Positions 1 through 64,000 of a stretch of DNA of 64,000 bases are shown here, piece by piece. The notes under the pieces were generated by a model. The model searched no databases. It worked only from the letters and a program-made list of their open reading frames with translations, and was not told the DNA's origin. Made by a program: the position numbers and the translations under genes. Origin of the DNA: Flagellimonas alvinocaridis (GTDB lineage Bacteria > Bacteroidota > Bacteroidia > Flavobacteriales > Flavobacteriaceae); contig NZ_SNTZ01000003.1 of NCBI RefSeq assembly GCF_004916895.1, forward strand, positions 62,001 through 126,000, given 5' to 3'. The first letter of the stretch is position 1, and the number at the start of each line of letters is the position of its first letter.

Positions 1-106
1 GCCACTTTGCTGGAACTACCGCTACGTTAAGAGCGTGAGACAGGTATTGGTGATACAATGGAAGTATTCCCAATGGTCGCGCGCTGAATGACTAAGACGA
101 AAATAT
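1..106. other. Left-edge sequence with no assignable gene
   Basis: The first 106 bases hold no complete gene. One forward frame is open from base 1 to a TAA at 28-30 and could be the last nine codons of a gene lying to the left, but nine residues do not allow a family call. No Bacteroidota -7 box could be assigned with confidence ahead of the sigma-factor gene that starts at 107. Confidence 0.3.
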
Positions 107-661
107 ATGGACCAAAAAAAATACAGAGATGAACATCTTCTCGTTGAGCAGCTGAAAGAAGGCTGCCAAGAAGCCTATGGATACCTTTTTGGGATATACC
201 ATAGAGAACTGTGCAATTACATGACGGTGGTCTCTGGCAGTACAAGGGTCGCCGAAGATATAGCCCAACAAACTTTTATTAGGTTATGGGACAACAGGGA
301 ACGGTTGGTTGTCCAAGAAAACAAACTAAAGCATTACATCTTCAAAATAGCCTACCACCTCTTTATAGACTCAAAACGGAAAAAGAAAAAGGAATTTGAG
401 TTGTTGGAGAGTCTTAAACAAGAAGCGTATCTGGAAGTTGCAGATGCCGATGCTTCACTTTTTGAGGAACGATTGAAAAGAGTGGAGACCGAAATAGAAA
501 ACCTCCCCGAACAGTGTAAGCGGGTCTTTATAATGAGTAAAAAGGAAGGCCTTAAATACCAAGAGATCTCCGAGAGACTTCATATATCCATCAAAACTGT
601 TGAAGTGCATATAGGCAAAGCACTGAAAAGACTTAGGGCCCAACTGACCATTTTCTTCTAA
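107..661 (+). CDS. ECF RNA polymerase sigma-70 factor (Bacteroidetes SusCD-linked type)
   Basis: A 184-residue sigma factor of the extracytoplasmic-function class. Region 2 (about residues 8-90) contains the AEDIAQQTFIRLW segment that contacts the -10 DNA and core enzyme. Region 4 (about 125-184) ends with the helix-turn-helix KYQEISERLHISIKTVEVHI. The length is normal for the class. It is followed by a FecR gene and a SusC/SusD pair on the same strand, the usual cell-surface-signalling arrangement: ligand binding at SusC is relayed through FecR to free the sigma factor, which then transcribes the locus. That mechanism is known for the family and is inferred here. Confidence 0.95.
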   Translation: MDQKKYRDEHLLVEQLKEGCQEAYGYLFGIYHRELCNYMTVVSGSTRVAEDIAQQTFIRLWDNRERLVVQENKLKHYIFKIAYHLFIDSKRKKKKEFELLESLKQEAYLEVADADASLFEERLKRVETEIENLPEQCKRVFIMSKKEGLKYQEISERLHISIKTVEVHIGKALKRLRAQLTIFF

Positions 662-816
662 AAACCTCTCTGTAGGTTCATTTTCCCTGAATCGTTCCTT
701 CTAAAGTTTCAGGGCAAAAAAAGCATACTCTATAATTTTTGTGTTAAAAAAATAAATTCAGGTAAGGGTTTTTTGAAAAACTGCGTCTGTTTTATAAAAG
801 AGATAAATTTTCACCG

Positions 817-1995
817 ATGACCAAGTTCGATATAAGAAGAACTATTACAAGATACATCAACCAGGAAGCTACCCAGGAAGAATTGTCAATGTTGTATGAG
901 TGGGTAAAAAAGGGGAACAACCAAGAAGTGTTCAAAAAGTATGTTCAGGCAGATTTCCTGATAAATTATCAGAACAGATCTTGGAAGTCTGAGGAAGCCT
1001 TCAAAAATTTCTTGGAAACCATAAAAGAGAATGACTCCAAAAAGGTAAGGTCATTGTTGGTACGCGGAGATATGTGGAAATATGCGGCTGCCATAGTGGT
1101 AATTGTATCCACATCCTTTTTTGCATTGCTATACAGTACTCCGCAAGAGGATATGACTCCTCGAGTGGACTTAAATATGATAACGTTGCAATTGGAGAAT
1201 GGTGAAGTGTTGAATCTAGACCCAAGTGCCAATGGAACGATTAAAAGCAAAATGGGAAATACTGTTTTTTCTTTGGTAGAAGGAGTACTCATCCAAAAGA
1301 ATGGAACCAAAGGGAAGAAAGTGGAAAAAAACAATGTACTGAAGATCCCTTATGGGAAAAAGCTTTCGGTAACCCTACAAGATGGTACCGTGGTCATGTT
1401 GAATTCGGGATCTACATTGAGCTATCCGGCTAGTTTTTCCGGGAAGGACAAAAGAGAGGTGTATTTGCAGGGAGAAGCCTTTTTTGAAGTGGCCAAGAAC
1501 CCGGAACAACCGTTTTTTGTCAAAACCAATACAATATATACCCAAGTGTATGGTACAGTGTTCAATGTATCCGCTTATACAGAGGATGGAGTGGCGGAAG
1601 TGGTTTTGGTAGAAGGCTCGGTAGGAGTTGGGGAAGTTGATGTAAATACCTCCAAAACCCCGCAAATGCTAAAGCCCTCACAAAAAGCTTCAAAGCTACT
1701 TGATGTGGAGAGTGGTTTTGTTGTGGAAGATGTGGATGTTTCTTCATATGTGTCGTGGACCAAAGGCATATTGACCTTTGAAAACGAGGCGATGTCCAAC
1801 ATTATAAAAAAGCTGGAGCGTCAGTATAACATACATATTATAAACCAATTTGAAGAATTGGGTGAGCGAAGATTCACGGGAATGTTCGATGTGGAGGACA
1901 TAGACCGGGTTTTGAAAACAATTCAGACCCATACCCGCTTCAGCTATCAAAAAGAAGGAAAAACAATAACAATAAAAGAACCTAACAAACAATAG
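817..1995 (+). CDS. FecR-family anti-sigma factor
   Basis: A 392-residue protein with an N-terminal cytoplasmic sigma-binding part (about 1-85), one transmembrane helix (about 88-110, AAAIVVIVSTSFFALLY) and a periplasmic FecR domain (about 175-280, including IPYGKKLSVTLQDGTVVMLN). The C-terminal part (about 320-392) matches the DUF4974 STN-like tail common in Bacteroidota FecR proteins. It lies 155 bp after the sigma gene and 65 bp before susC. Its expected role is to hold the sigma factor inactive until the N-terminal signalling domain of the neighbouring SusC contacts its periplasmic part. The family and topology are clear; the signal is unknown. Confidence 0.93.
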   Translation: MTKFDIRRTITRYINQEATQEELSMLYEWVKKGNNQEVFKKYVQADFLINYQNRSWKSEEAFKNFLETIKENDSKKVRSLLVRGDMWKYAAAIVVIVSTSFFALLYSTPQEDMTPRVDLNMITLQLENGEVLNLDPSANGTIKSKMGNTVFSLVEGVLIQKNGTKGKKVEKNNVLKIPYGKKLSVTLQDGTVVMLNSGSTLSYPASFSGKDKREVYLQGEAFFEVAKNPEQPFFVKTNTIYTQVYGTVFNVSAYTEDGVAEVVLVEGSVGVGEVDVNTSKTPQMLKPSQKASKLLDVESGFVVEDVDVSSYVSWTKGILTFENEAMSNIIKKLERQYNIHIINQFEELGERRFTGMFDVEDIDRVLKTIQTHTRFSYQKEGKTITIKEPNKQ

Positions 1996-2060
1996 TGCCT
2001 ATGATTTGAAGAACCAGTAGACCAAAAAACGAATACTTAACTAACTAGACTAAAAGAATT

Positions 2061-5000
2061 ATGAAAAAAACCAAAACTATCCATGCTTTGTCGCCAAAGG
2101 TCGGTAGAAGAATATTATGCTGTTTTTTCTTACTGTTTATATTCGGCCATTTGAAAGCGGCATCATGTACGCAAGAGGATATTGTTGCCATAAGCTTTGA
2201 GAATACGAAGCTAGGGGATGTATTTGAAATGATTACAGAATCAACCGGATACAAGTTTTTCTATGAAGCTTCCGATGTTGACCTGAACCATAAGGTATCC
2301 ATATCCCGCAAAGACCTTTGTGTTGAAGATTTCATGAAAGAACTTTTCAAGGATACGGACCTGTACTTTGAGGTGATCGCAAGGCAAATTGTGGTGAAGC
2401 ACAAAGACAAGGGGCCACTGCCCAATTTAGTTCCCCAGAAAAGAATTGATGCACCAAAGCCGCAGTCCAACCTTTCGGGTACGGTTCTGGACGAAGCAGG
2501 TATGCCCTTGCCGGGGGCAAGTATTGTGGCCAAAGGGACCACAGTGGGTACAACTACCGATTTTGACGGGAAATTTACCATTACATTGCCAGTAGGTGTT
2601 ACCGAAATCCAAGTAACCTATATTGGGTATAGACCCAAAGAAGTGAATGTGGCAGGACAGACCTCCATCACGGTTTCCATGGAACAGGATGCCGCTGCCC
2701 TTGAAGAAGTTGTGGTAGTGGGGTATGGAACATTGGCCAAAACCAAGGTGACAGGTTCTGTAGTCTCCATTACCCCAGAAACCATTGTTGAGGTTCCCGC
2801 ACTGACCCCGGAAGGTGCCCTGATCGGCCAAGTTTCCGGTGTGCAGGTACAGGAAGTCTCCGGTGAACCGGGTGCGGCCCCTAACATTAGGGTGCGTGGT
2901 TCAGGTTCTATTTCTGCGGGAAACGACCCATTGTTTGTTGTGGACGGAATCCCTATTTCGCGTAACCTTACCTCATCAAGTCAGTTGGGGGGTGTTGCCA
3001 ATAGAAGGGCTACGTTCCAACCCCCGACCATTAATCCATTGGCTACGCTAAATCCAAATGATATTGAATCCATTCAAGTACTCAAGGATGCGAGTGCCGC
3101 AGCTATTTATGGGTCTAGGGGAGGTAATGGGGTTCTTTTGATCACCACCAAGAAAGGGTCCAACTCTGAAGAAGGAGTATTTTCTTTTGATTCTTATGTG
3201 AGCATACAGTCCGTTGCCAATAAGTTGGATTTGATGAATGCCCAAGAATTGATAGACTATACTACGGATGCCAGGAACAACAATTATCTGGCCTCTGTTG
3301 ATGGAGCTTCCATCAATGATCCCATAGGACCCGGAGATAGAGGGAATGCCAACTACGAACTACCGGAATCCTTTGTTAACTGGGATGGTACGGATACTGA
3401 TTGGCAAGACCTTATCTTTAAGACCGGAATAGTTCAGAGTTACAATTTTTCATACGCATCACCGGTAAGGAACAAGACAAGTTTTTATGCATCCACGGGC
3501 TATTTTTCCCAAACCGGGGTTATAGATAAGGCGAAGTTTGAGCGGTACTCCGTACTGCTGAACCTAAATTCCCAACTTGCCAAAAAGTTGAACTTGGATG
3601 TAAGATTGGCCCCGACCGTTACCGAAAACCAACGGGTACCGGCATCTTCACCTTATTTTGCCACGCCTCCAGGTATCGTCTATTCAGCCATAGTGCATTC
3701 TCCAACAGTGAGTCCATACAATCCTGACGGTACCATAAACCAACTGAACAACCAATCCTATTTGGGAGGTGGGACCACAACGGCAAGTAATCCTTTGGCA
3801 ATCATCGAAGCCGTGGATGACCAAATATTCCAATTTCAGACAAGGGGAAGCCTTGCATTGACCTACGATATTTTACCGGAGTTGAGTTTTAAGACATTCG
3901 GAGGGGCATACATTAATTTGTACAATCAGGATTTTTACCGTGCCAACACATTGTTGTACAGAAATTCGGCGGATGGTAACCCGTATGGACAGGCATCATC
4001 TTCCACAGAGACCAATTGGCTTTGGGAGAATACCCTCAATTGGAAAAAGGAATTTGGAGACCATTATTTGGATGCTGTTTTGGGATATACCGCCCAAAAG
4101 GACAATTTGACATTGAAACAGGTATTGGCCAACAACTATCCGGATGATTTGGTTCCGACCATCAGTGGGGGACAGGTGTTTGGTGGCACCTCTGTAAAGG
4201 AACAGTGGTCGTTATTGTCCTCTCTATTCAGGGTCAACTACAGTTACAAGGACAAGTATTTGTTTACCGGTACGATTCGTTCCGATAAATCATCCAGATT
4301 CGGAAAGAATAACCAAACGGGATATTTTCCTTCTTTCTCGGTGGGGTGGAGATTGAACGAAGAATCGTTCTTGGTCGGGTCAGAAACCGTTTCCGAGCTA
4401 AAACTTAGATTGAGTTGGGGGCAGACGGGTAACTTTGAGATTCCCAATTATGGGGCCGTTGGCCTATTATCCCCCCAAAACTATAACTTGGGAGGAAATG
4501 AAATCAACGGTTTGGTCCAGAGTACCATTCCCAATCCCAATCTGACTTGGGAGAAATCGGAACAGATTGATGCAGGTATTGAACTGGGATTGTTCAACAA
4601 TCGAGTTTTTCTTTTGGCCGATTACTACGATACAAAAACCAGAGATCTGTTGTTGAATGTTGCCATTTCCTCGGTATCTGGGTTTGAAACTACGTTGAGA
4701 AATCTTGGTGAAGTACAAAACAGGGGATTTGAGATTGCGTTGAGCACCAAGAATTTTGTAGGAGATTTTACGTGGAATACGGATATCAATTTTTCAACCA
4801 ATAAGAATGAAGTGCTTTCGCTCAATGAAGGAAACGAACCCATTTATTCTTCAGGTAGTGCCGGTGTACGCCACGTAACAAGGGTAGGAGACCCGATAGG
4901 AAGCTATTACGGATATGTAGTGGACGGTATATACCAATCACAGGCAGAAATAGATAGTGCTCCCCTGGATACCCAGGCTCCTGATCCAGGTGTCGGTGAT

Positions 5001-5585
5001 TTCAAGTTCAAGGACATTGATGGGGACGGAGAGATCACTCCAGATGATAGAACGGTTACCGGGAGTTATTTTCCGGATTTTACCTGGGGGGTAAACAATA
5101 GGTTCAAGTACAAGAACATAGATTTGAGCTTCTTGATCCAAGGAGTCGAAGGGAATGAGATCTTGAACCTTACCTCAAGACATATGAAGAACGGGGAGGC
5201 CAATTTTAATTCCTATGCCATTTTCAATGAACGATGGAGGTCGCCTTCCGACCCTGGGAACGGGTCGATTCCACGGGCGGACAGAGAATCTGGAAATCAT
5301 GGAAATAACAACAGACCGTCTTCTTTCCAAGTAGAGGATGGGTCGTATATCCGATTGAGGAATGTGACCTTGGGTTATACATTGCCAACCAATAATCTTT
5401 TTGGAAGCAACATCCAGAAACTTAGGTTCTATGTTACGGGAACAAATCTTTTTACGATTACCGATTACCTTGGTTACAACCCAGAGGTGAGTAGTATTAC
5501 CACGAACAGTTTAACCCCGGGCGAGGATTATGGAGCATTTCCATTGACCAAATCCTTTACCCTAGGAGTAAACTTAAAGTTCTAA
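2061..5585 (+). CDS. SusC/RagA-family TonB-linked outer-membrane transporter with STN signalling domain
   Basis: An 1174-residue outer-membrane importer. A basic N-terminus and hydrophobic stretch (about 17-34) form the signal peptide. Residues 40-115 are a secretin/TonB short N-terminal (STN) domain, the part that talks to FecR. Residues 139-208 are the carboxypeptidase-D-like beta-sandwich (SGTVLDEAGMPLPGASI), followed by the conserved EEVVVVGYG segment, the plug domain (VTGSVVSITPETI) and a long beta-barrel ending in an aromatic residue (VNLKF), as expected for BAM insertion. It energises uptake of an oligomer bound by the SusD lipoprotein encoded 8 bp downstream. The substrate cannot be read from the sequence, but the neighbours point to a sugar or modified sugar. 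Confidence 0.96.
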   Translation: MKKTKTIHALSPKVGRRILCCFFLLFIFGHLKAASCTQEDIVAISFENTKLGDVFEMITESTGYKFFYEASDVDLNHKVSISRKDLCVEDFMKELFKDTDLYFEVIARQIVVKHKDKGPLPNLVPQKRIDAPKPQSNLSGTVLDEAGMPLPGASIVAKGTTVGTTTDFDGKFTITLPVGVTEIQVTYIGYRPKEVNVAGQTSITVSMEQDAAALEEVVVVGYGTLAKTKVTGSVVSITPETIVEVPALTPEGALIGQVSGVQVQEVSGEPGAAPNIRVRGSGSISAGNDPLFVVDGIPISRNLTSSSQLGGVANRRATFQPPTINPLATLNPNDIESIQVLKDASAAAIYGSRGGNGVLLITTKKGSNSEEGVFSFDSYVSIQSVANKLDLMNAQELIDYTTDARNNNYLASVDGASINDPIGPGDRGNANYELPESFVNWDGTDTDWQDLIFKTGIVQSYNFSYASPVRNKTSFYASTGYFSQTGVIDKAKFERYSVLLNLNSQLAKKLNLDVRLAPTVTENQRVPASSPYFATPPGIVYSAIVHSPTVSPYNPDGTINQLNNQSYLGGGTTTASNPLAIIEAVDDQIFQFQTRGSLALTYDILPELSFKTFGGAYINLYNQDFYRANTLLYRNSADGNPYGQASSSTETNWLWENTLNWKKEFGDHYLDAVLGYTAQKDNLTLKQVLANNYPDDLVPTISGGQVFGGTSVKEQWSLLSSLFRVNYSYKDKYLFTGTIRSDKSSRFGKNNQTGYFPSFSVGWRLNEESFLVGSETVSELKLRLSWGQTGNFEIPNYGAVGLLSPQNYNLGGNEINGLVQSTIPNPNLTWEKSEQIDAGIELGLFNNRVFLLADYYDTKTRDLLLNVAISSVSGFETTLRNLGEVQNRGFEIALSTKNFVGDFTWNTDINFSTNKNEVLSLNEGNEPIYSSGSAGVRHVTRVGDPIGSYYGYVVDGIYQSQAEIDSAPLDTQAPDPGVGDFKFKDIDGDGEITPDDRTVTGSYFPDFTWGVNNRFKYKNIDLSFLIQGVEGNEILNLTSRHMKNGEANFNSYAIFNERWRSPSDPGNGSIPRADRESGNHGNNNRPSSFQVEDGSYIRLRNVTLGYTLPTNNLFGSNIQKLRFYVTGTNLFTITDYLGYNPEVSSITTNSLTPGEDYGAFPLTKSFTLGVNLKF

Positions 5586-5593
5586 CCTAAAAA

Positions 5594-6982
5594 ATGGAAA
5601 ACATGAAACGAGTTCTATATATAATACTATGCACGGTTCTATTCGCCGGATGTAGTGAAGATTTTACTGACCTTGCACCAGTATCCAATAGGAATGAAGC
5701 CGATTTCTATAATTCTGCGGATGATTTTGAAGTGGCCATCAATGCAAGTTATTCAGGGCTTCAAAGCATAGGAATTTATGGAAGGGGGTATTGGACCATG
5801 TTCGAGATGCGAAGCGATAATACCGATCAAGGTCCGGATGCCACAGGGTTGGCACGTCAATACACCGAAATCAATTCCTTTACCGAAGATGCGTTGAACG
5901 AGCAGATTACTTCCGCATGGAGTGAATCGTACAAGGTGATTGCCAATTGCAACGTGATTTTGGAACGGATACCTAATGTGGAAATGGATGCCTCCCTAAA
6001 GAACAGGGTCACAGGAGAAGCACTGTTCATTAGATCATTGGTGTACTATCATATGGCCATCGGTTTTGGAAACATCCCTTTACAGCTTACCCCATATATC
6101 TCTGGGGATGAGCTGACACAGGTGGACCAAAACACGATTTTGGGACAATTGGTCACGGACCTGACCACGGCCGAAGACGCCTTACCGGTTTCTTACTCGG
6201 GCAGTGAAGTGGGAAAAGCAACAAAGGGAGCGGCTGCTACTCTTTTGGCCAAGGTATTGCTGACCTTGGGTGATGATTCTGCTGCTGAAACGGTACTTCG
6301 GAGAATCATAGCCAATTATGGATATGAACTGCTTCCAGACTATGCCGATTTATGGGGTGTGGCCAATGAGAACAATGCGGAATCCATTTTTGAGGTGCAA
6401 TACATCAGTGGGGGGATTGGACAAGGAAGCCTTTTTACCAACGATTTTTCACCCAGTACCGATTTGCAAACAGGCTCAGGATTTGGGCGAAACCGACCTA
6501 CGGTTTCCATGTTGGAGGCATATGAGGACGGTGACCTTCGGTATGATATATCGATGGGGGATTCTTATGTGGATTTGGAAGGAGAGACCATAGAAGCTAG
6601 GTACATCAAAAAGTACCGATCTGATTTGGCAATTGAAAACGATTCCGATACCAACTTTGTGGTTTTTAGATATGCAGATGTACTTCTTATGCTGGCCGAA
6701 GCATTGGGGGAAACACCCGAAAGCTATGATTTGATCAATGAGATTAGGAATAGGGCAAATCTTCCCGATATTGATGCCTCCACTCCAGGAACCTTCGAAG
6801 AAAAACTATTGCAGGAGAGAAGAGTGGAGCTTGCTTTTGAGAACCATAGATGGCCAGATTTAAAACGCTTTGGTATGGTGGATAAAATCCAGGATGCTGA
6901 ACCCTTCATCACCGGGACAAGGGAGTTTTTCTATATCCCACAACGTGAGATGGACATTAACCCAAATTTTGTACAGAACTAA
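5594..6982 (+). CDS. SusD/RagB-family nutrient-binding lipoprotein
   Basis: A 462-residue surface lipoprotein that acts as the lid of the SusC barrel. The N-terminus has a short signal peptide ending in the lipobox LFAGC; the second ATG at 5603 (MKRVLYII) would give a more typical signal sequence, so the true start may be nine bases downstream. The SusD features are a TPR-like helical core (NCNVILERIPN and the following helices) and the C-terminal motif LAEALGE..YDLINEIRNRANLP followed by LLQERRVELAFENHRW, the signature of the RagB/SusD family. It is 8 bp after susC and surely cotranscribed with it. Confidence 0.96.
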   Translation: MENMKRVLYIILCTVLFAGCSEDFTDLAPVSNRNEADFYNSADDFEVAINASYSGLQSIGIYGRGYWTMFEMRSDNTDQGPDATGLARQYTEINSFTEDALNEQITSAWSESYKVIANCNVILERIPNVEMDASLKNRVTGEALFIRSLVYYHMAIGFGNIPLQLTPYISGDELTQVDQNTILGQLVTDLTTAEDALPVSYSGSEVGKATKGAAATLLAKVLLTLGDDSAAETVLRRIIANYGYELLPDYADLWGVANENNAESIFEVQYISGGIGQGSLFTNDFSPSTDLQTGSGFGRNRPTVSMLEAYEDGDLRYDISMGDSYVDLEGETIEARYIKKYRSDLAIENDSDTNFVVFRYADVLLMLAEALGETPESYDLINEIRNRANLPDIDASTPGTFEEKLLQERRVELAFENHRWPDLKRFGMVDKIQDAEPFITGTREFFYIPQREMDINPNFVQN

Positions 6983-7187
6983 GCAATGACTTTGATTACG
7001 TTATAATGTGTTTTCATTATTTAAGTTAGTTTGATTGGTAGCGCCCCAAAATACCATGAATCCCTACTTATGATGCTATGGGTGCCATTGTCAAAAAGGA
7101 CAGGGGTCCGTTTCATAAAGTTGCTTTATAAGAATCGACCAAAATCACAATTACTAAATTTTTAAGGAACCTAATATAGATTATACG

Positions 7188-8075
7188 ATGAGAAAATTAA
7201 TGATGGCAATTTGCCTTTGCTTTGCCTTTGCAACCATCCAGGCACAAGAAAAAAAAGTACTCAATATTATAGCCATTGGGGCACACCCTGATGACTGTGA
7301 CTCAAAATTCGGGGGTACTGCAGCACTCTTTGCAAAAATGGGCCACAATGTAAAATTTTTGGCGTTGACCAACGGAGACGCAGGCCACCAAAGCATGGGA
7401 GGAGGGCCATTGGCCAAAAAGCGCAGACAAGAGGCCAAGGATGCGGCCAAAGCTTTGGGTATTGCGGAATACGAAGTTCTGGATAACCATGACGGGGAGC
7501 TGTTTCCCACTTTGAACGTTCGACTGGAGGTAATCCGAAGAATACGTGGCTGGAACGCTGATATCGTTTTAGGGTTGAGACCCAATGATTATCATCCCGA
7601 TCATAGAAATGCAGGTTCCGTTGTACAAGATGCAGCCTACATGAACATTGTGCCCAACGTAGCTCCGGACACACCACCCCTTAAAAAGAATCCAGTTTTT
7701 CTATACATGAGCGATCACTTTAAAAAGCCATACCCATTCCAAAAAGACATTGCGGTGATAGTGGATGATGTGATCGATACCAAAGTCAAAGGTTTGGCGG
7801 CCCACGATTCACAAATGTTCGAATGGTTGCCATGGACCAATGGAATGGACCTTGCCACCATTCCCAAAGGAGAAAAGGAAAGACTGGCATGGCTGAAGGA
7901 CAGATGGATGAACAGAAAACCCGATGCCGGCACTTTGGAAGTCGTAAAGAAGTGGTATCCCAACGTGGATGTCTCCAAAGTAAAGCAGGTGGAGTTCTTT
8001 GAGATTTGCGAGTATGGAAAACAACCGACCGAAGAAGAAATCAAGGAATTGTTCCCCATGCTGGGTACAGAATAG
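7188..8075 (+). CDS. Exported PIG-L (LmbE-like) family deacetylase
   Basis: A 295-residue zinc-dependent N-deacetylase family member. The signal peptide is about residues 1-20 (MRKLMMAICLCFAFATIQAQ). The family zinc motif AHPDD is at about 32-36, the GDAGHQ segment follows, and the second metal-binding stretch RPNDYHPDHRNAG lies near 130. Known members remove the acetyl group from N-acetylglucosamine-type sugars or related amides. Sitting in a SusCD locus together with a sugar transporter and a ROK kinase, it probably deacylates an N-acetylated sugar or glycan in the periplasm. A 205-bp gap separates it from susD, so it may have its own promoter. Confidence 0.9.
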   Translation: MRKLMMAICLCFAFATIQAQEKKVLNIIAIGAHPDDCDSKFGGTAALFAKMGHNVKFLALTNGDAGHQSMGGGPLAKKRRQEAKDAAKALGIAEYEVLDNHDGELFPTLNVRLEVIRRIRGWNADIVLGLRPNDYHPDHRNAGSVVQDAAYMNIVPNVAPDTPPLKKNPVFLYMSDHFKKPYPFQKDIAVIVDDVIDTKVKGLAAHDSQMFEWLPWTNGMDLATIPKGEKERLAWLKDRWMNRKPDAGTLEVVKKWYPNVDVSKVKQVEFFEICEYGKQPTEEEIKELFPMLGTE

Positions 8076-8126
8076 GAGTGGACCAATATTTGGAACCCCA
8101 AGATTAAAATAACCAACCAACTAAAA

Positions 8127-9389
8127 ATGGAGCACAACAAGGCCACAACCAAAAGATATTTTCACATCATTGGGTTGGTAATGATCGTATTCTTTGTAAT
8201 ATCCTTCATCACCAACATACTGAACTCGATAATAGTGGATGTTAAGGGTAGTTTTGATCTAAGTCTGACTTTGACAGGCCTACTGCCATTTACATTCTTT
8301 ATCGCATATGGGATCATGTCCATACCTGCAGGGTTCCTTTCCGAAAGGTTTAGTGAGAAGACCTTACTGTCCGTATCCTTTCTGGTAATGGCCATTGCCT
8401 CTATGGGCTTTGCCCTTACCCCACAGTACAGTGTGTTCAGTATTACACTATTTATACTGGGTTGTTGTATGGCGGTCCTTCAGGTCATTATTAATCCCAT
8501 GTTACGCGTTGCCGGAGGTGAGGAACATTTTGCATTCAACTCGGTACTGGCGCAATTGGTGTTTGGGTCAGCGTCTTTTTTAAGCCCTTATCTCTATAAA
8601 TACTTGGTGAACAAGGAAGAGGTTTCCAACGATATGATTGCAGACATGTTGCGGGGATGGGTGCCTGAGGATTTGCCTTGGGCCTCGCTCTATATTGTGT
8701 TTGCTGGAATATCCCTTTTGTTGTTTTTCTATGTTTTTTTTACCAAATATCCAAAGTTTGAAAAGACTGAGGAAGAAAGGGCAGGGGACAAAAGCTCCTA
8801 TTGGGATTTATTGAAAAACAAATGGACCATACTGTATTTTATAGGGATGTTTTGTTATGTGGGTACGGAACAAGGTGTTGGAAATTGGATATCCCAATTC
8901 TTATACGAATACCACGGACTTGACCCACAAACCACAGGAGCTGACACTGTATCCTATTTTTGGGCCATGTTGACGGTAGGATGTCTGCTGGGCCTTCTAT
9001 TGTTGAAGTTTATGGATAGCCGGAAACTGTTGATTTTGGCAACATCCATAACCATAGTCTGTCTTATTTTGGCCTTGACAGGCTCATCCCAAATGGCATT
9101 GATAGGTTTTCCAATGGTGGGATTCTTTATTTCGGTAATGTATTCCATTATAGTTTCATTGGCGCTCAACTCGGTAAAGGAACACCATGGTTCGTTGTCC
9201 GGAATTTTATGTACCGGTATAGCAGGTGGAGCGGTCATTCCATTTATGGTAGGGGGGCTGGGTGAAATGTTGACCCTGAAATCTGGAATGTTTTTTCTGA
9301 TACTGCCCTTGGCATTTATTCTTTCCATCGGCTTTTGGGCCAAACCCTTGGTAAATAATAAGACGATAAGCTTAAAGAAGGAACAGTGA
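8127..9389 (+). CDS. MFS sugar permease (FucP/GluP-like)
   Basis: A 420-residue inner-membrane carrier with about 12 hydrophobic segments. The loop between helices 2 and 3 (YGIMSIPAGFLSERFSEK) is the MFS signature as found in the fucose/glucose permease branch, and a charged central loop (about 210-230) separates the two six-helix halves. It is expected to bring the monosaccharide released in the periplasm into the cytoplasm. It starts 51 bp after the deacetylase gene and its stop overlaps the GTG start of the ROK gene, so the two are translationally coupled. The exact sugar is not determinable by eye. Confidence 0.88.
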   Translation: MEHNKATTKRYFHIIGLVMIVFFVISFITNILNSIIVDVKGSFDLSLTLTGLLPFTFFIAYGIMSIPAGFLSERFSEKTLLSVSFLVMAIASMGFALTPQYSVFSITLFILGCCMAVLQVIINPMLRVAGGEEHFAFNSVLAQLVFGSASFLSPYLYKYLVNKEEVSNDMIADMLRGWVPEDLPWASLYIVFAGISLLLFFYVFFTKYPKFEKTEEERAGDKSSYWDLLKNKWTILYFIGMFCYVGTEQGVGNWISQFLYEYHGLDPQTTGADTVSYFWAMLTVGCLLGLLLLKFMDSRKLLILATSITIVCLILALTGSSQMALIGFPMVGFFISVMYSIIVSLALNSVKEHHGSLSGILCTGIAGGAVIPFMVGGLGEMLTLKSGMFFLILPLAFILSIGFWAKPLVNNKTISLKKEQ

Positions 9390-10231
9390 AAGGGATTGGA
9401 GCAGAGGTTCTTGGGGTTGATATAGGTGGAACTAAGATCAAATCGGGCAGGGTGATGGGAAACAGAATAGTGGATACCCATCTCATTGAAGTAAATCGAG
9501 ATGATTCAGAGGAAATTGCCCTCAATAAGGTGTTTGGGGCCATTGATGAGCTTATGACTGATTCAATTCGAGCCATAGGTATAGGTGTTCCCGCGGTAGT
9601 AGATCCAGATTCAGGAATGGTATATGATGTACAAAACATTCCATCTTGGACAAAAGTTCCTTTGAGAAGAAAAGTTCAAGATCGGTACAATGTGCCTGTC
9701 CATATTAACAACGATGCCAACTGTTTCGCGTTGGGCGAGAAGCATTTTGGGAAAGCCATGGGATATTCGAATTGTGTAGCGCTTTCATTGGGAACAGGAT
9801 TGGGTATGGGCATTTTGGTGGATGGAAAGCTATACAATGGCGTACTGTGCGGAGCGGGGGAAGTAGGTATGATTCCTTATAAGGATGGGATTATGGAGCA
9901 TTATGCGGGTAGTTTTTTCTTTGATGAAAAATACGGGGAGTCGGCCAAAGCCTTATTCAGGAAGGCCATGGATAAAGATAAGATGGCTCTACAGGCGTAC
10001 AAGGAATACGGAGTTCATCTAGGAGAAGCCATCAAGGCCATTCTTTATATGTATGCTCCCCAAGCCATAGTCCTTGGCGGATCCATAAGCAAGGCATATA
10101 CGTTTTTTAAAGAATCGATGTATGAAACCTTAATTTCATTTACTTATCAAAAACAATTGGAACAAACAAAAATTGAAACATCAGACTTAATGGATGCTCC
10201 CATATTGGGCGCGGCTGCATTGTGTCTGTAA
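9386..10231 (+). CDS. ROK-family sugar kinase
   Basis: A 281-residue kinase-type ROK protein without a DNA-binding domain. Its N-terminal phosphate-binding loop is GVDIGGTKIKSG (about 10-21). Further motifs are IGIGVPAVVD, HINNDANCFALGE (with the catalytic Asp in the DAN segment) and LSLGTGLGMGI. The usual ROK zinc site, a GHxxxxxxxxxCxCGxxGCxE segment, is not present: the corresponding stretch reads GEVGMIPYKDGIMEHYAGS without cysteines. The start is a GTG whose last two bases lie in the TGA stop of the transporter gene, so it is coupled to it. It is expected to phosphorylate the imported sugar. Confidence 0.85.
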   Translation: MKGIGAEVLGVDIGGTKIKSGRVMGNRIVDTHLIEVNRDDSEEIALNKVFGAIDELMTDSIRAIGIGVPAVVDPDSGMVYDVQNIPSWTKVPLRRKVQDRYNVPVHINNDANCFALGEKHFGKAMGYSNCVALSLGTGLGMGILVDGKLYNGVLCGAGEVGMIPYKDGIMEHYAGSFFFDEKYGESAKALFRKAMDKDKMALQAYKEYGVHLGEAIKAILYMYAPQAIVLGGSISKAYTFFKESMYETLISFTYQKQLEQTKIETSDLMDAPILGAAALCL

Positions 10232-10253
10232 AATGTATAATCGTATTGCACAA

Positions 10254-12905
10254 ATGAGAATACTAGCTTTAATATTGCTTACATGTTTTTTGCTTAAATC
10301 CTGTGAGACCCCGGAAAAGGGCAAGCAGGTCAACATTACCATAGAGAACAATAAAGAAGGTGCACCAATAACCCTTGGAATTCCTTTTCCAAAAGGTACA
10401 CTCCATTCGGTGGACCATCTACGTCTGTTGACATCCCGAGGTACTGAGATTCCTTGTCAAACCACAGAAGTGAGCAATTGGGGGCCAACCGACGAAAGTG
10501 TTAAATGGGTATGGGTTTTCTTTTTCTCCGAAAAAGACTCAGAATACATATTGGAATATGGTGATTCTGTAGTACCCATACTTCCCAAAGAAAAGATTGT
10601 TTCCATGAACAACATGCGACCCCAAGGTGGGATAGAGGTGAATACAGGGCCTTTGTCCTTCTCCATACATAAAAAAGGGAATGGTTTTTTGGATGAAGTG
10701 TTTTTGGATTCCAACAAAGATGGAAAGTTTGATAAGGAGGAGCTCATTGTTTCTTCACCAGGAAAAAATAGGGGTTCTTTTCTCGATCTTTTGGATGATG
10801 CCGGAATAGATACTTCGAAAGCGGTGATAAATGAGGTGTTCAGGGAGAAAGGATCTGGCCCGATGCACAGTATATTCCGGATAGAAGGAACCTATACCTA
10901 TAGCAGATCGGATAACAATCTGTCCCCTTTTACCATTTGGTTGCACGCCTATGCGGGAAAAAGCTACATAAAAGTTTTGCATACCATGACCTATACAGGA
11001 ATCCCGGACAAACATAAACCACAAGAAGGGGAACATGCCAATATTGCCACACAAAATAAGATAATCGTAACGGAAAACACTGAGAACGATATGGGTTGGA
11101 CTCAGCCCAATGATCAAATTGCAGCCTGTGGGCTTCAGCTTAAATACCATCTGGATAATGAAGTAAATGTTTCAATGCCTCTATATGAAGGAAGCTGGAA
11201 AGAAGACAAAGCCAATACTTTTCTGGAGGAAATCGCTGCCAATGGGGAATCCCCAGTTCAACTTTTACAACAAGGCCCGGCAAGGAGAAAGAGCACCAGT
11301 TTAAGAAGTTTGTACCTCAACGGTTTCAAAAAGGAGGACGATGGGAACAATCCCGATACGGCTTTGGAATTTAGAGCCACTGTTTCAGAAGGGGAAGAAA
11401 GTAAAGCAATAGTGGAAAGGGCTAAAGGATGGCTCAACGTTACCGACGGAAAACGAGGAGTAGGCGTTGGGATTAAAAACTTTATGAAGGAATATCCCAA
11501 AGGGATTGAGGTCGATCCTGCCAATGGAACTCTCTTGGGCAGTGTTTGGCCCAAGGAAAACGGTCCCATGAACTTTGCTAGACATAATACCGAACCGGAT
11601 GGGGGCATGTTGGGCAATTTTGCCCAAGGGATTACCAAGACCACAGAGTTTGTCTATTACTTCCACAACAACGATGCTATGGATAAAGTAGGGAAAAAGA
11701 TGGATTATATCATCGAAAATCCAGTGGCGCATGCCACACCTGAGTGGTATACCCAATCCAAGGCATACGGTAATATGGCCCCTTTTTCATCCAAGCATCC
11801 GGAATTTGAGAACGCCCTGCAATATAAATACCAATGGTGGGCCTATAACCAAAAGCATGAGCCGTGGTATGGGATTTTCAACTATGGGGATGGGAAAAGT
11901 TACTACTTTAATGGAAAATGGGTACAATGGACCAATAATGAACCCACAGTGGACTTCATGCTCTGGACCAACTTTATGCGGACAGGAGACCCCAAATATT
12001 ATAATTTGGCCCAAGCCATGAGTAGGCATACCATGGATGTGGACAATGTGCATTGGCCCAAAAAAAGAACCTATTATGGGGAGATAAATGATGCCATAGA
12101 TTTCTGGAACTATGAGGATGAACCCAAATCCACCCCCTATTTGGGCATAGGAAGAAGGCATGCCAATGAACACTGGTATGCTCTTTTGAGTGCCCATGTA
12201 TGGATACAAGGTTGGATTGCATCATATTACCTTTCTGCCGACCATAGGGCCCTCGAAGTGGCCAGAATGACTGGGGATACTTATATCAACAGAATATGGG
12301 GGGAGCATGATCTAAGGGGAAGAAGGTTATATCTATCCGTTTTAAACCTTGTTGAACTGTACGATGCCACCAAGCTCCAAAAGTATAAGGACGAACTGGA
12401 CGATAGGGTCAAGTTAATGTTGGAATTCCAGGAACGTCAGGGAGGAAACCTACTCTTGGATAGATATGGGTATAGTCAGACCTATGTTGCCCAAGGACTT
12501 TATAAGTACCAACAGATTACCGGTGATGAAACCGTGAGACAAGCTCTTTTGAAACATGCTCGCTGGGTCAGGGATGTGCCTCCCTTGAACCATGAGATGG
12601 AATCATATTTGGCGACCATATATCCATTGTTGATAGGATATGAGTTCAGTGGGGAAAAAGTGTATCTGAATGAAGCTCTTGAGAGAGCCAAAGTACTAAT
12701 GATCGGAGAACTGCCCAAAGAACCAGCATCCTATGAAAATGCGGAAGCTTTTAGCGAAGATCTGGTCAAGATTTCCAATTTGCCAAAAAGTAAAAAGAGC
12801 TTTACCAATTGGGAAACCAATCAAGGACTTCGCGTATTTGGATGGACCCATGCCTATAACATTCCTTACCTGTTGTACTGGATGGACAAGGAACATATGA
12901 ATTAA
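10254..12905 (+). CDS. YetA/PcRGLX-like (exo-rhamnogalacturonan-lyase family) lipoprotein
   Basis: About 883 residues from the chosen ATG at 10254, which gives a clean lipoprotein signal peptide (MRILALILLTCFLLKSC); an ATG at 10233 and a longer frame from 10194 overlapping the ROK gene are less likely. The N-terminal domain (ENNKEGAPITLGIPFPKGTL, then ESVKWVWVFFF) matches the RIFT-barrel domain of the PcRGLX/YetA family. A middle beta-sandwich and a C-terminal alpha/alpha-toroid (from about residue 520, rich in W/Y/H and helical repeats such as YATIYPLLIGYEFSGEKVYL) follow, as in that family. Characterised relatives are polysaccharide lyases (PL26-type) acting on rhamnogalacturonan, but many YetA-like members have unknown substrates. 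It is cell-surface or periplasmic by its lipobox. The family call rests on memory of motifs. Confidence 0.65.
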   Translation: MRILALILLTCFLLKSCETPEKGKQVNITIENNKEGAPITLGIPFPKGTLHSVDHLRLLTSRGTEIPCQTTEVSNWGPTDESVKWVWVFFFSEKDSEYILEYGDSVVPILPKEKIVSMNNMRPQGGIEVNTGPLSFSIHKKGNGFLDEVFLDSNKDGKFDKEELIVSSPGKNRGSFLDLLDDAGIDTSKAVINEVFREKGSGPMHSIFRIEGTYTYSRSDNNLSPFTIWLHAYAGKSYIKVLHTMTYTGIPDKHKPQEGEHANIATQNKIIVTENTENDMGWTQPNDQIAACGLQLKYHLDNEVNVSMPLYEGSWKEDKANTFLEEIAANGESPVQLLQQGPARRKSTSLRSLYLNGFKKEDDGNNPDTALEFRATVSEGEESKAIVERAKGWLNVTDGKRGVGVGIKNFMKEYPKGIEVDPANGTLLGSVWPKENGPMNFARHNTEPDGGMLGNFAQGITKTTEFVYYFHNNDAMDKVGKKMDYIIENPVAHATPEWYTQSKAYGNMAPFSSKHPEFENALQYKYQWWAYNQKHEPWYGIFNYGDGKSYYFNGKWVQWTNNEPTVDFMLWTNFMRTGDPKYYNLAQAMSRHTMDVDNVHWPKKRTYYGEINDAIDFWNYEDEPKSTPYLGIGRRHANEHWYALLSAHVWIQGWIASYYLSADHRALEVARMTGDTYINRIWGEHDLRGRRLYLSVLNLVELYDATKLQKYKDELDDRVKLMLEFQERQGGNLLLDRYGYSQTYVAQGLYKYQQITGDETVRQALLKHARWVRDVPPLNHEMESYLATIYPLLIGYEFSGEKVYLNEALERAKVLMIGELPKEPASYENAEAFSEDLVKISNLPKSKKSFTNWETNQGLRVFGWTHAYNIPYLLYWMDKEHMN

Positions 12906-12922
12906 ATCTTGTAATCTTTGCG

Positions 12923-12962
12923 AAAAGAGGCGGTTCGATCATAGATCAACGCCTCTTTTTTA
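12923..12962 (+). terminator. Intrinsic terminator after the glycan-utilisation operon
   Basis: AAAAGAGGCG at 12923-12932 pairs with CGCCTCTTTT at 12950-12959. The interior also pairs (GATC 12937-12940 with GATC 12944-12947), giving a long hairpin that runs into a T tract to 12962. It lies 17 bp after the stop of the YetA-like gene and 30 bp before the SLC13 gene, so the symporter is probably transcribed separately or by read-through. Confidence 0.85.
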
Positions 12963-12991
12963 TATAACCATACCAAATCAATTCAAAAAAC

Positions 12992-14422
12992 ATGTCATAT
13001 AAACGTATAGGCCTTTTACTTGGTCCGATTCTGTTTCTTCTCATTCATTTCTTTTTTAGCGGGGAGGGTCTCTCCTCCCAAGGAAGGGATATCTTGGCCG
13101 TTACCGTATGGATAGGTGTTTGGTGGATTTTGGAGGTGCTTCCGATAGCTGCCACGGCGCTGCTTCCCATTGTTTTGTTTCCCATGTTGGGGGCACTGGG
13201 CCTAGAGGAAACCACAGCTAACTATGGCCATAAATATGTTTTCTTGTACATGGGTGGGTTTATGTTGGCTATGGCCATAGAAAAATGGAACCTGCACAAG
13301 AGAATCGCATTGCATATCATAAGGGCCATTGGTACCAATATGTATACCATTGTATTAGGATTTATGGTGGCTACTGCGTTTCTTTCCATGTGGATATCGA
13401 ACACGGCCACTGCAGTGATGGTAATGCCGATGGCCATATCCATTGTAAAACAGTTAAAGGACAATCCACAGACCGCCAAGGACGAAAATGCTGTTTTTGG
13501 CAAGTTGCTGATGCTTTCCATCGCATATTCGGCATCCATTGGAGGGATAGCAACATTGATAGGTACCCCACCCAATCTGGTTTTTGCCGGTTTTGTACAG
13601 AAGGCCTATGGGTTGGATATCAGTTTTTGGCAATGGATGAAGTTTGGACTTCCGATATCGATTCTACTGTTGATTTTGGCATGGCTATACCTTACGCGGA
13701 TTGCCTACCCGTTGCGGCAAGGAAGATTTCCTGGGGGAAGGGAAGAGATCCATAGGCTTATACAGGAACTGGGACCTATGAAAAGGGAAGAAAAGATTGT
13801 TATGGCCGTTTTTGTTCTTACCGCACTCTGTTGGATAACACGGTCGTTCTTATTACAAAAGATTGTTCCTGGGATAGATGATACCATAATAGCCATTGGA
13901 GCGGCACTTGTTTTGTTCATTTTGCCTGCTGGAAAGGGTAGGAAGATGATAAAATGGGAAGAAGCTGTTCAGATTCCTTGGGGGATAATTCTGTTGTTTG
14001 GTGGAGGAATGGCCATCGCTAGTGGTTTTGAGACTAGTGGGTTGGCAATTTATCTGGGTTCACAAATGACATTCTTTGATGGATTACCCTTGCTTACGTT
14101 GATATTATTGGTCATAACCTGCATAAATTTTTTGACGGAAGTCACCTCGAATTTGGCCACTACGGCCATGATGTTGCCTGTTTTGGCACCATTGGCGGTG
14201 ACCTTGGATGTTGATCCGTTCGTGTTGATGGTTGCCTGTACCACTGCCGCTTCCTGTGCTTTTATGCTTCCAGTGGCAACGCCCCCAAATGCGGTGGTCT
14301 TTGGATCGGGCTACCTTAGAATCCCCGATATGGTACGTACTGGTTTTTTAATGAATTTAATTTCCATTCTTGTGTTGGCCATTGCGGTGTATTTCCTATT
14401 GCCTCTATTTTTGAAAATATAA
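12992..14422 (+). CDS. SLC13/DASS-family sodium-coupled anion symporter
   Basis: A 476-residue membrane protein with about 11-12 hydrophobic segments. Features of the divalent-anion:sodium symporter family are the two sodium/substrate clamp motifs, SNTATAVMVMPMA near residue 135 and TEVTSNLATTAMMLPV near 385, and the SIGGIATLIGTPPNLVF and ATPPNAVVFGSGY loops. It should import a di- or tricarboxylate, or another organic anion, with sodium. Because it follows a sugar-acid-type locus it could import an acidic product, but it sits after a strong terminator and could equally be an independent gene. Confidence 0.9.
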   Translation: MSYKRIGLLLGPILFLLIHFFFSGEGLSSQGRDILAVTVWIGVWWILEVLPIAATALLPIVLFPMLGALGLEETTANYGHKYVFLYMGGFMLAMAIEKWNLHKRIALHIIRAIGTNMYTIVLGFMVATAFLSMWISNTATAVMVMPMAISIVKQLKDNPQTAKDENAVFGKLLMLSIAYSASIGGIATLIGTPPNLVFAGFVQKAYGLDISFWQWMKFGLPISILLLILAWLYLTRIAYPLRQGRFPGGREEIHRLIQELGPMKREEKIVMAVFVLTALCWITRSFLLQKIVPGIDDTIIAIGAALVLFILPAGKGRKMIKWEEAVQIPWGIILLFGGGMAIASGFETSGLAIYLGSQMTFFDGLPLLTLILLVITCINFLTEVTSNLATTAMMLPVLAPLAVTLDVDPFVLMVACTTAASCAFMLPVATPPNAVVFGSGYLRIPDMVRTGFLMNLISILVLAIAVYFLLPLFLKI

Positions 14423-14562
14423 GAGATGGTGGAGGAATGTATGTTCACATCAAAGAGAAATTTCTAGTAACATATTGAGTGGTTTGTTAATAACCTATAC
14501 CAATAATATCTTGTGACTAATTAATATCAAGGCGGATCATCGAATAATCTTTTTAATCAATA

Positions 14563-14615
14563 TGTCAAGTTTTTTGCGCAGAAAACTTGACATGTAATTT
14601 ATTTGAATATCTTTG
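14563..14615 (+). promoter_or_regulatory. abiE promoter overlapped by a 30-bp palindromic operator
   Basis: TGTCAAGTTTT (14563-14573) and AAAACTTGACA (14582-14592) are perfect inverted arms. The centre TGCGCA is itself palindromic, so all of 14563-14592 is a 30-bp palindrome with one mismatched pair. The right arm supplies the TTG (14587-14589) of a Bacteroidota -33 element, 18 bp before TATCTTTG (14608-14615), a match to TAnnTTTG. A repressor on the palindrome would block the promoter. AbiEi antitoxins are known to autorepress by binding inverted repeats. The start codon at 14623 is only 7 bp past the -7 box, so the transcript may be leaderless. Confidence 0.8.
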
Positions 14616-14622
14616 CATTGTA

Positions 14623-15348
14623 ATGACAATTGCAAAAAAAATAGCGGATAAAATAGCGGAACTCCCGAAGGACAGTACTTTTGGTTATGCCGATTTACCT
14701 ATTCGGCCAGAAGAATATGTAACCGCTGCAAAGGCCTTGGAACGACTACAAAAAAAAGGAATTATAAGAAAATTGTCCAAAGGCATTTTTTACAAACCCA
14801 ATGTAACGGTTTTTGGAGAACTAAAGCCAAGGGAAGAGGATATTCTAAGACCATATTTATACGAAGATGGTAAGCGAATAGCCTATATAACCGGAACCTC
14901 TTTGTACAATCAGTTGAACCTGACTACCCAAATACCGTCACTATACAAAATAGCAAGTGCCGAAAAGCGCATATATATTAATAGAGGCGGCATCAAAGCA
15001 AAGCCCGTAAAGAGCTACGCACCCGTTACTGATAAAAATTATAGGATGTTGGGTTTTTTGGATGCCATGAAAGACCTTAATAGCATTCCGGATGTTGATA
15101 AAAAATCCGCTATTCTTATTTTTTTAAGACGTTTAGGGAAAATGACATCCAAAGAATTGGATGTACTCATCAAGTATGCTCTCTTGTACCCACCACGGGT
15201 AAGGGCTTTGTTGGGAGCACTATTAGAACAACTTGATGTGGCAATCGATATAAAAGAATTGAAAAACTCACTTAATCCACTTACTATCTATAGATATAAT
15301 TTGCGTGATACCACATTGACAACACAACCAAATTGGAATATCGTATGA
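14623..15348 (+). CDS. AbiEi-type antitoxin (DUF6088), type IV toxin-antitoxin system
   Basis: A 241-residue protein from the ATG at 14623; a longer frame from a TTG at 14587 would run through the promoter and operator and is rejected. The N-terminus (about 1-65) is a winged-helix DNA-binding domain (FGYADLPIRPEEYVTAAKAL, then LSKGIFYKP), typical of DUF6088/AbiEi antitoxins. The rest is the AbiEi-like domain thought to counter the partner. It overlaps the toxin gene by 4 bp (ATGA), and it most likely represses its own promoter through the palindrome just upstream. In type IV systems antitoxin and toxin do not form a complex; the antitoxin opposes the toxin's effect. Confidence 0.85.
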   Translation: MTIAKKIADKIAELPKDSTFGYADLPIRPEEYVTAAKALERLQKKGIIRKLSKGIFYKPNVTVFGELKPREEDILRPYLYEDGKRIAYITGTSLYNQLNLTTQIPSLYKIASAEKRIYINRGGIKAKPVKSYAPVTDKNYRMLGFLDAMKDLNSIPDVDKKSAILIFLRRLGKMTSKELDVLIKYALLYPPRVRALLGALLEQLDVAIDIKELKNSLNPLTIYRYNLRDTTLTTQPNWNIV

Positions 15349-16319
15349 ATCTGCACACTAATAGTGAACTCTTTGCTGAGGCGATAAGGGCAACTGCCCA
15401 ACGTATGGATATTCTAGAAATTTACGTGGAAAAGGATTATTGGATATGCTATGCCCTAAAACTCATTTATGAAAGTGCAAACAAAGATGAGGCTATATTT
15501 AAGGGGGGTACAGCTTTGTCAAAGTGTTTTAAATACATTGACCGTTTTAGTGAAGATATTGATTTGGTAGTATTGCGCAGGGAAGAAGAGACGGGGAGCC
15601 AATTAAAGAACAAGCTTAAAAGAATAACCAAGGAAATAGTAGAACCATTCGAGGAGGTGGATATTGATGGAATCACCAATAAAATGGGAATGATAAGAAA
15701 GATTGCCTATAACTATCCCAAAATCTTTGAGGGCGATTTTGGACAAGTAAGGGATACTATCATTGTTGAAGCTACGTGGTTAGGTCACTTTGAACCATAT
15801 ATTAAGAAGGTCGTCAATACGTATATCTATGAAATGATGGTTGACTCAAACCAAACGAAACTAGCAGAGACTTATGGATTATTACCCTTTGAAGTACTTG
15901 TGTTGGATGTCAAAAGAACACTTTGCGAAAAAATAATGAGTTTGGTCCGGTTTTCCCATACTAAAAACCCAATTGAGGATTTGAACAACAAAATTAGGCA
16001 TGTATACGATATTCATCAATTATTAAAGGATGAAACGGTTCTAGGATTTTTCAATTCGGTTGCATTTGATAAAATGCTCCTAAGGGTAGCCCATGATGAT
16101 ACGCAAAGTTTTAAGAACAACAATGATTGGTTAAAGTACCACCCAAAACAAGCATTGATTTTCAAAGAACCCGAAAAAACATGGAACCAACTTAAAGATA
16201 CCTATCGTAATGAGTTTGAGTATTTGGTTTATGGAAAATTGCCAAAAGAGGAAAGCATTTTGGAAATAATTCTGTCCATATCAAATAGACTCACAAAAAT
16301 AAAATGGGAGAATGTATAA
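15345..16319 (+). CDS. AbiEii-type nucleotidyltransferase toxin
   Basis: A 324-residue protein from the ATG at 15345, chosen because it forms the ATGA overlap with the antitoxin stop; the upstream TTG at 15333 lies inside the antitoxin gene. It has the DNA polymerase-beta-like nucleotidyltransferase motifs of AbiEii/DUF1814: FKGGTALSKCFKYI (about 52-65) and RFSEDIDLVV (about 67-76, metal-binding SEDID), with KRTLCEKIMSL (near 190) as the third conserved motif. Related toxins transfer nucleotides to RNA, including tRNA 3' ends, and stop growth upon phage infection. All key residues seen are intact, so the toxin is probably active. Confidence 0.88.
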   Translation: MNLHTNSELFAEAIRATAQRMDILEIYVEKDYWICYALKLIYESANKDEAIFKGGTALSKCFKYIDRFSEDIDLVVLRREEETGSQLKNKLKRITKEIVEPFEEVDIDGITNKMGMIRKIAYNYPKIFEGDFGQVRDTIIVEATWLGHFEPYIKKVVNTYIYEMMVDSNQTKLAETYGLLPFEVLVLDVKRTLCEKIMSLVRFSHTKNPIEDLNNKIRHVYDIHQLLKDETVLGFFNSVAFDKMLLRVAHDDTQSFKNNNDWLKYHPKQALIFKEPEKTWNQLKDTYRNEFEYLVYGKLPKEESILEIILSISNRLTKIKWENV

Positions 16320-16320
16320 T

Positions 16321-16455
16321 GTGGATCAAATAGTAGACCAAAACAAGGACACGAAATGCAAATCTTTAATCTACTTATCTCTACCTACCCACTATCCAGC
16401 AGAGGAAATCACTTCTGCCGTTGAATCGGTTGGATATCATTTGACCAAGAAGTAA
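16321..16455 (+). pseudogene. Short 44-codon frame resembling the C-terminus of an HMA-like protein
   Basis: A GTG-started frame, too short for most gene callers, ends in AEEITSAVESVGYHLTKK, which recalls the last helix and strand of small heavy-metal-associated (HMA) proteins. The N-terminal MxCxxC metal motif is absent. It lies directly after abiEii and six bases before the frameshifted DoxX-like gene. It is most simply a decayed remnant; a real small peptide is not excluded. Confidence 0.3.
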
Positions 16456-16460
16456 AAGGA

Positions 16461-16852
16461 ATGTCCAGAAGAATAGATTTAATGGTTCGAATAGGATTAG
16501 GGTTACCTTGATCCTATTCGGATTGTATAAGTTTTTTCGATTTCTGCCTTACGACCGTGTGATGACCGAGGAGTTCATTGCTGTTTACAAAGGACTATTG
16601 GCCAATAAATTTATAATGCCAGCAGTGGGTGTGGTGGAACTGTTACCAGGTATACTTTTGGTCGTTGGTAGATGGGTGATTGTTGCATTGTTAGCTATGA
16701 TTTCTATTGCTTTTGGAATCATGGGTTTTCACTTTGCAGTGGATATACAGGGCATTTTTTGGGGAATTTTGATAGCTTTTGGGCTTGTTTACCGTCTTTC
16801 AATGCATTTTTCTAACGTTGGATACCTAAAGGAAGTGGATACCAATGGTTGA
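16461..16852 (+). pseudogene. DoxX-like small membrane protein, apparently frameshifted near codon 15
   Basis: From the ATG at 16461 one frame reads MSRRIDLMVRIGLGLP and then hits TGA at 16509-16511. A second frame, open from a TTG at 16508 to 16852, continues LILFGLYKFFRFLPYD and so on with three more hydrophobic segments. Joining the two by adding one base near 16500-16507 gives a continuous MVRIGLGLTLILFGLYKFF helix, exactly what a four-helix DoxX-like protein should have. This suggests a single-base deletion, either a true mutation or a sequencing error. If intact it would be an inner-membrane protein of about 130 residues with an uncertain role. Confidence 0.65.
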
Positions 16853-17149
16853 ATATCGTGATTTTCCATAAACCGCAACCAATATTTGAATTTATTGGTT
16901 TTTGAAAATTCATTTACAATAATATGTAAAGTTCAATTTTTTGTTTGTAATTGCCCCAAGGTGTCTTTGGCTTTTAAATTAAAGGGATATCAATCCGGAA
17001 TATAAAGGGTAAGCGATATTTGAGGAAGAACGTTTCAATCTTTCATGGGTAAATTCCCTTACCTTGAAGGTGTATAGGATACGTAAAGTCAATGGTCTCA
17101 AAAATCATTAGTATGCGTTTTACCAAGTAGGGTTTGGTTCTCTGGGTGG
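16853..17149. other. Convergent intergenic region with a weak terminator
   Basis: This region lies between the DoxX-like gene (+) and the gamma-glutamyltransferase gene (-). It is A+T-rich. Its only clear structure is a hairpin, AACCAATA (16877-16884) with TATTGGTT (16893-16900), followed by a short T run to 16903, which would end rightward transcription. No open frame or convincing promoter was found in the remainder. Confidence 0.5.
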
Positions 17150-18835
17150 TCAATATCCCGCAGCGGTATCGTCCCCTCGTTTATCCGCCCCGCCCTCAAG
17201 TCTGCCGTCTTCCAGCACTCGGATGGCGTCTACCTTTCCTATGATCCGGGTCCTGCCCTCATTGATTTGGTAGCCTTTTGCCTTTAGGGTTTCAATGGTT
17301 TCCAAAGGAAAGCCTTCGGGTTCGAACACGACTACATCGGGCATCCATTGGTGGTGGAACCGCGGAGCGTTCACGGCATCCTGCATGCTGAGATTGAACT
17401 CGTGGACATTGAGTATGGTCTGGGCCACGGCCGTGATGATCGTGGAACCTCCAGGGGTGCCGACGACCATGTACAGCTGGCCGTCCCTTTCCACTATGGT
17501 CGGTGACATACTGCTCAACATTCGTTTCTCGGGTGCAATACTGTTGGCCTCGGAGCCAGGAAGACCGAACATATTGGGAACACCGGGCTTGGTACTGAAA
17601 TCATCCATTTCATTGTTCAGGAAAAATCCCAAGGCATCAATATAAAGTTTGGAACCGTATCCACCGTTCAGGGTCGTGGTCGCACTGATGGCATTGCCCT
17701 CCGCATCGATAATGGAGTAGTGGGTGGTCTCGCTGCTTTCCACAATTTCCACCGTTCCATGGCCTACTTCCGCGGACGGGGTGGCCCTATCAAAAGTAAA
17801 ATCGGCCATTCTGCCCTTTAAGTAGTCAACGTCCATCAGCCCCGTATAGGGAATGTCCACGAAATCGGGATCGCCAAGGTAATGGTTCCGGTCCGCATAC
17901 GCTCTTCTGGAAGCTTCGGTGAACAATTGGATGGCCCTAGTCGAATTGTGGCCATAGCTAGCTATATCATAGGGTGCTATCATGGTAAAGATCTGATCCA
18001 TGGTCATCCCGCCACTGCTGGGGGGACCCATCGAGATGATCTTGATGTCCTTGTAGTCGAAAACAATGGGCGTTCTCCACTTGGCCTCATACCTGGCGAG
18101 ATCCTCCTCCGTGATCACACCTCCCTTTGCCTGTACATAGGCCGCTATTTTTTGGGCTACCTCCCCTTTGTAGAACCCATCATGTCCCTCGTTCATGATC
18201 TTTTCCAAGGTGGTGGCCAATGCCGGGTATTTGATGGTATCACCAGCTTTGTACACGGTCGCGAATTTGGTGCTGTCACTATTCGCTTCAATGAATCGTT
18301 TTCGGGTACCTTCCAATCTTTTGGCCTGTTTTTCGGTGACCACCACCCCTTTTCTGGCCAAGGCAATGATGGGTTCCATGATTTCGTCAAGGGGCAGTTT
18401 TCCGAATTTCTTGTGGACTTCCAGAACCCCGGCCACGGTACCTGGGACACCTACGGCGGTTCCCCCGGAAGTACTCAGTCCAGGGATGACATTGCCCAGG
18501 GAGTCGAGATACATGTCCCTGTGGGCGGCCAATGGAGCCTTTTCCCTGTAATCGATACTTCCCACTTCACCATTGCTCTTGCGATAGACCATAAAGCCCC
18601 CGCCCCCGAGGTTTCCCGCAAAAGGGTAGGCCACCGCTAGGGAAAGTTCGGTGGCTACCATGGCATCGAAAACATTCCCGCCTTTTTTCATGATTTCAAC
18701 GCCTATCTCCGAAGCTTCCCTACGTGCAGAGACCACCATGGCATTTTCCGTGACCAGACCTGTCGGTTCGGCAGGTAACTCACGGGTACAGTAGGTAAAT
18801 AGTAGTAAGGGAAGAAAATATAGAATTCTTTTCAT
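17150..18835 (-). CDS. ggt: Gamma-glutamyltransferase (lipoprotein form)
   Basis: A 561-residue precursor of the N-terminal-nucleophile hydrolase that cleaves gamma-glutamyl bonds (glutathione, gamma-glutamyl peptides) or transfers the glutamyl group. The signal peptide ends in the lipobox LLFTYC (Cys16), so it is anchored in an envelope membrane. Family motifs: GGNVFDAMVATELSLAV (about 52-68), GNLGGGGFMVYR (about 74-85) and MGPPSSGG (about 269-276). The autoprocessing site ETTHYSIID makes Thr370 the catalytic N-terminal residue of the small subunit, followed by the TTTLNGGYGS segment. All key residues are present. It is last in a - strand gene series with the M14 peptidase, a symporter and amidohydrolases, so its product glutamate or Cys-Gly-type peptides could feed them. 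Confidence 0.95.
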   Translation of the reverse strand: MKRILYFLPLLLFTYCTRELPAEPTGLVTENAMVVSARREASEIGVEIMKKGGNVFDAMVATELSLAVAYPFAGNLGGGGFMVYRKSNGEVGSIDYREKAPLAAHRDMYLDSLGNVIPGLSTSGGTAVGVPGTVAGVLEVHKKFGKLPLDEIMEPIIALARKGVVVTEKQAKRLEGTRKRFIEANSDSTKFATVYKAGDTIKYPALATTLEKIMNEGHDGFYKGEVAQKIAAYVQAKGGVITEEDLARYEAKWRTPIVFDYKDIKIISMGPPSSGGMTMDQIFTMIAPYDIASYGHNSTRAIQLFTEASRRAYADRNHYLGDPDFVDIPYTGLMDVDYLKGRMADFTFDRATPSAEVGHGTVEIVESSETTHYSIIDAEGNAISATTTLNGGYGSKLYIDALGFFLNNEMDDFSTKPGVPNMFGLPGSEANSIAPEKRMLSSMSPTIVERDGQLYMVVGTPGGSTIITAVAQTILNVHEFNLSMQDAVNAPRFHHQWMPDVVVFEPEGFPLETIETLKAKGYQINEGRTRIIGKVDAIRVLEDGRLEGGADKRGDDTAAGY

Positions 18836-18899
18836 GGGTTTATTTTTAAGGTACTTGAAATTGCTTTTCTGGATTCCGGGTTTTGCCCTTTTGGCCGGG

Positions 18900-20177
18900 T
18901 CATGGCATGTCCTTGATACGCTCCAACATGATTTCCATAAGTGCTTCAGCGCCTTTCTCGGCCTTTTCCTTTAAAAAATCCCTTGGGGTATTGTCCCCGA
19001 CCTCAAAGACCAAGGCCTCGGCACCATGTTTTACGAAGAAATAGTTCCTTGATACCGTGGTAGGGACCAAATCCCCATTGGGCTTGATATTGGGGTCGTA
19101 TCCCTCGATGCGCTCCTTTAAGCCATCCAGCCAGGTGGAGACCAAATTGGGCATGTTTCCATGGAGCTCCGGATCCACAGTATAGTAGATATCATCCCAG
19201 GTGGAATGGAAATCTATGCCGAAATAGAACTTCCCTTGGGTCTTCTCGACCATCCCCTCCATGAAATCCTTGACCGCAGAGGTCTCCGGTTGGTTAAAAT
19301 TGGCCCAATCCCGGTTGAGGTCTATCCCGCCTGTATTATGTCTCCAAAACCCATTGTCGACCCCGTCAGGGTTCATTAAGGGGACCACATAGATGGCAAA
19401 TTCCTTTCGGAACTTTTTGGCCAATTTGGTATCCGAGGAAAGGGTCTCCACAAAGGATTTCATGGTCAGGTACCCTGTTACCTCAGGGGGATGCTGTCTG
19501 GAAATGATCATGATCATATTTTTGGAGTCCGTATCACCAATGCTGAGCAAATTGAGGTTCCGGCCCTCACGGCTCTTTCCAATGGTGCTCTTGGTCACGA
19601 ACTTTTTCTGGGAAATACTGTCCATCCAGGCATTGACCCGGGCCGAATTTTCCAATTCTTGGCCAGCGACCCAGAGCGTATCGGGGCCCACTTCCAAACG
19701 CATTTTGACCTTTTCCGGCAAGGAGCCGGGGCCAAAGGCCCTATCTCCCTTGCCGATCTCCTCATAACGAAGGGAATCCAATGCGGTCCAGTGCACTCCG
19801 TCATGGCTGAGCTTTGGATAGTACCTGTGTTTGTTGTTCGCTTGATAGGTCAGCCATACGTCAATGGTCATAGGACGCTTTCCCCAAACCTTGAACGCAT
19901 ACCACGGACTGGTATTGATCGGAGTGTTCTCCGAAGTGATCAATAGGGTATAGGTACTGTCATTGTTCTGGACCAAGCCGTTCAACCGGGCACCGTCGAA
20001 CTCATTGGAGAAGGTAATACCTTGATCCGGAAAGGCAAACTGTCCCTTCCATTGCTTTTGGACCGGTTTGGAATCCGTTGGTACGGCGTTCACAGGGGGT
20101 TGGCCCTGGAACCGTTGTTCTTGGCCAAATAGGTTCGCTATGGCCAACAGGCTTAGGAGTACAAAGATTCTTTTCAT
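18900..20177 (-). CDS. Exported M14-family zinc carboxypeptidase
   Basis: A 425-residue protein with a signal peptide (about 1-18, ending near LFGQ). Residues about 20-175 form an N-terminal beta-rich domain. The peptidase domain follows: zinc ligands His229 and Glu232 in SRQHPPEVTG, the NPDGVDNGFWRHNTGGIDLNRDW substrate-binding region with the conserved Arg, GIDFHST for the third ligand, and VFEVGDNTP near 395 for the catalytic Glu. The family removes C-terminal residues from peptides or murein-type stems. It is 64 bp upstream of ggt and 10 bp downstream of the symporter gene, so it is very probably in one operon with them. Confidence 0.9.
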   Translation of the reverse strand: MKRIFVLLSLLAIANLFGQEQRFQGQPPVNAVPTDSKPVQKQWKGQFAFPDQGITFSNEFDGARLNGLVQNNDSTYTLLITSENTPINTSPWYAFKVWGKRPMTIDVWLTYQANNKHRYYPKLSHDGVHWTALDSLRYEEIGKGDRAFGPGSLPEKVKMRLEVGPDTLWVAGQELENSARVNAWMDSISQKKFVTKSTIGKSREGRNLNLLSIGDTDSKNMIMIISRQHPPEVTGYLTMKSFVETLSSDTKLAKKFRKEFAIYVVPLMNPDGVDNGFWRHNTGGIDLNRDWANFNQPETSAVKDFMEGMVEKTQGKFYFGIDFHSTWDDIYYTVDPELHGNMPNLVSTWLDGLKERIEGYDPNIKPNGDLVPTTVSRNYFFVKHGAEALVFEVGDNTPRDFLKEKAEKGAEALMEIMLERIKDMP

Positions 20178-20187
20178 AATAGGATTT

Positions 20188-21558
20188 TTAAGCTAGTTGT
20201 TTTTGCAGTTCAATTTTCTTGAAATAGGATGCAGTGGCCGCATTGATGCGCGGTGCCAATAAAATCGCCGAAACCATGGTGGGGATGGACATTAGGGCAA
20301 AGCTGATATCGATGATGCCCACGACACCGGCCAAGGAGGAAACCGAGCCAAGGAATATGCCCGCGATATACAGGTAGTTATAGGTGTTCCGATATTTGGA
20401 TCCAAACAGGAATACCACACATTTTGATCCGTAATAGGAATAGGTGAACAAAGAGGTCAATGCGAATATGGCCACAATAAAGATCAACAACGGGGCACCT
20501 ATTCCAGGCATGGCAGAAACGAAAGCATCCAAGGTAATGGATACACCACTGAGGTCTGAACGCTGCCAACTTCCCGTGACCAAGATGGCAATGGCGGTCA
20601 AGGTACATACCACTATGGTGTCGATAAAGGGTCCCAACATCGCTACCAGTCCTTCCTTGATCGGTTCGGTGTTCTTTGAGGCACCATGTGCCAATGGGGC
20701 AGTGCCGATACCTGCCTCATTTGAAAAGGCGGCCCTTCGTACCCCCATGATGATGATTGCACCCAGGCTTCCCCCCAACACCGCATCGCCGGTCATGGCA
20801 TCTCTAAATACGTCCATTAGGACCGGAATGATCCTACCATGGTTGACCACCAAAATATAGCTTACCGATAAAAAATACAGGGTGACCATAAAAGGCACCA
20901 GTCGACTGGCCAGGTTTGCTATGCGCCTGATCCCGCCAAATATGACCAGACCCACCAAAATGCTGATGGCGATCGCCACCATCGAAAGGGTCAGCCCCTT
21001 GGATGGTCCCATAAATGAGGGGGGCATCACTTCAACGATGACCTGGGTCAACTGGTTTGCCGTAAAAATGGGAAGTGAGCCAAAGATGCCAGCCATTGAA
21101 AAGAAAATGGCAAGGGGTTTCCATGGTTTGCCTAGACCATTGACGATGACATACATGGGGCCCCCTTGGGATTCCCCTGAATCATCGGTACCTCTGTACA
21201 TGACGGCAAGGGAACAGGTATAATATTTGGTCGCCATCCCGATCAATGCACTGATCCACATCCAGAAAAGGGCACCAGGCCCACCCATCGTAATGGCAAT
21301 GGCCACTCCTGAAATATTACCCATGCCCAAGGTGGAGGACAAGGCTGTGGTCAATGCCTTGAAAGCACTGATCTGTCCAACATTCGAGGCCGTCTCGTAC
21401 TTTCCCCTGATGACCTGTAGGGCATGCCAGAAATGCTTGAACGGCAATAACCTGGAATACACCAAAAGATATAGTCCGCCACCCGCCAACAGCAGTAATA
21501 GGGGAAATCCCCAAATCCAGTCACTGATCCCGGTTATCGTTGCTTCAATTTTTCCCAT
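20188..21558 (-). CDS. AGCS-family alanine/glycine:sodium (cation) symporter
   Basis: A 456-residue membrane protein with about 11 hydrophobic segments, taken from the ATG at 21558 (MGKIEATITG). A longer in-frame start at 21645 would overlap the upstream amidohydrolase gene and adds a polar leader that the family lacks. Family motifs: ALTTALSSTLGMGNISGVAIAI and GGPGALFWMW in the first third, RRAAFSNEAGIGTAPLAH in the middle. Known members import alanine or glycine with sodium. Between the M14 peptidase and amidohydrolase genes, it would take up amino acids set free outside the inner membrane. Confidence 0.93.
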   Translation of the reverse strand: MGKIEATITGISDWIWGFPLLLLLAGGGLYLLVYSRLLPFKHFWHALQVIRGKYETASNVGQISAFKALTTALSSTLGMGNISGVAIAITMGGPGALFWMWISALIGMATKYYTCSLAVMYRGTDDSGESQGGPMYVIVNGLGKPWKPLAIFFSMAGIFGSLPIFTANQLTQVIVEVMPPSFMGPSKGLTLSMVAIAISILVGLVIFGGIRRIANLASRLVPFMVTLYFLSVSYILVVNHGRIIPVLMDVFRDAMTGDAVLGGSLGAIIIMGVRRAAFSNEAGIGTAPLAHGASKNTEPIKEGLVAMLGPFIDTIVVCTLTAIAILVTGSWQRSDLSGVSITLDAFVSAMPGIGAPLLIFIVAIFALTSLFTYSYYGSKCVVFLFGSKYRNTYNYLYIAGIFLGSVSSLAGVVGIIDISFALMSIPTMVSAILLAPRINAATASYFKKIELQKQLA

Positions 21559-21562
21559 CTGC

Positions 21563-22885
21563 TTATTCGTTCTGGTCGAATTTGGCGGAATAGCGTTTGT
21601 AGTCCAATTGTTGTGGTCCTTCCAAATCGATCTGCTTGCCGCCAATAAATGCCAAGGTCAAGGCATTGGTCTGTATATCGAGTGCATCCCCCTTGGATAC
21701 AAATAGACTGGCCACCTTGCCCACGGCAATGGATCCCAGCTTATCGTCAATTCCCAGAATTTTTGCGGGATGCAAGGTAATGGTCTTCAGGGCTTCCTCC
21801 TTGTTCATCCCAAATGCCACCGATGTCCCCGCATAAAAGGGCAGATTGATGGAGTTGGACAACGATCCCACATGGTACATGGATACCTCGATGCCCATCC
21901 GTTGCAATTTTGTTGGCAAACCATAAAAGGCATCATAGTCCATATCATCGTTTCTGGGGAGGTTGTAGGTAGGCGGGACAATCACCGGAATTTTGTTTTC
22001 CTTGAGAAAATCGACAACTTCCAGGGAACCCTCAGAGGCCACCAAGGAGATTTGGTCAATGCCAAAGGACTTGGCAAAGGTGATGCTCTCTATGATTTCC
22101 TTGGGTTCATTCACATGGATGACAAGTACCCTTTCTTTTTGGAACAGATCCGTTAAGGCCTCCAACTTCAAATTGGTTTGGGCAGTGGGCATTTGTTCGT
22201 ATTGCTTGGCATCGGAGAACAATTTTTCCAATTCACCGGTGATCTTTTCGTAAGAAGTATTGGGGCGGAGCATCCTGCTGTTCGTCTCGGCATCATAATA
22301 ACTCGATAGGGCAGAGGGCCAATCGAGGTGTATGGCCGCAGCCCTTTTGAATACAGCTTCCTCCCAGTTCCAGCCATCCAAGGACATTACCGATGAGGTG
22401 CCTGGAATGACACCTCTTGATCGAATCGATTCAATGTAAAGAACCCCATTGAACCGCAAAGGTGGAAGAAAAGTTGATGTCATATCAAAGGCGTAGACTG
22501 TTTGTAGGTTGGGAAGATAATCCCCTTCCTCCAAGGTATCATTGGTATGCGGAACGCCACTGATTTCGTTGATACCGATAATGGAATTCAAAAGGATAAA
22601 ACCCGGATATACCTGTTGTCCGGTTATGTCTATGATCTTATAATCGATCCCATTGGCGTCCAGATCGGAGGCTTTGCCCAAAAAGGTAATGGTTCCCTTG
22701 TCAAATCCAACCGCGGTGTCCTCCAATACCCGGCCATCCCCGGTATGAACGGTCCCCCCAACCAAAAGGATGGGAGTTTCCTGCTCCTTGGCAACCATCG
22801 GAAGAATCTGGGCATCCAATCCTTCCAAAAGGCTCGAAAGGATCAGTATCATGGTCAATATCGTATAAAATGTCTTGTTTTTCAT
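21563..22885 (-). CDS. Exported amidohydrolase-like protein lacking the HxH metal motif
   Basis: A 440-residue protein with a signal peptide (about 1-25). The fold is recognisable as the imidazolonepropionase-like branch of the amidohydrolase superfamily: an N-terminal strand set (ILLVGGTVHTGDGRVLEDT), an expected HxH position after VYPGF, and the C-terminal EEALKTITLHPAKILGIDDK and LGSIAVGKVASLFV. At the HxH position the sequence reads VYPGFILLNSIIGINE with no histidine, and the usual D near the end of the barrel is also replaced. It is 12 bp downstream of the 1012-codon paralogue. It may be a non-catalytic partner of that protein or use a different chemistry. Confidence 0.8.
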   Translation of the reverse strand: MKNKTFYTILTMILILSSLLEGLDAQILPMVAKEQETPILLVGGTVHTGDGRVLEDTAVGFDKGTITFLGKASDLDANGIDYKIIDITGQQVYPGFILLNSIIGINEISGVPHTNDTLEEGDYLPNLQTVYAFDMTSTFLPPLRFNGVLYIESIRSRGVIPGTSSVMSLDGWNWEEAVFKRAAAIHLDWPSALSSYYDAETNSRMLRPNTSYEKITGELEKLFSDAKQYEQMPTAQTNLKLEALTDLFQKERVLVIHVNEPKEIIESITFAKSFGIDQISLVASEGSLEVVDFLKENKIPVIVPPTYNLPRNDDMDYDAFYGLPTKLQRMGIEVSMYHVGSLSNSINLPFYAGTSVAFGMNKEEALKTITLHPAKILGIDDKLGSIAVGKVASLFVSKGDALDIQTNALTLAFIGGKQIDLEGPQQLDYKRYSAKFDQNE

Positions 22886-22897
22886 GTTCTTAATTAT

Positions 22898-25800
22898 TTA
22901 GTTCTGCATCTCTAAGGACTCACAATGGAATTCCACCCGTTCCAAGGATATTCTGGTTGATACGTTCTCGGTACCTTCCAACCCTTCCATTTTTTTGAGG
23001 AGCCTGGCACGCTCTTTTGAATTCTCCCTGCGCAACTGCGCATCCTTGGCCAGATCAAAATAAATGGCCCCTTCAATGATGGTCTTTTCAGGTTTGGAAT
23101 AAAGCGACAGTGGATCTCCTGTCCAAAGGACCACATCCGCGGATTTACCGACTTTGATGCTTCCCATGGTATCGTCCAGGTGCAAGAGCCTTGCCGGGTT
23201 CAAAGTGACCATTTTAAGGGCTTCCTCTGGTGTGAGCCCCCCATATCTGACCATCTTTGCGGCCTCATGGTTCAAGTGTCGCATTGTTTCACCACTATCC
23301 GAGTTCAATGCAGTGACCACACCTTCACGGTCCATGATGGTGGCATTGTACGGGGTCCCGTTCCTAGCCTCCCATTTATAGTTCCAACGATCGGAAAATG
23401 TGCTGCCCCCGACCCCGTGTTCCTTCATTCGGTCCGCGATCCGATAGCCCTCCAAGGCATGGGTGAACGTGTTTAGGGCAAAACCAAACCGTTCCGCCAC
23501 CTCCATCAACATCAACATTTCCTTATCCTGGTAGGAGTGGGCCGTAATGAACCGTTTCTTCTCCAAGATTTCCAACATGGTCTCGTGCAGAATGTTTTTA
23601 CGGGGTTCCACTGCGGTCCTTTTTTCCTTTGTGCCCAAGCTTCTATATGCATCCCATTCCTTTTTGTAATCCAAGGCCTCGGTGAAGGCATTGGTATAAA
23701 ATTGTTCCACGCCCATCAAGGACCTTGGAAATCGTATGGATACGTTGTTTTTTGAACGTTTCACGTTCTCTCCAAGGGCAAATTTGATGAAGGGGTCAGC
23801 GCCCTGGATCAACAATCCCTTGGCATCCTCCCCCCATTTGAATTTTACTAGAGCGGACTGGCCCCCAATGGGATCCGAAGATCCATGTAGGAGCTGCGCC
23901 GCAACGACGCCCCCGGCCAAAGCCCTATAAATGCCCGGGTCATCGGGGTCGACCACGTCCTGCATCCGGACCATTCCCGAATTTGGTGCCATTTCATTGA
24001 TACCGCCCAAGGCAATATGGGAATGCTCATCAATGATTCCAGGGGTCAGGTGCTTGCCCGTACCGTCCAATACCAAGGCATCCTTGGCACTGAGATCGGT
24101 CCCGATCTTGGCAATCTTGCCATTTTCAAGAAGCACGTCCGTGTTCATGAGGATTCCTTCATCTTCGTTCGTCCAAACGGTGACATCGGTGATTAAAATG
24201 GATCGGGATGCAATCTTTTCCGGACTGCCAAAGGCCAAGAATGGATAGAATACCTCACCCAAGTCGACAGGATCCTTATCCTGTACCTTTTGAGCTCCCA
24301 AGGTGCCCTTTCCTTTTTCTTTCATCCGGGCGGTCCAAGGTTGGTCCTCCCCAAAGTTCAGGGTGCCAGTACCGTTAAGCACGGTCATTCCATTTTCTTG
24401 TTTGGTCCAACCTTTCAGATTGTATTGGCTTCCCTTGACCGTGAATTTAAGGACAGGTAGGTCCCCATCCATTTTAAATTCCACTTTTTCCTTTGATCCA
24501 TCGGACAATGTCAATTCGGCTTGGTACTTGGGACCTTTTTCGATAATGGACAATACGGCCTTTAAGCCACCTACGGATAGGTCATATTCCCCAAGGATCG
24601 ATTCGGAAATGGGTTCGTTTACCACATAGGGTTTCCCTTCGATCCAGTTGTCCATAATTTGAGTGCCCGGTTCAAAAAGATCACCGTCCGTAACGATGAA
24701 GTTGGCCATTTTACCGGCTTCCAAAGTGCCCATATCCTGGTCAACGCCCAACCATTTGGCCGGAACGGTGGTCAAAGAGGAGAGTGCAGCCGTTTTGCTC
24801 AGGCCATACGCCACTGATTTTCTCAGATTTTTCAAGAAGTCAGGAAGATTTTCAGGTGGAAAGGAGGTGATGGCAAAGGGAATGCTGTTCTTTTCCAAAG
24901 ATGCCGGGTTTGTAGGGGCCAGTTCCCAATGCTTAAGATCGGCCAAGGTGATTTTCTTGGTGATGTAGGGGTCACTCACATCATAGGCCTTGGGAAAGTC
25001 GATCGGTATGATCATGGGAGCCCTCATGTCCTTCACTTCCATAATCCGTTGATATTCGTCTCCACCTCCCTTTATAATGAACTCAAACCCGAATTCATCC
25101 GCTATTTTATCGGCCCTTAAGACTGTCAACCAACCATCGGCCTCCATGATTTTAGGTAAGTTCCCATTGGCCAGCATGGCATCCAACGACAGGTCCGAAA
25201 ATGGGCTGTCGGTTTGTGCGCCATACCACTTGGCATCGTAAAAGGTCTGACGCAAAAGGGCAATGGTCCCCATAGCGGAAATGGGATAGTCCTGGGTCGA
25301 GGTGCCCTTGTCAAAAGAGTAATGGTCGGCCACCTTGGAATTGATGACCAAATTGTTTTCCGTATCCTCGCCTAGGGCTACTAGGGCAGCGGTTCCCCGC
25401 GCAATTCCATCCCTTCTGATGGACGCCATGGCACCAAATCCTTGGGCCCTCCATTTGGAGGCAAGCTTTTTGTCCACGGTAAAGTTTTCGGAACTGTTGT
25501 ATTGCGATTTTATGGCCTCGTTGGCATTGTAGGGTCCCTTGGTATTGGACTGTATCTGTTCCCTGCTGAGAACAGGGTTCCTGAATGGGGGACGTTTTAC
25601 CTCGGGTTGCCCATATTCCCCAAACATGTCTATAAAAGAGGGATAGATATAACGTCCACTGAGATCGATTTCCAGATAGCCGTTGGGTACCTGGTTCCCC
25701 GCTTGTACCGAAACGACCTTACCGTCTTGGATGACCAACATCGCATTCTCCATCACTTGCGTTGGGGCCGTGACGATGGTTGCATGGGTGAGGGCCACCC

Positions 25801-25918
25801 TGTCCGGGCGCGCATCGAGGACATCGTTTTTGGGAAAGGTCTCCTGTGCGAGTGAACTCCCCATAGATAACATGATACCTAAAAAAAAGAGGTATCCAAA
25901 GGTTTTTTTCATCTTCAT
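22898..25918 (-). CDS. Exported tandem amidohydrolase (two superfamily domains, first one degenerate)
   Basis: About 1006 residues from the ATG at 25918 (MKMKKTFGYLFFLG), which gives the best signal peptide; an ATG at 25936 is possible. Two amidohydrolase domains are joined. In the first (about 30-450) the metal site reads YIYPSFIDMFGEYG, without HxH. A beta-rich linker (about 450-580) follows. The second domain (about 590-960) is intact: GIIDEHSHIAL (near 630), ITAHSYQDKE, FTHALEGY and LNSDSGE supply metal ligands and the catalytic Asp, and the end has VTLNPARLLHLDD and MGSIKVGKSADVVLW. It probably hydrolyses an amide or peptide-like bond in the periplasm. It is 12 bp ahead of the smaller amidohydrolase gene and 28 bp after the aminotransferase gene. 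Confidence 0.85.
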   Translation of the reverse strand: MKMKKTFGYLFFLGIMLSMGSSLAQETFPKNDVLDARPDRVALTHATIVTAPTQVMENAMLVIQDGKVVSVQAGNQVPNGYLEIDLSGRYIYPSFIDMFGEYGQPEVKRPPFRNPVLSREQIQSNTKGPYNANEAIKSQYNSSENFTVDKKLASKWRAQGFGAMASIRRDGIARGTAALVALGEDTENNLVINSKVADHYSFDKGTSTQDYPISAMGTIALLRQTFYDAKWYGAQTDSPFSDLSLDAMLANGNLPKIMEADGWLTVLRADKIADEFGFEFIIKGGGDEYQRIMEVKDMRAPMIIPIDFPKAYDVSDPYITKKITLADLKHWELAPTNPASLEKNSIPFAITSFPPENLPDFLKNLRKSVAYGLSKTAALSSLTTVPAKWLGVDQDMGTLEAGKMANFIVTDGDLFEPGTQIMDNWIEGKPYVVNEPISESILGEYDLSVGGLKAVLSIIEKGPKYQAELTLSDGSKEKVEFKMDGDLPVLKFTVKGSQYNLKGWTKQENGMTVLNGTGTLNFGEDQPWTARMKEKGKGTLGAQKVQDKDPVDLGEVFYPFLAFGSPEKIASRSILITDVTVWTNEDEGILMNTDVLLENGKIAKIGTDLSAKDALVLDGTGKHLTPGIIDEHSHIALGGINEMAPNSGMVRMQDVVDPDDPGIYRALAGGVVAAQLLHGSSDPIGGQSALVKFKWGEDAKGLLIQGADPFIKFALGENVKRSKNNVSIRFPRSLMGVEQFYTNAFTEALDYKKEWDAYRSLGTKEKRTAVEPRKNILHETMLEILEKKRFITAHSYQDKEMLMLMEVAERFGFALNTFTHALEGYRIADRMKEHGVGGSTFSDRWNYKWEARNGTPYNATIMDREGVVTALNSDSGETMRHLNHEAAKMVRYGGLTPEEALKMVTLNPARLLHLDDTMGSIKVGKSADVVLWTGDPLSLYSKPEKTIIEGAIYFDLAKDAQLRRENSKERARLLKKMEGLEGTENVSTRISLERVEFHCESLEMQN

Positions 25919-25946
25919 TGTTGGTGATTTTATCATTTATTTGGTT

Positions 25947-27422
25947 TTAGATTTCGAACCATTGGTCCAGGTCCAGTCTTTGGTTGGATTCGGACTTGTG
26001 GTAAAAGGTATTGCTCATTGGATCGTAATCATATGCTTTGGCCATTTCAGCACCATGCTCCGCTATTTCGCGAAGTGCATCCAGTATAAGGTCCAGTTCC
26101 CCATCCGTCATAGTGGGATGGAGTGAGAGACGGATCCACCCAGGTTTGTCCTTAAGGTTTCCGTGCTCGATCTGGTCGGTAATGTGCCGTGATCGTTCCT
26201 GGGTGACCTCCAACAGTATGTGGCCATAGGTGCCGGCACAGGAACAGCCGCCCCGGACCTGGATTCCATAGTGGTCGTTCAATAATCGGACCACCAGATT
26301 GTAATGGAGATGTTCCACATAAAAGGAAAAGACCCCTAGTCGGTACCTGACTTCCGGTGCGAATACATGCAAGCCCTTGATCTTTGGCAACTCCTCGAAA
26401 CATTTCCTTGTAAGTTCATTTTCCCGTTGCCGGATCTGCTCAATGCCCATTTTTTCCTTCAGAGCGATCGACAGGGCTGTCCTTATGGTCTGTAGGAATC
26501 CAGGCGTACCACCATCCTCCCGGGCCTCAATGCTTTCAAAAAAACTGTGCCCCCCCCAAGGATTCGTCCATTTTACCGTTCCACCACCTGGATTGTCCGG
26601 AATCCGGTTCTTGTAAAGCGCCTTGTCGAAAACCAAAACGCCTGAACTGCCAGGCCCCCCTAAAAACTTATGTGGGGAGAAAAAAATGGCATCCAATTTC
26701 CTTGCCTTGTTCTCCGGGTGCATATCAATCTGGACGTAGGGTGCTGATGCGGCAAAATCCACAAAACAGTACCCGTCGTGTTCATGCATGATTTCAGCCA
26801 ACTCATAATAGGGGGTTCCCACCCCCGTGACATTGGAACAGGCCGTAAAGGAACCGATCTTGAGTTTTCGGTCCCCATATTTACGAAGTTCCCTGCGCAA
26901 TTGGCGTGTATCGACGAACAGGTCTTCTGTAGGCTGTAACAATACGACATCGGCCATGGTCTCCAACCAGGTCGTCTGATTGGAATGGTGTTCCATATGG
27001 GTCAAAAAAACGACAGGTCTTTCGGTCTCTGGAATCGAGAGGGAATTCTTGAACTTTTCTGGGAGCTTTAGCCCCAAAATACGCTGAAACTTGCAGAGCA
27101 CCCCGGTCATACCGGTGTCAGTGGTAATAATGACATCTTCCTCGGTGGCATTGACATGTTCCTTGATCCGGTGTTTAGCCTCCTCGTAAAGATTGGTCAT
27201 CAATTTCCCGGTAAAAGTGGTCTCGGAATGGGTGTTCCCGACAAAGGGACCGATTTTTTTTTTCATGATATCCTCTATGGGGCCATATAACCTACCGCTC
27301 GCGATCCAATCCGCATAAACGATCTTTTTGGTCCCAAAAGGGGTTTCGATATTTTCGTCGATACCGATAATATTTCTTCGAAAGGAATTGAAGTACGATT
27401 CCAATGATGTTTCTTTTTTCAA
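25947..27422 (-). CDS. Class V aminotransferase / cysteine-desulfurase-like PLP enzyme
   Basis: A 491-residue fold-type I PLP enzyme without a signal peptide, so cytoplasmic. Markers are THMEHHSNQTTW (about 141-152, cofactor stacking His), FVDFAASAPY (about 220-229, Asp to the pyridine nitrogen) and FFSPHKFLGGPGSSG (Lys252, Schiff base). A conserved cysteine in RGGCSCAGTYGH near residue 390 is at the place of the desulfurase active-site loop. It is longer than IscS (about 400). It could be a desulfurase, lyase or epimerase. It is the first gene of the series running down to ggt; with gamma-glutamyl transfer downstream, a role on cysteine released from glutathione-like compounds is an attractive but unproven idea. 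Confidence 0.82.
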   Translation of the reverse strand: MKKETSLESYFNSFRRNIIGIDENIETPFGTKKIVYADWIASGRLYGPIEDIMKKKIGPFVGNTHSETTFTGKLMTNLYEEAKHRIKEHVNATEEDVIITTDTGMTGVLCKFQRILGLKLPEKFKNSLSIPETERPVVFLTHMEHHSNQTTWLETMADVVLLQPTEDLFVDTRQLRRELRKYGDRKLKIGSFTACSNVTGVGTPYYELAEIMHEHDGYCFVDFAASAPYVQIDMHPENKARKLDAIFFSPHKFLGGPGSSGVLVFDKALYKNRIPDNPGGGTVKWTNPWGGHSFFESIEAREDGGTPGFLQTIRTALSIALKEKMGIEQIRQRENELTRKCFEELPKIKGLHVFAPEVRYRLGVFSFYVEHLHYNLVVRLLNDHYGIQVRGGCSCAGTYGHILLEVTQERSRHITDQIEHGNLKDKPGWIRLSLHPTMTDGELDLILDALREIAEHGAEMAKAYDYDPMSNTFYHKSESNQRLDLDQWFEI

Positions 27423-27688
27423 GATTATTATTATGAAAAGCTACCCTTTATCCAATCCAACTCAACAAACTACTAATTCAAATATTTATGGCAATGTGTT
27501 GAAGACCCCATACGATAAGGCCTAAGTTTCTATTTTTACTTGTTTTGTATTGATGGATAAGGGCAGCTTTATTGATTAATTAATTTTCACAGAATGCGAT
27601 ATTCTGTAAACCCTATTGTACTGGATTCTTCCCGGCTTATCGGTCAGTTATTGCCTCTAGGGAAAAATCCCGGGCACTGAATTTTGTT
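27423..27688. other. Intergenic region upstream of the aminotransferase gene
   Basis: This 266-bp A+T-rich gap must hold the promoter of the aminotransferase-to-ggt series if that is a separate transcript. No good TAnnTTTG box was found on the - strand. A small hairpin, ACAGAAT (27589-27595) with ATTCTGT (27601-27607), lacks a T tract and is only a weak terminator candidate for the gene ending at 27689. Confidence 0.4.
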
Positions 27689-28648
27689 TCAGTCCATATA
27701 GGATTCCACAAAGTCCAAATAAGTAGTGATGGATTCCGCAAAGGCTTTGGAAAAGTTTTTCCGGTTCTCCTCACTGTCACGGACCCCTTGGAAATTGGCC
27801 TCTATCTGCATCCCGAAAACTTTGGGGTGGTCGTAAGCGGTATATCTTCTAGTGTTATATCCTCCGTTGAAGTAGGGCTCGCCCTCCTTGGGATAGGGGT
27901 CGCCTTGGCTTGGAACCGCAGGGAAACCGGCTCGTTCCATAAGGGTTCCGAAAGCGTTTTCCCCGGTCAAGAGTTGGTTGAGTCCCAATTGTGGGTTACC
28001 CTTTAATAGGTTCCGTACCGAAGTGTTTCCGCCAATTTCAGACTCGGAACTTTCCCCTTCCCTTAGTTCCGTGAGGGCAGGTGTCCTAAGTAGGTACCCC
28101 AACTCCAAACGTTTTACTTTATGGCTTTGGCCGTGAAGGTCGATGTACATCACATATCCGTATTTTTTGATGGCCGCATCCAAGGCCTCCTCGATATGCT
28201 TGTGATATTGTCTCCAGGTATACTCCATTTGTGGGTTTCCACAGGTGGCCTCCTCCAGGTCCCGGTTAAAATCGATCTTACTCCTTGCCAATCGGGCAAT
28301 GACCAGGTATGGTTTTTTGCCATGGACCTTGAACGCATTCTCTATTTCCAGTGCGAGCTCGACCGTATTGTTGTCCATTACCTTCGCGCCACAATCCCTG
28401 TCCTTGATCTTCTCAGGAGATATGGTGCCCCCATGTGGGGCACTGATGACCAAAGGGATGTTGCCCTTGACGGTTTCCAGCCAGCTGTCCTCGAATATTT
28501 TCCGGCCTTCGGACAAAGCCTTTTTGTCCGAACCGTCCGATGTGCTTTTGCCACCAGCGCACTGCACTTGAAGAAGTGCAGTGGCAACTAGAAGGCAAAT
28601 GAGCATGTTTTTCCCAATCTTTCCTTGAAAAAATAGATCCCTATGCAT
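27689..28648 (-). CDS. N-formylglutamate amidohydrolase-like lipoprotein
   Basis: A 319-residue protein whose N-terminus has a signal peptide with lipobox LLQVQC (Cys30), so it is an envelope lipoprotein. The body matches the N-formylglutamate amidohydrolase (HutG-like) family: PLVISAPHGG near 60, a conserved FNRDLEEA stretch near 135, and YVMYIDLHGQSH near 165 with the Asp/His pair typical of the metal site. Cytoplasmic relatives release glutamate and formate in histidine breakdown; an exported lipoprotein member in a SusCD locus more likely acts on an N-acylated amino acid or peptide outside the inner membrane. It lies 23 bp downstream of susD. Confidence 0.75.
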   Translation of the reverse strand: MHRDLFFQGKIGKNMLICLLVATALLQVQCAGGKSTSDGSDKKALSEGRKIFEDSWLETVKGNIPLVISAPHGGTISPEKIKDRDCGAKVMDNNTVELALEIENAFKVHGKKPYLVIARLARSKIDFNRDLEEATCGNPQMEYTWRQYHKHIEEALDAAIKKYGYVMYIDLHGQSHKVKRLELGYLLRTPALTELREGESSESEIGGNTSVRNLLKGNPQLGLNQLLTGENAFGTLMERAGFPAVPSQGDPYPKEGEPYFNGGYNTRRYTAYDHPKVFGMQIEANFQGVRDSEENRKNFSKAFAESITTYLDFVESYMD

Positions 28649-28671
28649 TTTTCGGTGACTTAATTTTTCAA

Positions 28672-30069
28672 TTATTGATTGACCTTGGTAGGTTCATATA
28701 AACCAGGGTCTGCCGGGGCCATTGGATTGGAAAGGACCTCGTCCTGGGGATACAACATACGCTCCACGTTTTGTGTACTGGTCGGTACGTTCAAAGGAAA
28801 AGGCACCGCTACGTCCGAATCATTCTTCTTTAACCTGCGTGCATCATCAAATGGCATGAAGGTCGTAAACCCTGAAACATAACGTTCTTCGATGATTTCT
28901 CTGAGCAAGGCGGTTTCCGGGTCTGTTCCGTCCATATTCTCCATGCCACCGGAATCGAAGTCCCCGGCTACATAAGCGTCATATAAATAGGGTTCTGCTG
29001 AAAAATTCGAATTTAGAAAACTACCGGTGTTCAAAAAGGCACGCAACTCGTTCAAATGTCCCAAACCAATTTCGAAACCTTGGGTACGGGCACCGGCTTC
29101 TGCCAATATGAGCATATTTTCCTGAAATGTTATCATGGGTTGCGGCTCCAGTTCCTGTGCCACACCCAGATTTCCGTCCGCATCCGATTGGTCGATAACA
29201 TAATACATACGCCTTGCCGTTTCATCGGTCTTGGCATTGTTCCGGGAAATTCCACTGGTATCGTCCAAGAGCTGCATCAAATAACTGTCCCCGGTCCCTG
29301 TGTTCGGACCACTGGCCAAAACAATGTAGTATTTGTTTTTGGTGGCGTTTTGCCCCGTAACATCAAGGGGATTGAACATCATGTTGTTGTTGCTAGAGGA
29401 AATCCCGTTCAAGGCTGCACTATAGGCTTCGCCATACGCTTTGGTATGCATAAAGTAACGAGCTTTCAGGGTCCATGCGGATTCGAGCCATTTGTCGCGG
29501 TCACCTTGGAAGATGTAATCCTCCAAAACCCCAAAACCGGCAGCACCCTCCAAATCTGCTATGGCACTGTCCAACAGTATCTGTAACTGTTCAAAAACAT
29601 AGAGTTGGTCATCGAATTCAGGGTTTTCTATATCGCTCAATGCTTGTGAATAGGGGATATCTCCGAACAAGGAAGCATAAGTGCCCACCAAATGGGCCTC
29701 TACCACCTTGGAGATACCCAATAATAGGGGGTTGTCTGATGCTCTTTCCTGTATCACCCGCACTGGGGTCAATACACTTTGGTACCCATCCCAATCAAAG
29801 GTATTGTTAGCGACATTGTATTGGAACCGTTCCAGTTCCACTTGTTCAAAGCCGACCAGTTGTCCCGACCAATACCCCGCCATCCTGCTATAGGCGCCCA
29901 ATTGGATTCCAATGTTCGAAAGCTCCGCGCCGTTTAGGAAAAGGCCTGGGTCGATATCATTCAGGGTTAACTGGTTGGGATTTTCATTGAGATCATCGAC
30001 CATTTTTTCACAACCAAAAAAAACGAAAGCCGTGAAAATCAAAAGAATTTGTATATATGTTGATTTCAT
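28672..30069 (-). CDS. SusD/RagB-family nutrient-binding lipoprotein (SusD-like subgroup 2)
   Basis: A 465-residue lipoprotein with signal peptide and lipobox VFFGC (Cys20), followed by EKMVDDLNENPNQ, the typical start of the second SusD subgroup that often pairs with peptide- or amino-acid-linked SusC proteins. TPR-like helices contain VRVIQERASDNPLLLGISKV and VVEAHLVGTYASLFGDIPYS, and the C-terminal part has ITFQENMLILAEAGAR and a late EERYVSGFTTFMPFDDARRL. It is 12 bp after susC. It would bind the substrate at the cell surface as the lid of the SusC barrel. Confidence 0.93.
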   Translation of the reverse strand: MKSTYIQILLIFTAFVFFGCEKMVDDLNENPNQLTLNDIDPGLFLNGAELSNIGIQLGAYSRMAGYWSGQLVGFEQVELERFQYNVANNTFDWDGYQSVLTPVRVIQERASDNPLLLGISKVVEAHLVGTYASLFGDIPYSQALSDIENPEFDDQLYVFEQLQILLDSAIADLEGAAGFGVLEDYIFQGDRDKWLESAWTLKARYFMHTKAYGEAYSAALNGISSSNNNMMFNPLDVTGQNATKNKYYIVLASGPNTGTGDSYLMQLLDDTSGISRNNAKTDETARRMYYVIDQSDADGNLGVAQELEPQPMITFQENMLILAEAGARTQGFEIGLGHLNELRAFLNTGSFLNSNFSAEPYLYDAYVAGDFDSGGMENMDGTDPETALLREIIEERYVSGFTTFMPFDDARRLKKNDSDVAVPFPLNVPTSTQNVERMLYPQDEVLSNPMAPADPGLYEPTKVNQ

Positions 30070-30081
30070 GATTATTAAGTT

Positions 30082-33000
30082 TTAGAAATTGGCTTGAACG
30101 TTGAAAAGAACCGAGCGTGTTCCAGGATTATTGAAGTAATTCATTCCGAAGGCATTGCTGACGCCATAGTTATTGGTCTCTGGGTCTACATCCTTGATTC
30201 CGGTCCAGAGGATCAAATCCCGCCCTGTCACCGATATCCGGAAGGAATCCAGTGCCAGTTTTTTACTCAACTTAAGGCCTGAAAATGTATACCCAAGGGT
30301 CACGTTACGGAGCTTGGTCCACGTGGCATCCTCGATGAACAGGTCATTGGTCTTGTTGAAACCAAGGCCACCTCCGATACCGCGATACCAAGATTCATCC
30401 AACAGGACATCCCCACCACCAAAGTCGGCAATGTTCCCCCTTACCGTGGTTCCGGCTAGGATTACATCTCCATTGACATTGACAAGGTCCTCTGTTAGGG
30501 TAACCTCCTGGGCTACATCCTTGTGTACGCCAAACCCATATAATACCACTCGTGTTCTATTAATGAAATCGCCACCTTGGGAATGTTCGAACAAGAAGCT
30601 GAAGTCAAGACCTTTAAAGTTTAGTTGCATGCCGATGCCTCCCCTCCAATCGGGATTTGGATCTCCGAGTACGCGGCTTTCCGTATCCAATTGTGGAAAA
30701 CCGTTGGCATCCAAAGCCAAACTATTGTCCTCATTTCTTAGGGTTCCTGGCAAGAAAAAGGAACTCATCGGATATCCCTTGACGGCTTTTGATGTTCCTC
30801 CAATATCCACGGTTTCGGCTCCAGCAATATCCACAACCATATTTTCGTTGTTGTTGTAATTGGTGTTGATCGAAAGTTTGAGGTCATCGGTTTCGATTAA
30901 CTTGCCAGTAAGATCGACTTCAAGACCTTTGTTCTCGATGACCGCGGCGTTCTTATAGTTAAAGTTGAAACCGGAACTCGGATTGGCTTTGACGGCAAAG
31001 AGGATGTCCTTGGTTTCATTTCTATAATAGGTAAACCCTAATCCCACTCGGTCTTTAAAGAACCGTAAATCGGTACCAACTTCCCACTCTGTCTTAATCT
31101 CTGGTTTCAGATTTGGATTTCCTTTTTCCGAATCGACCATAAAACTTCCACCAAAAGAGGAAAAACCCGTAGTGGCCAAAGTCTCGAATTTATAGGGAGC
31201 CGGTTGGATGCCTACTTTTCCCCATGCTGCCCTAAGCTTTCCAAAACTCAGGAAATCAGAGGAACCGACCAGATCACTGAACTGCCAGGCAAGGTCTACT
31301 GAAGGATAGAAAAAACTCCCTTTTATGGTTGAAGAGGCTTCCAAGGCTCCTGAAAAATTGAAAAACAATTGACCATAAAGATTTATTCCCAAAATACCAT
31401 AACCACGGTTTGAGCGAATATGCTGAAGATTACGATTCCAAGAACTGGCCGCTTGATCTGGATTGAGATCTGGTGTGGGTAACCTTGAATCAACGGCAAA
31501 AGGACTTATTGTATTTGTATTGATAACTCTTTTCCGATCATTGAAGTTAACACCGAACGTGGCGGATACCCCTAAATCATTGCTAAAGTCATGTGTAGCA
31601 ACTATAATTCCATCTAAATTGAACTCCTTACTGTTAATATCCGTCTGACTCCAATACCCGCTACTTCGAAGGCCACTAGCCGAACCGATTGGATAAAATT
31701 GACTTCTTGCATCCGTATAATAATCCAGACCGCCCCTTAAAATGACTTTTAGCCAATTGACAGGGTCAATGGTCAACTCGGGATTGATGATGAAACGGTT
31801 GACATCATTGGGTGCTTTTTGTTCGTTTAAGGTCCATAAGGGATTGTTGTAAATGGGATTTTCAGATTCTCCCAATTGGCGTCTATAGGACCTTTGTCGA
31901 TTTGTGATGATGTCTCCGTTGGATGCCGTGTAGGTTCCGATATAGTCTGTAATATCAAAATCAGGTGCGGTCCTTAAAAGCCCTAAAAGGATACCGTTGG
32001 TTGTTTCCCCGGCCTGTTCAATACGATTCGATCTAGTGTTGGTAAAGGATACTCTATTGTTCCAACTCAACCAATCTGTCATTTGGAACTTGGTGTTCAA
32101 CCTAACATTTTGTCTTTTGTAATCATAATTTTTGATGATTCCTTTTTGATCCAAATTCTCATAACTAAAAAAGTAAGAGGCTCTTTGCCCTCCGCCATTT
32201 ACGGATACATTGTGTTGTGAAAAGGTTCCAATACGAAAAACCTTGTCATAATTACTATCAGTAAATGTTTCTCTTGAGTTTTTTGAAATTACGGGATAAT
32301 ATCGATTGCCGGTTGTGCTTGACAAAAAAGATGCTCCGGATGTATCCAAGTCATCGGGCTCACCTGAGCGGTCTGTGATTTTGTCGCCCCAGGATTCTGC
32401 AAAAGAAGTACTAAAAACTCCATTACGTCCTTGTCCAAAGGAGTTCTGAAGAGGAGTTCTTACATTGATATAATCATAGGATTGTGAAAAAGTATATTGT
32501 ATGGTTGGCTTTTGACCCAATTGACCACTTTTTGTAGTAATCACAATAACCCCATTGGCAGCACGGGAACCCCAAAGGGCAGCAGCTGATGCACCTTTCA
32601 AAATCTGAACTGAGGCGATATCCTTTGGATTGATGTCGTCCAATCGCGATTGTTGGCTGAGGGTGACGCCTCCAATATTGTCATTGCTCACGGGAATACC
32701 ATCCAAAATGATCAAAGGCTGACTGGCACCTTGAATGGTGTTCGCACCGCGGATCTGTATGGAAGATCCAGCCCCTGGGTCACCATTGGATTTGCCGATC
32801 CGTACCCCTGATGCCTTACCTGCCAATGCATTGATAACCCCGGCTTCCCCAGATTTGGCAATGTTATCGGATTGGATAGTGGAACTTGTGGAACCTGATT
32901 CATCCTTTAGTTGCTTGGTACCAATGGCCGTTACGATAACTTCATCCAAATTACTGACACTGGGGACCATGGTCACATTGACGACGGGATTGTTCCCTAC

Positions 33001-33585
33001 GGTTATTTCCTTGGTTTGGTAACCAATATAGGAGTATACCAAAATGTCTCCTTGGGAGGCATCGATGGCATAGTTTCCATCGAAATCGGAGGAGACCCCC
33101 TTTATTGTCCCCTTAATGACAATACTGACCCCAGGTAGGGGGGAGTTGTTCTCATCAGTAACGGTTCCTGTGATGTTAATGAAATTTGGCTTCGATGCCT
33201 TTTCTGATTGGGTGCTGATCTTTTCCGGTTCATTTTCCTTTTCTACAAGGACGATCAACTTTCTCCTGATTTCATAAGAAATATTGCTTTCGGCAAGGAT
33301 AATGTCCATCAGGATATCGATTTTAACTTTTTCCACATCCACCGAAATCCTTTTGTTCAAATCCAATGTGGAATTTTTGTATAGGATATTGTAATCGGTA
33401 CTCTCCTCAATTTTTTCGAAAACGGATGCTATGGATGCATTTTCCATTTTCATCGAAACGAATTTTTGAGAATATGAATTATTGGCATTGAGTTGGAACA
33501 GTGCAACCAATAAAAACAGGGCGGAAATTTTCATTTTCAAATCTATTTTAGCACTAAAATAGCTTTTGCATAGTGTGTTTTTCAT
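30082..33585 (-). CDS. SusC/RagA-family TonB-linked outer-membrane transporter with STN domain
   Basis: Up to 1167 residues; the signal peptide fits best from the internal Met18 (MKISALFLLVALFQL, ATG at about 33534). An STN domain (about 45-115) follows, matching the presence of a FecR gene upstream, then a linker, the carboxypeptidase-D-like domain (ITGTVTDENNSPLPGVSIV), LDEVIVTAIGT, the plug (DPGAGSSIQIRGANTIQG) and the barrel, ending in QANF. The protein is about as long as the SusC at 2061-5585 but clearly diverged from it. It should import the substrate bound by the neighbouring SusD; the enzyme set downstream suggests a peptide or amide rather than a sugar. Confidence 0.95.
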   Translation of the reverse strand: MKNTLCKSYFSAKIDLKMKISALFLLVALFQLNANNSYSQKFVSMKMENASIASVFEKIEESTDYNILYKNSTLDLNKRISVDVEKVKIDILMDIILAESNISYEIRRKLIVLVEKENEPEKISTQSEKASKPNFINITGTVTDENNSPLPGVSIVIKGTIKGVSSDFDGNYAIDASQGDILVYSYIGYQTKEITVGNNPVVNVTMVPSVSNLDEVIVTAIGTKQLKDESGSTSSTIQSDNIAKSGEAGVINALAGKASGVRIGKSNGDPGAGSSIQIRGANTIQGASQPLIILDGIPVSNDNIGGVTLSQQSRLDDINPKDIASVQILKGASAAALWGSRAANGVIVITTKSGQLGQKPTIQYTFSQSYDYINVRTPLQNSFGQGRNGVFSTSFAESWGDKITDRSGEPDDLDTSGASFLSSTTGNRYYPVISKNSRETFTDSNYDKVFRIGTFSQHNVSVNGGGQRASYFFSYENLDQKGIIKNYDYKRQNVRLNTKFQMTDWLSWNNRVSFTNTRSNRIEQAGETTNGILLGLLRTAPDFDITDYIGTYTASNGDIITNRQRSYRRQLGESENPIYNNPLWTLNEQKAPNDVNRFIINPELTIDPVNWLKVILRGGLDYYTDARSQFYPIGSASGLRSSGYWSQTDINSKEFNLDGIIVATHDFSNDLGVSATFGVNFNDRKRVINTNTISPFAVDSRLPTPDLNPDQAASSWNRNLQHIRSNRGYGILGINLYGQLFFNFSGALEASSTIKGSFFYPSVDLAWQFSDLVGSSDFLSFGKLRAAWGKVGIQPAPYKFETLATTGFSSFGGSFMVDSEKGNPNLKPEIKTEWEVGTDLRFFKDRVGLGFTYYRNETKDILFAVKANPSSGFNFNYKNAAVIENKGLEVDLTGKLIETDDLKLSINTNYNNNENMVVDIAGAETVDIGGTSKAVKGYPMSSFFLPGTLRNEDNSLALDANGFPQLDTESRVLGDPNPDWRGGIGMQLNFKGLDFSFLFEHSQGGDFINRTRVVLYGFGVHKDVAQEVTLTEDLVNVNGDVILAGTTVRGNIADFGGGDVLLDESWYRGIGGGLGFNKTNDLFIEDATWTKLRNVTLGYTFSGLKLSKKLALDSFRISVTGRDLILWTGIKDVDPETNNYGVSNAFGMNYFNNPGTRSVLFNVQANF

Positions 33586-33690
33586 ACTTTTGATATGGTT
33601 TAAAAATTGGTCATTCAGTTTTTGAATTGTTTGAAAACCAGGGATTGTTCCCGCAATTCCTGGTTCTTTTTTAGGTTTAGTTCATAGGCG

Positions 33691-34842
33691 TTAGTCGTTT
33701 TTCTGAGTTAGTATTATTTTATCGTTGGTTATCTTATAGGCAAAATCCTTGATTCTTTGGAATCCTTGTAGGACCTCTTCAATAGTTTCCGTTTTGAAGC
33801 GACCCGTGTACCGTTCACTTTTAAGAAGGTCCCCCCTTATTTCGATGGCCACATTGTAGTGCCTCTCCAATTTTTTGGTAATGTGGATGAAATCTTCGTT
33901 CTTAAAATACAGGACACCCTCTTTCCATGCGATGTACCTGCTGACATCCACATCGGTCAACTGTATCGCTTTTTGGTCCATGGAATAAGATGCCATTTGG
34001 TTCGGTTTCAAAAGGAAATGTGATGCTTCGGAACCATTGCTCCTTTTGACCGAGAGGCTGCCCTCGACCAAGACCACTTGAACGGTTTCGTCATCGGGAT
34101 AGCTGGATAGGTTAAATTGAGTGCCCAAAACTTTAGTGTCCAACTCCCTTGTTTTGACCCTGAAAGGGCGCAAGGAATCGGATTCTACCGTGAAATATGC
34201 TTCCCCTGTCAATTCTACATCCCTTGGTCCCGAAGCATAAAATGCTGTGGGATAGGTCAAGGAAGAACCGGAATTGAGATAGACCTGGGTTCCATCGGAA
34301 AGCACAATCTCGAATTTCTTCCCATAAGGTACGTTGAGGGTATTGTATACCAAGGGTTCGCCCAAATCATCATTCTCAATGCTAACTTTTTTGTATACAA
34401 TCTTAGATCCATCCTGTTCAGCAATGATATTGTTTGAACGCGTGATAATTGAGGCATCCTTGTTCGATAGTTCCTTGGTCGTACCGTTGTCCAGGACAAT
34501 GGTGACTTCCTGTTGGCCAACCGTCTTTGAGCTATTGTTTCTTAACAAAAGCAATGTTGATATTCCGATGAGCCCGATAAAAATGGCAGCATATCTCAAC
34601 CAAGCCTGTCTTCTTTTTCTTTTGGATCGAACCAAGAGGTCAAATTTTGAAAGTAATTCCTTTTTGTACTGTTCGGCATTTTCCTGACCTAGGGACCGTG
34701 TGATCAAATAGTGAAGCTCGGCCGATTCCTTAAAGGAAGAAGGATTGTCCTTGACCCATTGGGCCAATTGCTTAAATTCATCCGGGTTTGAAGGGTTTTC
34801 AAAGAAATTGAAAATAATTTTTTTGATATGTTTATTTTTCAT
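33691..34842 (-). CDS. FecR-family anti-sigma factor
   Basis: A 383-residue protein of the same architecture as the FecR at 817-1995. Residues 1-75 form a cytoplasmic part (FENPSNPDEFKQLAQWVKDN), one membrane helix spans about 83-101 (LRYAAIFIGLIGISTLLLL), the FecR domain (about 170-270) has VPYGKKFEIVLSDGTQVYLN, and the DUF4974 tail (about 310-383) has ITKKLERHYNVAIEI. It is 105 bp upstream of susC on the same strand, and its start is 115 bp from the start of the divergent sigma-factor gene, so regulator and sensor are set back to back. Confidence 0.93.
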   Translation of the reverse strand: MKNKHIKKIIFNFFENPSNPDEFKQLAQWVKDNPSSFKESAELHYLITRSLGQENAEQYKKELLSKFDLLVRSKRKRRQAWLRYAAIFIGLIGISTLLLLRNNSSKTVGQQEVTIVLDNGTTKELSNKDASIITRSNNIIAEQDGSKIVYKKVSIENDDLGEPLVYNTLNVPYGKKFEIVLSDGTQVYLNSGSSLTYPTAFYASGPRDVELTGEAYFTVESDSLRPFRVKTRELDTKVLGTQFNLSSYPDDETVQVVLVEGSLSVKRSNGSEASHFLLKPNQMASYSMDQKAIQLTDVDVSRYIAWKEGVLYFKNEDFIHITKKLERHYNVAIEIRGDLLKSERYTGRFKTETIEEVLQGFQRIKDFAYKITNDKIILTQKND

Positions 34843-34957
34843 TATCGTTAAATGCGGATTACCAAAATGTTATTTGTGAAACGATCTGAAATTGACAAAC
34901 CCTTGGTTTTAATCAAAAAATATTGATAATATTGATCGGACTTAGAAGATAGGTGCA

Positions 34958-35545
34958 ATGGATTCCAATGATATCGGGGGAAATATTGATTTAATCTCAA
35001 TCCAAAAGGGCAGTCGAAAGGAATTCGAGAAGGTTGTTGAGCTTTACTACAACGAACTCTTTTTTTATGCCAAAAGTTTATGTAGGGACGAATTGTTGGC
35101 CAAGGATTTGGTCCAAGAAGCTTTTTTTGGACTATGGAAAAAAAGGGAAACTTTGAATACAAAAACGGTCCTTAGGGGATGGCTTTACCTTTCATTGAAG
35201 AATAAATTCCTGGATCATGTAAAAAAGTACAGAAAGGAAACCTATTTTTTCGAGAGGACCTATTCGGAGACCATGGAAACCCTCTCACAACAGGATTACC
35301 AAGAAAACCTATCCAGAAAGATTGAACTGATGGATAGGGAGATTGCCTTGTTGCCCAAGAAATGTAAACAAGTATTGGTCATGAGCAAAAAGGAAGGATT
35401 GACCAATGCGGAAATTTCGGATTATCTGGACATTTCCATCAAAACCGTGGAAGGCCATCTTTCCAATGCCTATAGAATCCTCAAGGAGAAGTTGTATGAG
35501 AAATTTCAAATTTTGTTCACCGTAATCAGGTTCAGATCAAAATGA
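34958..35545 (+). CDS. ECF RNA polymerase sigma-70 factor, divergent from FecR
   Basis: A 195-residue ECF sigma factor. Region 2 has AKDLVQEAFFGLWKKRE (about 47-63) and region 4 ends with the helix-turn-helix LTNAEISDYLDISIKTVEGH (about 148-167). It resembles the sigma factor at 107-661 in the KCKQVLVMSKKEG/KCKRVFIMSKKEG segment, so both belong to the same SusCD-linked branch. Here the gene is divergent from fecR, not in front of it, so the 115-bp intergenic region probably holds two promoters. It is expected to drive the SusCD peptide-type locus when freed by FecR. Confidence 0.94.
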   Translation: MDSNDIGGNIDLISIQKGSRKEFEKVVELYYNELFFYAKSLCRDELLAKDLVQEAFFGLWKKRETLNTKTVLRGWLYLSLKNKFLDHVKKYRKETYFFERTYSETMETLSQQDYQENLSRKIELMDREIALLPKKCKQVLVMSKKEGLTNAEISDYLDISIKTVEGHLSNAYRILKEKLYEKFQILFTVIRFRSK

Positions 35546-35672
35546 TAGGGAAATAGGTCCTAACCTTGATAAACCGCGATAAGGTTGTGGCCAATTCAAA
35601 CATTTGACAATCCTACCGTCACGTATTAAAGGTTTTTTTTCATCATTTTTTACATTACGAGAATTTTGCGGT

Positions 35673-36392
35673 TCATCTTAATAACAATGAAAATCCTGAA
35701 AGCATTAGCAAAAACAGGATGCTCTTTTTATAATGGGATTTTCCTGATATGTTGAAAGTTTTCCTACCCAAAAACTGGGCTAAAAGGAAAATGGGAAAAA
35801 TAATTGCAGCGTATTTACATTGCTCAATATTTAGAATGCCACTTAAGGCCAAGGTTGGTGTTCTAGTAAGGGTAACAAGTCCCAAAATGCCAATCATCGT
35901 GGCCCTTATGGCATTGATTTTCTTGACCCTATTCTCCACACAGATGATATACAATGGTCCCCCAGTGGAGAAAACCCCTGAGAAAAAACCTGCAAGAATT
36001 CCAATACCTAGAATACCTGCGTTCCTCAGATTCAATTCTCGCTTACCTAGTAAGGAATACAACACGTAGGCAAGAATAAAGGCACCGAGCATTCTTTTTA
36101 AAAAGATTGGCTTGGAAAATGAAAGGACCAATATTCCTAAAACAACCCCTACAATTGATGTTATGGAAAGGTCAAGGATTGTCTTTTTATCAATGAAGAC
36201 CCATTCCCTGTAAATCAGGAAAATACTTGAAAATACATAGAATAGGGAAATGTAGGCAATGGCCTCCGGTAATTGAAACTTCAATAATAGGATGGGAAGT
36301 GCCACGAGAGAACCTGCGAATCCCATGGCACTTTGCACATAAAACCCTGCAAAAATACCTATGGCCAATGTGATAAGTGAAAATAAATCCAT
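35673..36392 (-). CDS. TauE/SafE-family (sulfite exporter-like) membrane protein
   Basis: A 239-residue membrane protein with seven to eight hydrophobic segments. The N-terminal repeat has FAGFYVQSAMGFAGSLVALP (about 14-33), the typical first half-repeat of TauE/SafE proteins, and the second repeat has GIGILAGFFSGVFSTGGPLY. Members export sulfite, sulfoacetate or other organic anions. It is divergent from an Lrp-type regulator gene across a gap of 120 bp (to the chosen start), suggesting that regulator controls it. An Lrp-type partner would fit export of an amino-acid-derived compound, but that is a guess. Confidence 0.85.
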   Translation of the reverse strand: MDLFSLITLAIGIFAGFYVQSAMGFAGSLVALPILLLKFQLPEAIAYISLFYVFSSIFLIYREWVFIDKKTILDLSITSIVGVVLGILVLSFSKPIFLKRMLGAFILAYVLYSLLGKRELNLRNAGILGIGILAGFFSGVFSTGGPLYIICVENRVKKINAIRATMIGILGLVTLTRTPTLALSGILNIEQCKYAAIIFPIFLLAQFLGRKTFNISGKSHYKKSILFLLMLSGFSLLLR

Positions 36393-36484
36393 GTTTCAAA
36401 AATTAAACGGCTAATCTAGTGGGTTGCAAAATGGTTTTAAAATTGAAAATTTGGAAAATGCAGGGTATTTTAATTGAATAAGTA

Positions 36485-36492
36485 TAATTTTG
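36485..36492 (+). promoter_or_regulatory. -7 element of the lrp-like gene
   Basis: TAATTTTG at 36485-36492 matches the Bacteroidota TAnnTTTG element and sits 20 bp before the ATG at 36513. It supports that ATG rather than the TTG at 36474, which lies upstream of the predicted transcription start. No clear -33 element was found. Confidence 0.5.
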
Positions 36493-36512
36493 ACCAAAAT
36501 AACGTTGAAAGG

Positions 36513-36935
36513 ATGGTTGATGGAATAGATAACCGAATAATTGGTCTTCTGAGAAAGAATTCTAGGTATTCATTTGCCGAAATCGGCAGAATCATTTCAC
36601 TTTCACCTTCATCTGTGAGGGAAAGGATTCAGAAGCTAGAGGATTTAGGCATAATCGAATTGTACAGTCTCAAGGTCAATTATGCCTTGTTGGGGTATGG
36701 GATGGAGGTCTTTATCCTTCTAAAGATTTTCGATGGAAAACTAAAGTATTTTTTGGAGGAAATCCATGACTTTGTTGAAGTGGAGGAGGCACATAGGATT
36801 ACAGGCCCTTATAATATCCATATTAGAGCAATTCTGCGGGACCAAAAACATTTGCAGGACTTTGTGGACAGGCTGATCAATTATGGAAGTCCAACAACCC
36901 TTTTGATTCTATCCGATATTGAAAAGAACTTGTAA
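36513..36935 (+). CDS. Lrp/AsnC-family transcriptional regulator
   Basis: A 140-residue protein from the ATG at 36513 (MVDGIDNRIIGLL), chosen because Lrp proteins begin with this short helix and because the promoter box lies between it and the upstream TTG. An N-terminal winged helix-turn-helix (SRYSFAEIGRIISLSPSSVR, about 18-37) is followed by the RAM ligand-binding domain (about 65-140). Such regulators respond to amino acids. The divergent TauE/SafE gene is the likely target. Confidence 0.9.
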   Translation: MVDGIDNRIIGLLRKNSRYSFAEIGRIISLSPSSVRERIQKLEDLGIIELYSLKVNYALLGYGMEVFILLKIFDGKLKYFLEEIHDFVEVEEAHRITGPYNIHIRAILRDQKHLQDFVDRLINYGSPTTLLILSDIEKNL

Positions 36936-37501
36936 TTCATAAGTTCATTGTAGTGTAAAACACAGTGTAATTCTGTGCAAATGGCATTTGGGGGATTTAA
37001 CTGATTTTATTTGAGTTTAATTGTTTACTTTTAACTCGTGAAAATCATTATTTCACACGAAGATGTCCTATGGGATGTCCTATTTTGGGAAAATCGACAT
37101 AATATTCTGGATATTAATGGGTTAGCGCCTCGTCAAGAGGTCAGTCATCCCGACAAAAAAGCTAGATTTTTAATCTAGCTTTTTTTATTTAGTCCCTTCC
37201 TTTAAAGGCTTAATGGATTTTGATAATGATGAATTGAGGTGGCTTGTATTTTCGGCATATCATTTTAAATCATATAAAGGTGTTTTGTCAGGATCAGACC
37301 ATTACACATATGTTATAATTTTAAGATGACTTTTTCAAGCAATTGATTGCTTGCCGCAACGGAACATACACACTCCTTTAAGATTGTAAACGAGAAAGAA
37401 CTGATGCATCACAGAACGTTGTACAGGCTTATTTAAAAAAATACCAAACCTACAAATTGAAAAAAGAAATACTGGATACAATTTTATAGAGCTTGTTTGG
37501 A
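36936..37501. other. Gene-poor intergenic region with an orphan bidirectional terminator
   Basis: A 566-bp gap without a credible gene. Near its start GATGTCCTAT occurs twice in close succession (about 37060-37085). The sequence at about 37115-37154 looks vaguely tRNA-like but cannot be folded into a tRNA. A strong hairpin follows at 37155-37186 with no gene directly in front of it. The remainder to 37501 is A+T-rich with only broken short frames. Confidence 0.5.
37155..37186. terminator. Strong intrinsic terminator without an assigned upstream gene
   Basis: GCTAGATT (37161-37168) pairs with AATCTAGC (37172-37179) around a TTT loop. It is flanked by six A before and six or more T after, which extends the stem and makes it work in both directions. 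It lies more than 200 bp past the lrp-like stop, so it may end a small untranslated RNA or be left over from a lost gene. Confidence 0.8.
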
Positions 37502-37708
37502 TTACATATTAAAAATATTTCTTAGCTGATAGAAAAAGCGTTCTATTAACCTTAAATCTTCCACAATTATTTCAGCTTTTCCTGTAGTGCCGGGCATATA
37601 ACTGATTTCTTTATCAGAAATGGTGGCAAGTCTCTCTCCTATTTTTACTTCAACTGAAATTAGGTCCCCATTATAGATACCCAATGACCCAAGTGGTATA
37701 GTCCACAT
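37502..37708 (-). pseudogene. C-terminal remnant of a HlyD-type secretion (membrane-fusion) protein
   Basis: The 68-codon frame reads IGERLATISDKEISYMPG, then TGKAEIIVEDLRLIERFF and a short tail. The C-terminus of HlyD/membrane-fusion proteins of peptide-exporting ABC systems has this TGKAEI..EDL..ER.FYQ form. The adaptor's membrane helix, coiled coil and lipoyl domain are missing, so this is a decayed fragment. The same frame is open upstream to the TAA at 37751-37753, which is the stop codon of the next gene. No partner ABC exporter is seen nearby. Confidence 0.5.
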
Positions 37709-37750
37709 TGTCTGAATGGCTTGAGCCGCACTTCTAGGTTGCCGAACAGA

Positions 37751-38113
37751 TTAAATTATCTGGAAAAGAATAACCAAGGTGCTAAATGCTACACTAAGTA
37801 TTAAAATATTAAAAGTGGTTAAAGGTTTTAATTGGGCGAGTACCGCACCATTGAAAGCCATACAAAAAATGGTGACAAAAAAGAGCAGGACCATTTTAGG
37901 GATCATGGCCATTTCCGATATTAAAAGTACCATGGCGGCAGCTGAACCTAGGCAACTTTGGCCTATGATGGCTATGGTCGCATAGCCCATTTGGCCTTTT
38001 TTGAATTCCAGGAACAGGTGCTTATGGAATTTTTTCAATTTACTGGATTTTTGATCAGTTCCAGAATGAGTCATGGGTATTGTTGATGAATGTTTCATGT
38101 TGATGGTGTTCAT
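37751..38113 (-). CDS. Small hydrophobic protein of unknown function downstream of ric
   Basis: A 120-residue protein not recognised as a named family. It has a basic, polar N-terminus (about 1-42, KKFHKHLFLEFKKGQMG) and three hydrophobic segments (about 44-65, 68-90 and 97-119), so it is an inner-membrane protein with the N-terminus probably inside. An internal ATG at residue 6 or 14 may be the real start. It is 56 bp downstream of the RIC gene on the same strand and is probably cotranscribed, suggesting a link to nitrosative-stress defence or copper and nitrogen-oxide physiology. That link is by position only. Confidence 0.6.
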   Translation of the reverse strand: MNTINMKHSSTIPMTHSGTDQKSSKLKKFHKHLFLEFKKGQMGYATIAIIGQSCLGSAAAMVLLISEMAMIPKMVLLFFVTIFCMAFNGAVLAQLKPLTTFNILILSVAFSTLVILFQII

Positions 38114-38169
38114 GGTTCACTCCCTTGAGTGCATGGTGTCTTTTAATAGGGCTTTTCGCCATTTTCTAA

Positions 38170-38898
38170 TCAATTGGAAAGCAGTTTTTTCTCCATGGCT
38201 TCTGCCTTTGGGAAAAGAATGTTGTTTTCCAAATGGATGTGCCTGTGCAGATCATCCTCAAACTCTTGCAAGAGTGAGAATGTTACCCGATAGGTGTTGC
38301 AGGCATCCGTAGGGGGGGTGTAATCTTGGCTCAGCGCTGCAATTTTACGGAAACGTTCCCCTTCGTTGTCGTGCTCCTGCATCATCATTTGAATAGGATT
38401 GCGTACCGTACCAAAGTGAGGAGCTTCCAAGGTTTCACGATCAGCAATGCCCTCTACCATTTTACGAACCCAAGGGAAGAGCACAAGTTCCTCTTTTTTC
38501 ATATGCATGGCCAGTTCCCCTGCCGATACTTTAAAATGTTCAAATATTTCGAACAATTCCGGGTGGCGTTCCCCGTGTACCCTGCAGAGCTTATCTAAAT
38601 ATTGATTGAGTATGGGAATGTGCTCTTCTACATAGCGATGGTGCTTCTTTTCAATATAATCTACAAGTAAGTCCAAAGGCCAAGAAGCAACATCCGGTTG
38701 ACTTGCTTGGCTTTTGTCTTTGATTGTATCCAACTCTTCTTGCAAAGCCTCTAAGTTTAATCCCTTTTTGGAGGCGACCTCAGATAGGGTTCGGTTTCCT
38801 TTGCAACAAAAATCTATTTTGTGCGCTTTAAAGACCTGGGCAGTCCTGTAGTCATCTGCTACCATTTGCCCAATAGTTTTTTCCATGGTGCTGTTCAT
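38170..38898 (-). CDS. ric: Iron-sulfur cluster repair di-iron protein (RIC/ScdA/YtfE family)
   Basis: A 242-residue protein (possibly from Met5, MEKTIGQMV). The N-terminal ScdA/DUF542 domain (about 1-65) carries the paired cysteines in HKIDFCCKGNRTL. The C-terminal hemerythrin-like domain (about 80-235) supplies His/Glu ligands in KKHHRYVEEHIP, ELAMHMKKEE, MMQEHDNEG and HRHIHLENN, as in YtfE and ScdA di-iron sites. The family repairs iron-sulfur clusters damaged by nitric oxide and oxidants. A perfect 14-bp palindrome lies 18 bp upstream and an Rrf2 regulator gene lies 50 bp upstream on the same strand, so NO-responsive control is likely. Confidence 0.94.
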   Translation of the reverse strand: MNSTMEKTIGQMVADDYRTAQVFKAHKIDFCCKGNRTLSEVASKKGLNLEALQEELDTIKDKSQASQPDVASWPLDLLVDYIEKKHHRYVEEHIPILNQYLDKLCRVHGERHPELFEIFEHFKVSAGELAMHMKKEELVLFPWVRKMVEGIADRETLEAPHFGTVRNPIQMMMQEHDNEGERFRKIAALSQDYTPPTDACNTYRVTFSLLQEFEDDLHRHIHLENNILFPKAEAMEKKLLSN

Positions 38899-38915
38899 AG
38901 TTTCAATTTTAATTC

Positions 38916-38929
38916 GGATAAATTTATCC
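38916..38929 (-). promoter_or_regulatory. Palindromic operator in front of ric (GGAYAA-type box)
   Basis: GGATAAATTTATCC is a perfect 14-bp palindrome 18 bp before the ric start. Related boxes occur upstream of the rrf2 gene at 39383 (GGACAATTTTGTCT on the - strand), the nos operon (GGATAAAAATGTCT, 48260-48273) and the copper operon (GGATAACAAAGTCT, 52299-52312), all with the same 14-bp span. The best candidate binder is one of the two Rrf2 proteins encoded here. Confidence 0.6.
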
Positions 38930-38948
38930 TTTATTAATTCAAATTTTT

Positions 38949-39383
38949 TTATCGTTTCAAATAGGTCAATCCCACTTCCAAACCTGTGGCGAGTTCGTAC
39001 AGACTTGTACTTTGTAGCATGGTCCTTAAATTGGATCTAACATCTACGAACTTGTCGTGTAGGGGACAGGGTTTGTCTGCATTGCACTCCTTTAGACCCA
39101 ATCCGCACCCCACATAGATTTTATCTCCATCAATGGCCTTCACTATCTTGCTTAGTTTTACGGTATCCATGGCTTCACGCTCAATTTCAAATCCACCTGT
39201 TGGACCTTTTACGGAATCTATAATGTTGTTCTTGGTGAGCTGTTGAAGGATTTTGGCGGTAAATGCCATGGGAGAATCAATTTCCTCAGCAATTTCATTG
39301 ACGCTTACACGTCTGCCATCCAAAGATTGCATAGCAATGTACACCGCCGCCCGAATACCATACTCACATGCTTTTGAGAACAT
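38949..39383 (-). CDS. Rrf2-family iron-sulfur transcriptional regulator (NsrR/IscR-like)
   Basis: A 144-residue winged-helix regulator. The N-terminal HTH includes VNEIAEEIDSPMAFTAKIL (about 28-46) and is followed by the wing SVKGPTGGFEI. Three cysteines at 93, 100 and 106 (CGLGLKECNADKPC) have the C-x6-C-x5-C spacing expected for an iron-sulfur sensor such as NsrR, which senses nitric oxide. It precedes ric by 50 bp and has a strong promoter carrying a GGAYAA-type box, so autoregulation is likely. A paralogue with the same cysteine spacing is at 48301-48732. Confidence 0.92.
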   Translation of the reverse strand: MFSKACEYGIRAAVYIAMQSLDGRRVSVNEIAEEIDSPMAFTAKILQQLTKNNIIDSVKGPTGGFEIEREAMDTVKLSKIVKAIDGDKIYVGCGLGLKECNADKPCPLHDKFVDVRSNLRTMLQSTSLYELATGLEVGLTYLKR

Positions 39384-39404
39384 CTATTATTGTTTCTTAG
39401 ATTA

Positions 39405-39443
39405 CAAAGATAACGCTTAATTTAATTGAGACAAAATTGTCCT
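39405..39443 (-). promoter_or_regulatory. Promoter and operator of the rrf2-ric transcript
   Basis: On the - strand TATCTTTG (39412 to 39405) and TTTG (39435 to 39432) are separated by exactly 19 bp, a textbook Bacteroidota promoter. The box GGACAATTTTGTCT (39442 to 39429) covers the -33 element, so a bound regulator would compete with RNA polymerase. A further half-site, AGGACAA, is at 39472-39478. Confidence 0.75.
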
Positions 39444-39527
39444 TTATTATTTTTTCCATCAGTAAAACGTTAGGACAAATTAAAAACCATTACAAATATT
39501 AAATTCCTAGATTGTTTAAAAAAAGAA

Positions 39528-40727
39528 TCATGGTTTGTTTCTATTATGAAATACCATTACCATCAATCCTAAAAAAATAAATAAGGAACAAAGAACCAAG
39601 GCTAGGGCATATCCAGTAAAAACGTTCCATTGCAGCCAAGCCGAAAACCCTTTGAAGAAAATCAGGACTTCCGTAAGCAAGAATCCTACCATATAGAGTG
39701 CGTGGGATGATTTTGATACTCGTACCAAGCCAAAATAGTCCATAAAGAAGAACAGCCCAAAACTGATGACCCCCAAAAAGGTCAAGTGCAAATAGCCAAT
39801 GGTAAAGTCGAGATACTTTGCCGCCAATAGGGCAAAGTAGGGAACAACGGTAATTAGTTGCAATACTACCTTGACACATGTAAGCACCACAACGGTATAG
39901 AGTAGTTGCCGTTGAAGGTTTGTTAAAGACAATTTTTCAATCCCGTTTTTGGTGTGTGCCCAATACAGCAGAAAAGCAACAATCTGGGTAATTGCCCCAA
40001 TTCCCCCAAGGACATACAGCCATGGTGATGGCTCTGTCCATAGGGTGGAAAGGAAAAAAGTAAGGATTATTCCGAGGTTGATCATCTTAAAAAAGCGACT
40101 AAACCCCTTTTTGGGGATGATACGCCCCCGTTGCTCCAAAACAAACAGGAACAATCCTAGCAAGGCCAGTAACATCCAACCATTGTACTGAAAGTGCAAG
40201 TAAAAATAGATGGACAAGCGGTACCAAATGGATTGGGCACCCAAAGTGCTCATGACAGCCCCCAAGACCCACGGCCCCAAGCTTGATATAACCATATAGA
40301 TCAGCGCTGCTTTTATGCATTTTAAACCATTACTTTCTTTATGTTTTGATATAACGTTCTTCCAGAAATAATAAGTATAGGTATAGGATGCTATAAGGAA
40401 TAGGGTGGAAAAAATAATGGAAAAGAGAGCATAACCTTGAAAGGGAAACGTAAGGAGCATCCCGATCAAAGTGGCTTGGGTGCCCCAAAAAATTCGTTGA
40501 TAGGTGGTGTTGGATACATCCTTGACAAAACAAAAATGGAGCAAAGTGGTCAAGGCCACATATACCCAGCCCAAAAGAGCAATGTGCGAATGTGCATGAA
40601 CCACATATTTGTAGTTGAAATCAAAGGAGAAAATAGGGAAGGAGCGAAGCAGTAAGCCCAATACCGCTGCAATACTGAAGTACAATACAGCAATTCCAAG
40701 ATGTTGACGGTATAGGTTTTCTTTCAT
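39528..40727 (-). CDS. Heme-copper-oxidase-subunit-I-like membrane protein
   Basis: A 399-residue protein with about 12 hydrophobic segments, the topology of heme-copper oxidase/NO-reductase subunit I. An early histidine-rich helix (YVVHAHSHIALLGWVYVALT, about 41-60) resembles the low-spin heme helix of CcoN/NorB proteins. Later His-bearing helices are YFYLHFQYNGW and GYLHLTFLG. A complete set of three CuB histidines plus the high-spin heme ligand is not obvious, so it may carry heme only, or not be an oxidase at all. It closes the nos gene series 31 bp after nosY, and close relatives often lie near ric-type genes. A role in quinol or NO chemistry is inferred. Confidence 0.6.
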   Translation of the reverse strand: MKENLYRQHLGIAVLYFSIAAVLGLLLRSFPIFSFDFNYKYVVHAHSHIALLGWVYVALTTLLHFCFVKDVSNTTYQRIFWGTQATLIGMLLTFPFQGYALFSIIFSTLFLIASYTYTYYFWKNVISKHKESNGLKCIKAALIYMVISSLGPWVLGAVMSTLGAQSIWYRLSIYFYLHFQYNGWMLLALLGLFLFVLEQRGRIIPKKGFSRFFKMINLGIILTFFLSTLWTEPSPWLYVLGGIGAITQIVAFLLYWAHTKNGIEKLSLTNLQRQLLYTVVVLTCVKVVLQLITVVPYFALLAAKYLDFTIGYLHLTFLGVISFGLFFFMDYFGLVRVSKSSHALYMVGFLLTEVLIFFKGFSAWLQWNVFTGYALALVLCSLFIFLGLMVMVFHNRNKP

Positions 40728-40758
40728 TTGATTTTATGGAAACTTCGCCACATCCGTG

Positions 40759-41541
40759 TTAAAAGTCCTTCCGTTTTGCTTTATGGCCCAGTCCAAGTAT
40801 GGGCAATACTGTCCAAAGTAACAGAATGGCCATGGATACCAAGAAGCCCAGGTCAGTACCGAAGAACTTCTTGAAAATGGCGCCGGTGTAGCCCAATAGG
40901 GCAGAGATGTCCAATTTGAGCAGGATCAAGATACGGGAAAGATCAATTGGATTGAGGGCTGTAGCCACCAAAGAAAAAGTATCCAGAGGGTATTCCTCAA
41001 AAACGATGAGCGACATCAGGAACAGCCCGTCATAGACCACGGCCAAGAAAAGCCATAAGAGAACGGCATAGCCGAAACCCTTTATCTTGTTTTCGTTGGA
41101 TATGGCAATGACAAAAGATAATCCAACGAAAATGAACGTCAAGAAAGCCCCGGTGACCAATAGCAGTGAAAAATCAAAAATGGCATTGCTTCGTAAAAGC
41201 CCATACAGAACAAATGGAATGCCCAGACCCAACACCAGACTCATGGTCAATGAGCCTGCTACCCCAAAGTACTGTCCCATAAAAATGGACCTTCGGTTGA
41301 TGGGCTGAGCCAGTAAAAGTTCGGTGAATTCGCGGGAATTGTAATAGTACATCACCCCAAATATGGTGCCTATCAAAGGGATCAAGACAATAATCACATT
41401 CATCAAGGTGATTACGGCCTTGGAAACGTCGTTGTTCAAAAAAAGCAAAACAAACCCAAGGGCCAAGTAAAACAAAAAGTAAACGTAGCTCCAACGGCTT
41501 CTAATAAGGTCGTAAAAACTGTATTTCAGTATTTTAAGCAT
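40759..41541 (-). CDS. nosY: NosY-like ABC transporter permease
   Basis: A 260-residue integral membrane protein with six hydrophobic segments and the ABC-2/NosY-type motif GVMYYYNSREFTELLLAQPINR (split near 65-85). It overlaps the preceding ATPase gene by 8 bp, so the two are translationally coupled. NosFY together with periplasmic NosD are required for building the copper-sulfide CuZ centre of nitrous oxide reductase; the complex is thought to deliver a sulfur species. The assignment rests on family features plus the nosD-nosF-nosY order. Confidence 0.92.
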   Translation of the reverse strand: MLKILKYSFYDLIRSRWSYVYFLFYLALGFVLLFLNNDVSKAVITLMNVIIVLIPLIGTIFGVMYYYNSREFTELLLAQPINRRSIFMGQYFGVAGSLTMSLVLGLGIPFVLYGLLRSNAIFDFSLLLVTGAFLTFIFVGLSFVIAISNENKIKGFGYAVLLWLFLAVVYDGLFLMSLIVFEEYPLDTFSLVATALNPIDLSRILILLKLDISALLGYTGAIFKKFFGTDLGFLVSMAILLLWTVLPILGLGHKAKRKDF

Positions 41542-42247
41542 GACTTCCTATGTTTGTTATGGTCGCAATGGCGTGTTCAAAATTGGTTTGTTCCGTTTGC
41601 TTCAAAAGCTTTTCAATGTTTCCTTTGAAATAGATTTCACCTTCCAGAAGATATACAATCTCATCGGCCACCTCTTCCACAAACTGCATAATGTGTGAGG
41701 TGATTAAAATAGTCTTTCCTTGGGTCTTTTCTTTTTGAATCAGTTCCTTGAGCCGAATCAATGCCTTTGGATCTAGGCCAGTGGTAGGTTCATCAAGAAT
41801 GATCAATGGACTATCAAACATAAAGGTCAAAACAATGTTCACTTTTTGTTTGGTGCCCCCGGATAAGGTGGACAGTTTTTTGTTTAGAAAGGGTTCCAAC
41901 CCAAACAGTGTAATAAGTTCAGTTTCGTCAGCGACACTGTTCCGAAGGTCCTTGATCATATGGATCAATTCTTTGACCTTGATGTTGGGTGGAAAGTTTG
42001 CAATCTGGGGAAGATAATTGATTTGCTTGCGATACTTCCAATCCTTTTTAATGGGTTTCTCCAAAACCATGATCTGTCCTTTATTTGGAATTACCATGCC
42101 CAAAATGCTTTTGATCAGTGTGGTCTTTCCTGAACCATTGGGACCTAGGATGGCATAAATATGGCCTTCGTCAATGGTGAGGTCCACTCCTTTTAACACT
42201 TGGTTCTTTCCAAATTTCTTGTGGAGGTCTTCTATTTCTATGGTCAT
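41534..42247 (-). CDS. nosF: NosF-like ABC transporter ATPase
   Basis: A 237-residue ATPase with Walker A GPNGSGKTT (35-43), signature LSGGTKQKVNI (near 128) and Walker B LIILDEPTTGLD (near 152). It is 4 bp overlapped with nosD (ATGA) and 8 bp with nosY, a tight gene trio. It powers the NosY permease in maturation of the CuZ centre of NosZ. A regulatory extension is absent, and the length is normal for NosF. Confidence 0.94.
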   Translation of the reverse strand: MTIEIEDLHKKFGKNQVLKGVDLTIDEGHIYAILGPNGSGKTTLIKSILGMVIPNKGQIMVLEKPIKKDWKYRKQINYLPQIANFPPNIKVKELIHMIKDLRNSVADETELITLFGLEPFLNKKLSTLSGGTKQKVNIVLTFMFDSPLIILDEPTTGLDPKALIRLKELIQKEKTQGKTILITSHIMQFVEEVADEIVYLLEGEIYFKGNIEKLLKQTEQTNFEHAIATITNIGSHA

Positions 42248-43494
42248 GGTCGTATTTTCATTAAAGGTCGAATGTCTTTTAACTCATCCGGGGTGAATAC
42301 TGGGGAAACCCGTTCGGAAAAATCTATGATATCCATAAACAAGCTTCGAAGTAGCACAATGGTCTCAGGGGTACGGTTCACTATGTAGGAAAACAATTTT
42401 ACGGGCCTATAAGGTACATCACCAACACCATCCTTGTCCAAATCATAGCCGGTATAACTGCTCCAAAAATTACCTTCAAAGACATTGTCGTTGAGTTTAC
42501 TGTTGTATGAAATGTCAAAAGAATTGTACAGGAAATTGTTGCCTGTAAAACTGTTGGTATAGCAAGCTCCGATTACTCGAATGGCCCAACCATTGTTGAT
42601 GAAATCGTTATTGTGGTATTGAATGCGATTGGACCCCTCGATATTGATGCCGATGGTATTTTCTTCGAAGGTGTTTCCGCTGATTTCCGCATCATTGATT
42701 TCTTTCAAAAGCATGCCATAGGCCGCTGTTCCCCAATTCTTTTGAAAGGTGTTGTCTTTCATGGTGATGAATTTGGAAAACATGACCGCTACTCCAGCTC
42801 CATTATTTTCAAAGGTATTGTTCGAATACACATCATTGTTCGAGAACATAAAATGAAGCCCATACCGAAGATTGTCCACACTAGTATTATCGGTAATGGT
42901 TATGCGGTCTGAAAACTCCAAATAAATGCCATCCCTGGTACCTTGCACGTGGTTTTTGCTAACTTCTACATCCGTAGAATACCAAAGTTGGATGCCATTG
43001 CCGGAATTGTATTCGTCCACGGCCTGGCCAATAATCCTGTTGTGGTACACCTTGCCATGGGAAGATTTTTCCAGATAAATGCCAAAAAACAACTGTTCCA
43101 GCACCATATTCTGAATGAGGAAGTTTTTGCTCTGAACCACCCGTATGGCCGCATTGTCCTTGGTATAGCTTACCCCAACGTTAATAACAAAAAGGCCATC
43201 CAAGGTAACATTGTCCGAAGTGATCTTAAAAATCTCACCCTTTTTCTCTCCATCCACAATAGGATAGCCAATGCCTTTTATGACCAATGGTTTATCCACC
43301 AAAATCTCAAATTCTTTGTAGGTGCCTTTTTCAATGCGTATGGTGTCATGATCAGTAGCACGCGCAATGGTTTCCTTAATGGAATTGTTCTCGCAGGTAG
43401 CACAAACGGTCCAGGTGTTTGCCATACCTATTTGAAAACCCATCAATAGAATACAACCCAAAATGAATTTTATATGTTCTTTCTTGATTTTCAT
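42244..43494 (-). CDS. nosD: NosD-like periplasmic copper-site maturation protein
   Basis: A 416-residue exported protein (signal peptide about 1-26, ending near IGMANT). The body is a right-handed beta-helix of CASH repeats, seen as repeated N-N-x-F/I and D-x-x-I-x-x-N segments (for example YLEFSDRITITDNTSVDNLRYGLHF divided over two turns). A CxxC pair in TVCATCENN near residue 33 could bind metal. NosD interacts with NosZ and the NosFY transporter in CuZ assembly. The length agrees with known NosD proteins. Confidence 0.94.
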   Translation of the reverse strand: MKIKKEHIKFILGCILLMGFQIGMANTWTVCATCENNSIKETIARATDHDTIRIEKGTYKEFEILVDKPLVIKGIGYPIVDGEKKGEIFKITSDNVTLDGLFVINVGVSYTKDNAAIRVVQSKNFLIQNMVLEQLFFGIYLEKSSHGKVYHNRIIGQAVDEYNSGNGIQLWYSTDVEVSKNHVQGTRDGIYLEFSDRITITDNTSVDNLRYGLHFMFSNNDVYSNNTFENNGAGVAVMFSKFITMKDNTFQKNWGTAAYGMLLKEINDAEISGNTFEENTIGINIEGSNRIQYHNNDFINNGWAIRVIGACYTNSFTGNNFLYNSFDISYNSKLNDNVFEGNFWSSYTGYDLDKDGVGDVPYRPVKLFSYIVNRTPETIVLLRSLFMDIIDFSERVSPVFTPDELKDIRPLMKIRP

Positions 43495-43602
43495 AGTATA
43501 CCTCCGCTTTATGAACTAAAACCTACCAAAACAGGCAAGATTATAATGATGGTATTTCTGCCAATACATACCTAAACATGATGGATTTGGAAACCACCGT
43601 TT

Positions 43603-43902
43603 TTATCGGATAATCAAGAGTTTAGCATCCTCATTGGCCAACACCCAATGTTCCACATTCTTTGAAAAGCTAAAATGCTGTTGGGAGGTTAAATTAATGA
43701 TCTGGTTTTCGATATAAAAATCGATGCAACCTTCCAGCACAAACAAATGCACATCCTTTGGGGACGAATGTTTAGGAAAAAGTGCACCTTTGGCCAGACT
43801 AACACTCAAGATTTCCATTGACGGGTTTTTAACCAGTTGCTCTACCTGTAGGTCATGAAAAGGTTGTTGCGCAATGGTGTTATCAATTCCGATCATATAC
43901 AT
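43603..43902 (-). CDS. Small cupin-fold protein in the nos operon
   Basis: A 99-residue protein that reads as one small beta-barrel: LAKGALFPKHSSPKDVHLFV and LEGCIDFYIEN for the first cupin motif, then FSKNVEHWVLANEDAKLLII for the second. The usual first motif G-X5-HXH-X3-E is only partly kept (KHSSPKDVHLFVLEG), so a metal site is uncertain. There is no signal peptide. It lies between nosD (109-bp gap) and nosL (18-bp gap). Related small cupins occur in clade II nos gene clusters; its task is unknown. Confidence 0.65.
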   Translation of the reverse strand: MYMIGIDNTIAQQPFHDLQVEQLVKNPSMEILSVSLAKGALFPKHSSPKDVHLFVLEGCIDFYIENQIINLTSQQHFSFSKNVEHWVLANEDAKLLIIR

Positions 43903-43920
43903 AATTGTTGTTTTTAGGAG

Positions 43921-44352
43921 TTATTGGTATTCTTGTTTCAATTGATTCCAGGTGAAAAGTTCCCCACCGTTGTCATCCAACGCAAATTGGGCCGCCTGTT
44001 CTTCCGAAAATGCACTTAAAAAGGCACCCATAGGGCTTGGAATGTTCTCGCTGATTAAATAAGTGGCCCCTGTAGCATCTACCAATTCGCCCGGTTGGTC
44101 AAAATCATTGACCAAAAACAGGGCTATGGTAGATTCATCCTCATCTTTTAAGTGGTTCATCATGCATTCAACCGCATCAAAGTTAAAGACCTTTCCTTTT
44201 TTGGTGACCAATTGTGCGGCATGTTGCTTGTCCACAATGGTCATGCTGCAAAAATGACAACCTACATGGCCATAATCAATAGGTTTAGGACCTACGGTGC
44301 ATCCAAGGATACAGCCAAGCATGGCAAAACAGAAGATAAAAGATGGTTTCAT
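43921..44352 (-). CDS. nosL: NosL-like copper chaperone lipoprotein
   Basis: A 143-residue lipoprotein with lipobox LGCILGC near Cys14-Cys18. It has the NosL signature VGCHFCSMTIVDKQHAAQLV (about 30-49), where the CxxCxM group binds Cu(I), and later NFDAVECMMNHL and TGATYLISENIPSPMGAF. NosL delivers copper to apo-NosZ. It overlaps none of its neighbours but is only 11 bp from the next gene upstream. Confidence 0.94.
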   Translation of the reverse strand: MKPSFIFCFAMLGCILGCTVGPKPIDYGHVGCHFCSMTIVDKQHAAQLVTKKGKVFNFDAVECMMNHLKDEDESTIALFLVNDFDQPGELVDATGATYLISENIPSPMGAFLSAFSEEQAAQFALDDNGGELFTWNQLKQEYQ

Positions 44353-44363
44353 AAGAAGTATTT

Positions 44364-44975
44364 TTATTGTTTTTTAGTATTCTTCCACCCTAGGTAGCTG
44401 GCCGCCAAAGTAAGCATCATACCCACGAACATGAGCCAAGCACCTATGGATGGCATGGAGGTCACATCAAAATTGAGCATCTTCACATGTCCCAATAAGG
44501 GTGGTTTATAGGTCATTGGAGTTCCATCGGGGTTGGTCAGTTTCATAATGGCATTGGGATCTAGGTTGGTTCCATAGTCTATCATCCATGCATTAAAGTC
44601 GTACATGCCCAGCAGCCCTAGAATGGACATGAGTATGAACCATCCCAAAAACCATTTATAGCCTACTTTGTTGAAATATCCCAAAATACCGATCAATACC
44701 CCTAAAGCCACCATAATTCCAATGATGGTGGGAAATGTTCCAAATTCCCACATATCTTCTACTTTGGGCAAGGTCTGCATTCCTATGTAGTGGTTGAGGC
44801 CATCAATGTTCTGAATGTCAAATTCATTCATTCCCTGCAAGCCGTTGATATGGATATTCAACCCTAGGGGGTCCGGGTACTGGGGCGCTCCCAACATAAT
44901 GTTCCAAAGAGGAAAGATGTACAATCCCAATAGAAAGAGAGGGCCAACGATCATTAGTATACTAGCCTTTTTCAT
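44364..44975 (-). CDS. Conserved membrane protein of clade II nos clusters
   Basis: A 203-residue membrane protein with four hydrophobic segments (about 5-27, 84-103, 109-127 and 179-196). A long periplasmic loop after helix 1 contains GAPQYPDPLGLNIHINGLQG and LNHYIGMQTLPKVEDM; a second loop has LLGHVKMLNFDVTS. The His, Met and Asp residues in these loops might bind copper. Genes of this type lie between nosZ and nosL in many Bacteroidota clade II clusters, so a role in NosZ electron supply or maturation is likely but not established. Confidence 0.7.
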   Translation of the reverse strand: MKKASILMIVGPLFLLGLYIFPLWNIMLGAPQYPDPLGLNIHINGLQGMNEFDIQNIDGLNHYIGMQTLPKVEDMWEFGTFPTIIGIMVALGVLIGILGYFNKVGYKWFLGWFILMSILGLLGMYDFNAWMIDYGTNLDPNAIMKLTNPDGTPMTYKPPLLGHVKMLNFDVTSMPSIGAWLMFVGMMLTLAASYLGWKNTKKQ

Positions 44976-45099
44976 TTTTTTGATTTAAGGGTTACAAATT
45001 GAGAGTGTTTTTTCTGAAGGGTTGATGAACTTCAATTTGTAAGAAAAGCGGGCAGGTCATGGACACAGCCCGCTTTGTTCAATGGTAGGTCAATTGGGA

Positions 45100-47052
45100 T
45101 TATTCACCTAAAGACCATTTCAGTTCCATGTTGGAATTGGCAGGGGAAACCCTAACATATCCTTGCATTTCTTGGTGCAATGCAGAACAAAAATCAGTAC
45201 AGTAGAACGGCCATACCCCAACTTGTTTGGGCTCCCATACCGAAGTCTTGGTCTGTCCTGGCATAATCAGAAGCTCGGAGGTGTTCTGACCTAGGATAGA
45301 GAAACCGTGTGGCACATCAAAATCCTGTTCGTGGTTGGTGATGTGGAAGTACACTTTGTCACCCACTTTGATACCCTCGATATTGTCTGGCGTAAAGTGG
45401 CTTCGTATAGTGGACATATATACGTGGACCTCGTTGCCTTCGCGTACCACTTTGGAACCAGTAGGCGATGTTACGGCGTATGGGTGTTTGTTCTCATCCA
45501 ATCGATAGATTTTCTTTGATTTTGGTGCCAACAGTTCAGCTGGGCAACCAGCAGCATAGTGGGGCTCACCATGCGTTGGAAAATCATAGATGAGTTCCAT
45601 TTTCTCACCAGAAATGTCATAGATCTGTGCAGAGTGTTCCATTTCCGGTCCAGTGGGCAGATAACGGTCTTTGGTAATCTTGTTCATGGCCACTACGTAT
45701 TTGCCAAAGGGTTTTCTTGAGTTACCCCCGGGAATCATCAAGTGTCCAACAGAATAATAGGTGGGTTTTCTATCGATGACCTCCCAAGTACCCAATTTCC
45801 ATTTTACCACTTCAGAAGAGATAAAGAAGGTAGTGTAGGCGTTTCCTTTGCCGTCAAACTCGGTATGAAGGGGGCCTAGGCCACCACTTTTTACCTGTCC
45901 AGCCAATACATCCTCAAACTTAAGGATTGGAATACCGTAGGCTTCACCGTCGAATTTCTCACCTTCTATGGCCGCTATCATCTTGTCAAAAGAGTGTACG
46001 GTCAAGTCTGCAGACAGTTTACCGTTTCCAATGATGTATTGCCCAGTTGGATCTACATCACAACCGTGTGGCGATTTTGGAGTAGGTAAGAAAAATACAG
46101 CCCCGGGCACCTTTAAAGGATCAACCGTCAATACCTCTTTTTTCATGGTGGTGGTTGCCATATGGGTACTTTCATCATAAACATTATGGGCGTAGTTGGC
46201 TGGCATTTTGGTACCACCACCATTGTTTACATATTCTTCGATTTTCTTCCAGTTGACTGCGGCAATAAAATCCTTGTCGTTCTGGGATGCATTTACCTCT
46301 TGAAGCGTGTGGGCTTCTTCTGTGTTATAGGTAGTAAAGAAGAACCATCCGTGAGATTTTCCGCGACCGGGATGCGAAAGATCATAGTTGAACCCAGGCA
46401 TCAACAATTGAAACTTCAAGTCCATATGACCGTGTTCTGGGTCTACACTGATAAAGGACAGAGATCCCTTGAAATTGCTTTTGTATTCATTGATTGGCAT
46501 ATCCCTTTGTGGAATGGGAACGGAGAAACGTGTTCCTGCTACTACATACTCGGTGTTCTCGGTAATGAATGAAGAACTGTGGTTCCCGGCACTATTGGGC
46601 ACTTCGATGATTTCTTCTGTTTCAAAAGTGCTCAAACTGATACGGGCAATCCTTGGAGTATTGTTGCCATTGATGAATATCCAACGTCCATCCAGTTCTC
46701 CATTGGTCTGGGAGATATCAGGGTGGTGGGCATCGTCCCAAGGTACAAATCCATGAGATGTAGTAAGCATGGGCTTGGTCTCTTCAGAATATCCATATCC
46801 AGAAGTTGGGAATTGGGAGAACACGGGGATTTCCTTGAACATCCTTCCAGAAGGTAGTCCATAAACGGTAAGGTTACCGCTGTATCCACCAGAAAGGAAA
46901 GCATAGTATTCGTCCTGCTCACCTGGAGCAACATACACTTTTTCGGCGGCACTTGACGAGAGGGCCCCGTTTGAGTTTTGGTTTTGTTGACCACAGGAAG
47001 CCAGTACCAGGACAGCCCCCATGGACATGATCAATTTTTTATAAATTTTCAT
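45100..47052 (-). CDS. nosZ: Clade II (Sec-type) nitrous oxide reductase
   Basis: A 650-residue precursor of the copper enzyme that reduces N2O to N2. The N-terminus is a Sec lipoprotein signal (lipobox VLASC, Cys19), not a Tat signal, which marks clade II. The beta-propeller supplies CuZ histidines in DDAHHPDISQTNG, SPHGCDVDPTGQYIIGNGKL, GPLHTEFDGKGNAYTTFF and GEPHYAAGCP. The C-terminal cupredoxin domain has the CuA site: HxxD..VPHGF and VWPFYCTDFCSALHQEM with Cys618, Cys622, His626 and Met629. All ligands look intact, so the product should be active. The gene is third in the series after cytochrome c and fasciclin genes. Confidence 0.98.
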   Translation of the reverse strand: MKIYKKLIMSMGAVLVLASCGQQNQNSNGALSSSAAEKVYVAPGEQDEYYAFLSGGYSGNLTVYGLPSGRMFKEIPVFSQFPTSGYGYSEETKPMLTTSHGFVPWDDAHHPDISQTNGELDGRWIFINGNNTPRIARISLSTFETEEIIEVPNSAGNHSSSFITENTEYVVAGTRFSVPIPQRDMPINEYKSNFKGSLSFISVDPEHGHMDLKFQLLMPGFNYDLSHPGRGKSHGWFFFTTYNTEEAHTLQEVNASQNDKDFIAAVNWKKIEEYVNNGGGTKMPANYAHNVYDESTHMATTTMKKEVLTVDPLKVPGAVFFLPTPKSPHGCDVDPTGQYIIGNGKLSADLTVHSFDKMIAAIEGEKFDGEAYGIPILKFEDVLAGQVKSGGLGPLHTEFDGKGNAYTTFFISSEVVKWKLGTWEVIDRKPTYYSVGHLMIPGGNSRKPFGKYVVAMNKITKDRYLPTGPEMEHSAQIYDISGEKMELIYDFPTHGEPHYAAGCPAELLAPKSKKIYRLDENKHPYAVTSPTGSKVVREGNEVHVYMSTIRSHFTPDNIEGIKVGDKVYFHITNHEQDFDVPHGFSILGQNTSELLIMPGQTKTSVWEPKQVGVWPFYCTDFCSALHQEMQGYVRVSPANSNMELKWSLGE

Positions 47053-47085
47053 TGTGTTAGGATTTATTCGTTTTAATGGTATTGT

Positions 47086-47673
47086 TTATTCTTTTGGGGG
47101 AAGGATAACTTTGTCCACAACATGGACAATACCGTTCCCGGCAGGTACACTGGCAATTATTTTGGCACCTCCAACAAAAACATCATCACCCTTGATTTCA
47201 ACAGGGACATTTTGATCATTGGCCTGTCCCAATTTTTTGAAGTTTTTCAAAAAATCCTTTGAATAGTTGCCAGGAGTAACGTGGTACTTGAGAATATTGG
47301 CCAATGCGTCCTTGTTTTCAGGTTTCAACAAGTTTTCCACGGTACCTTCAGGTAGGGCATCAAAAGCTGTATTGGTAGGCGCAAACACCATTAACGGGCC
47401 TGCATTCACTAGGGCATTTTCAAGCTCCGCTGCCTGCACTGCGGCGACCAGCGTACTATGGTCAGGTGAACCAATGGCTATTTGCAATACGTTGGGAGTA
47501 GATCCATCGTCTTCAATAAAAGCTTGTCCCTTGTTATTTTCCAGAATGGCCTCGGTATCATTTTGGCCAGAAGCTGTTGTGTCGTTTTGGGGCCCTTGTT
47601 TGCAACTGCTGACTACCATGAGCAGCAAAAACAGCCCCATCATACTGAGTTTGATGGTTGATTTCATATGCAT
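47086..47673 (-). CDS. Fasciclin-domain lipoprotein in the nos operon
   Basis: A 195-residue lipoprotein (signal peptide with lipobox MVVSSC near Cys24). One fasciclin (FAS1) domain covers about 60-193: IAIGSPDHSTLVAAVQAAEL, GPLMVFAPTNTAFDALP and the end IIASVPAGNGIVHVVDKVIL. Its start codon shares a base with the stop of the cytochrome c gene (TAATG) and it is 33 bp before nosZ. FAS1 domains mediate protein contacts in the envelope; here it may position NosZ or its electron donor. FAS1 genes are found in other Bacteroidota nos clusters. Confidence 0.88.
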   Translation of the reverse strand: MHMKSTIKLSMMGLFLLLMVVSSCKQGPQNDTTASGQNDTEAILENNKGQAFIEDDGSTPNVLQIAIGSPDHSTLVAAVQAAELENALVNAGPLMVFAPTNTAFDALPEGTVENLLKPENKDALANILKYHVTPGNYSKDFLKNFKKLGQANDQNVPVEIKGDDVFVGGAKIIASVPAGNGIVHVVDKVILPPKE

Positions 47674-48185
47674 TATTTTAAGGTTCTAAAATATTCTAGA
47701 ATGGCACGGGCCTGATCTTCGGTCAACCCTTGGTTGGACATGGGCGAACCGTTAAATTCTTGGAGCAATTCTTTGGCCAAAGGATCTTGTTGTACCATTT
47801 CTTGGGGGTTCAAGATCATGTTCATGACCCATTCGGGAGTTCTTCGCTCCAATATTCCGTTTGGGGCGGGGCCTATGAATTTTTTATCTACCCTATGACA
47901 GGCCAGACACATTTGCTCATAAACTTCTTTGCCTTTGGCAGCCATAGTTTGGTCTATTTCAGGTGCCAGATCAACAGACTTAATGGGGCCGACACCTTTC
48001 GTGGACATGTCCACACGTTCAGAAGCTTTGACCTGATCGGTTATAGGGGTTTCAGCAGGCTGCTCTGTTGTTGTCTTTTGCCTTTGAATACTGAAACCGT
48101 CGTCTTTTTTCTCCTCTTTCTTACCGCCACAGCTTATCAAGATGAGCGTAAAGAGTAAGGTTATTCCTTTTAGTATAGTCTTCAT
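47673..48185 (-). CDS. Monoheme c-type cytochrome lipoprotein, first gene of the nos operon
   Basis: A 170-residue lipoprotein (lipobox LILISC, Cys19). After a low-complexity linker (about 22-80) comes a class I cytochrome c domain with heme site CLACH (Cys93, Cys96, His97), FIGPAPNGIL, and the axial Met in NGSPMSNQGLT. It is the likely electron donor to the CuA centre of NosZ. It heads the operon under the composite promoter at 48211-48273 and is translationally coupled to the fasciclin gene. Confidence 0.92.
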   Translation of the reverse strand: MKTILKGITLLFTLILISCGGKKEEKKDDGFSIQRQKTTTEQPAETPITDQVKASERVDMSTKGVGPIKSVDLAPEIDQTMAAKGKEVYEQMCLACHRVDKKFIGPAPNGILERRTPEWVMNMILNPQEMVQQDPLAKELLQEFNGSPMSNQGLTEDQARAILEYFRTLK

Positions 48186-48210
48186 GTGATAAATGGTTAA
48201 AATTTCGTAT

Positions 48211-48273
48211 CAAAAGTAGCATGGGTAAAACACTAAAAACATGATAATAGTCATGAAAAGGATAAAAATGTCT
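48211..48273 (-). promoter_or_regulatory. Composite promoter of the nos operon: -7 box, Crp/Fnr-like box, GGAYAA box
   Basis: Read on the - strand: TACTTTTG (48218 to 48211) is a -7 element. The palindrome ATGAC-TATT-ATCAT (48254 to 48241; + strand ATGAT-AATA-GTCAT) is centred about 41 bp above the predicted start, the class II activator position, and replaces a -33 box. The second box (+ strand GGATAAAAATGTCT, 48260-48273) lies just above it. The ATGAT-N4-GTCAT form resembles DNR/NNR sites (TTGAT-N4-GTCAA). The same layout, base for base in spacing, is found at 52250-52312. Confidence 0.75.
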
Positions 48274-48300
48274 TTTAATCTTTGTTGAATATAAAATGTC

Positions 48301-48732
48301 ATGCTCTCCAACTCCTCCAAATATGCCATCAAGGGAGTACTTTATTTAGCAGTAAACTCCAATGAGGACCGAAAGATTATGGTCAGGGACATTTTTGAAA
48401 TGATCCATGTGCCTGAAGCTTACTTGGCCAAACTGTTGCAGGAACTGTCACGACACAATATCATTTCCTCCACCAGAGGACCTAAAGGAGGGTTCTATTT
48501 GAGCGATGAAGACCGAAAACGGACTCTTATGGATATTGTTAGGGTAATTGATGGGGAAAAGCGCATAAAGTCCTGTGTTTTGGGAATCAAGGACTGTGAT
48601 ATGGATAATCCCTGTGTGTTGCATAAATTGGTGGGAGCGAACAAATCAAAATTTATAAAAGTACTCCAGAATACCACCATTTTGGATTTGGTGGAAGGAA
48701 AACAGGATATAGAAGAGTTTTTTCCCATTTGA
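48301..48732 (+). CDS. Rrf2-family iron-sulfur transcriptional regulator (second copy)
   Basis: A 143-residue regulator divergent from the nos operon. The helix-turn-helix includes VRDIFEMIHVPEAYLAKLL (about 28-46) and the wing SSTRGPKGGFYL. Cysteines 92, 99 and 105 (CVLGIKDCDMDNPC) keep the same C-x6-C-x5-C spacing as the protein at 38949-39383, so both probably carry an NO- or oxygen-labile cluster. Its start is 28 bp from the GGAYAA box shared with the nos promoter, so it is a prime candidate for binding there. It ends at a bidirectional terminator. Confidence 0.92.
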   Translation: MLSNSSKYAIKGVLYLAVNSNEDRKIMVRDIFEMIHVPEAYLAKLLQELSRHNIISSTRGPKGGFYLSDEDRKRTLMDIVRVIDGEKRIKSCVLGIKDCDMDNPCVLHKLVGANKSKFIKVLQNTTILDLVEGKQDIEEFFPI

Positions 48733-48789
48733 TTCCTTTTTTGCAACCGAACTCTTGCCGCATCTTTAATTTAGAAAATGCGGGAATTA

Positions 48790-48819
48790 AAAAGGTCATC
48801 CATTTGTGGATGACCTTTT
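48790..48819. terminator. Bidirectional terminator between rrf2 and the copper operon
   Basis: AAAAGGTCATCCA (48790-48802) pairs perfectly over 13 bp with TGGATGACCTTTT (48807-48819) around a TTTG loop. A and T tracts on the two sides let it end transcription from both the + strand rrf2 gene and the - strand lipoprotein gene that finishes at 48835. Confidence 0.88.
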
Positions 48820-48834
48820 AAAAAACAACAAGTT

Positions 48835-49689
48835 TTAAAACTCAATCTCGAAGTACAAACTGCTACTTTCGTTCTCTTCCGTAACACTTTCTCCTTTTAA
48901 GATTTCATCATTGGCATTGAGCAGCTGTAAGTTGATTTTCCAGTAACCGGTCATGGTGAGGGACAGTTTGCCTGCATAGTTACCGGCAGTGGCGTCATAG
49001 ATTAAATCCTCATTATTGGGGGAACTATGGTTGCCCATTCCTGGCATTCTGGGATCTAACTTTATGGTATAGTTTTCTATAGGTTGAAAGCTCATCATAG
49101 ATTCCATTTTGAATAGTACGGCCGATAGGTCGTTGATAGCAACTTCTGGCGTAAGTGGCATCATGGCCAAAACATAACGGGCATCATCGGCACCCATGAA
49201 TACATTGACCGTTTTTTTGCCATCAGCTGGGGCGTTGACCTCTATGGTTTCCGAGATGGTATAGGTAGTGCCCCCAAAGCTGTATTCTAGGTTCAACTCC
49301 CAATATTCGTTAGCGTTGCTGGCCATTTGAAAGACCACAAAGCCTTTATAGACGGTTTTTTCCTCTGTTGCTGAAATCTCCGATTTTGGACAGGAATGGC
49401 TCATTTGGGTCATGTGCATAACGGGATTCCAGCTAATGGTTGCATTGGGGATATATTCACCGGTTGACAAGTCCTTAATTTGGAGGTATAGCTCATTGTA
49501 ACCTGTGGTCAAAACCTCTTTTTCAGAATATAGCTCCAACATATGGCCATTGGCCTCAAAACTACTTGTCAGATTATAAGCTTCCAATGGATTTTCAGTT
49601 ACAGGCATTGGGCTTTCGTTATTATCGGAGCAAGATGTAATTCCAACAGATAATGCAATCAATATGATTAAGGATTTTATAGTTTTCAT
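48835..49689 (-). CDS. Met/His-rich lipoprotein with two YtkA-like domains (putative copper binder)
   Basis: A 284-residue lipoprotein (lipobox VGITSC, Cys20). Two beta-sandwich units of the YtkA type are recognisable, each with a Met/His cluster: PVMHMTQMSHSCPKSE near residue 90 and DPRMPGMGNHSSPNNED near residue 215. Such clusters bind Cu(I) or Cu(II) in periplasmic copper proteins. The gene is 24 bp after the TonB copper-receptor gene and is probably the last gene of that operon. It may receive copper from the receptor. The copper role is inferred from composition and position. Confidence 0.7.
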   Translation of the reverse strand: MKTIKSLIILIALSVGITSCSDNNESPMPVTENPLEAYNLTSSFEANGHMLELYSEKEVLTTGYNELYLQIKDLSTGEYIPNATISWNPVMHMTQMSHSCPKSEISATEEKTVYKGFVVFQMASNANEYWELNLEYSFGGTTYTISETIEVNAPADGKKTVNVFMGADDARYVLAMMPLTPEVAINDLSAVLFKMESMMSFQPIENYTIKLDPRMPGMGNHSSPNNEDLIYDATAGNYAGKLSLTMTGYWKINLQLLNANDEILKGESVTEENESSSLYFEIEF

Positions 49690-49713
49690 TGTTTTTGATT
49701 TTAATAATTAGGA

Positions 49714-51774
49714 TTAATTAATGGCATAGGATAAGGTCATGAAAAAGTTCCTTCCCATGCGGGGTATATTGTTCCAATCGGAATACGTTGAGTAATAGGT
49801 GTCAAATAGGTTTTCAACTCCTGCCTTCACATACAGCGTATTCCCACCAAAGGAAAAGGTCTTGCCCAAGGATAGGGATAGTAACGTATAGGCAGATGTA
49901 CGGTCCTCCCCAAAAGTGGGGCTGAAATTGGTTTGTTCCATTGCGCCGGATAAGGTCACTGATCCCGAAAAACTTCCATGGGCATAGCTCAATTGGGAAC
50001 GGTAGTCAACGGGACTGATGAAGGGCAGATTGCGACCATTGTGGTCTATGCCCCTGTGATAAGAGACCCGTCCACTCCAGTTGAGTTCAGAGGTAAACTT
50101 GTATTCCATATCCATAGAGACATTGTAAAGGTTGGCATGTTTCAAATTGGTATAGACTTTAACGCCATCGGCACCTATGGTCATTTCGTTGAGTGTTGGG
50201 TCAATTTCACCAATGATATAATCCCTGGTGTGAAAGTAATTGCCCTCTAGACCAAGCTCCAGATTATCTAATGGTAATGTAACCTTGATTCGGGTCTCCA
50301 AGGCTTTCTCATTCTTGAGATTTGGATTGCCAATGTAATCATGGTTGTCAAAACTGTTGAACAGATAAAAGCCAAATCCCTCAGAAACCGAAGGAGCACG
50401 ATCACCATAGGCAACACCACCGTTTACATGCCATTTCTTAAACTGTTTGTGATAATGCGCTGAAACACTTTTTAGTGTGCGTGTTTGCCTTTGGTCCATA
50501 TCTGGATAGAAAATCCGAAGACTGTTCAGTCCAAAATCATCCGCCACATGAAACGATTGGTAGGCCAGTCGAGTAGCTAATTTTAGGATGCCGTCGCTGA
50601 GGTTAATTTTGTCTTCCAAATAAAGACCCGTATTCAACGTCCGTACATCTGGCCAAGTAAGCATGAACATTTCCTGCTCATTGGGGTTATTGGGATACAT
50701 GGTCATTTCCGCCAAGGAACGATTGTAAAATCCATCGATTTTACCCATAAACCTATGGTTATCAAAAGAGAGCTCGGTCTGGGAATAAAACCCATAGGTG
50801 TCACTCCAACCGGGCATATCCATTCGAATGGGCACATCAGGTCTTTGGCTGTCATCCATAATATGTGTAATGGTGTTGGCATATAGCTTGGATTCCCAAT
50901 TCTCAAGGTTTCCAATAAAATTGGATTGCACCCAACTTAGTGATCCAATAAAGGCACGTGCCAAGGATACATCCATAGGCAGGGCAGGGTAGCCTACATC
51001 CCGGGCCTCGTCAAAAATAAAACTGGCTAACAGTTTTTGGTCATCGGAGACTTTGTACCCAGCATTGGCGGACAGATTGTATTTTTCATATTGGGAAAAG
51101 GCAACCTCTTCACCGCCACCAGCGGTATAGTTTTCTGCCTTCCGATAAATGATATCGGTATCCAAATAGAAATTTTCATCAGAGTAATTGAGCTCTCCCC
51201 CCACAATTTGAGAGGTGTTGTTGGTCTCGTAACCCGTTTCCACAGCAGCTGTCCAGCCCAAGGGTTTAAAGTTGCTCTTCTCCAAGCGCATATCAATGGC
51301 TCCTCCTATTACATTGCCGTGTTGGGCACCTTGTTGTCCACTTTTCACCTGGACATCCGAAAGATTGGATACGTCCACATAGGATGTTATAGGGTCCATT
51401 TTATCCGTACAGGCCCCAAAAATTCGCATACCATCAATGGTAATGGACAATCGCTCAGAGGTCATATCATTGAGCATTGGATCCCAGGCATATGCACCAC
51501 GTTTGACCATGGATATTTTCTTGGAGGATTCCAGATATTCATCCAAAGTGGATAGTGGATTTGGTTGCGATTTGTGTTCAATACTTCTTTTAAAGGATGA
51601 GATGACAATGACCTCCTTTAAATCTATTGTCAAAATTGAATCCAAGGTTTGGAACTCTATGGGTTCTTGGGCCTGGAGCTTTGACTGAAAAATTAACATT
51701 AGGCAAAGCCCAAGGACAACTAGCGGATATTTTATGCAAGCTGACCTGACCCGAAATGAATAATTCGATTTCAT
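49714..51774 (-). CDS. TonB-dependent copper receptor, NosA/OprC-like
   Basis: A 686-residue outer-membrane receptor (signal peptide up to about 35, LQAQ) without the STN or CPD-like domain of SusC proteins. The plug contains DGMRIFGACTDKMDPITSYV (about 114-133), which matches the NosA/OprC family consensus; the CxxxM pair Cys122 and Met126 corresponds to the copper-binding Cys and Met of Pseudomonas OprC. The barrel ends with FFMTLSYAIN. Further Met- and His-rich loops occur (MTMYPNNPNEQEMFML). NosA is needed for copper supply to NosZ in Pseudomonas stutzeri, and here the gene shares the nos-type promoter through the gene upstream. Confidence 0.85.
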   Translation of the reverse strand: MKSNYSFRVRSACIKYPLVVLGLCLMLIFQSKLQAQEPIEFQTLDSILTIDLKEVIVISSFKRSIEHKSQPNPLSTLDEYLESSKKISMVKRGAYAWDPMLNDMTSERLSITIDGMRIFGACTDKMDPITSYVDVSNLSDVQVKSGQQGAQHGNVIGGAIDMRLEKSNFKPLGWTAAVETGYETNNTSQIVGGELNYSDENFYLDTDIIYRKAENYTAGGGEEVAFSQYEKYNLSANAGYKVSDDQKLLASFIFDEARDVGYPALPMDVSLARAFIGSLSWVQSNFIGNLENWESKLYANTITHIMDDSQRPDVPIRMDMPGWSDTYGFYSQTELSFDNHRFMGKIDGFYNRSLAEMTMYPNNPNEQEMFMLTWPDVRTLNTGLYLEDKINLSDGILKLATRLAYQSFHVADDFGLNSLRIFYPDMDQRQTRTLKSVSAHYHKQFKKWHVNGGVAYGDRAPSVSEGFGFYLFNSFDNHDYIGNPNLKNEKALETRIKVTLPLDNLELGLEGNYFHTRDYIIGEIDPTLNEMTIGADGVKVYTNLKHANLYNVSMDMEYKFTSELNWSGRVSYHRGIDHNGRNLPFISPVDYRSQLSYAHGSFSGSVTLSGAMEQTNFSPTFGEDRTSAYTLLSLSLGKTFSFGGNTLYVKAGVENLFDTYYSTYSDWNNIPRMGRNFFMTLSYAIN

Positions 51775-51866
51775 GGTTAAAGGTTTTGAATCAATTCAAA
51801 AAAATAAAGGGCACCCAGTAGTTGGGAAAATATTGGAATTTTCCCTTAGGGGTACGTCGAATTCAT

Positions 51867-52244
51867 TCAGGCTTGCTCTGGAGGGTGGGGAATGTCTCTA
51901 ACAAAAAGTGATGTATGTAAATCTTGATAATAATAACCACTGGGGGCTATGCAAGTTTGGAATTGTAAGGACAGGTCAACGGATGGTATAGGTTGGAAGA
52001 AATCCATAGGTTGGACTTCCGTTTTTGACCGTTGATCTCCAAAGGGATTTCTATCGGAATCTTTTTGTTGTTCTTCCAATTGTTTTGCCAAGTAGCACTT
52101 ACCATTACATTGCAACTCTGGTCTATTCTTGTTTTTACAGAGCACTTCTGAGATATATTCATAGTTGGCCACGTACTCCATGATGGGCCAAAGAGGCTTG
52201 ACCAACATCGAAAAAGCGACCAAAAGAATAATAGTGTGCTTCAT
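51867..52244 (-). CDS. Small Cys-containing membrane-anchored protein heading the copper operon
   Basis: A 125-residue protein not assigned to a named family. A hydrophobic N-terminus (about 1-22) serves as signal or anchor. The core EVLCKNKNRPELQCNGKCYL (about 34-53) has three cysteines with the CNGKC element and is followed by a charged stretch (KQLEEQQKDSD) and a final His-Pro-rich tail (RDIPHPPEQA). Similar short genes stand next to TonB receptor genes in other Flavobacteriia. It is the first gene after the composite promoter at 52250-52312; the predicted transcript begins almost at its ATG. A copper-handling role is suggested by cysteines and context. Confidence 0.6.
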   Translation of the reverse strand: MKHTIILLVAFSMLVKPLWPIMEYVANYEYISEVLCKNKNRPELQCNGKCYLAKQLEEQQKDSDRNPFGDQRSKTEVQPMDFFQPIPSVDLSLQFQTCIAPSGYYYQDLHTSLFVRDIPHPPEQA

Positions 52245-52249
52245 AGGGA

Positions 52250-52312
52250 CAAAAGTAGAAAAGGCTCATGGGTGTGAACATGATAATTGTCATAAAGAGG
52301 ATAACAAAGTCT
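52250..52312 (-). promoter_or_regulatory. Composite promoter of the copper-import operon, same geometry as the nos promoter
   Basis: On the - strand TACTTTTG (52257 to 52250) is the -7 box. The + strand sequence ATGAT-AATT-GTCAT is at 52280-52293, 23 bp from the -7 box, and GGATAACAAAGTCT is at 52299-52312, a 19-bp offset. These distances equal those at 48211-48273. The ATG at 52244 is only 6 bp past the -7 box, so the message should be leaderless or almost so. Confidence 0.75.
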
Positions 52313-52352
52313 TTTTTTTGCCATATCAGGTAGAGGATTGGTATCTATGGAC

Positions 52353-52973
52353 TCAGGAAGCTTTTTTCATTCTGTTTACGGTATTCAATGCCGGTTTTGC
52401 CACTAACCTTATCAAACGTAAAAAACGTCCGTTTGCTGGATATCGCCGTTCTGGAGTTAGATTGTTGAAGGTAAGAGCCACCAATAACATGATAAAGACC
52501 CCACTGAGAACAGGGAAGATAACGTACCAATAGCCCAAACCGATAATTTTTTCAGAACCAATTACAGCAATAAGGGCAGTGGCACCACCTGGAGGATGTA
52601 AGGTCTTGCTCAACTGCATGGCTAGGATGGAAATTGAAACGGATAGGGCAGCGGCCAACCAAAGTATGTCCCCTAAAAATTGGCTAACGGTAACACCAAT
52701 AATAGCACTAATAACATGCCCTCCAATCAGGTTTCGTGGTTGGGCCAATGGACTGTGGATGGCTCCATATATTAAAACACCAGTGGCACCAAATGATCCT
52801 ATTATCAATATGTTGTCTGTTTGGTTCAGATAATGCCCCTGAATAACCCCGATACAAGCAATCCCTATGAACGAGCCCAAAAAAGACCAAAAGAGTTCTT
52901 TAGGGTTCAGGGAAGTCTCCCTATACACTATATATCTTCCAATTCGATATCCCCGTCTAAAATTGTTCCGCAT
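52353..52973 (-). CDS. HPP-family membrane protein
   Basis: A 206-residue protein with a polar, arginine-rich N-terminus (about 1-28) and about five hydrophobic segments. The family name motif is seen in LSKTLHPPGGATALIAVIG (near 143-161), and the earlier loop has GSFGATGVLIYGAIHSPLAQPRN (two parts). Some HPP proteins are linked to nitrite transport, which would fit the neighbouring nitrogen-oxide genes, but the family as a whole is poorly defined. Own promoter at 52981-53010. Confidence 0.85.
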   Translation of the reverse strand: MRNNFRRGYRIGRYIVYRETSLNPKELFWSFLGSFIGIACIGVIQGHYLNQTDNILIIGSFGATGVLIYGAIHSPLAQPRNLIGGHVISAIIGVTVSQFLGDILWLAAALSVSISILAMQLSKTLHPPGGATALIAVIGSEKIIGLGYWYVIFPVLSGVFIMLLVALTFNNLTPERRYPANGRFLRLIRLVAKPALNTVNRMKKAS

Positions 52974-52980
52974 AGATGCC

Positions 52981-53010
52981 CAAAGATACAGCGAAGGCTT
53001 GGCAGAGCAA
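52981..53010 (-). promoter_or_regulatory. Promoter of the HPP-family gene
   Basis: On the - strand TATCTTTG (52988 to 52981) matches TAnnTTTG, and a TTG (53010 to 53008) lies 19 bp above it. The ATG at 52973 begins 8 bases below the -7 box, so little or no leader is expected. Confidence 0.6.
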
Positions 53011-53372
53011 TGCCATTTCCTGTAGTTTTAACCTGCATTGAATCCCTTTGTTGTTACAGAAATAACGTTTGTTAATGGCTGTAAAATAGTGCTAAGACTA
53101 AGTGTCTTAAACACAGTTGGTTATTATGATTTTTGGTCGATTTCTACCCAAGTGGGTAAATATTCCCCGGAGGACTATTGGCTTGTTTATTTTTTAAATG
53201 ATTTAAGTAGCTGATAAACAGAATGTTGAATGTATTTGCTTTATATTCTATTCATTAGGCATACAGTTTGCTCTTTTTTTGGCACAATGGATTGGCATTG
53301 AGGTCAAACTATTCGATTAAGGCACTGAACAAGAAGGATGGATTGTCAATAATTCAATCAAAAAGGAATTTC
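53011..53372. other. Intergenic region between the HPP and Rnk-like genes
   Basis: About 360 bp without a supported gene. Two small inverted repeats are visible: TAAGAC (53093-53098) with GTCTTA (53104-53109), and TACCCA/TGGGTA at about 53147-53160. A frame open from a TTG at 53268 continues into the Rnk-like gene but has no family resemblance before its Met36. Confidence 0.4.
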
Positions 53373-53855
53373 ATGAAATACGGTAGTCTGGTTTTGGAAA
53401 AACATGACTTTTTGATGATTAAAAAGTTTATGGAATTGAACGCTTCCTTGGAAGACTACATGCATAAAAATGCTTTGGAAATCCTAGATGGGAACTTGGA
53501 GGGCGCCATTGTGCTTCAAGCAGATAAAATGCCATCGGATATTGTACGGCTCTATTCACAGTTCATTTTAACCAATTCTTCGGGTTGGCGTGAACAATTT
53601 GAGTTGGTTTCGCCCAATGAAGTTAACCCCAAGAAAAACAAAATCTCAGTGATAAGTGGCTTGGGAGCATCGATAATTGGATTGTCCGAAGGGGATATCG
53701 TAAAATTTGGAGTCCCGGGAAACATTATGATGCTTCGACTGGAAAATGTGCAGCAGAGCGGCAGGAAAATAACGTTGGAAGTATCCGAAAATGAACTTAA
53801 GAAATTATTCAAGCGAAACAAGGATACTTTTCTGGCCAATGAGCTGGAATCCTAG
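53373..53855 (+). CDS. Rnk/GreA-type transcription elongation factor-like protein
   Basis: A 160-residue protein from the ATG at 53373 (MKYGSLVLEKHDF), chosen because family members begin with this strand and because the upstream frame looks non-coding. The N-terminal part (about 15-75) is helical, weaker than a full GreA coiled coil. The C-terminal FKBP-like domain (about 85-150) has VSPNEVNPKKNKISVIS, GLGASIIGLSEGDIVKF and LRLENVQ, typical of GreA/GreB/Rnk C-termini (PIGxALLGxxxGD). Such proteins bind RNA polymerase in the secondary channel region. No link to the neighbours is evident. Confidence 0.75.
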   Translation: MKYGSLVLEKHDFLMIKKFMELNASLEDYMHKNALEILDGNLEGAIVLQADKMPSDIVRLYSQFILTNSSGWREQFELVSPNEVNPKKNKISVISGLGASIIGLSEGDIVKFGVPGNIMMLRLENVQQSGRKITLEVSENELKKLFKRNKDTFLANELES

Positions 53856-53966
53856 AGTATGCCAATGGAATACAATGTATGAAACAATTCCAATGCAATC
53901 ATAGTGCACTGGGGTAGTTTGAGGCGAAGATTTTTTCAAAGACTTTATTTAATAGAAAACGATACT

Positions 53967-54590
53967 ATGAAAGCCAAACTTTCTGGAAAACAACGAATAC
54001 TGGTTGGGGCTATATTGACTTTTGCTTTTTTATTGGTCTTGGGGTCCAATTTGCTGGATCGTAAGCATTTTGAAACCATACAAAGAACGGTCAGTTCCAT
54101 ATACCATGACCGTATTATGGTCCAAGATTATATCTACAAGCTAAGGAACCATATTTATGTGGAGGAACTCGCCCTTATTGAAGGAAGGGAGAAAGTGGAA
54201 CCTTACCTTGTCTCGCAAAAGATTCAGCCTATTCTGAATGATTATAAAAACACCGTATTGACTCCTGAAGAGAGCAAACTTTTAGAGCGCTTGATAAATG
54301 GATTTTCTGGATTGGAAACATTGGAATTGGAAGGTAAGGCAGGAGGTAAAAGTCAAAATGTGCAAGTAAACACCAAGGAAACACTTGTTAAACTCAAGAA
54401 AAATCTTGATGCGCTGGAGGCCATTCAAATAGAGGAAAGTAAAAGGCTTACAAAGATTTCGGAAAAATCGTTGGGCATCAATATGATGTTGTCCAATCTT
54501 GAGATGACTTTTTTGGTTCTAATCGGTATGGCAATAGCTCTTTTGGCCTTTCAACCAATAAAGACCCTGAATCTTGTGCATCGAAATTGA
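53967..54590 (+). CDS. Membrane protein with periplasmic four-helix-bundle (MCP-like) sensor domain
   Basis: A 207-residue protein from the ATG at 53967 (MKAKLSGKQRILVG); the longer frame from 53904 adds a leader lacking similarity. Two membrane helices (about 10-28 and 178-198) enclose a helical periplasmic region (about 30-175) rich in heptad-like Leu/Ile patterns (RLTKISEKSLGINMMLSNLE), as in the 4HB_MCP domain. No HAMP, kinase or methyl-accepting domain follows, so it is a stand-alone sensor or a truncated receptor of unknown output. It follows the Rnk-like gene by 111 bp on the same strand. Confidence 0.65.
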   Translation: MKAKLSGKQRILVGAILTFAFLLVLGSNLLDRKHFETIQRTVSSIYHDRIMVQDYIYKLRNHIYVEELALIEGREKVEPYLVSQKIQPILNDYKNTVLTPEESKLLERLINGFSGLETLELEGKAGGKSQNVQVNTKETLVKLKKNLDALEAIQIEESKRLTKISEKSLGINMMLSNLEMTFLVLIGMAIALLAFQPIKTLNLVHRN

Positions 54591-54679
54591 ATCATCGGAT
54601 GCATCTACCTGAAATTGCAAAAACGGAGCTCGCTAAAATCCAAGCTCAAGAGGTAGCCTAGTCGTCCCTGAGCGGATTC

Positions 54680-57082
54680 TCATCGCTTTAAGGCAAAATG
54701 AAACCTGTAGACATCTGTTATGGTCCCATTTGTGAATTGAACATTGCACCAGTATGTAGTGGAAGGCATTGGTTTTCCACGGTAGCGCCCATCCCAATTG
54801 GGATTTTCAGGAGTTAGAACGGCAACCAATTTTCCATAACGATCATAAATTTGGGTAAAATAATCACAGTCTGCATCGTTCTCTAAAAACCAATAATCAT
54901 TTATTCCATCACCATTAGGGGTGAAAAACTTCTTGAATGTAAAGCAAAGTCCGTTGTCTTCAACGCAAGGCAGTCCAATGAAAGGTTCGGAAAACGTGCA
55001 ACCATTGTTCACATCAAAAACTACGATGTTTTCATATAAGCCTGTTTCCAGAGCACTTAAATTGATTTGTCCAAGGTCATCGGAAGCAATGGTATTGGTA
55101 GTTTGGGCATCATTAAAATCGTATGAAACCTGATATAGCGCATTAGGGACAAGACCAATAATCTGTATGTTCCCGTCAGAGTTGGCACAATTGGTTGGGG
55201 AAGTGATTACAAACTGCAAATCAGCGTTTGAACTTTCAAGCACCACATCACCGTAATAATTTTCACAACCGTTTACCTCTTCCCTGATCATGAAGCCCAT
55301 GTAAGAGCCTCCGGGTAGTTCATCAACAACGATTTCGCCATTTGGATTTGCCGTTGATTGCAGGGAAGTTGGAATGGATTGGTATTCATAGGAAATAGTA
55401 TAGTCAATATTCGCAACCAGATTGCTGATGATGATACTTCCATTGTTGGCACCACATTCCGTTGGCTCCGTAATGGTAATTTGAGCATCCAAACTTGACC
55501 CACTTAGCACAACATTTCCAAGGTTATCGGTGCAGTTGATTACATTTTCAGTTACAATGATGTCATTATACGCTCCCTGCTCCAATCCTGTAACTTGAAC
55601 GATTCCATTTACATCCGAGATATAATTGTCCGTCACCAAATTTCCCCCATGCACATAGGTTATGGTGTATTCTTTTTCCGGGGCCAAGTCCGAAACGGTG
55701 AATGAACCATCATTGGTTGAACACCCAGAGGGGTCGGTTTGGTCAGAAAGTGTATAGAAAACATCGCCTAAGTCAAGAATCCAGATTGCACCTCTCTCGG
55801 GTCCATTTTCACTGTCGTGATAGGCACTCACGGCAATTTTTGGATTTTGACCACCATTTAAAAGGGTAATAGCCCCTCCAAAATAGTCGCCACCATTCAG
55901 TTCTCCCGAGAAGCAATGCTCCCCATACGTATAAAAGAAGTCTTCGGAAACGGTTCCATCATTGTTTAATTCAATCATATAAAATCCACCAGTTGCAGAT
56001 GATAGGGTGGGGTTTAGGTGCCCTAAAGCCCCTACTAAAATTTCAAGCCTGCCATCACCATCTATGTCATTGGTGCCATCAATTGATTCACCGAACAGGG
56101 CGCTGCCAGAAATTTGATGTGAAAGTCCCCCAGAAAGATTACTTACTTTTTGGGATGATTTCACTGTTCCGTCTGTATTTAAGTACAAGGTATAAAAGCT
56201 GCCTGCATTTACCGCTCCATCATCATCCCTATATGCGCCCACAACGATGTCGGTTACATTGTCCCCATCCAAATCACCCATGTTGAGAACGGAACCCCCA
56301 AAATAATCCTCAAATTCAAGAATGGGCGTAAACCCACCCTGTGTATCACTGATTTTTTGATATGAGTTCACGGTTAGATCGGCATTCATGAAAAGTATCC
56401 ACAGTGCACCCCTCCTAGAACCTCCGTCAGCATCCCTTCTTGATGCAACGGCCAAATCGGCAATACCATCATTATTTAGATCTCCAATGCTTTCAATATC
56501 GGTTCCAAAAATTGCATCTCCGTTTATGACACCAGTAAAACCTCCTTGGGTATCACTGATTTTTACATGCGAGTTAACGGTTCCATCGTTGTTTAGGCTC
56601 AAAATCCAAACAGCACCATGCCAATAACCGCCATCCCCATCATAATCTGCACCAACGGCCAATTCAATACGTCCGTCAGAATTTAAATCCCCGAGATAGG
56701 CAACGGCGCCCCCGAAACGATCATCATTCTCAAGCACTCCCGTAAACCCACCTTGAGTATCACTGATTTTGGTTTGATTGATAACTTGGTTGTCCGCATC
56801 CAAAAAAAGAATCCAAACAGCTCCCCGATCAGTGCCACCATCATCGTCGGTGTACGCTCCTACGGCCAAATCGTTGACCCCGTTTCCGTCCAAATCCCCA
56901 ATATTGTCTATGGCGATTCCCCACGAATCAAAATCATCTAGATTCCCTGTGAATCCACCATTGGTCTCATTTATTTTTTGATAATCAGCAACATTATAGC
57001 TTTGCGAAAAGCAAGGGAAAGAGCAAACAAGTAAGGAAAAAAGAAGCAGCTTGTGGGTTAAAGAATACGTTTGTGGAGTCAT
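54680..57082 (-). CDS. T9SS-secreted FG-GAP repeat protein (type B sorting domain)
   Basis: An 800-residue exported protein (signal peptide 1-27, ending FSQ). Residues about 30-380 hold five FG-GAP/integrin-alpha-like blades, each with a calcium loop such as GDLDGNGVNDLAVGAYTDDD followed by a GAVWIL strand and the KISDTQGGFTG linker. Residues about 440-700 contain three repeats of an SprB-like beta domain (CGANNGSIIISNLV, CANSDGNIQIIGLV). The C-terminus (about 712-800) is the gliding-motility-associated type B sorting domain: FFTPNGDGINDYW, QIYDRYGKLVAVL and WDGRYRGKPMPSTTYW. It is probably a surface adhesin or structural protein sent out by type IX secretion. No operon partner. Confidence 0.93.
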   Translation of the reverse strand: MTPQTYSLTHKLLLFSLLVCSFPCFSQSYNVADYQKINETNGGFTGNLDDFDSWGIAIDNIGDLDGNGVNDLAVGAYTDDDGGTDRGAVWILFLDADNQVINQTKISDTQGGFTGVLENDDRFGGAVAYLGDLNSDGRIELAVGADYDGDGGYWHGAVWILSLNNDGTVNSHVKISDTQGGFTGVINGDAIFGTDIESIGDLNNDGIADLAVASRRDADGGSRRGALWILFMNADLTVNSYQKISDTQGGFTPILEFEDYFGGSVLNMGDLDGDNVTDIVVGAYRDDDGAVNAGSFYTLYLNTDGTVKSSQKVSNLSGGLSHQISGSALFGESIDGTNDIDGDGRLEILVGALGHLNPTLSSATGGFYMIELNNDGTVSEDFFYTYGEHCFSGELNGGDYFGGAITLLNGGQNPKIAVSAYHDSENGPERGAIWILDLGDVFYTLSDQTDPSGCSTNDGSFTVSDLAPEKEYTITYVHGGNLVTDNYISDVNGIVQVTGLEQGAYNDIIVTENVINCTDNLGNVVLSGSSLDAQITITEPTECGANNGSIIISNLVANIDYTISYEYQSIPTSLQSTANPNGEIVVDELPGGSYMGFMIREEVNGCENYYGDVVLESSNADLQFVITSPTNCANSDGNIQIIGLVPNALYQVSYDFNDAQTTNTIASDDLGQINLSALETGLYENIVVFDVNNGCTFSEPFIGLPCVEDNGLCFTFKKFFTPNGDGINDYWFLENDADCDYFTQIYDRYGKLVAVLTPENPNWDGRYRGKPMPSTTYWCNVQFTNGTITDVYRFHFALKR

Positions 57083-57231
57083 TGAAAGTCAACAATGAGG
57101 TTTGGTACAAATTAAAGATTTCGTAGTGAAGAAGAGGTATAAACTCCTGTTTTTTGGTCAAAGTGCACCTATTCTTCCACCTACTGTACAACTCATGCAA
57201 GAACATGACGAGGATTCTAGTTTGAAATGGG

Positions 57232-57239
57232 TAACTTTG
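57232..57239 (+). promoter_or_regulatory. -7 element of the FkbM-type methyltransferase gene
   Basis: TAACTTTG matches the Bacteroidota TAnnTTTG box and lies 19 bp before the ATG at 57259. A clear -33 element 18-20 bp above it was not found, so the promoter is tentative. Confidence 0.45.
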
Positions 57240-57258
57240 ATTTTCATTTAAGTCTAAT

Positions 57259-58152
57259 TTGATGGGTTTTTTTCATTCTTTGGTGTATGAACCAAATGTG
57301 AATCGGTTGCTGAGAAATGTGAACAGGATTTTGTCTCCCTTGCTGCCAGAACACATAAAGATTCATCCATCGGGGTCGATAAAGGTAGATGTTGGCAATG
57401 GGATTGCGTTTCGGTTAAAGACGAATCAAACCAGTTATATCACACGTGAACTTTTCTGGGATAAACCTGAGAATTTTGAATACACCCCTCTTTTTATAGA
57501 GCTGGTAAAAAAGGTTGAAACTTTTTGGGATGTAGGGACCAATATTGGTTATTATTCCATTCTAGGGTGTATGGTAAACCCAAAACTGAAGGTGCATGCT
57601 TTTGAACCTTCAATGGGCCCCATGACCTATCTTGAGGAAAACATTAAAATCAACAACATTGCGGATAGGGTAAAGATAGAACCCGTGGCTCTCTCCGATG
57701 TAAACGGGGACATAGAGTTTTATCAAATACATAATCCAAAATTCCCTGACACTTTAAATTTATCTGGGGAACACAACATTGGGACAAAAACACAATTGCC
57801 CTCCAAGAAGGTTAAAGTACGATCATCTAGATTGGATGATTATAACCAGCCCAATAAAAGGATAGATTTAATCAAAATAGATACTGAAGGAGCCGAGGTC
57901 CATGTGCTCAAAGGGTCCCAGGAAACCATAAAAACCCAACAGCCCATAATAATCTGCGAAACACTTTTCAATGGTAATGAAGGCCAGATTGAAGCACTGT
58001 TGAAGGATGAGGATTATTTGTTTTTTAACCATACCGAGAAAGGCCTGGAAGAAGTTCCAACTTTGGTCCGGGAAAAGGATAACGGGGTAAGAAACTGTTT
58101 TATGGTTCCACGATCTAAGAAAGATATGATTATGTCGCTTATTGCCCGGTAA
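57259..58152 (+). CDS. FkbM-family SAM-dependent methyltransferase
   Basis: A 297-residue cytoplasmic enzyme. The SAM-binding motif I is FWDVGTNIGYYSILG (about 92-106), motif post-I is VHAFEPSMG, followed by NNIADRVKIEPVALSD and, near 205, RIDLIKIDTEGAEVHVLKG, the FkbM signature. Members O-methylate sugars or polyketides; in Bacteroidota they often modify surface glycans. No glycan cluster surrounds it here, so the acceptor is unknown. It is convergent with the PhyH gene. Confidence 0.9.
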   Translation: MMGFFHSLVYEPNVNRLLRNVNRILSPLLPEHIKIHPSGSIKVDVGNGIAFRLKTNQTSYITRELFWDKPENFEYTPLFIELVKKVETFWDVGTNIGYYSILGCMVNPKLKVHAFEPSMGPMTYLEENIKINNIADRVKIEPVALSDVNGDIEFYQIHNPKFPDTLNLSGEHNIGTKTQLPSKKVKVRSSRLDDYNQPNKRIDLIKIDTEGAEVHVLKGSQETIKTQQPIIICETLFNGNEGQIEALLKDEDYLFFNHTEKGLEEVPTLVREKDNGVRNCFMVPRSKKDMIMSLIAR

Positions 58153-58204
58153 TGGTATTCCCTTAAGACAAACCAAATGATTATTAAAGGAATATCAGGA
58201 TATA

Positions 58205-58930
58205 TCAACTTCTTTTTTTTCTGTCACCTGTATGATCCATTCCTTGTTCCCGCTCCAATAGAATCATCTGTTTCGGCCTAAAATTAAGTATGAGTGCTCT
58301 TCGTGGGCCATTGGTGGTGTTGCCCTTACTGTAGTGGAGGGTAAACCCATCATGGAAAGTGCATCCGCCGGCAAGCAGGGGAACTGCTTGGGCACCGGTA
58401 GTATCTGAATTGCAATACAGGGCACCTCCGCCAGACAAACTTTGGTGTGGCAGTACCTCTTGCTCTTTTACGGGTAGAAACCACATACATCCATTTTCTT
58501 CATGAACATTGTCCAGCGCAATCCAGCAACTGGCAGCACGTTTGTCAGGTAAATCAATCCAATAGGCTGCATCTTGGTGCCACGGGGTTTCTGTATTGGT
58601 GTGGGGAGCTTTATTGATCAACATATCAAAATCCAAGTCCATATCATCCCCTAGAAGCTGTTTGGCCCACTGCAAAGCCTTTTGGTATACATGGTGGTTT
58701 TGTAATTTTTCCTCAACCAAGCTAGGTCGCATAATTTGGGTGATGCGTTCCATTTTTTCATTTTCGGCCACTGTATTTCCCGCAAGGTCGCTTCGCAAAC
58801 CTATGGTTTTTTCCTTTTCAGATAAAAGTTGGTTGTATATGGCTTGAAGTTCTTTTACTTCATCTGTTGTCAATAATTCTGGGATGGCTACATAGCCTTC
58901 CGAGAGAAAATTTTTCTTGAATGTATCCAT
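58205..58930 (-). CDS. Phytanoyl-CoA dioxygenase (PhyH) family Fe(II)/2-oxoglutarate oxygenase
   Basis: A 241-residue protein from the ATG at 58930 (MDTFKKNFLSEGYVAIPELL). The longer frame to 59200 runs into the divergent AraC gene and is rejected. The jelly-roll metal site is formed by His and Asp of TPWHQDAAYW (near 118-127) and the distal His of LHYSKGNTTNGPRRAL (near 210-225), where the Arg binds 2-oxoglutarate. It hydroxylates a small molecule; the substrate is not known. It is divergent from an AraC regulator gene across 81 bp, which probably controls it. Confidence 0.9.
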   Translation of the reverse strand: MDTFKKNFLSEGYVAIPELLTTDEVKELQAIYNQLLSEKEKTIGLRSDLAGNTVAENEKMERITQIMRPSLVEEKLQNHHVYQKALQWAKQLLGDDMDLDFDMLINKAPHTNTETPWHQDAAYWIDLPDKRAASCWIALDNVHEENGCMWFLPVKEQEVLPHQSLSGGGALYCNSDTTGAQAVPLLAGGCTFHDGFTLHYSKGNTTNGPRRALILNFRPKQMILLEREQGMDHTGDRKKRS

Positions 58931-59011
58931 GGATTTAAGTTTTTCCAAAAATGACAACTCTATATTAAAATAGCTACTATTTTTATACAACCTTACTTTT
59001 TTGAACATGTT

Positions 59012-59875
59012 ATGAAAAAAGCGTCGACCCGTACCGTTCTTTTGCCCCATCAGCATGGAATTTCCAGGGTGCAGCAAATGGGCCACTATCGTTATTCCGC
59101 TGCAAAACCGGGATTGGAGAATCATTTCCATCAAAATAGTATTGAGATTTGTTATTGTATAGATGGTGTGCAACAATATAGTGTGGGAAGCCGGATACAT
59201 TATTTAAGGGGAGGGGATATTTTGATAATTCCAGCAAACCAAACCCATAGTACGGGAGGTATGCCTGAAGAAAAAGGAGAGTTGTTCTGGATTCAACTGC
59301 AGCTTGGTGACCGGCACGGGAAACTATGCCATTTACCCCAAGAGAAGACTAATTTATTGTTGAAGCATCTACAAAATGCTTCCAACGCACCTTTTTTTGG
59401 AGGACTTCAACTAAAGGAACTGTTGATGGAACTTTTTACCTTGGTGAAGCAAGATGCAAAGGGATTGGACAGTATACGAAAGGAAGTGGTGTTACTGCGC
59501 TTGTTGTTGGATACTTTGGAACTTTCACAGCGTAGGCAGGAAAAGGAAGTATCAGAGCGTATTAGGGCTATAGATGGTTTTATAGAAAAAAACCTCCATA
59601 GGAGTATTTATGTGGATGAATTGGCCGATTTGACCCAAGTGTCAACCGGTTATTTTAAGGCGTGGTTTAAAATCAATATGGGTAATACTCCAAAGGAGTA
59701 TATAAATCGAAAACGTATTGATCTAGCCAAAAAAAGGTTGCAAAGGGAAATTTCCGTGACCAAAGTGGCTTATGACCTCGGGTTTAACTCGTCCCAATAC
59801 TTTTCAACAGTATTTCGAAAATATACAGGGAAATCACCGAAGGAATATATACAAGAAAAAACTAAGGCCGAATGA
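59012..59875 (+). CDS. AraC-family transcriptional regulator
   Basis: A 287-residue regulator. The N-terminal cupin-like sensing domain (about 20-110) includes NSIEICYCIDGVQQYSVG and GGDILIIPANQTHSTGG. The C-terminal DNA-binding domain (about 185-285) has two helix-turn-helix units: VDELADLTQVSTGYFKAWFK and VTKVAYDLGFNSSQYFSTVF followed by GKSPKEY. The divergent PhyH oxygenase gene is its likely target, with sugar or sugar-like ligands typical of this cupin branch. Its last codons form part of a terminator hairpin that serves the opposite strand. Confidence 0.93.
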   Translation: MKKASTRTVLLPHQHGISRVQQMGHYRYSAAKPGLENHFHQNSIEICYCIDGVQQYSVGSRIHYLRGGDILIIPANQTHSTGGMPEEKGELFWIQLQLGDRHGKLCHLPQEKTNLLLKHLQNASNAPFFGGLQLKELLMELFTLVKQDAKGLDSIRKEVVLLRLLLDTLELSQRRQEKEVSERIRAIDGFIEKNLHRSIYVDELADLTQVSTGYFKAWFKINMGNTPKEYINRKRIDLAKKRLQREISVTKVAYDLGFNSSQYFSTVFRKYTGKSPKEYIQEKTKAE

Positions 59876-59891
59876 ATCCATTCGGCCTTAG
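59855..59891 (-). terminator. Terminator of the RidA operon, overlapping the araC-type gene end
   Basis: CTAAGGCCGAATG (59862-59874) pairs perfectly over 13 bp with CATTCGGCCTTAG (59879-59891) around a 4-base loop. Read on the - strand it is followed by TTTTTTC, a proper intrinsic terminator for the transcript ending with the RidA gene. Its distal arm and T tract lie inside the last codons and stop of the AraC-family gene on the other strand. Confidence 0.85.
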
Positions 59892-59915
59892 CTCTTATAT
59901 GACAGATAATTGGGT

Positions 59916-60500
59916 TTACTCTTGAACTTCTACCACCATGTCTATCTCCACGGCAATATTGCTGGGTAAAGACCCCATTCCCACAGCAGCACGTGCATGC
60001 TTGCCACGTTCTCCAAAAACGGCCACCATTAAATCGGAATAACCGTTTATTACCTTAGGATGGTCTGTAAAATCAGGTACGGCATTGACCATTCCCTTTA
60101 CTTTTACAATACGCTTTACCTTGTTAAGATTGCCTAGTTCTGCTTTTAGCACAGAAAGTTGGTTTATACCGGTAATCCGTGCAGCTTCATACCCTTCTTC
60201 AATGGAAAGGTCTGCGCCCACTTTGCCAGTGATGTTTTCACCATCTGCTTTAAGTGGACCCTTACCTGCCAGAAAAATTAGGTTTCCAACACGAACAGCA
60301 TTTACATAATTGGCCACAGGAGGTGAGGGTTCACTCAAAGTAATTCCCAATTCCTGAATTTTGGCTTCAGGATTATAATTGGGGTCAATGACCTCCTTCT
60401 CTACAGGGGCACTTTCGGTCTGTGCCGGATTTTCTTGTTTTGGTTGACAGGAAACTAAGCCTATCAAAACAACACTAAGAAAAAAAATAGTACGTTTCAT
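59916..60500 (-). CDS. RidA/YjgF-family protein with a lipoprotein signal peptide
   Basis: A 194-residue protein. A signal peptide with lipobox GLVSC (Cys18) and a Glu/Pro-rich linker (about 20-48) precede a full RidA domain (about 50-192): PPVANYVNAVRVGNLIFLAG, the middle helices EEGYEAARITGINQLSVLKA, and the end HARAAVGMGSLPSNIAVEI with the substrate-binding Arg and the conserved Glu. RidA proteins hydrolyse reactive enamine/imine products of PLP enzymes, normally in the cytosol. This exported form lies 13 bp after a gene for a Tat-exported PLP enzyme, which makes functional pairing in the periplasm likely. Confidence 0.9.
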   Translation of the reverse strand: MKRTIFFLSVVLIGLVSCQPKQENPAQTESAPVEKEVIDPNYNPEAKIQELGITLSEPSPPVANYVNAVRVGNLIFLAGKGPLKADGENITGKVGADLSIEEGYEAARITGINQLSVLKAELGNLNKVKRIVKVKGMVNAVPDFTDHPKVINGYSDLMVAVFGERGKHARAAVGMGSLPSNIAVEIDMVVEVQE

Positions 60501-60513
60501 AGTTTGCGACGTT

Positions 60514-61725
60514 TTAGGCGTTGGCCAATATTTCTTTCAAACGTTTTGCAACAACACGTTCCTGTCCCGGATCCATCATCCAAGTAGTAATGCCTATATC
60601 ATCCTTACCTCCAACGGTCTGAATGGATGGATGCCCTTCACGAAGTTGTTTACGAGCTTCTTCTTTTGTGATTTTGACAACACTCTCATCCCAAGTTACC
60701 CTTAAGCTAGGTACGTGGTTGGCGTAAGGAGGAACATGGATTTCGGTCTCTACACCGGTAACTGATTTGGCACTGTCACTGATCAGTTGGATTTGGCTTT
60801 CCCAAAGTTTCCATTCTTGTTCATGGTCTTTGGACAAGTAAAGCTCCAAGGCCACCAACATACCCAAAATTTCTTCTTTGTTCACTTTCATACCCCTAGC
60901 AATAGTGGTACCTCTTGGTGGGCAGTGCAATCTTGCTGCCTCAATGTACTTACGCTTACCCAATAGAAGTCCGGCACTCTGAGGTCCACGGATTCCTTTT
61001 CCTCCCGAAAAACATACTAGGTCAAAGCCCAATTTGGTGTATTTGAAAAGATTCTCTACCGGAGGTACGTCCGCAGCACAATCGATCATACACGGAATAT
61101 TGTGTTTTTGGGAAAGTGCAACGAATTCTTCGTGCTTGATCTTGCCATTATCGGTATTTGCATTTAGGAACCAAAGCATTGCGGTGTTCTTGTTGATGGC
61201 CTTTTCCAATTCTTTGGTGCCATCCACTTCAATAATTTTTGCACCAGTGTTCAATAGGGCATGGGTGTATCCAATGGCATGTCCTTTTTGTACAATGACC
61301 TCATTTTTCAGTCCCGTTGTGTCAGGAAGCTGGCTTACCTTTTTGTTGTCCATTCCACAGATAATCCCGGCCAAACCAATGGTCATGGCACCAAAGCACC
61401 CAGAGGAAACGGTGGCATACTCGCAATCTAGCAGCTCGGCTATACGCTCACCGACCTTGTCCTGTAGGTCGTCCAGATTCACATATTCTGTGGTTGCATA
61501 TTTAATGGCATCCGTTACTTCCTTGCTCATTAGACATCCGGTCATAGAGGTATAGGTTCCTGCTGCATTGATGAACGTACGCACTCCAAGCTCCTTGAAG
61601 AAGTCCCGTGCCAAGGGTTGGGCCACCGAAGTTTCCAGCGTTTTTGCCGAAAGCAATCCGGTTCCCATTAGTCCGCCCGCAACGGGTAGGGCGGAAAGCG
61701 TTTTTAAAACTTTTCTTCTGCTCAT
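60514..61725 (-). CDS. SelA-like PLP-dependent enzyme with a Tat signal peptide
   Basis: A 403-residue fold-type I PLP enzyme of the SelA-related family that includes D-glucosaminate-6-phosphate ammonia lyase (DgaE). The N-terminus SRRKVLKTLSALPVAGGLMG is a twin-arginine signal, so the protein is exported folded with its cofactor. Catalytic region: SSGCFGAMTIGLAG (about 108-121, phosphate site), PCMIDCAADVPP (about 211-222, Asp for the pyridine N) and CFSGGKGIRGPQSAG (Lys243, Schiff base). It probably performs an elimination or deamination giving an enamine, which the neighbouring RidA would hydrolyse. Operon with RidA and an amidohydrolase. Confidence 0.85.
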   Translation of the reverse strand: MSRRKVLKTLSALPVAGGLMGTGLLSAKTLETSVAQPLARDFFKELGVRTFINAAGTYTSMTGCLMSKEVTDAIKYATTEYVNLDDLQDKVGERIAELLDCEYATVSSGCFGAMTIGLAGIICGMDNKKVSQLPDTTGLKNEVIVQKGHAIGYTHALLNTGAKIIEVDGTKELEKAINKNTAMLWFLNANTDNGKIKHEEFVALSQKHNIPCMIDCAADVPPVENLFKYTKLGFDLVCFSGGKGIRGPQSAGLLLGKRKYIEAARLHCPPRGTTIARGMKVNKEEILGMLVALELYLSKDHEQEWKLWESQIQLISDSAKSVTGVETEIHVPPYANHVPSLRVTWDESVVKITKEEARKQLREGHPSIQTVGGKDDIGITTWMMDPGQERVVAKRLKEILANA

Positions 61726-61795
61726 AATCTTTGGTTGTTTATATTAAAATTGTTCTTACTAGTTATAGGGTTTGTATTATCGCAATAGGGATTTT

Positions 61796-63052
61796 CTATT
61801 TACCCCAGGCTTGTTTTGAAATACCGTTTAGATCGTAGACTACTTTACCATCTTTGATGGTAAGTTCACATTCTACTTTTTCATCTCCTTCCATTTTGGT
61901 ATTCCTGGTGTCTATGAATCCGAACTCTCCCTTCCTGTGGTTTAATACGGTAACATCTGCCACAGCCCCTACAGAAATATGACCTAAATCGGTACGTTGA
62001 ATGATTTTTGCGGGTTCCCAAGTAGATACGGTGATAACTTCACTTAGGGACATACCCAAGTTTAGGAATTTGGACATGATATTGGCCATATCCTTCATTC
62101 CTCCATTCATACTTCCTGTGTGAAGGTCGGTGCTTATGGAATTGGGTTTGAGACCTTGCTCCATGGCAGGAATGACTTGCTCGAAAACAAAACTTCCACC
62201 CCCATGGCCTACATCAAAAATAATCCCTCTTTTTTGTGCAGCAAAAACATAGTCCCTTACTTTTCCATTTTCATCCACAATGGGGGTACGACCGTCTACA
62301 TGGCCATAAGCATGGGTGAAAATATCCCCGGGGCGTAATTTTTCCATGAAGAGAGTTTCCAAGGATAACTCAGGCTCACTTCCCCCAAAGTCTATCATAA
62401 CTGGGATATCGGCAAGCCTTCCTGCCTCTGCGGCCCTTTCCGCGGGTGTCCAATCAAATCCACTGAAATGTGCCAATTTCACCCCAACCACGTCGTTGGG
62501 GAACTGTTTTGCCACCATAGCGGTCATTCGGGCATCCATATCACTTAGGTTTTGCTCAATGGGTCCTCCTTTCATTCCAGAGCCTACAATGTTCAAAAAG
62601 GCCAATACCCTGGTTTTGGACCTATCGATTACCTGTTCTTTGAACTGCCTAAAGTTTCTCCAACCGGCACCCCCGGCGTCCGCAACTGTGGTAACACCAC
62701 TTCTGAAGGTGAAACCATCCGGTGGGACCGCATAATAACCATTGCTCAGGTAAGCGTTGGATTCCGTACCATAAAAGTTATGGCTGTGAATGTCTATAAG
62801 TCCCGGACTAACATAAAGCCCTTTGGCGTTGATTACTGTCTTGGCTTTACTTTGGGAGATGTTGTTGGATACTTCGGCAATCTTGCCATCCTTTATGGCA
62901 ACATCCATGACTTTGTCTATGTTGTTTTTGGCATCGATTACATGCCCATCTTTGATTAAGATGTCGTAATCCTGTGCCATGGCAAACATGGTGAACAAAA
63001 AGAAGCTGAAAGTTGCATACAAATTGCCCATTTTTAGAATTTTCGTTTTCAT
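61796..63052 (-). CDS. Exported amidohydrolase/deacetylase (EF_0837-like)
   Basis: A 418-residue metallo-hydrolase from the ATG at 63052, which opens a good signal peptide (MKTKILKMGN, then a hydrophobic run to FAMAQ); the longer frame from 63184 runs through the upstream gene's stop region. Metal and catalytic residues are intact: GLIDIHSHNFYG (HxH), VKLAHFSG near the bridging position, ISTDLHTGSMNGG with His/Asp, and the C-terminal VAVGAVADVTVL-type strand (GHISVGAVADVTVL). The family is paired with SelA-like enzymes in other bacteria (EF_0837/EF_0838). It would deacylate or open a ring of a substrate whose product is then handled by the PLP enzyme downstream. Confidence 0.85.
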   Translation of the reverse strand: MKTKILKMGNLYATFSFFLFTMFAMAQDYDILIKDGHVIDAKNNIDKVMDVAIKDGKIAEVSNNISQSKAKTVINAKGLYVSPGLIDIHSHNFYGTESNAYLSNGYYAVPPDGFTFRSGVTTVADAGGAGWRNFRQFKEQVIDRSKTRVLAFLNIVGSGMKGGPIEQNLSDMDARMTAMVAKQFPNDVVGVKLAHFSGFDWTPAERAAEAGRLADIPVMIDFGGSEPELSLETLFMEKLRPGDIFTHAYGHVDGRTPIVDENGKVRDYVFAAQKRGIIFDVGHGGGSFVFEQVIPAMEQGLKPNSISTDLHTGSMNGGMKDMANIMSKFLNLGMSLSEVITVSTWEPAKIIQRTDLGHISVGAVADVTVLNHRKGEFGFIDTRNTKMEGDEKVECELTIKDGKVVYDLNGISKQAWGK

Positions 63053-63080
63053 ACGGTTTGGTTTATGATAAAAATTTATA

Positions 63081-64000
63081 TTATTCTGTTTGTACTTGTA
63101 TGGGGCCCGTCTCTCCACTTTGCTGGAGTTTTTCCCTTGATTCGGCAACTTCACTTTCGTCAATGGCGCTGGCCTCGTTGCCAAAATTTGTTCTGATAAA
63201 GGTCAGCACCTCTGCAATTTCCTTATCGCTCAAGAAGCCATGTTGGGGCATCATACCGTTGTAGACTTCATCGCCAACTTTTATGCTGCCTTCCATACCT
63301 CGTAGCACTACATTGATGAGTCTTTCTTTATCTCCAGTAACCCAATCCGTTCCAGTAAGCGGGGGAAATCTGCCTGGTGCTCCTTTGCCATCTCTTTGGT
63401 GACAAGCACTGCAGTATGTTTGGTAGGCTTTTGGACCACCCACAAGCCCTCCTGAAATTAGGTTGTCCTTGATTTCATCGGGGGTCCTGATGTGGGACAG
63501 CTTCTTTCGGTCTTCCATGGCCAATAATTGCTCTTGTCCAAAATTGTTCCTATCACCATTGAAAGTGACTTTCCAAATTTTTCCTTTTACAGAATCGGAG
63601 ATGTACATGTCGCCATCGGGGCCAAAAGCGATTCCCATAGGGCGATAAATGGCATCCCTAACGCTCACAAGAGGGTCTACACCTGCAAAACCATCGGCAA
63701 AAACTTCTACGTCACCACTAGGTTTGCCATCCTTGAAAGGAACAAATCCAATAAAATATCCCGATTGGGGATACGGTGATCGGTTGGTAGAGCCGTGGAA
63801 GGCTATAAAGGCTCCATTCTTATATCGTTTGGGAAATTGGTCTCCCTGATAAAAAACAAGATCATTGGGTGCCCAGTGACCTGGAAATCCAATAATGGGG
63901 TCTTCAAATTCAGAACATCGACCTATGATTTCACCGTCTCCACCATATTCTGGAGCCAATACTTTTTTCCCTTTTATTTGATCATAGTAGCAGTACGGCC
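63081..64000 (-). CDS. Partial PQQ-type sugar dehydrogenase-like protein with C-terminal cytochrome c domain
   Basis: The frame is open to the right edge of the window, so the N-terminus is missing; at least 305 residues are seen. The first part is the end of a six-bladed propeller of the soluble-glucose/sorbosone-dehydrogenase type (YRPMGIAFGPDGDMYISDSV, then GKIWKVTF). The C-terminal part is a class I cytochrome c with heme site YCSACHQRDGKG, FPPLTGTDWV and the axial Met in GMMPQHGFLSDKEI. It is 28 bp upstream of the amidohydrolase gene on the same strand and is probably cotranscribed. It would oxidise a sugar or alcohol in the periplasm and pass electrons to its heme. Confidence 0.85.
   Translation of the reverse strand, partial: PYCYYDQIKGKKVLAPEYGGDGEIIGRCSEFEDPIIGFPGHWAPNDLVFYQGDQFPKRYKNGAFIAFHGSTNRSPYPQSGYFIGFVPFKDGKPSGDVEVFADGFAGVDPLVSVRDAIYRPMGIAFGPDGDMYISDSVKGKIWKVTFNGDRNNFGQEQLLAMEDRKKLSHIRTPDEIKDNLISGGLVGGPKAYQTYCSACHQRDGKGAPGRFPPLTGTDWVTGDKERLINVVLRGMEGSIKVGDEVYNGMMPQHGFLSDKEIAEVLTFIRTNFGNEASAIDESEVAESREKLQQSGETGPIQVQTE

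Follow-up and report, generated by a model that had tools for sequence, protein, structure and literature searches.

Two operons in a 64,000-nt stretch of Flagellimonas alvinocaridis DNA (the window), one for N2O reductase and one for a putative copper receptor, share a rigidly spaced promoter, which we propose, with a probability of roughly 0.6, to be a two-input switch that an Fnr-type regulator would activate at low oxygen and an NO-sensing Rrf2 protein would block until NO appears. Its sites and their geometry are conserved in the family and are associated with fnr, rrf2 and RIC genes. Both promoters carry, in the same order, the -7 box TAnnTTTG, exactly 22 bp, the inner box ATGAYN4RTCAT, 5 bp and a 14-bp palindrome, RGAYAWNNWTRTCY, here called the outer box:

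48211-48218, minus strand: -7 box of the nos promoter, TACTTTTG
48241-48254: nos inner box, ATGACTATTATCAT (ATGAY-N4-RTCAT), predicted Fnr site centred at -41.5 for nos
48260-48273: nos outer palindrome, AGACATTTTTATCC, predicted Rrf2 operator centred at -60.5 for nos
52250-52257, minus strand: -7 box of the copper-receptor operon, TACTTTTG
52280-52293: copper-receptor inner box, ATGACAATTATCAT
52299-52312: copper-receptor outer palindrome, AGACTTTGTTATCC, one mismatch to RGAYAWNNWTRTCY

The first-pass annotation had placed three elements upstream of both operons, and all were found there, with the outer box starting 19 bp above the inner start in each as it had said; the gap that it gave as 23 bp is 22 bp in both promoters, and its GGATAA-N4-GTCT is present but better described as the palindrome. 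From the 22 bp to TAnnTTTG the inner box is predicted to be centred at -41.5, in agreement with the earlier estimate near -41, which would be the position of a class II activator site. This centre and that of the outer box at -60.5 assume a -7 box at -12 to -5, as placed from F. psychrophilum start sites (PMC9723704). A TTTG at -33 is missing, as had been noted, but the predicted positions -33 to -30 form a conserved T-tract, with a T in 46, 45, 34 and 44 of 50 nos regions, respectively. Because the 33-bp pattern with up to three mismatches matched the 3.73-Mb genome twice, exactly at these two promoters, and its reversed control not at all, the layout is not due to chance. The genes concerned are the following:

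47673-48185, minus strand: first nos-operon gene, c-type cytochrome with a lipoprotein-like start
45100-47052, minus strand: Sec-type, which we take, by inspection, to be nosZ of clade II
43921-44352, minus strand: nosL, named by inspection
43603-43902, minus strand: small ORF within the nosL-nosY stretch (40759-44352)
42244-43494, minus strand: nosD, named by inspection
41534-42247, minus strand: nosF, named by inspection
40759-41541, minus strand: nosY, named by inspection
48301-48732, plus strand: rrf2A, 143 aa, Rrf2 family, nearest solved relative by sequence NsrR
38949-39383, minus strand: rrf2B, 144 aa
38170-38898, minus strand: RIC/YtfE iron-sulfur repair protein (TIGR03652, 243.6 bits, over cut-off)
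51867-52244, minus strand: small Cys-containing protein of no family, 125 aa, start of the copper-receptor operon
49714-51774, minus strand: TonB-dependent receptor, best NCBIfam match TIGR01778 (TonB-copper; 132.7 bits, below the cut-off of 472)
48835-49689, minus strand: 284-aa protein with a YtkA-like domain, last gene of the copper-receptor operon

The order nosL, nosD, nosF, nosY is retained in most relatives. The start codon of the 125-aa protein lies at predicted +2 (leaderless), and the layout is kept at 15 of 17 other copper-receptor loci of an 80-locus set, whose counts are not independent because close duplicates remain (for example L027-L029). The copper-receptor operon genes are thought to import the copper needed by N2O reductase; since one rigidly spaced promoter is common to both operons, they are probably induced together, which bears out the common control that the first-pass annotation had predicted.

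Loss of the boxes in relatives had been set beforehand as a refuting result, and the comparison instead shows them retained. Across the family, with one genome per genus and two with nosZ at a contig edge (G058, G037) left out, 51 of 54 nos upstream regions carried the inner and -7 boxes (≤1 mismatch each) exactly 22 bp apart, 44 of them exact; the misses were L224 (938 bases), L233 (no inner box near nos) and L239 (-7 box with two mismatches). Of the 52 genus-level regions in which an inner box lies near nos, 47 have an exact TAnnTTTG at a distance of exactly 22 bp. In 33/51 the outer box (≤1 mismatch) began 18-20 bp above the inner start, at a chance expectation of about 0.0009; it was absent in 9/51 genera (allowing ≤2 mismatches at 18-20, or ≤1 anywhere within -60 to +30), seven of which have a non-IscR-like Rrf2, the class being judged by score. 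Among 40 outer-box matches in 50 regions, 27 lay at -19, six at -20 and one at -18, the next offset being -28 (two matches), about one helical turn further; the spacer between the boxes held almost no information. Both the offsets and this 50-region profile come from a 53-region set in which boxes at a distance from nos were admitted (L230, L232). Among 120 family genomes, 33 contained the oriented dual pattern (≤1 mismatch), with 36 matches in all against five for the reversed pattern; it occurred in 29/56 nosZ+ versus 4/64 nosZ- genomes (Fisher p 2e-8), one of these 29, G076, having its match elsewhere than at nos. Inspection of 29 of the 36 matches placed 23 at nos, one at a copper receptor and one at a nirK promoter (L160; TIGR02376 over cut-off) in a genome without a nosZ match, while the remaining four (L161, L167, L168, L182) are something else or chance. 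The design is absent at the nos leader in L086-L088 and L090-L092, mostly Cytophagia by title, where rrf2 promoters carry the outer palindrome over or near the -33 region; in L086, L087 and L090 an inner box (≤1 mismatch) lies upstream of this palindrome.

For the outer palindrome the most likely role is that of an Rrf2 (NsrR-like) operator. Our analysis supports the second regulator that had been proposed directly above the activator, which, since rrf2 and RIC promoters carry this palindrome too, is very probably an NsrR-type Rrf2 protein. In the 80-locus set the palindrome (≤1 mismatch, within 120 bp upstream) preceded 28/28 rrf2B, 41/43 rrf2A and 23/35 RIC genes, 59/75 nos leaders and 16/18 cu125 genes, against 6/497 other genes in the clusters; the statistical test used 481 of these 497 controls, omitting 16 hyp37751 rows with no matches, and in divergent clusters a single outer box scored twice, once for rrf2 and once for nos (the case for most rrf2A and four rrf2B genes). 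Seven further rrf2B-type genes include two without the palindrome and one with two mismatches. The corresponding sites in the window are:

39429-39442: outer-type palindrome of the rrf2B promoter, GGACAATTTTGTCT, 16 bp above TATCTTTG (39405-39412)
38916-38929: perfect outer palindrome before RIC, GGATAAATTTATCC

Genome-wide, the exact outer pattern has 27 sites, not much above chance (20 for the reversed control); 24 lie in or at the edge of ORFs (15, seven and, in the window, another two), and the other three are those at nos, rrf2B and RIC. The outer box was also considered as a second Crp/Fnr half or an AT-rich UP element; both readings were rejected in view of its palindromic form with fixed GA/TC bases and its recurrence at rrf2 and RIC promoters, other genes hardly having it.

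Either Rrf2 protein, or both, is a candidate for its binder. Both have the Rrf2 fold (PF02082; rrf2A 94.3 and rrf2B 90.3 bits, cut-off 30); rrf2A aligned to NsrR (5n07) with all three cluster-ligand Cys matched, and direct reading of rrf2B gives three Cys as C-x6-C-x5-C. We call them NsrR-like since their PRK11014 (NsrR) scores, 50.3 and 39 bits, are under the curated cut-off of 182. Homologs of rrf2A (E≤1e-25) were found in 37/56 nosZ+ versus 9/64 nosZ- genomes. The product of rrf2A by nos, of rrf2B by RIC, or both, would occupy the palindrome and at -60.5 most likely keep the alpha C-terminal domain of RNA polymerase from making its contact above Fnr (anti-activation), a block that would be lifted when NO destroys the Fe-S cluster. 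We infer the pairing of proteins with sites, the sign of Rrf2 action and the signals, the NO response because of the RIC and nos targets. As a counterpoint to anti-activation, -60.5 is not where a simple repressor sits.

Rrf2 could instead be a co-activator that contacts RNA polymerase or Fnr from -60.5, a class I position, both regulators then being required, an alternative that we consider unlikely yet worth keeping in view: the near-fixed 19-bp offset and the centre position fit protein-protein contact, and IscR-type Rrf2 proteins can activate. However, the same palindrome lies over or near the core promoters of rrf2B and RIC, stands between the inner box and rrf2 at divergent rrf2 genes, and in L188 and L195 occurs as a perfect copy between the inner and -7 boxes, below the activator and thus in a repressor position; some nos promoters also do without it.

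The inner box most likely binds an Fnr-type regulator, because it precedes fnr (≤1 mismatch) at 28 of 30 ortholog loci, own genome included, against 1/30 gene-body control windows. The outer box was found at 0/30 of these loci, and a TAnnTTTG (≤1 mismatch) 21-23 bp below the inner box at only 11/30. In the genome studied here the inner box precedes the fnr, hemN-like and uspA genes of the cbb3 cluster:

G000:C91:8813-9502: fnr, outside the window

The encoded protein passes the cut-offs of PF00027 (68.5 bits) and PF13545 (56.2 bits), and so has the cNMP-binding fold and the Crp-type HTH; as to the four Cys that ligate a [4Fe-4S] cluster in the E. coli protein, an alignment to a solved Fnr (9qlt) pairs two N-terminal Cys and the central one, the C29 equivalent being absent. 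Across the Fnr rows C5, C8 and C107 are present in 30/30 and C54 in 29/30, one row (L264) being a wrong ORF. Because it reaches 110 bits with PRK11161, under the curated cut-off of 228, we name it Fnr-type. The earlier prediction of a Crp/Fnr/DNR-type activator encoded elsewhere therefore stands as to a class II Crp/Fnr protein with its gene outside the window, but the conserved Cys, the cbb3/hemN-like cluster and the box before its own gene favour an Fnr-type over a DNR-type protein. The second of the genome's two HTH_Crp_2 proteins over cut-off, L010, was set aside, as by eye it lacks the E of the recognition helix. Bound to the inner box, Fnr would activate these sigma-A promoters at low oxygen from the class II position.

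A DNR-type (NO/haem) or REC-Crp regulator in place of Fnr at the inner box seems improbable. Fnr orthologs are missing from many nosZ+ genera that have a perfect inner box, and there the only candidate found was a REC-Crp fusion; its recognition helix is nearly identical, and its own promoter had an inner box in 0/16. Yet the inner box precedes fnr orthologs, the E..R recognition pattern occurs, by eye, only in Fnr, and no REC-Crp match at E≤1e-50 was found in this genome among the 17 of 45 first-look candidates scored (17 were scored in most genomes). At least one of the two proteins is present in 55/56 nosZ+ versus 44/64 nosZ- genomes (43 if five with only distant Fnr matches are excluded), the exception being G048, 82% complete; mutual exclusion proved false, both being present in 20/56 nosZ+ genomes.

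Facing away from nos, a further -7-like element belongs to rrf2A:

48277-48284, plus strand: -7-like box of divergent rrf2A, AATCTTTG, one mismatch

It stands 22 bp from the inner box, opposite to nos, so that relative to this promoter the inner box is centred at about -41.5 and the outer palindrome at about -22.5. A divergent rrf2 adjoins the box in 29/51 genera; on the side facing rrf2, a TAnnTTTG (≤1 mismatch) stands 21-23 bp from the inner box in 17 of 27 divergent cases (L189 and L226 left out) versus 6/18 regions without rrf2, and an exact one in 7/27 versus 1/18. In such clusters the two sites would serve both directions: each gene would have Fnr at about -41.5, and Rrf2 would cover the core promoter of rrf2, giving autorepression, from the same site that is at -60.5 for nos. 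These counts would also fit an outer box that only autoregulates rrf2 and has no role at nos, but this is very doubtful: the same offset is found at the copper-receptor promoter, with no divergent rrf2 in the window, and at 15/17 other such loci, and the box (≤1 mismatch) is retained at nos in 11/22 genera without an adjacent rrf2, from which we conclude that it serves these operons. Shared ancestry alone, with the receptor promoter an old copy of the nos/rrf2 intergenic region and its outer box now functionless, could account for identical order and spacing 4 kb apart, but is barely credible, since boxes and distances stay while spacer bases are unconserved in the one-per-genus comparison and the nirK promoter has the same design.

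Under the two-input reading, N2O reductase and the copper receptor would be co-expressed at low oxygen in the presence of nitrogen oxides. More tentatively, the promoter may be a family-wide cassette. In it, an Rrf2 protein fixed some 19 bp above the class II Fnr dimer would touch its neighbour directly and, under control by NO, either reinforce or prevent activation (synergy or anti-activation); one Fnr site would feed two divergent promoters; N2O reductase, its copper uptake and, in a single genus, nirK would be the targets; and Fnr could be exchanged for a REC-Crp fusion with the DNA unchanged. N2O is a greenhouse gas, Flavobacteriaceae are important clade II N2O reducers, and this promoter lies in front of its destruction genes in marine members. 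The model offers a concrete, testable wiring of N2O consumption, with low oxygen read through Fnr, NO through Rrf2 and copper uptake tied in; the architecture is readable from DNA alone and could serve to predict N2O-sink behaviour in genomes and metagenomes.

Parts of this design are familiar. The DNR, NnrR and HcpR regulons likewise place Crp/Fnr-family activators upstream of nos at an FNR-like motif with N4; the groups they were described for include Proteobacteria, Clostridium, Bacteroides (HcpR2 on hcp) and others, and in that coverage we saw neither a Flavobacteriia nos regulon nor a paired Rrf2 operator (PMC1274295). Marine sediment clade II nos scaffolds are reported to be enriched in Rrf2-family genes, with neighbouring rrf2 as here, and the role of these regulators in such clusters is described there as difficult to predict; that description concerns neighbourhood, not binding sites or promoter geometry (PMC6264515). 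The NsrR/RIC (YtfE) nitrosative stress regulon shares the Rrf2 regulator, an operator at rrf2 and RIC promoters and the three cluster-type Cys, but the proteins here are under NCBI's NsrR cut-off. The enterobacterial NsrR site is long, unlike the palindrome GGAYAANNTTRTCC here. Closest in logic is Neisseria aniA (norB-aniA intergenic region), where Fnr activates and NO relieves NsrR repression: low-oxygen Fnr activation, NsrR on a denitrification gene and a divergent regulatory region recur here as predictions, while aniA is also under NarQP and Fur and the genes are aniA and norB (PMC10187123). Unlike in Neisseria, the targets here are nos and a copper receptor, and a nearly constant distance separates the Rrf2 site from the activator below it. 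The aniA system also has another operator sequence and another sigma factor. The first-pass claim that this dual architecture is undescribed in Flavobacteriia agrees with the open-access literature searched, in which we found no description, but is tempered by the dual control in Neisseria; Fnr/NsrR control is thus known elsewhere, and what looks new is its geometry and its targets.

As the first-pass annotation had claimed, the nos operon and the copper-receptor operon start with the same three elements, which can be read directly in the window. Reading upstream from the gene, both carry the −7 box TACTTTTG, then after exactly 22 bp the inner box ATGAYN4RTCAT, and 5 bp further the outer box, a 14-bp palindrome, RGAYAWNNWTRTCY, with no mismatch at nos and one at the receptor operon. 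The first of these spacings had been put at 23 bp; the remaining description was correct. The nos boxes are common to the promoter of the divergent Rrf2-family gene rrf2A. The features concerned are the following:

47673-48185, minus strand: first gene of the nos operon, a c-type cytochrome (most nos-cluster names are by inspection)
Further down the nos operon, minus strand: a fasciclin-like protein, then nosZ and nos accessory genes (most names likewise by inspection)
48301-48732, plus strand: rrf2A, divergent, between the nos promoter and the receptor operon
52244 down to 48835, minus strand: operon for a TonB receptor of the copper-receptor type
39429-39442: copy of the outer palindrome before rrf2B, the Rrf2-family gene adjoining RIC (iron–sulfur repair)
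38916-38929: copy of the outer palindrome before RIC

Mapped sigma-A promoters of Flavobacterium psychrophilum carry TAnnTTTG at −12 to −5, according to the consulted portion of PMC9723704. This scale puts the predicted centre of the inner box at −41.5, where class II activators bind, and that of the outer box at −60.5. Transcription is predicted to start at 48206 for nos and, for the receptor operon, at 52245, which would place the first ATG of that operon at +2. The first gene of the receptor operon, cu125 (51867-52244, start 52244), which encodes a 125-aa protein, is predicted to be leaderless. Of the 15 other dual-promoter loci, 14 (exception, L045) share with the window a start codon at +1 or +2 on the predicted transcript, start codons in those loci being assigned by alignment to the window protein.

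Regions upstream of nosZ were available from 53 of the 55 other nosZ-bearing genomes which, with the window, gave 54. In 51 of these, exactly 22 bp separated the inner box from TAnnTTTG (≤1 mismatch in each), and in 44 both were exact, so that the expected conservation of the boxes in relatives was borne out; the three remaining regions were L224, which is too short, L239, with two mismatches in its −7 box, and L233. The outer box (≤1 mismatch) lay 18–20 bp above the start of the inner box in 33 of the 51 (22/29 with an adjoining divergent rrf2 and 11/22 without), against 19 of 21,600 random places in the same sequences and 6 of 10,200 in shuffled upstream segments; it was missing in a minority of genera (9/51). 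A set of 50 regions, which differs slightly from the 54 and includes two (L230 and L232) whose found box is not the nos box, gave 40 outer hits at offsets of −19 (27), −20 (6), −18 (1), −28 (2), −33 (1), +20 (2) and +33 (1). In that set the bases from the inner box to the −7 box carry almost no information, except for a T-tract at the predicted −33 to −30, and therefore the boxes and their distances are kept, not the sequence as a whole. The layout likewise recurred, as anticipated, upstream of the receptor operon in 15 of the 17 other loci with the gene on the nos strand, some of them from near-identical species (inner box ≤1 mismatch, outer box ≤2 mismatches at 19–20 bp, gap of 22 bp); L078 and L087 lacked it.

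When three mismatches were allowed, the genome contained the 33-bp two-palindrome pattern at two places, both in the window, and the reversed control at none. Across 120 family genomes, one per genus, the oriented pattern (≤1 mismatch) gave 36 matches in 33 genomes versus 5 matches for the reversed pattern. It was present in 29 of the 56 nosZ-bearing genomes, counting one (G076) whose match lies away from nos, versus 4 of the 64 without nosZ (p = 2e-8). Among 29 examined pattern loci, 23 preceded the nos operon, one a copper receptor and one nirK, the other four being other or chance matches. The nirK locus (L160) has a complete dual promoter in a genome (G115) without a nosZ match.

Exact copies of the outer box number 27 in the genome, and outside mechanically called ORFs only those at nos, rrf2B and RIC remain. 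Around 80 NosZ loci, a copy on either strand (≤1 mismatch, ≤120 bp upstream) was found at 28/28 rrf2B, 41/43 rrf2A, 23/35 RIC and 16/18 cu125 genes and at 59/75 nos leaders and, among the clusters' other genes, at 6 of 497. Elsewhere in the family, four of seven rrf2B-type genes (L288, L299 and L300, which precede RIC, and L289) have a copy at about −57 to −60 relative to the start, L293 has one with two mismatches and L285 and L296 have none; among IscR-like rrf2 genes the count was 1 of 14 (rrf2 types and the start of L289 were judged by eye). With this distribution, the outer box is very probably the operator of an Rrf2 protein governing an NsrR/RIC-type regulon. In all 15 checked genomes that have the outer box (≤2 mismatches) or a receptor copy and no rrf2 beside nos, an NsrR-like Rrf2 of the lower score class is encoded elsewhere; two checked genomes without the outer box (G078 and G031) have only IscR-like Rrf2 proteins. 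A third Rrf2 gene of this genome (G000:C56:5291-5811, L147), 40% identical to rrf2A and with an inner-type box in front, lies close to genes resembling, by inspection, anaerobic ribonucleotide reductase and its activase.

For the inner box, two Crp/Fnr proteins of this genome exceeded the HTH_Crp_2 cut-off. One is an Fnr-type protein of 229 aa encoded outside the window (G000:C91:8813-9502, L141), whose best solved relatives are the Crp/Fnr protein 2gau and then Fnr proteins, with matches to three of the four cysteines that we take to be the cluster ligands of Fnr. Flavobacterial Fnr-type proteins lack an equivalent of C29 of E. coli Fnr, and retain C5, C8, C54 and C107 across the orthologs; the missing cysteine may be replaced by C54, and the ligand set possibly differs from that of E. 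coli Fnr. In the recognition helix, ATESAIRII, the E and R of Fnr are retained and its S is replaced by I, a change that may fit ATGAY rather than TTGAT. The neighbours of the gene, named by inspection, are a divergent ccoI-like gene, genes for cbb3 oxidase and a hemN-like gene. A search with the 22 bp to the −7 box fixed placed inner boxes with zero or one mismatch before fnr, the hemN-like gene and a uspA gene. Among fetched fnr loci of the family, own genome included, 28 of 30 have an inner box in the segment from 260 bp before to 90 bp into the longest reading frame, versus 1 of 30 gene-body windows (at L264 the neighbouring gene was read, the intergenic region being common to both); 11 of the 30 have a −7 box 21–23 bp below it and none has an outer box. 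Where a genus lacks the Fnr-type protein, a response-regulator/Crp fusion is present whose helix, ATESLIRTL, is nearly identical, and at least one of the two proteins is encoded in 55 of the 56 nosZ-bearing genomes. The fusion's own promoter lacks the inner box (0/16), and therefore its role as regulator at that box is only a possibility. Such fusions (L302–L317, about 350 aa) occur in 53 of the 120 family genomes, some 7–20 kb from nos.

At rrf2B and Cytophagia rrf2 promoters the outer palindrome lies over or close to the −33 region; where rrf2 is divergent, the palindrome separates this gene from the inner box. In 17 of 27 such regions, versus 6 of 18 without rrf2, the same inner box also has a −7-like box (≤1 mismatch) 21–23 bp away on the rrf2 side, which is exact in 7/27 versus 1/18. 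The sites at these three kinds of promoter correspond to the position of a repressor; upstream of nos and the receptor operon the outer box lies above the activator site. It must serve these two operons too, because the receptor operon has no divergent rrf2 in the window and 11 of the 22 genera whose nos lacks an adjoining rrf2 retain the box. The stretch below a retained outer box in L206 (genome G019) resembles the start of rrf2A with ATG changed to ATA, possibly a decaying rrf2 gene. In L023, an orphan outer–inner pair 1,720 bp upstream of nosZ, with no −7 box and no copper-receptor match in the locus, looks like a remnant of a lost operon.

In class II promoters, the alpha C-terminal domain of RNA polymerase binds above the activator. 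We infer protein–site pairs, sign and signals that together probably amount to two-input control: at low oxygen Fnr would bind the inner box and activate transcription, and holo-Rrf2, bound to the outer box at −60.5, would fill the place of the alpha C-terminal domain above Fnr and block activation until NO destroys its Fe–S cluster. N2O reductase and its copper import would thus be made together at low oxygen with nitrogen oxides present. The near-fixed distance between the outer and inner boxes is also compatible with Rrf2 acting there as a co-activator. The palindrome is found only between the inner and −7 boxes in L195 and in both positions in L188, an arrangement that supports Rrf2 as a repressor.

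A study reporting an enrichment of Rrf2 genes in clade II nos scaffolds describes their role as difficult to predict (part of PMC6264515), and Crp/Fnr sites have been proposed upstream of clade II nos genes in Nitrosophilus (part of PMC11539149). Rodionov and others reconstructed the HcpR, DNR, NnrR and NsrR regulons, and the consulted portion of that work contains no flavobacterial nos regulon (PMC1274295). The open-access papers searched gave no account of this paired architecture for Flavobacteriia. Dual control of the Fnr/NsrR type is itself already known: in the consulted part of PMC10187123, Neisseria aniA is described as joining Fnr activation to NsrR repression relieved by NO, and the control proposed here resembles it in this combination.
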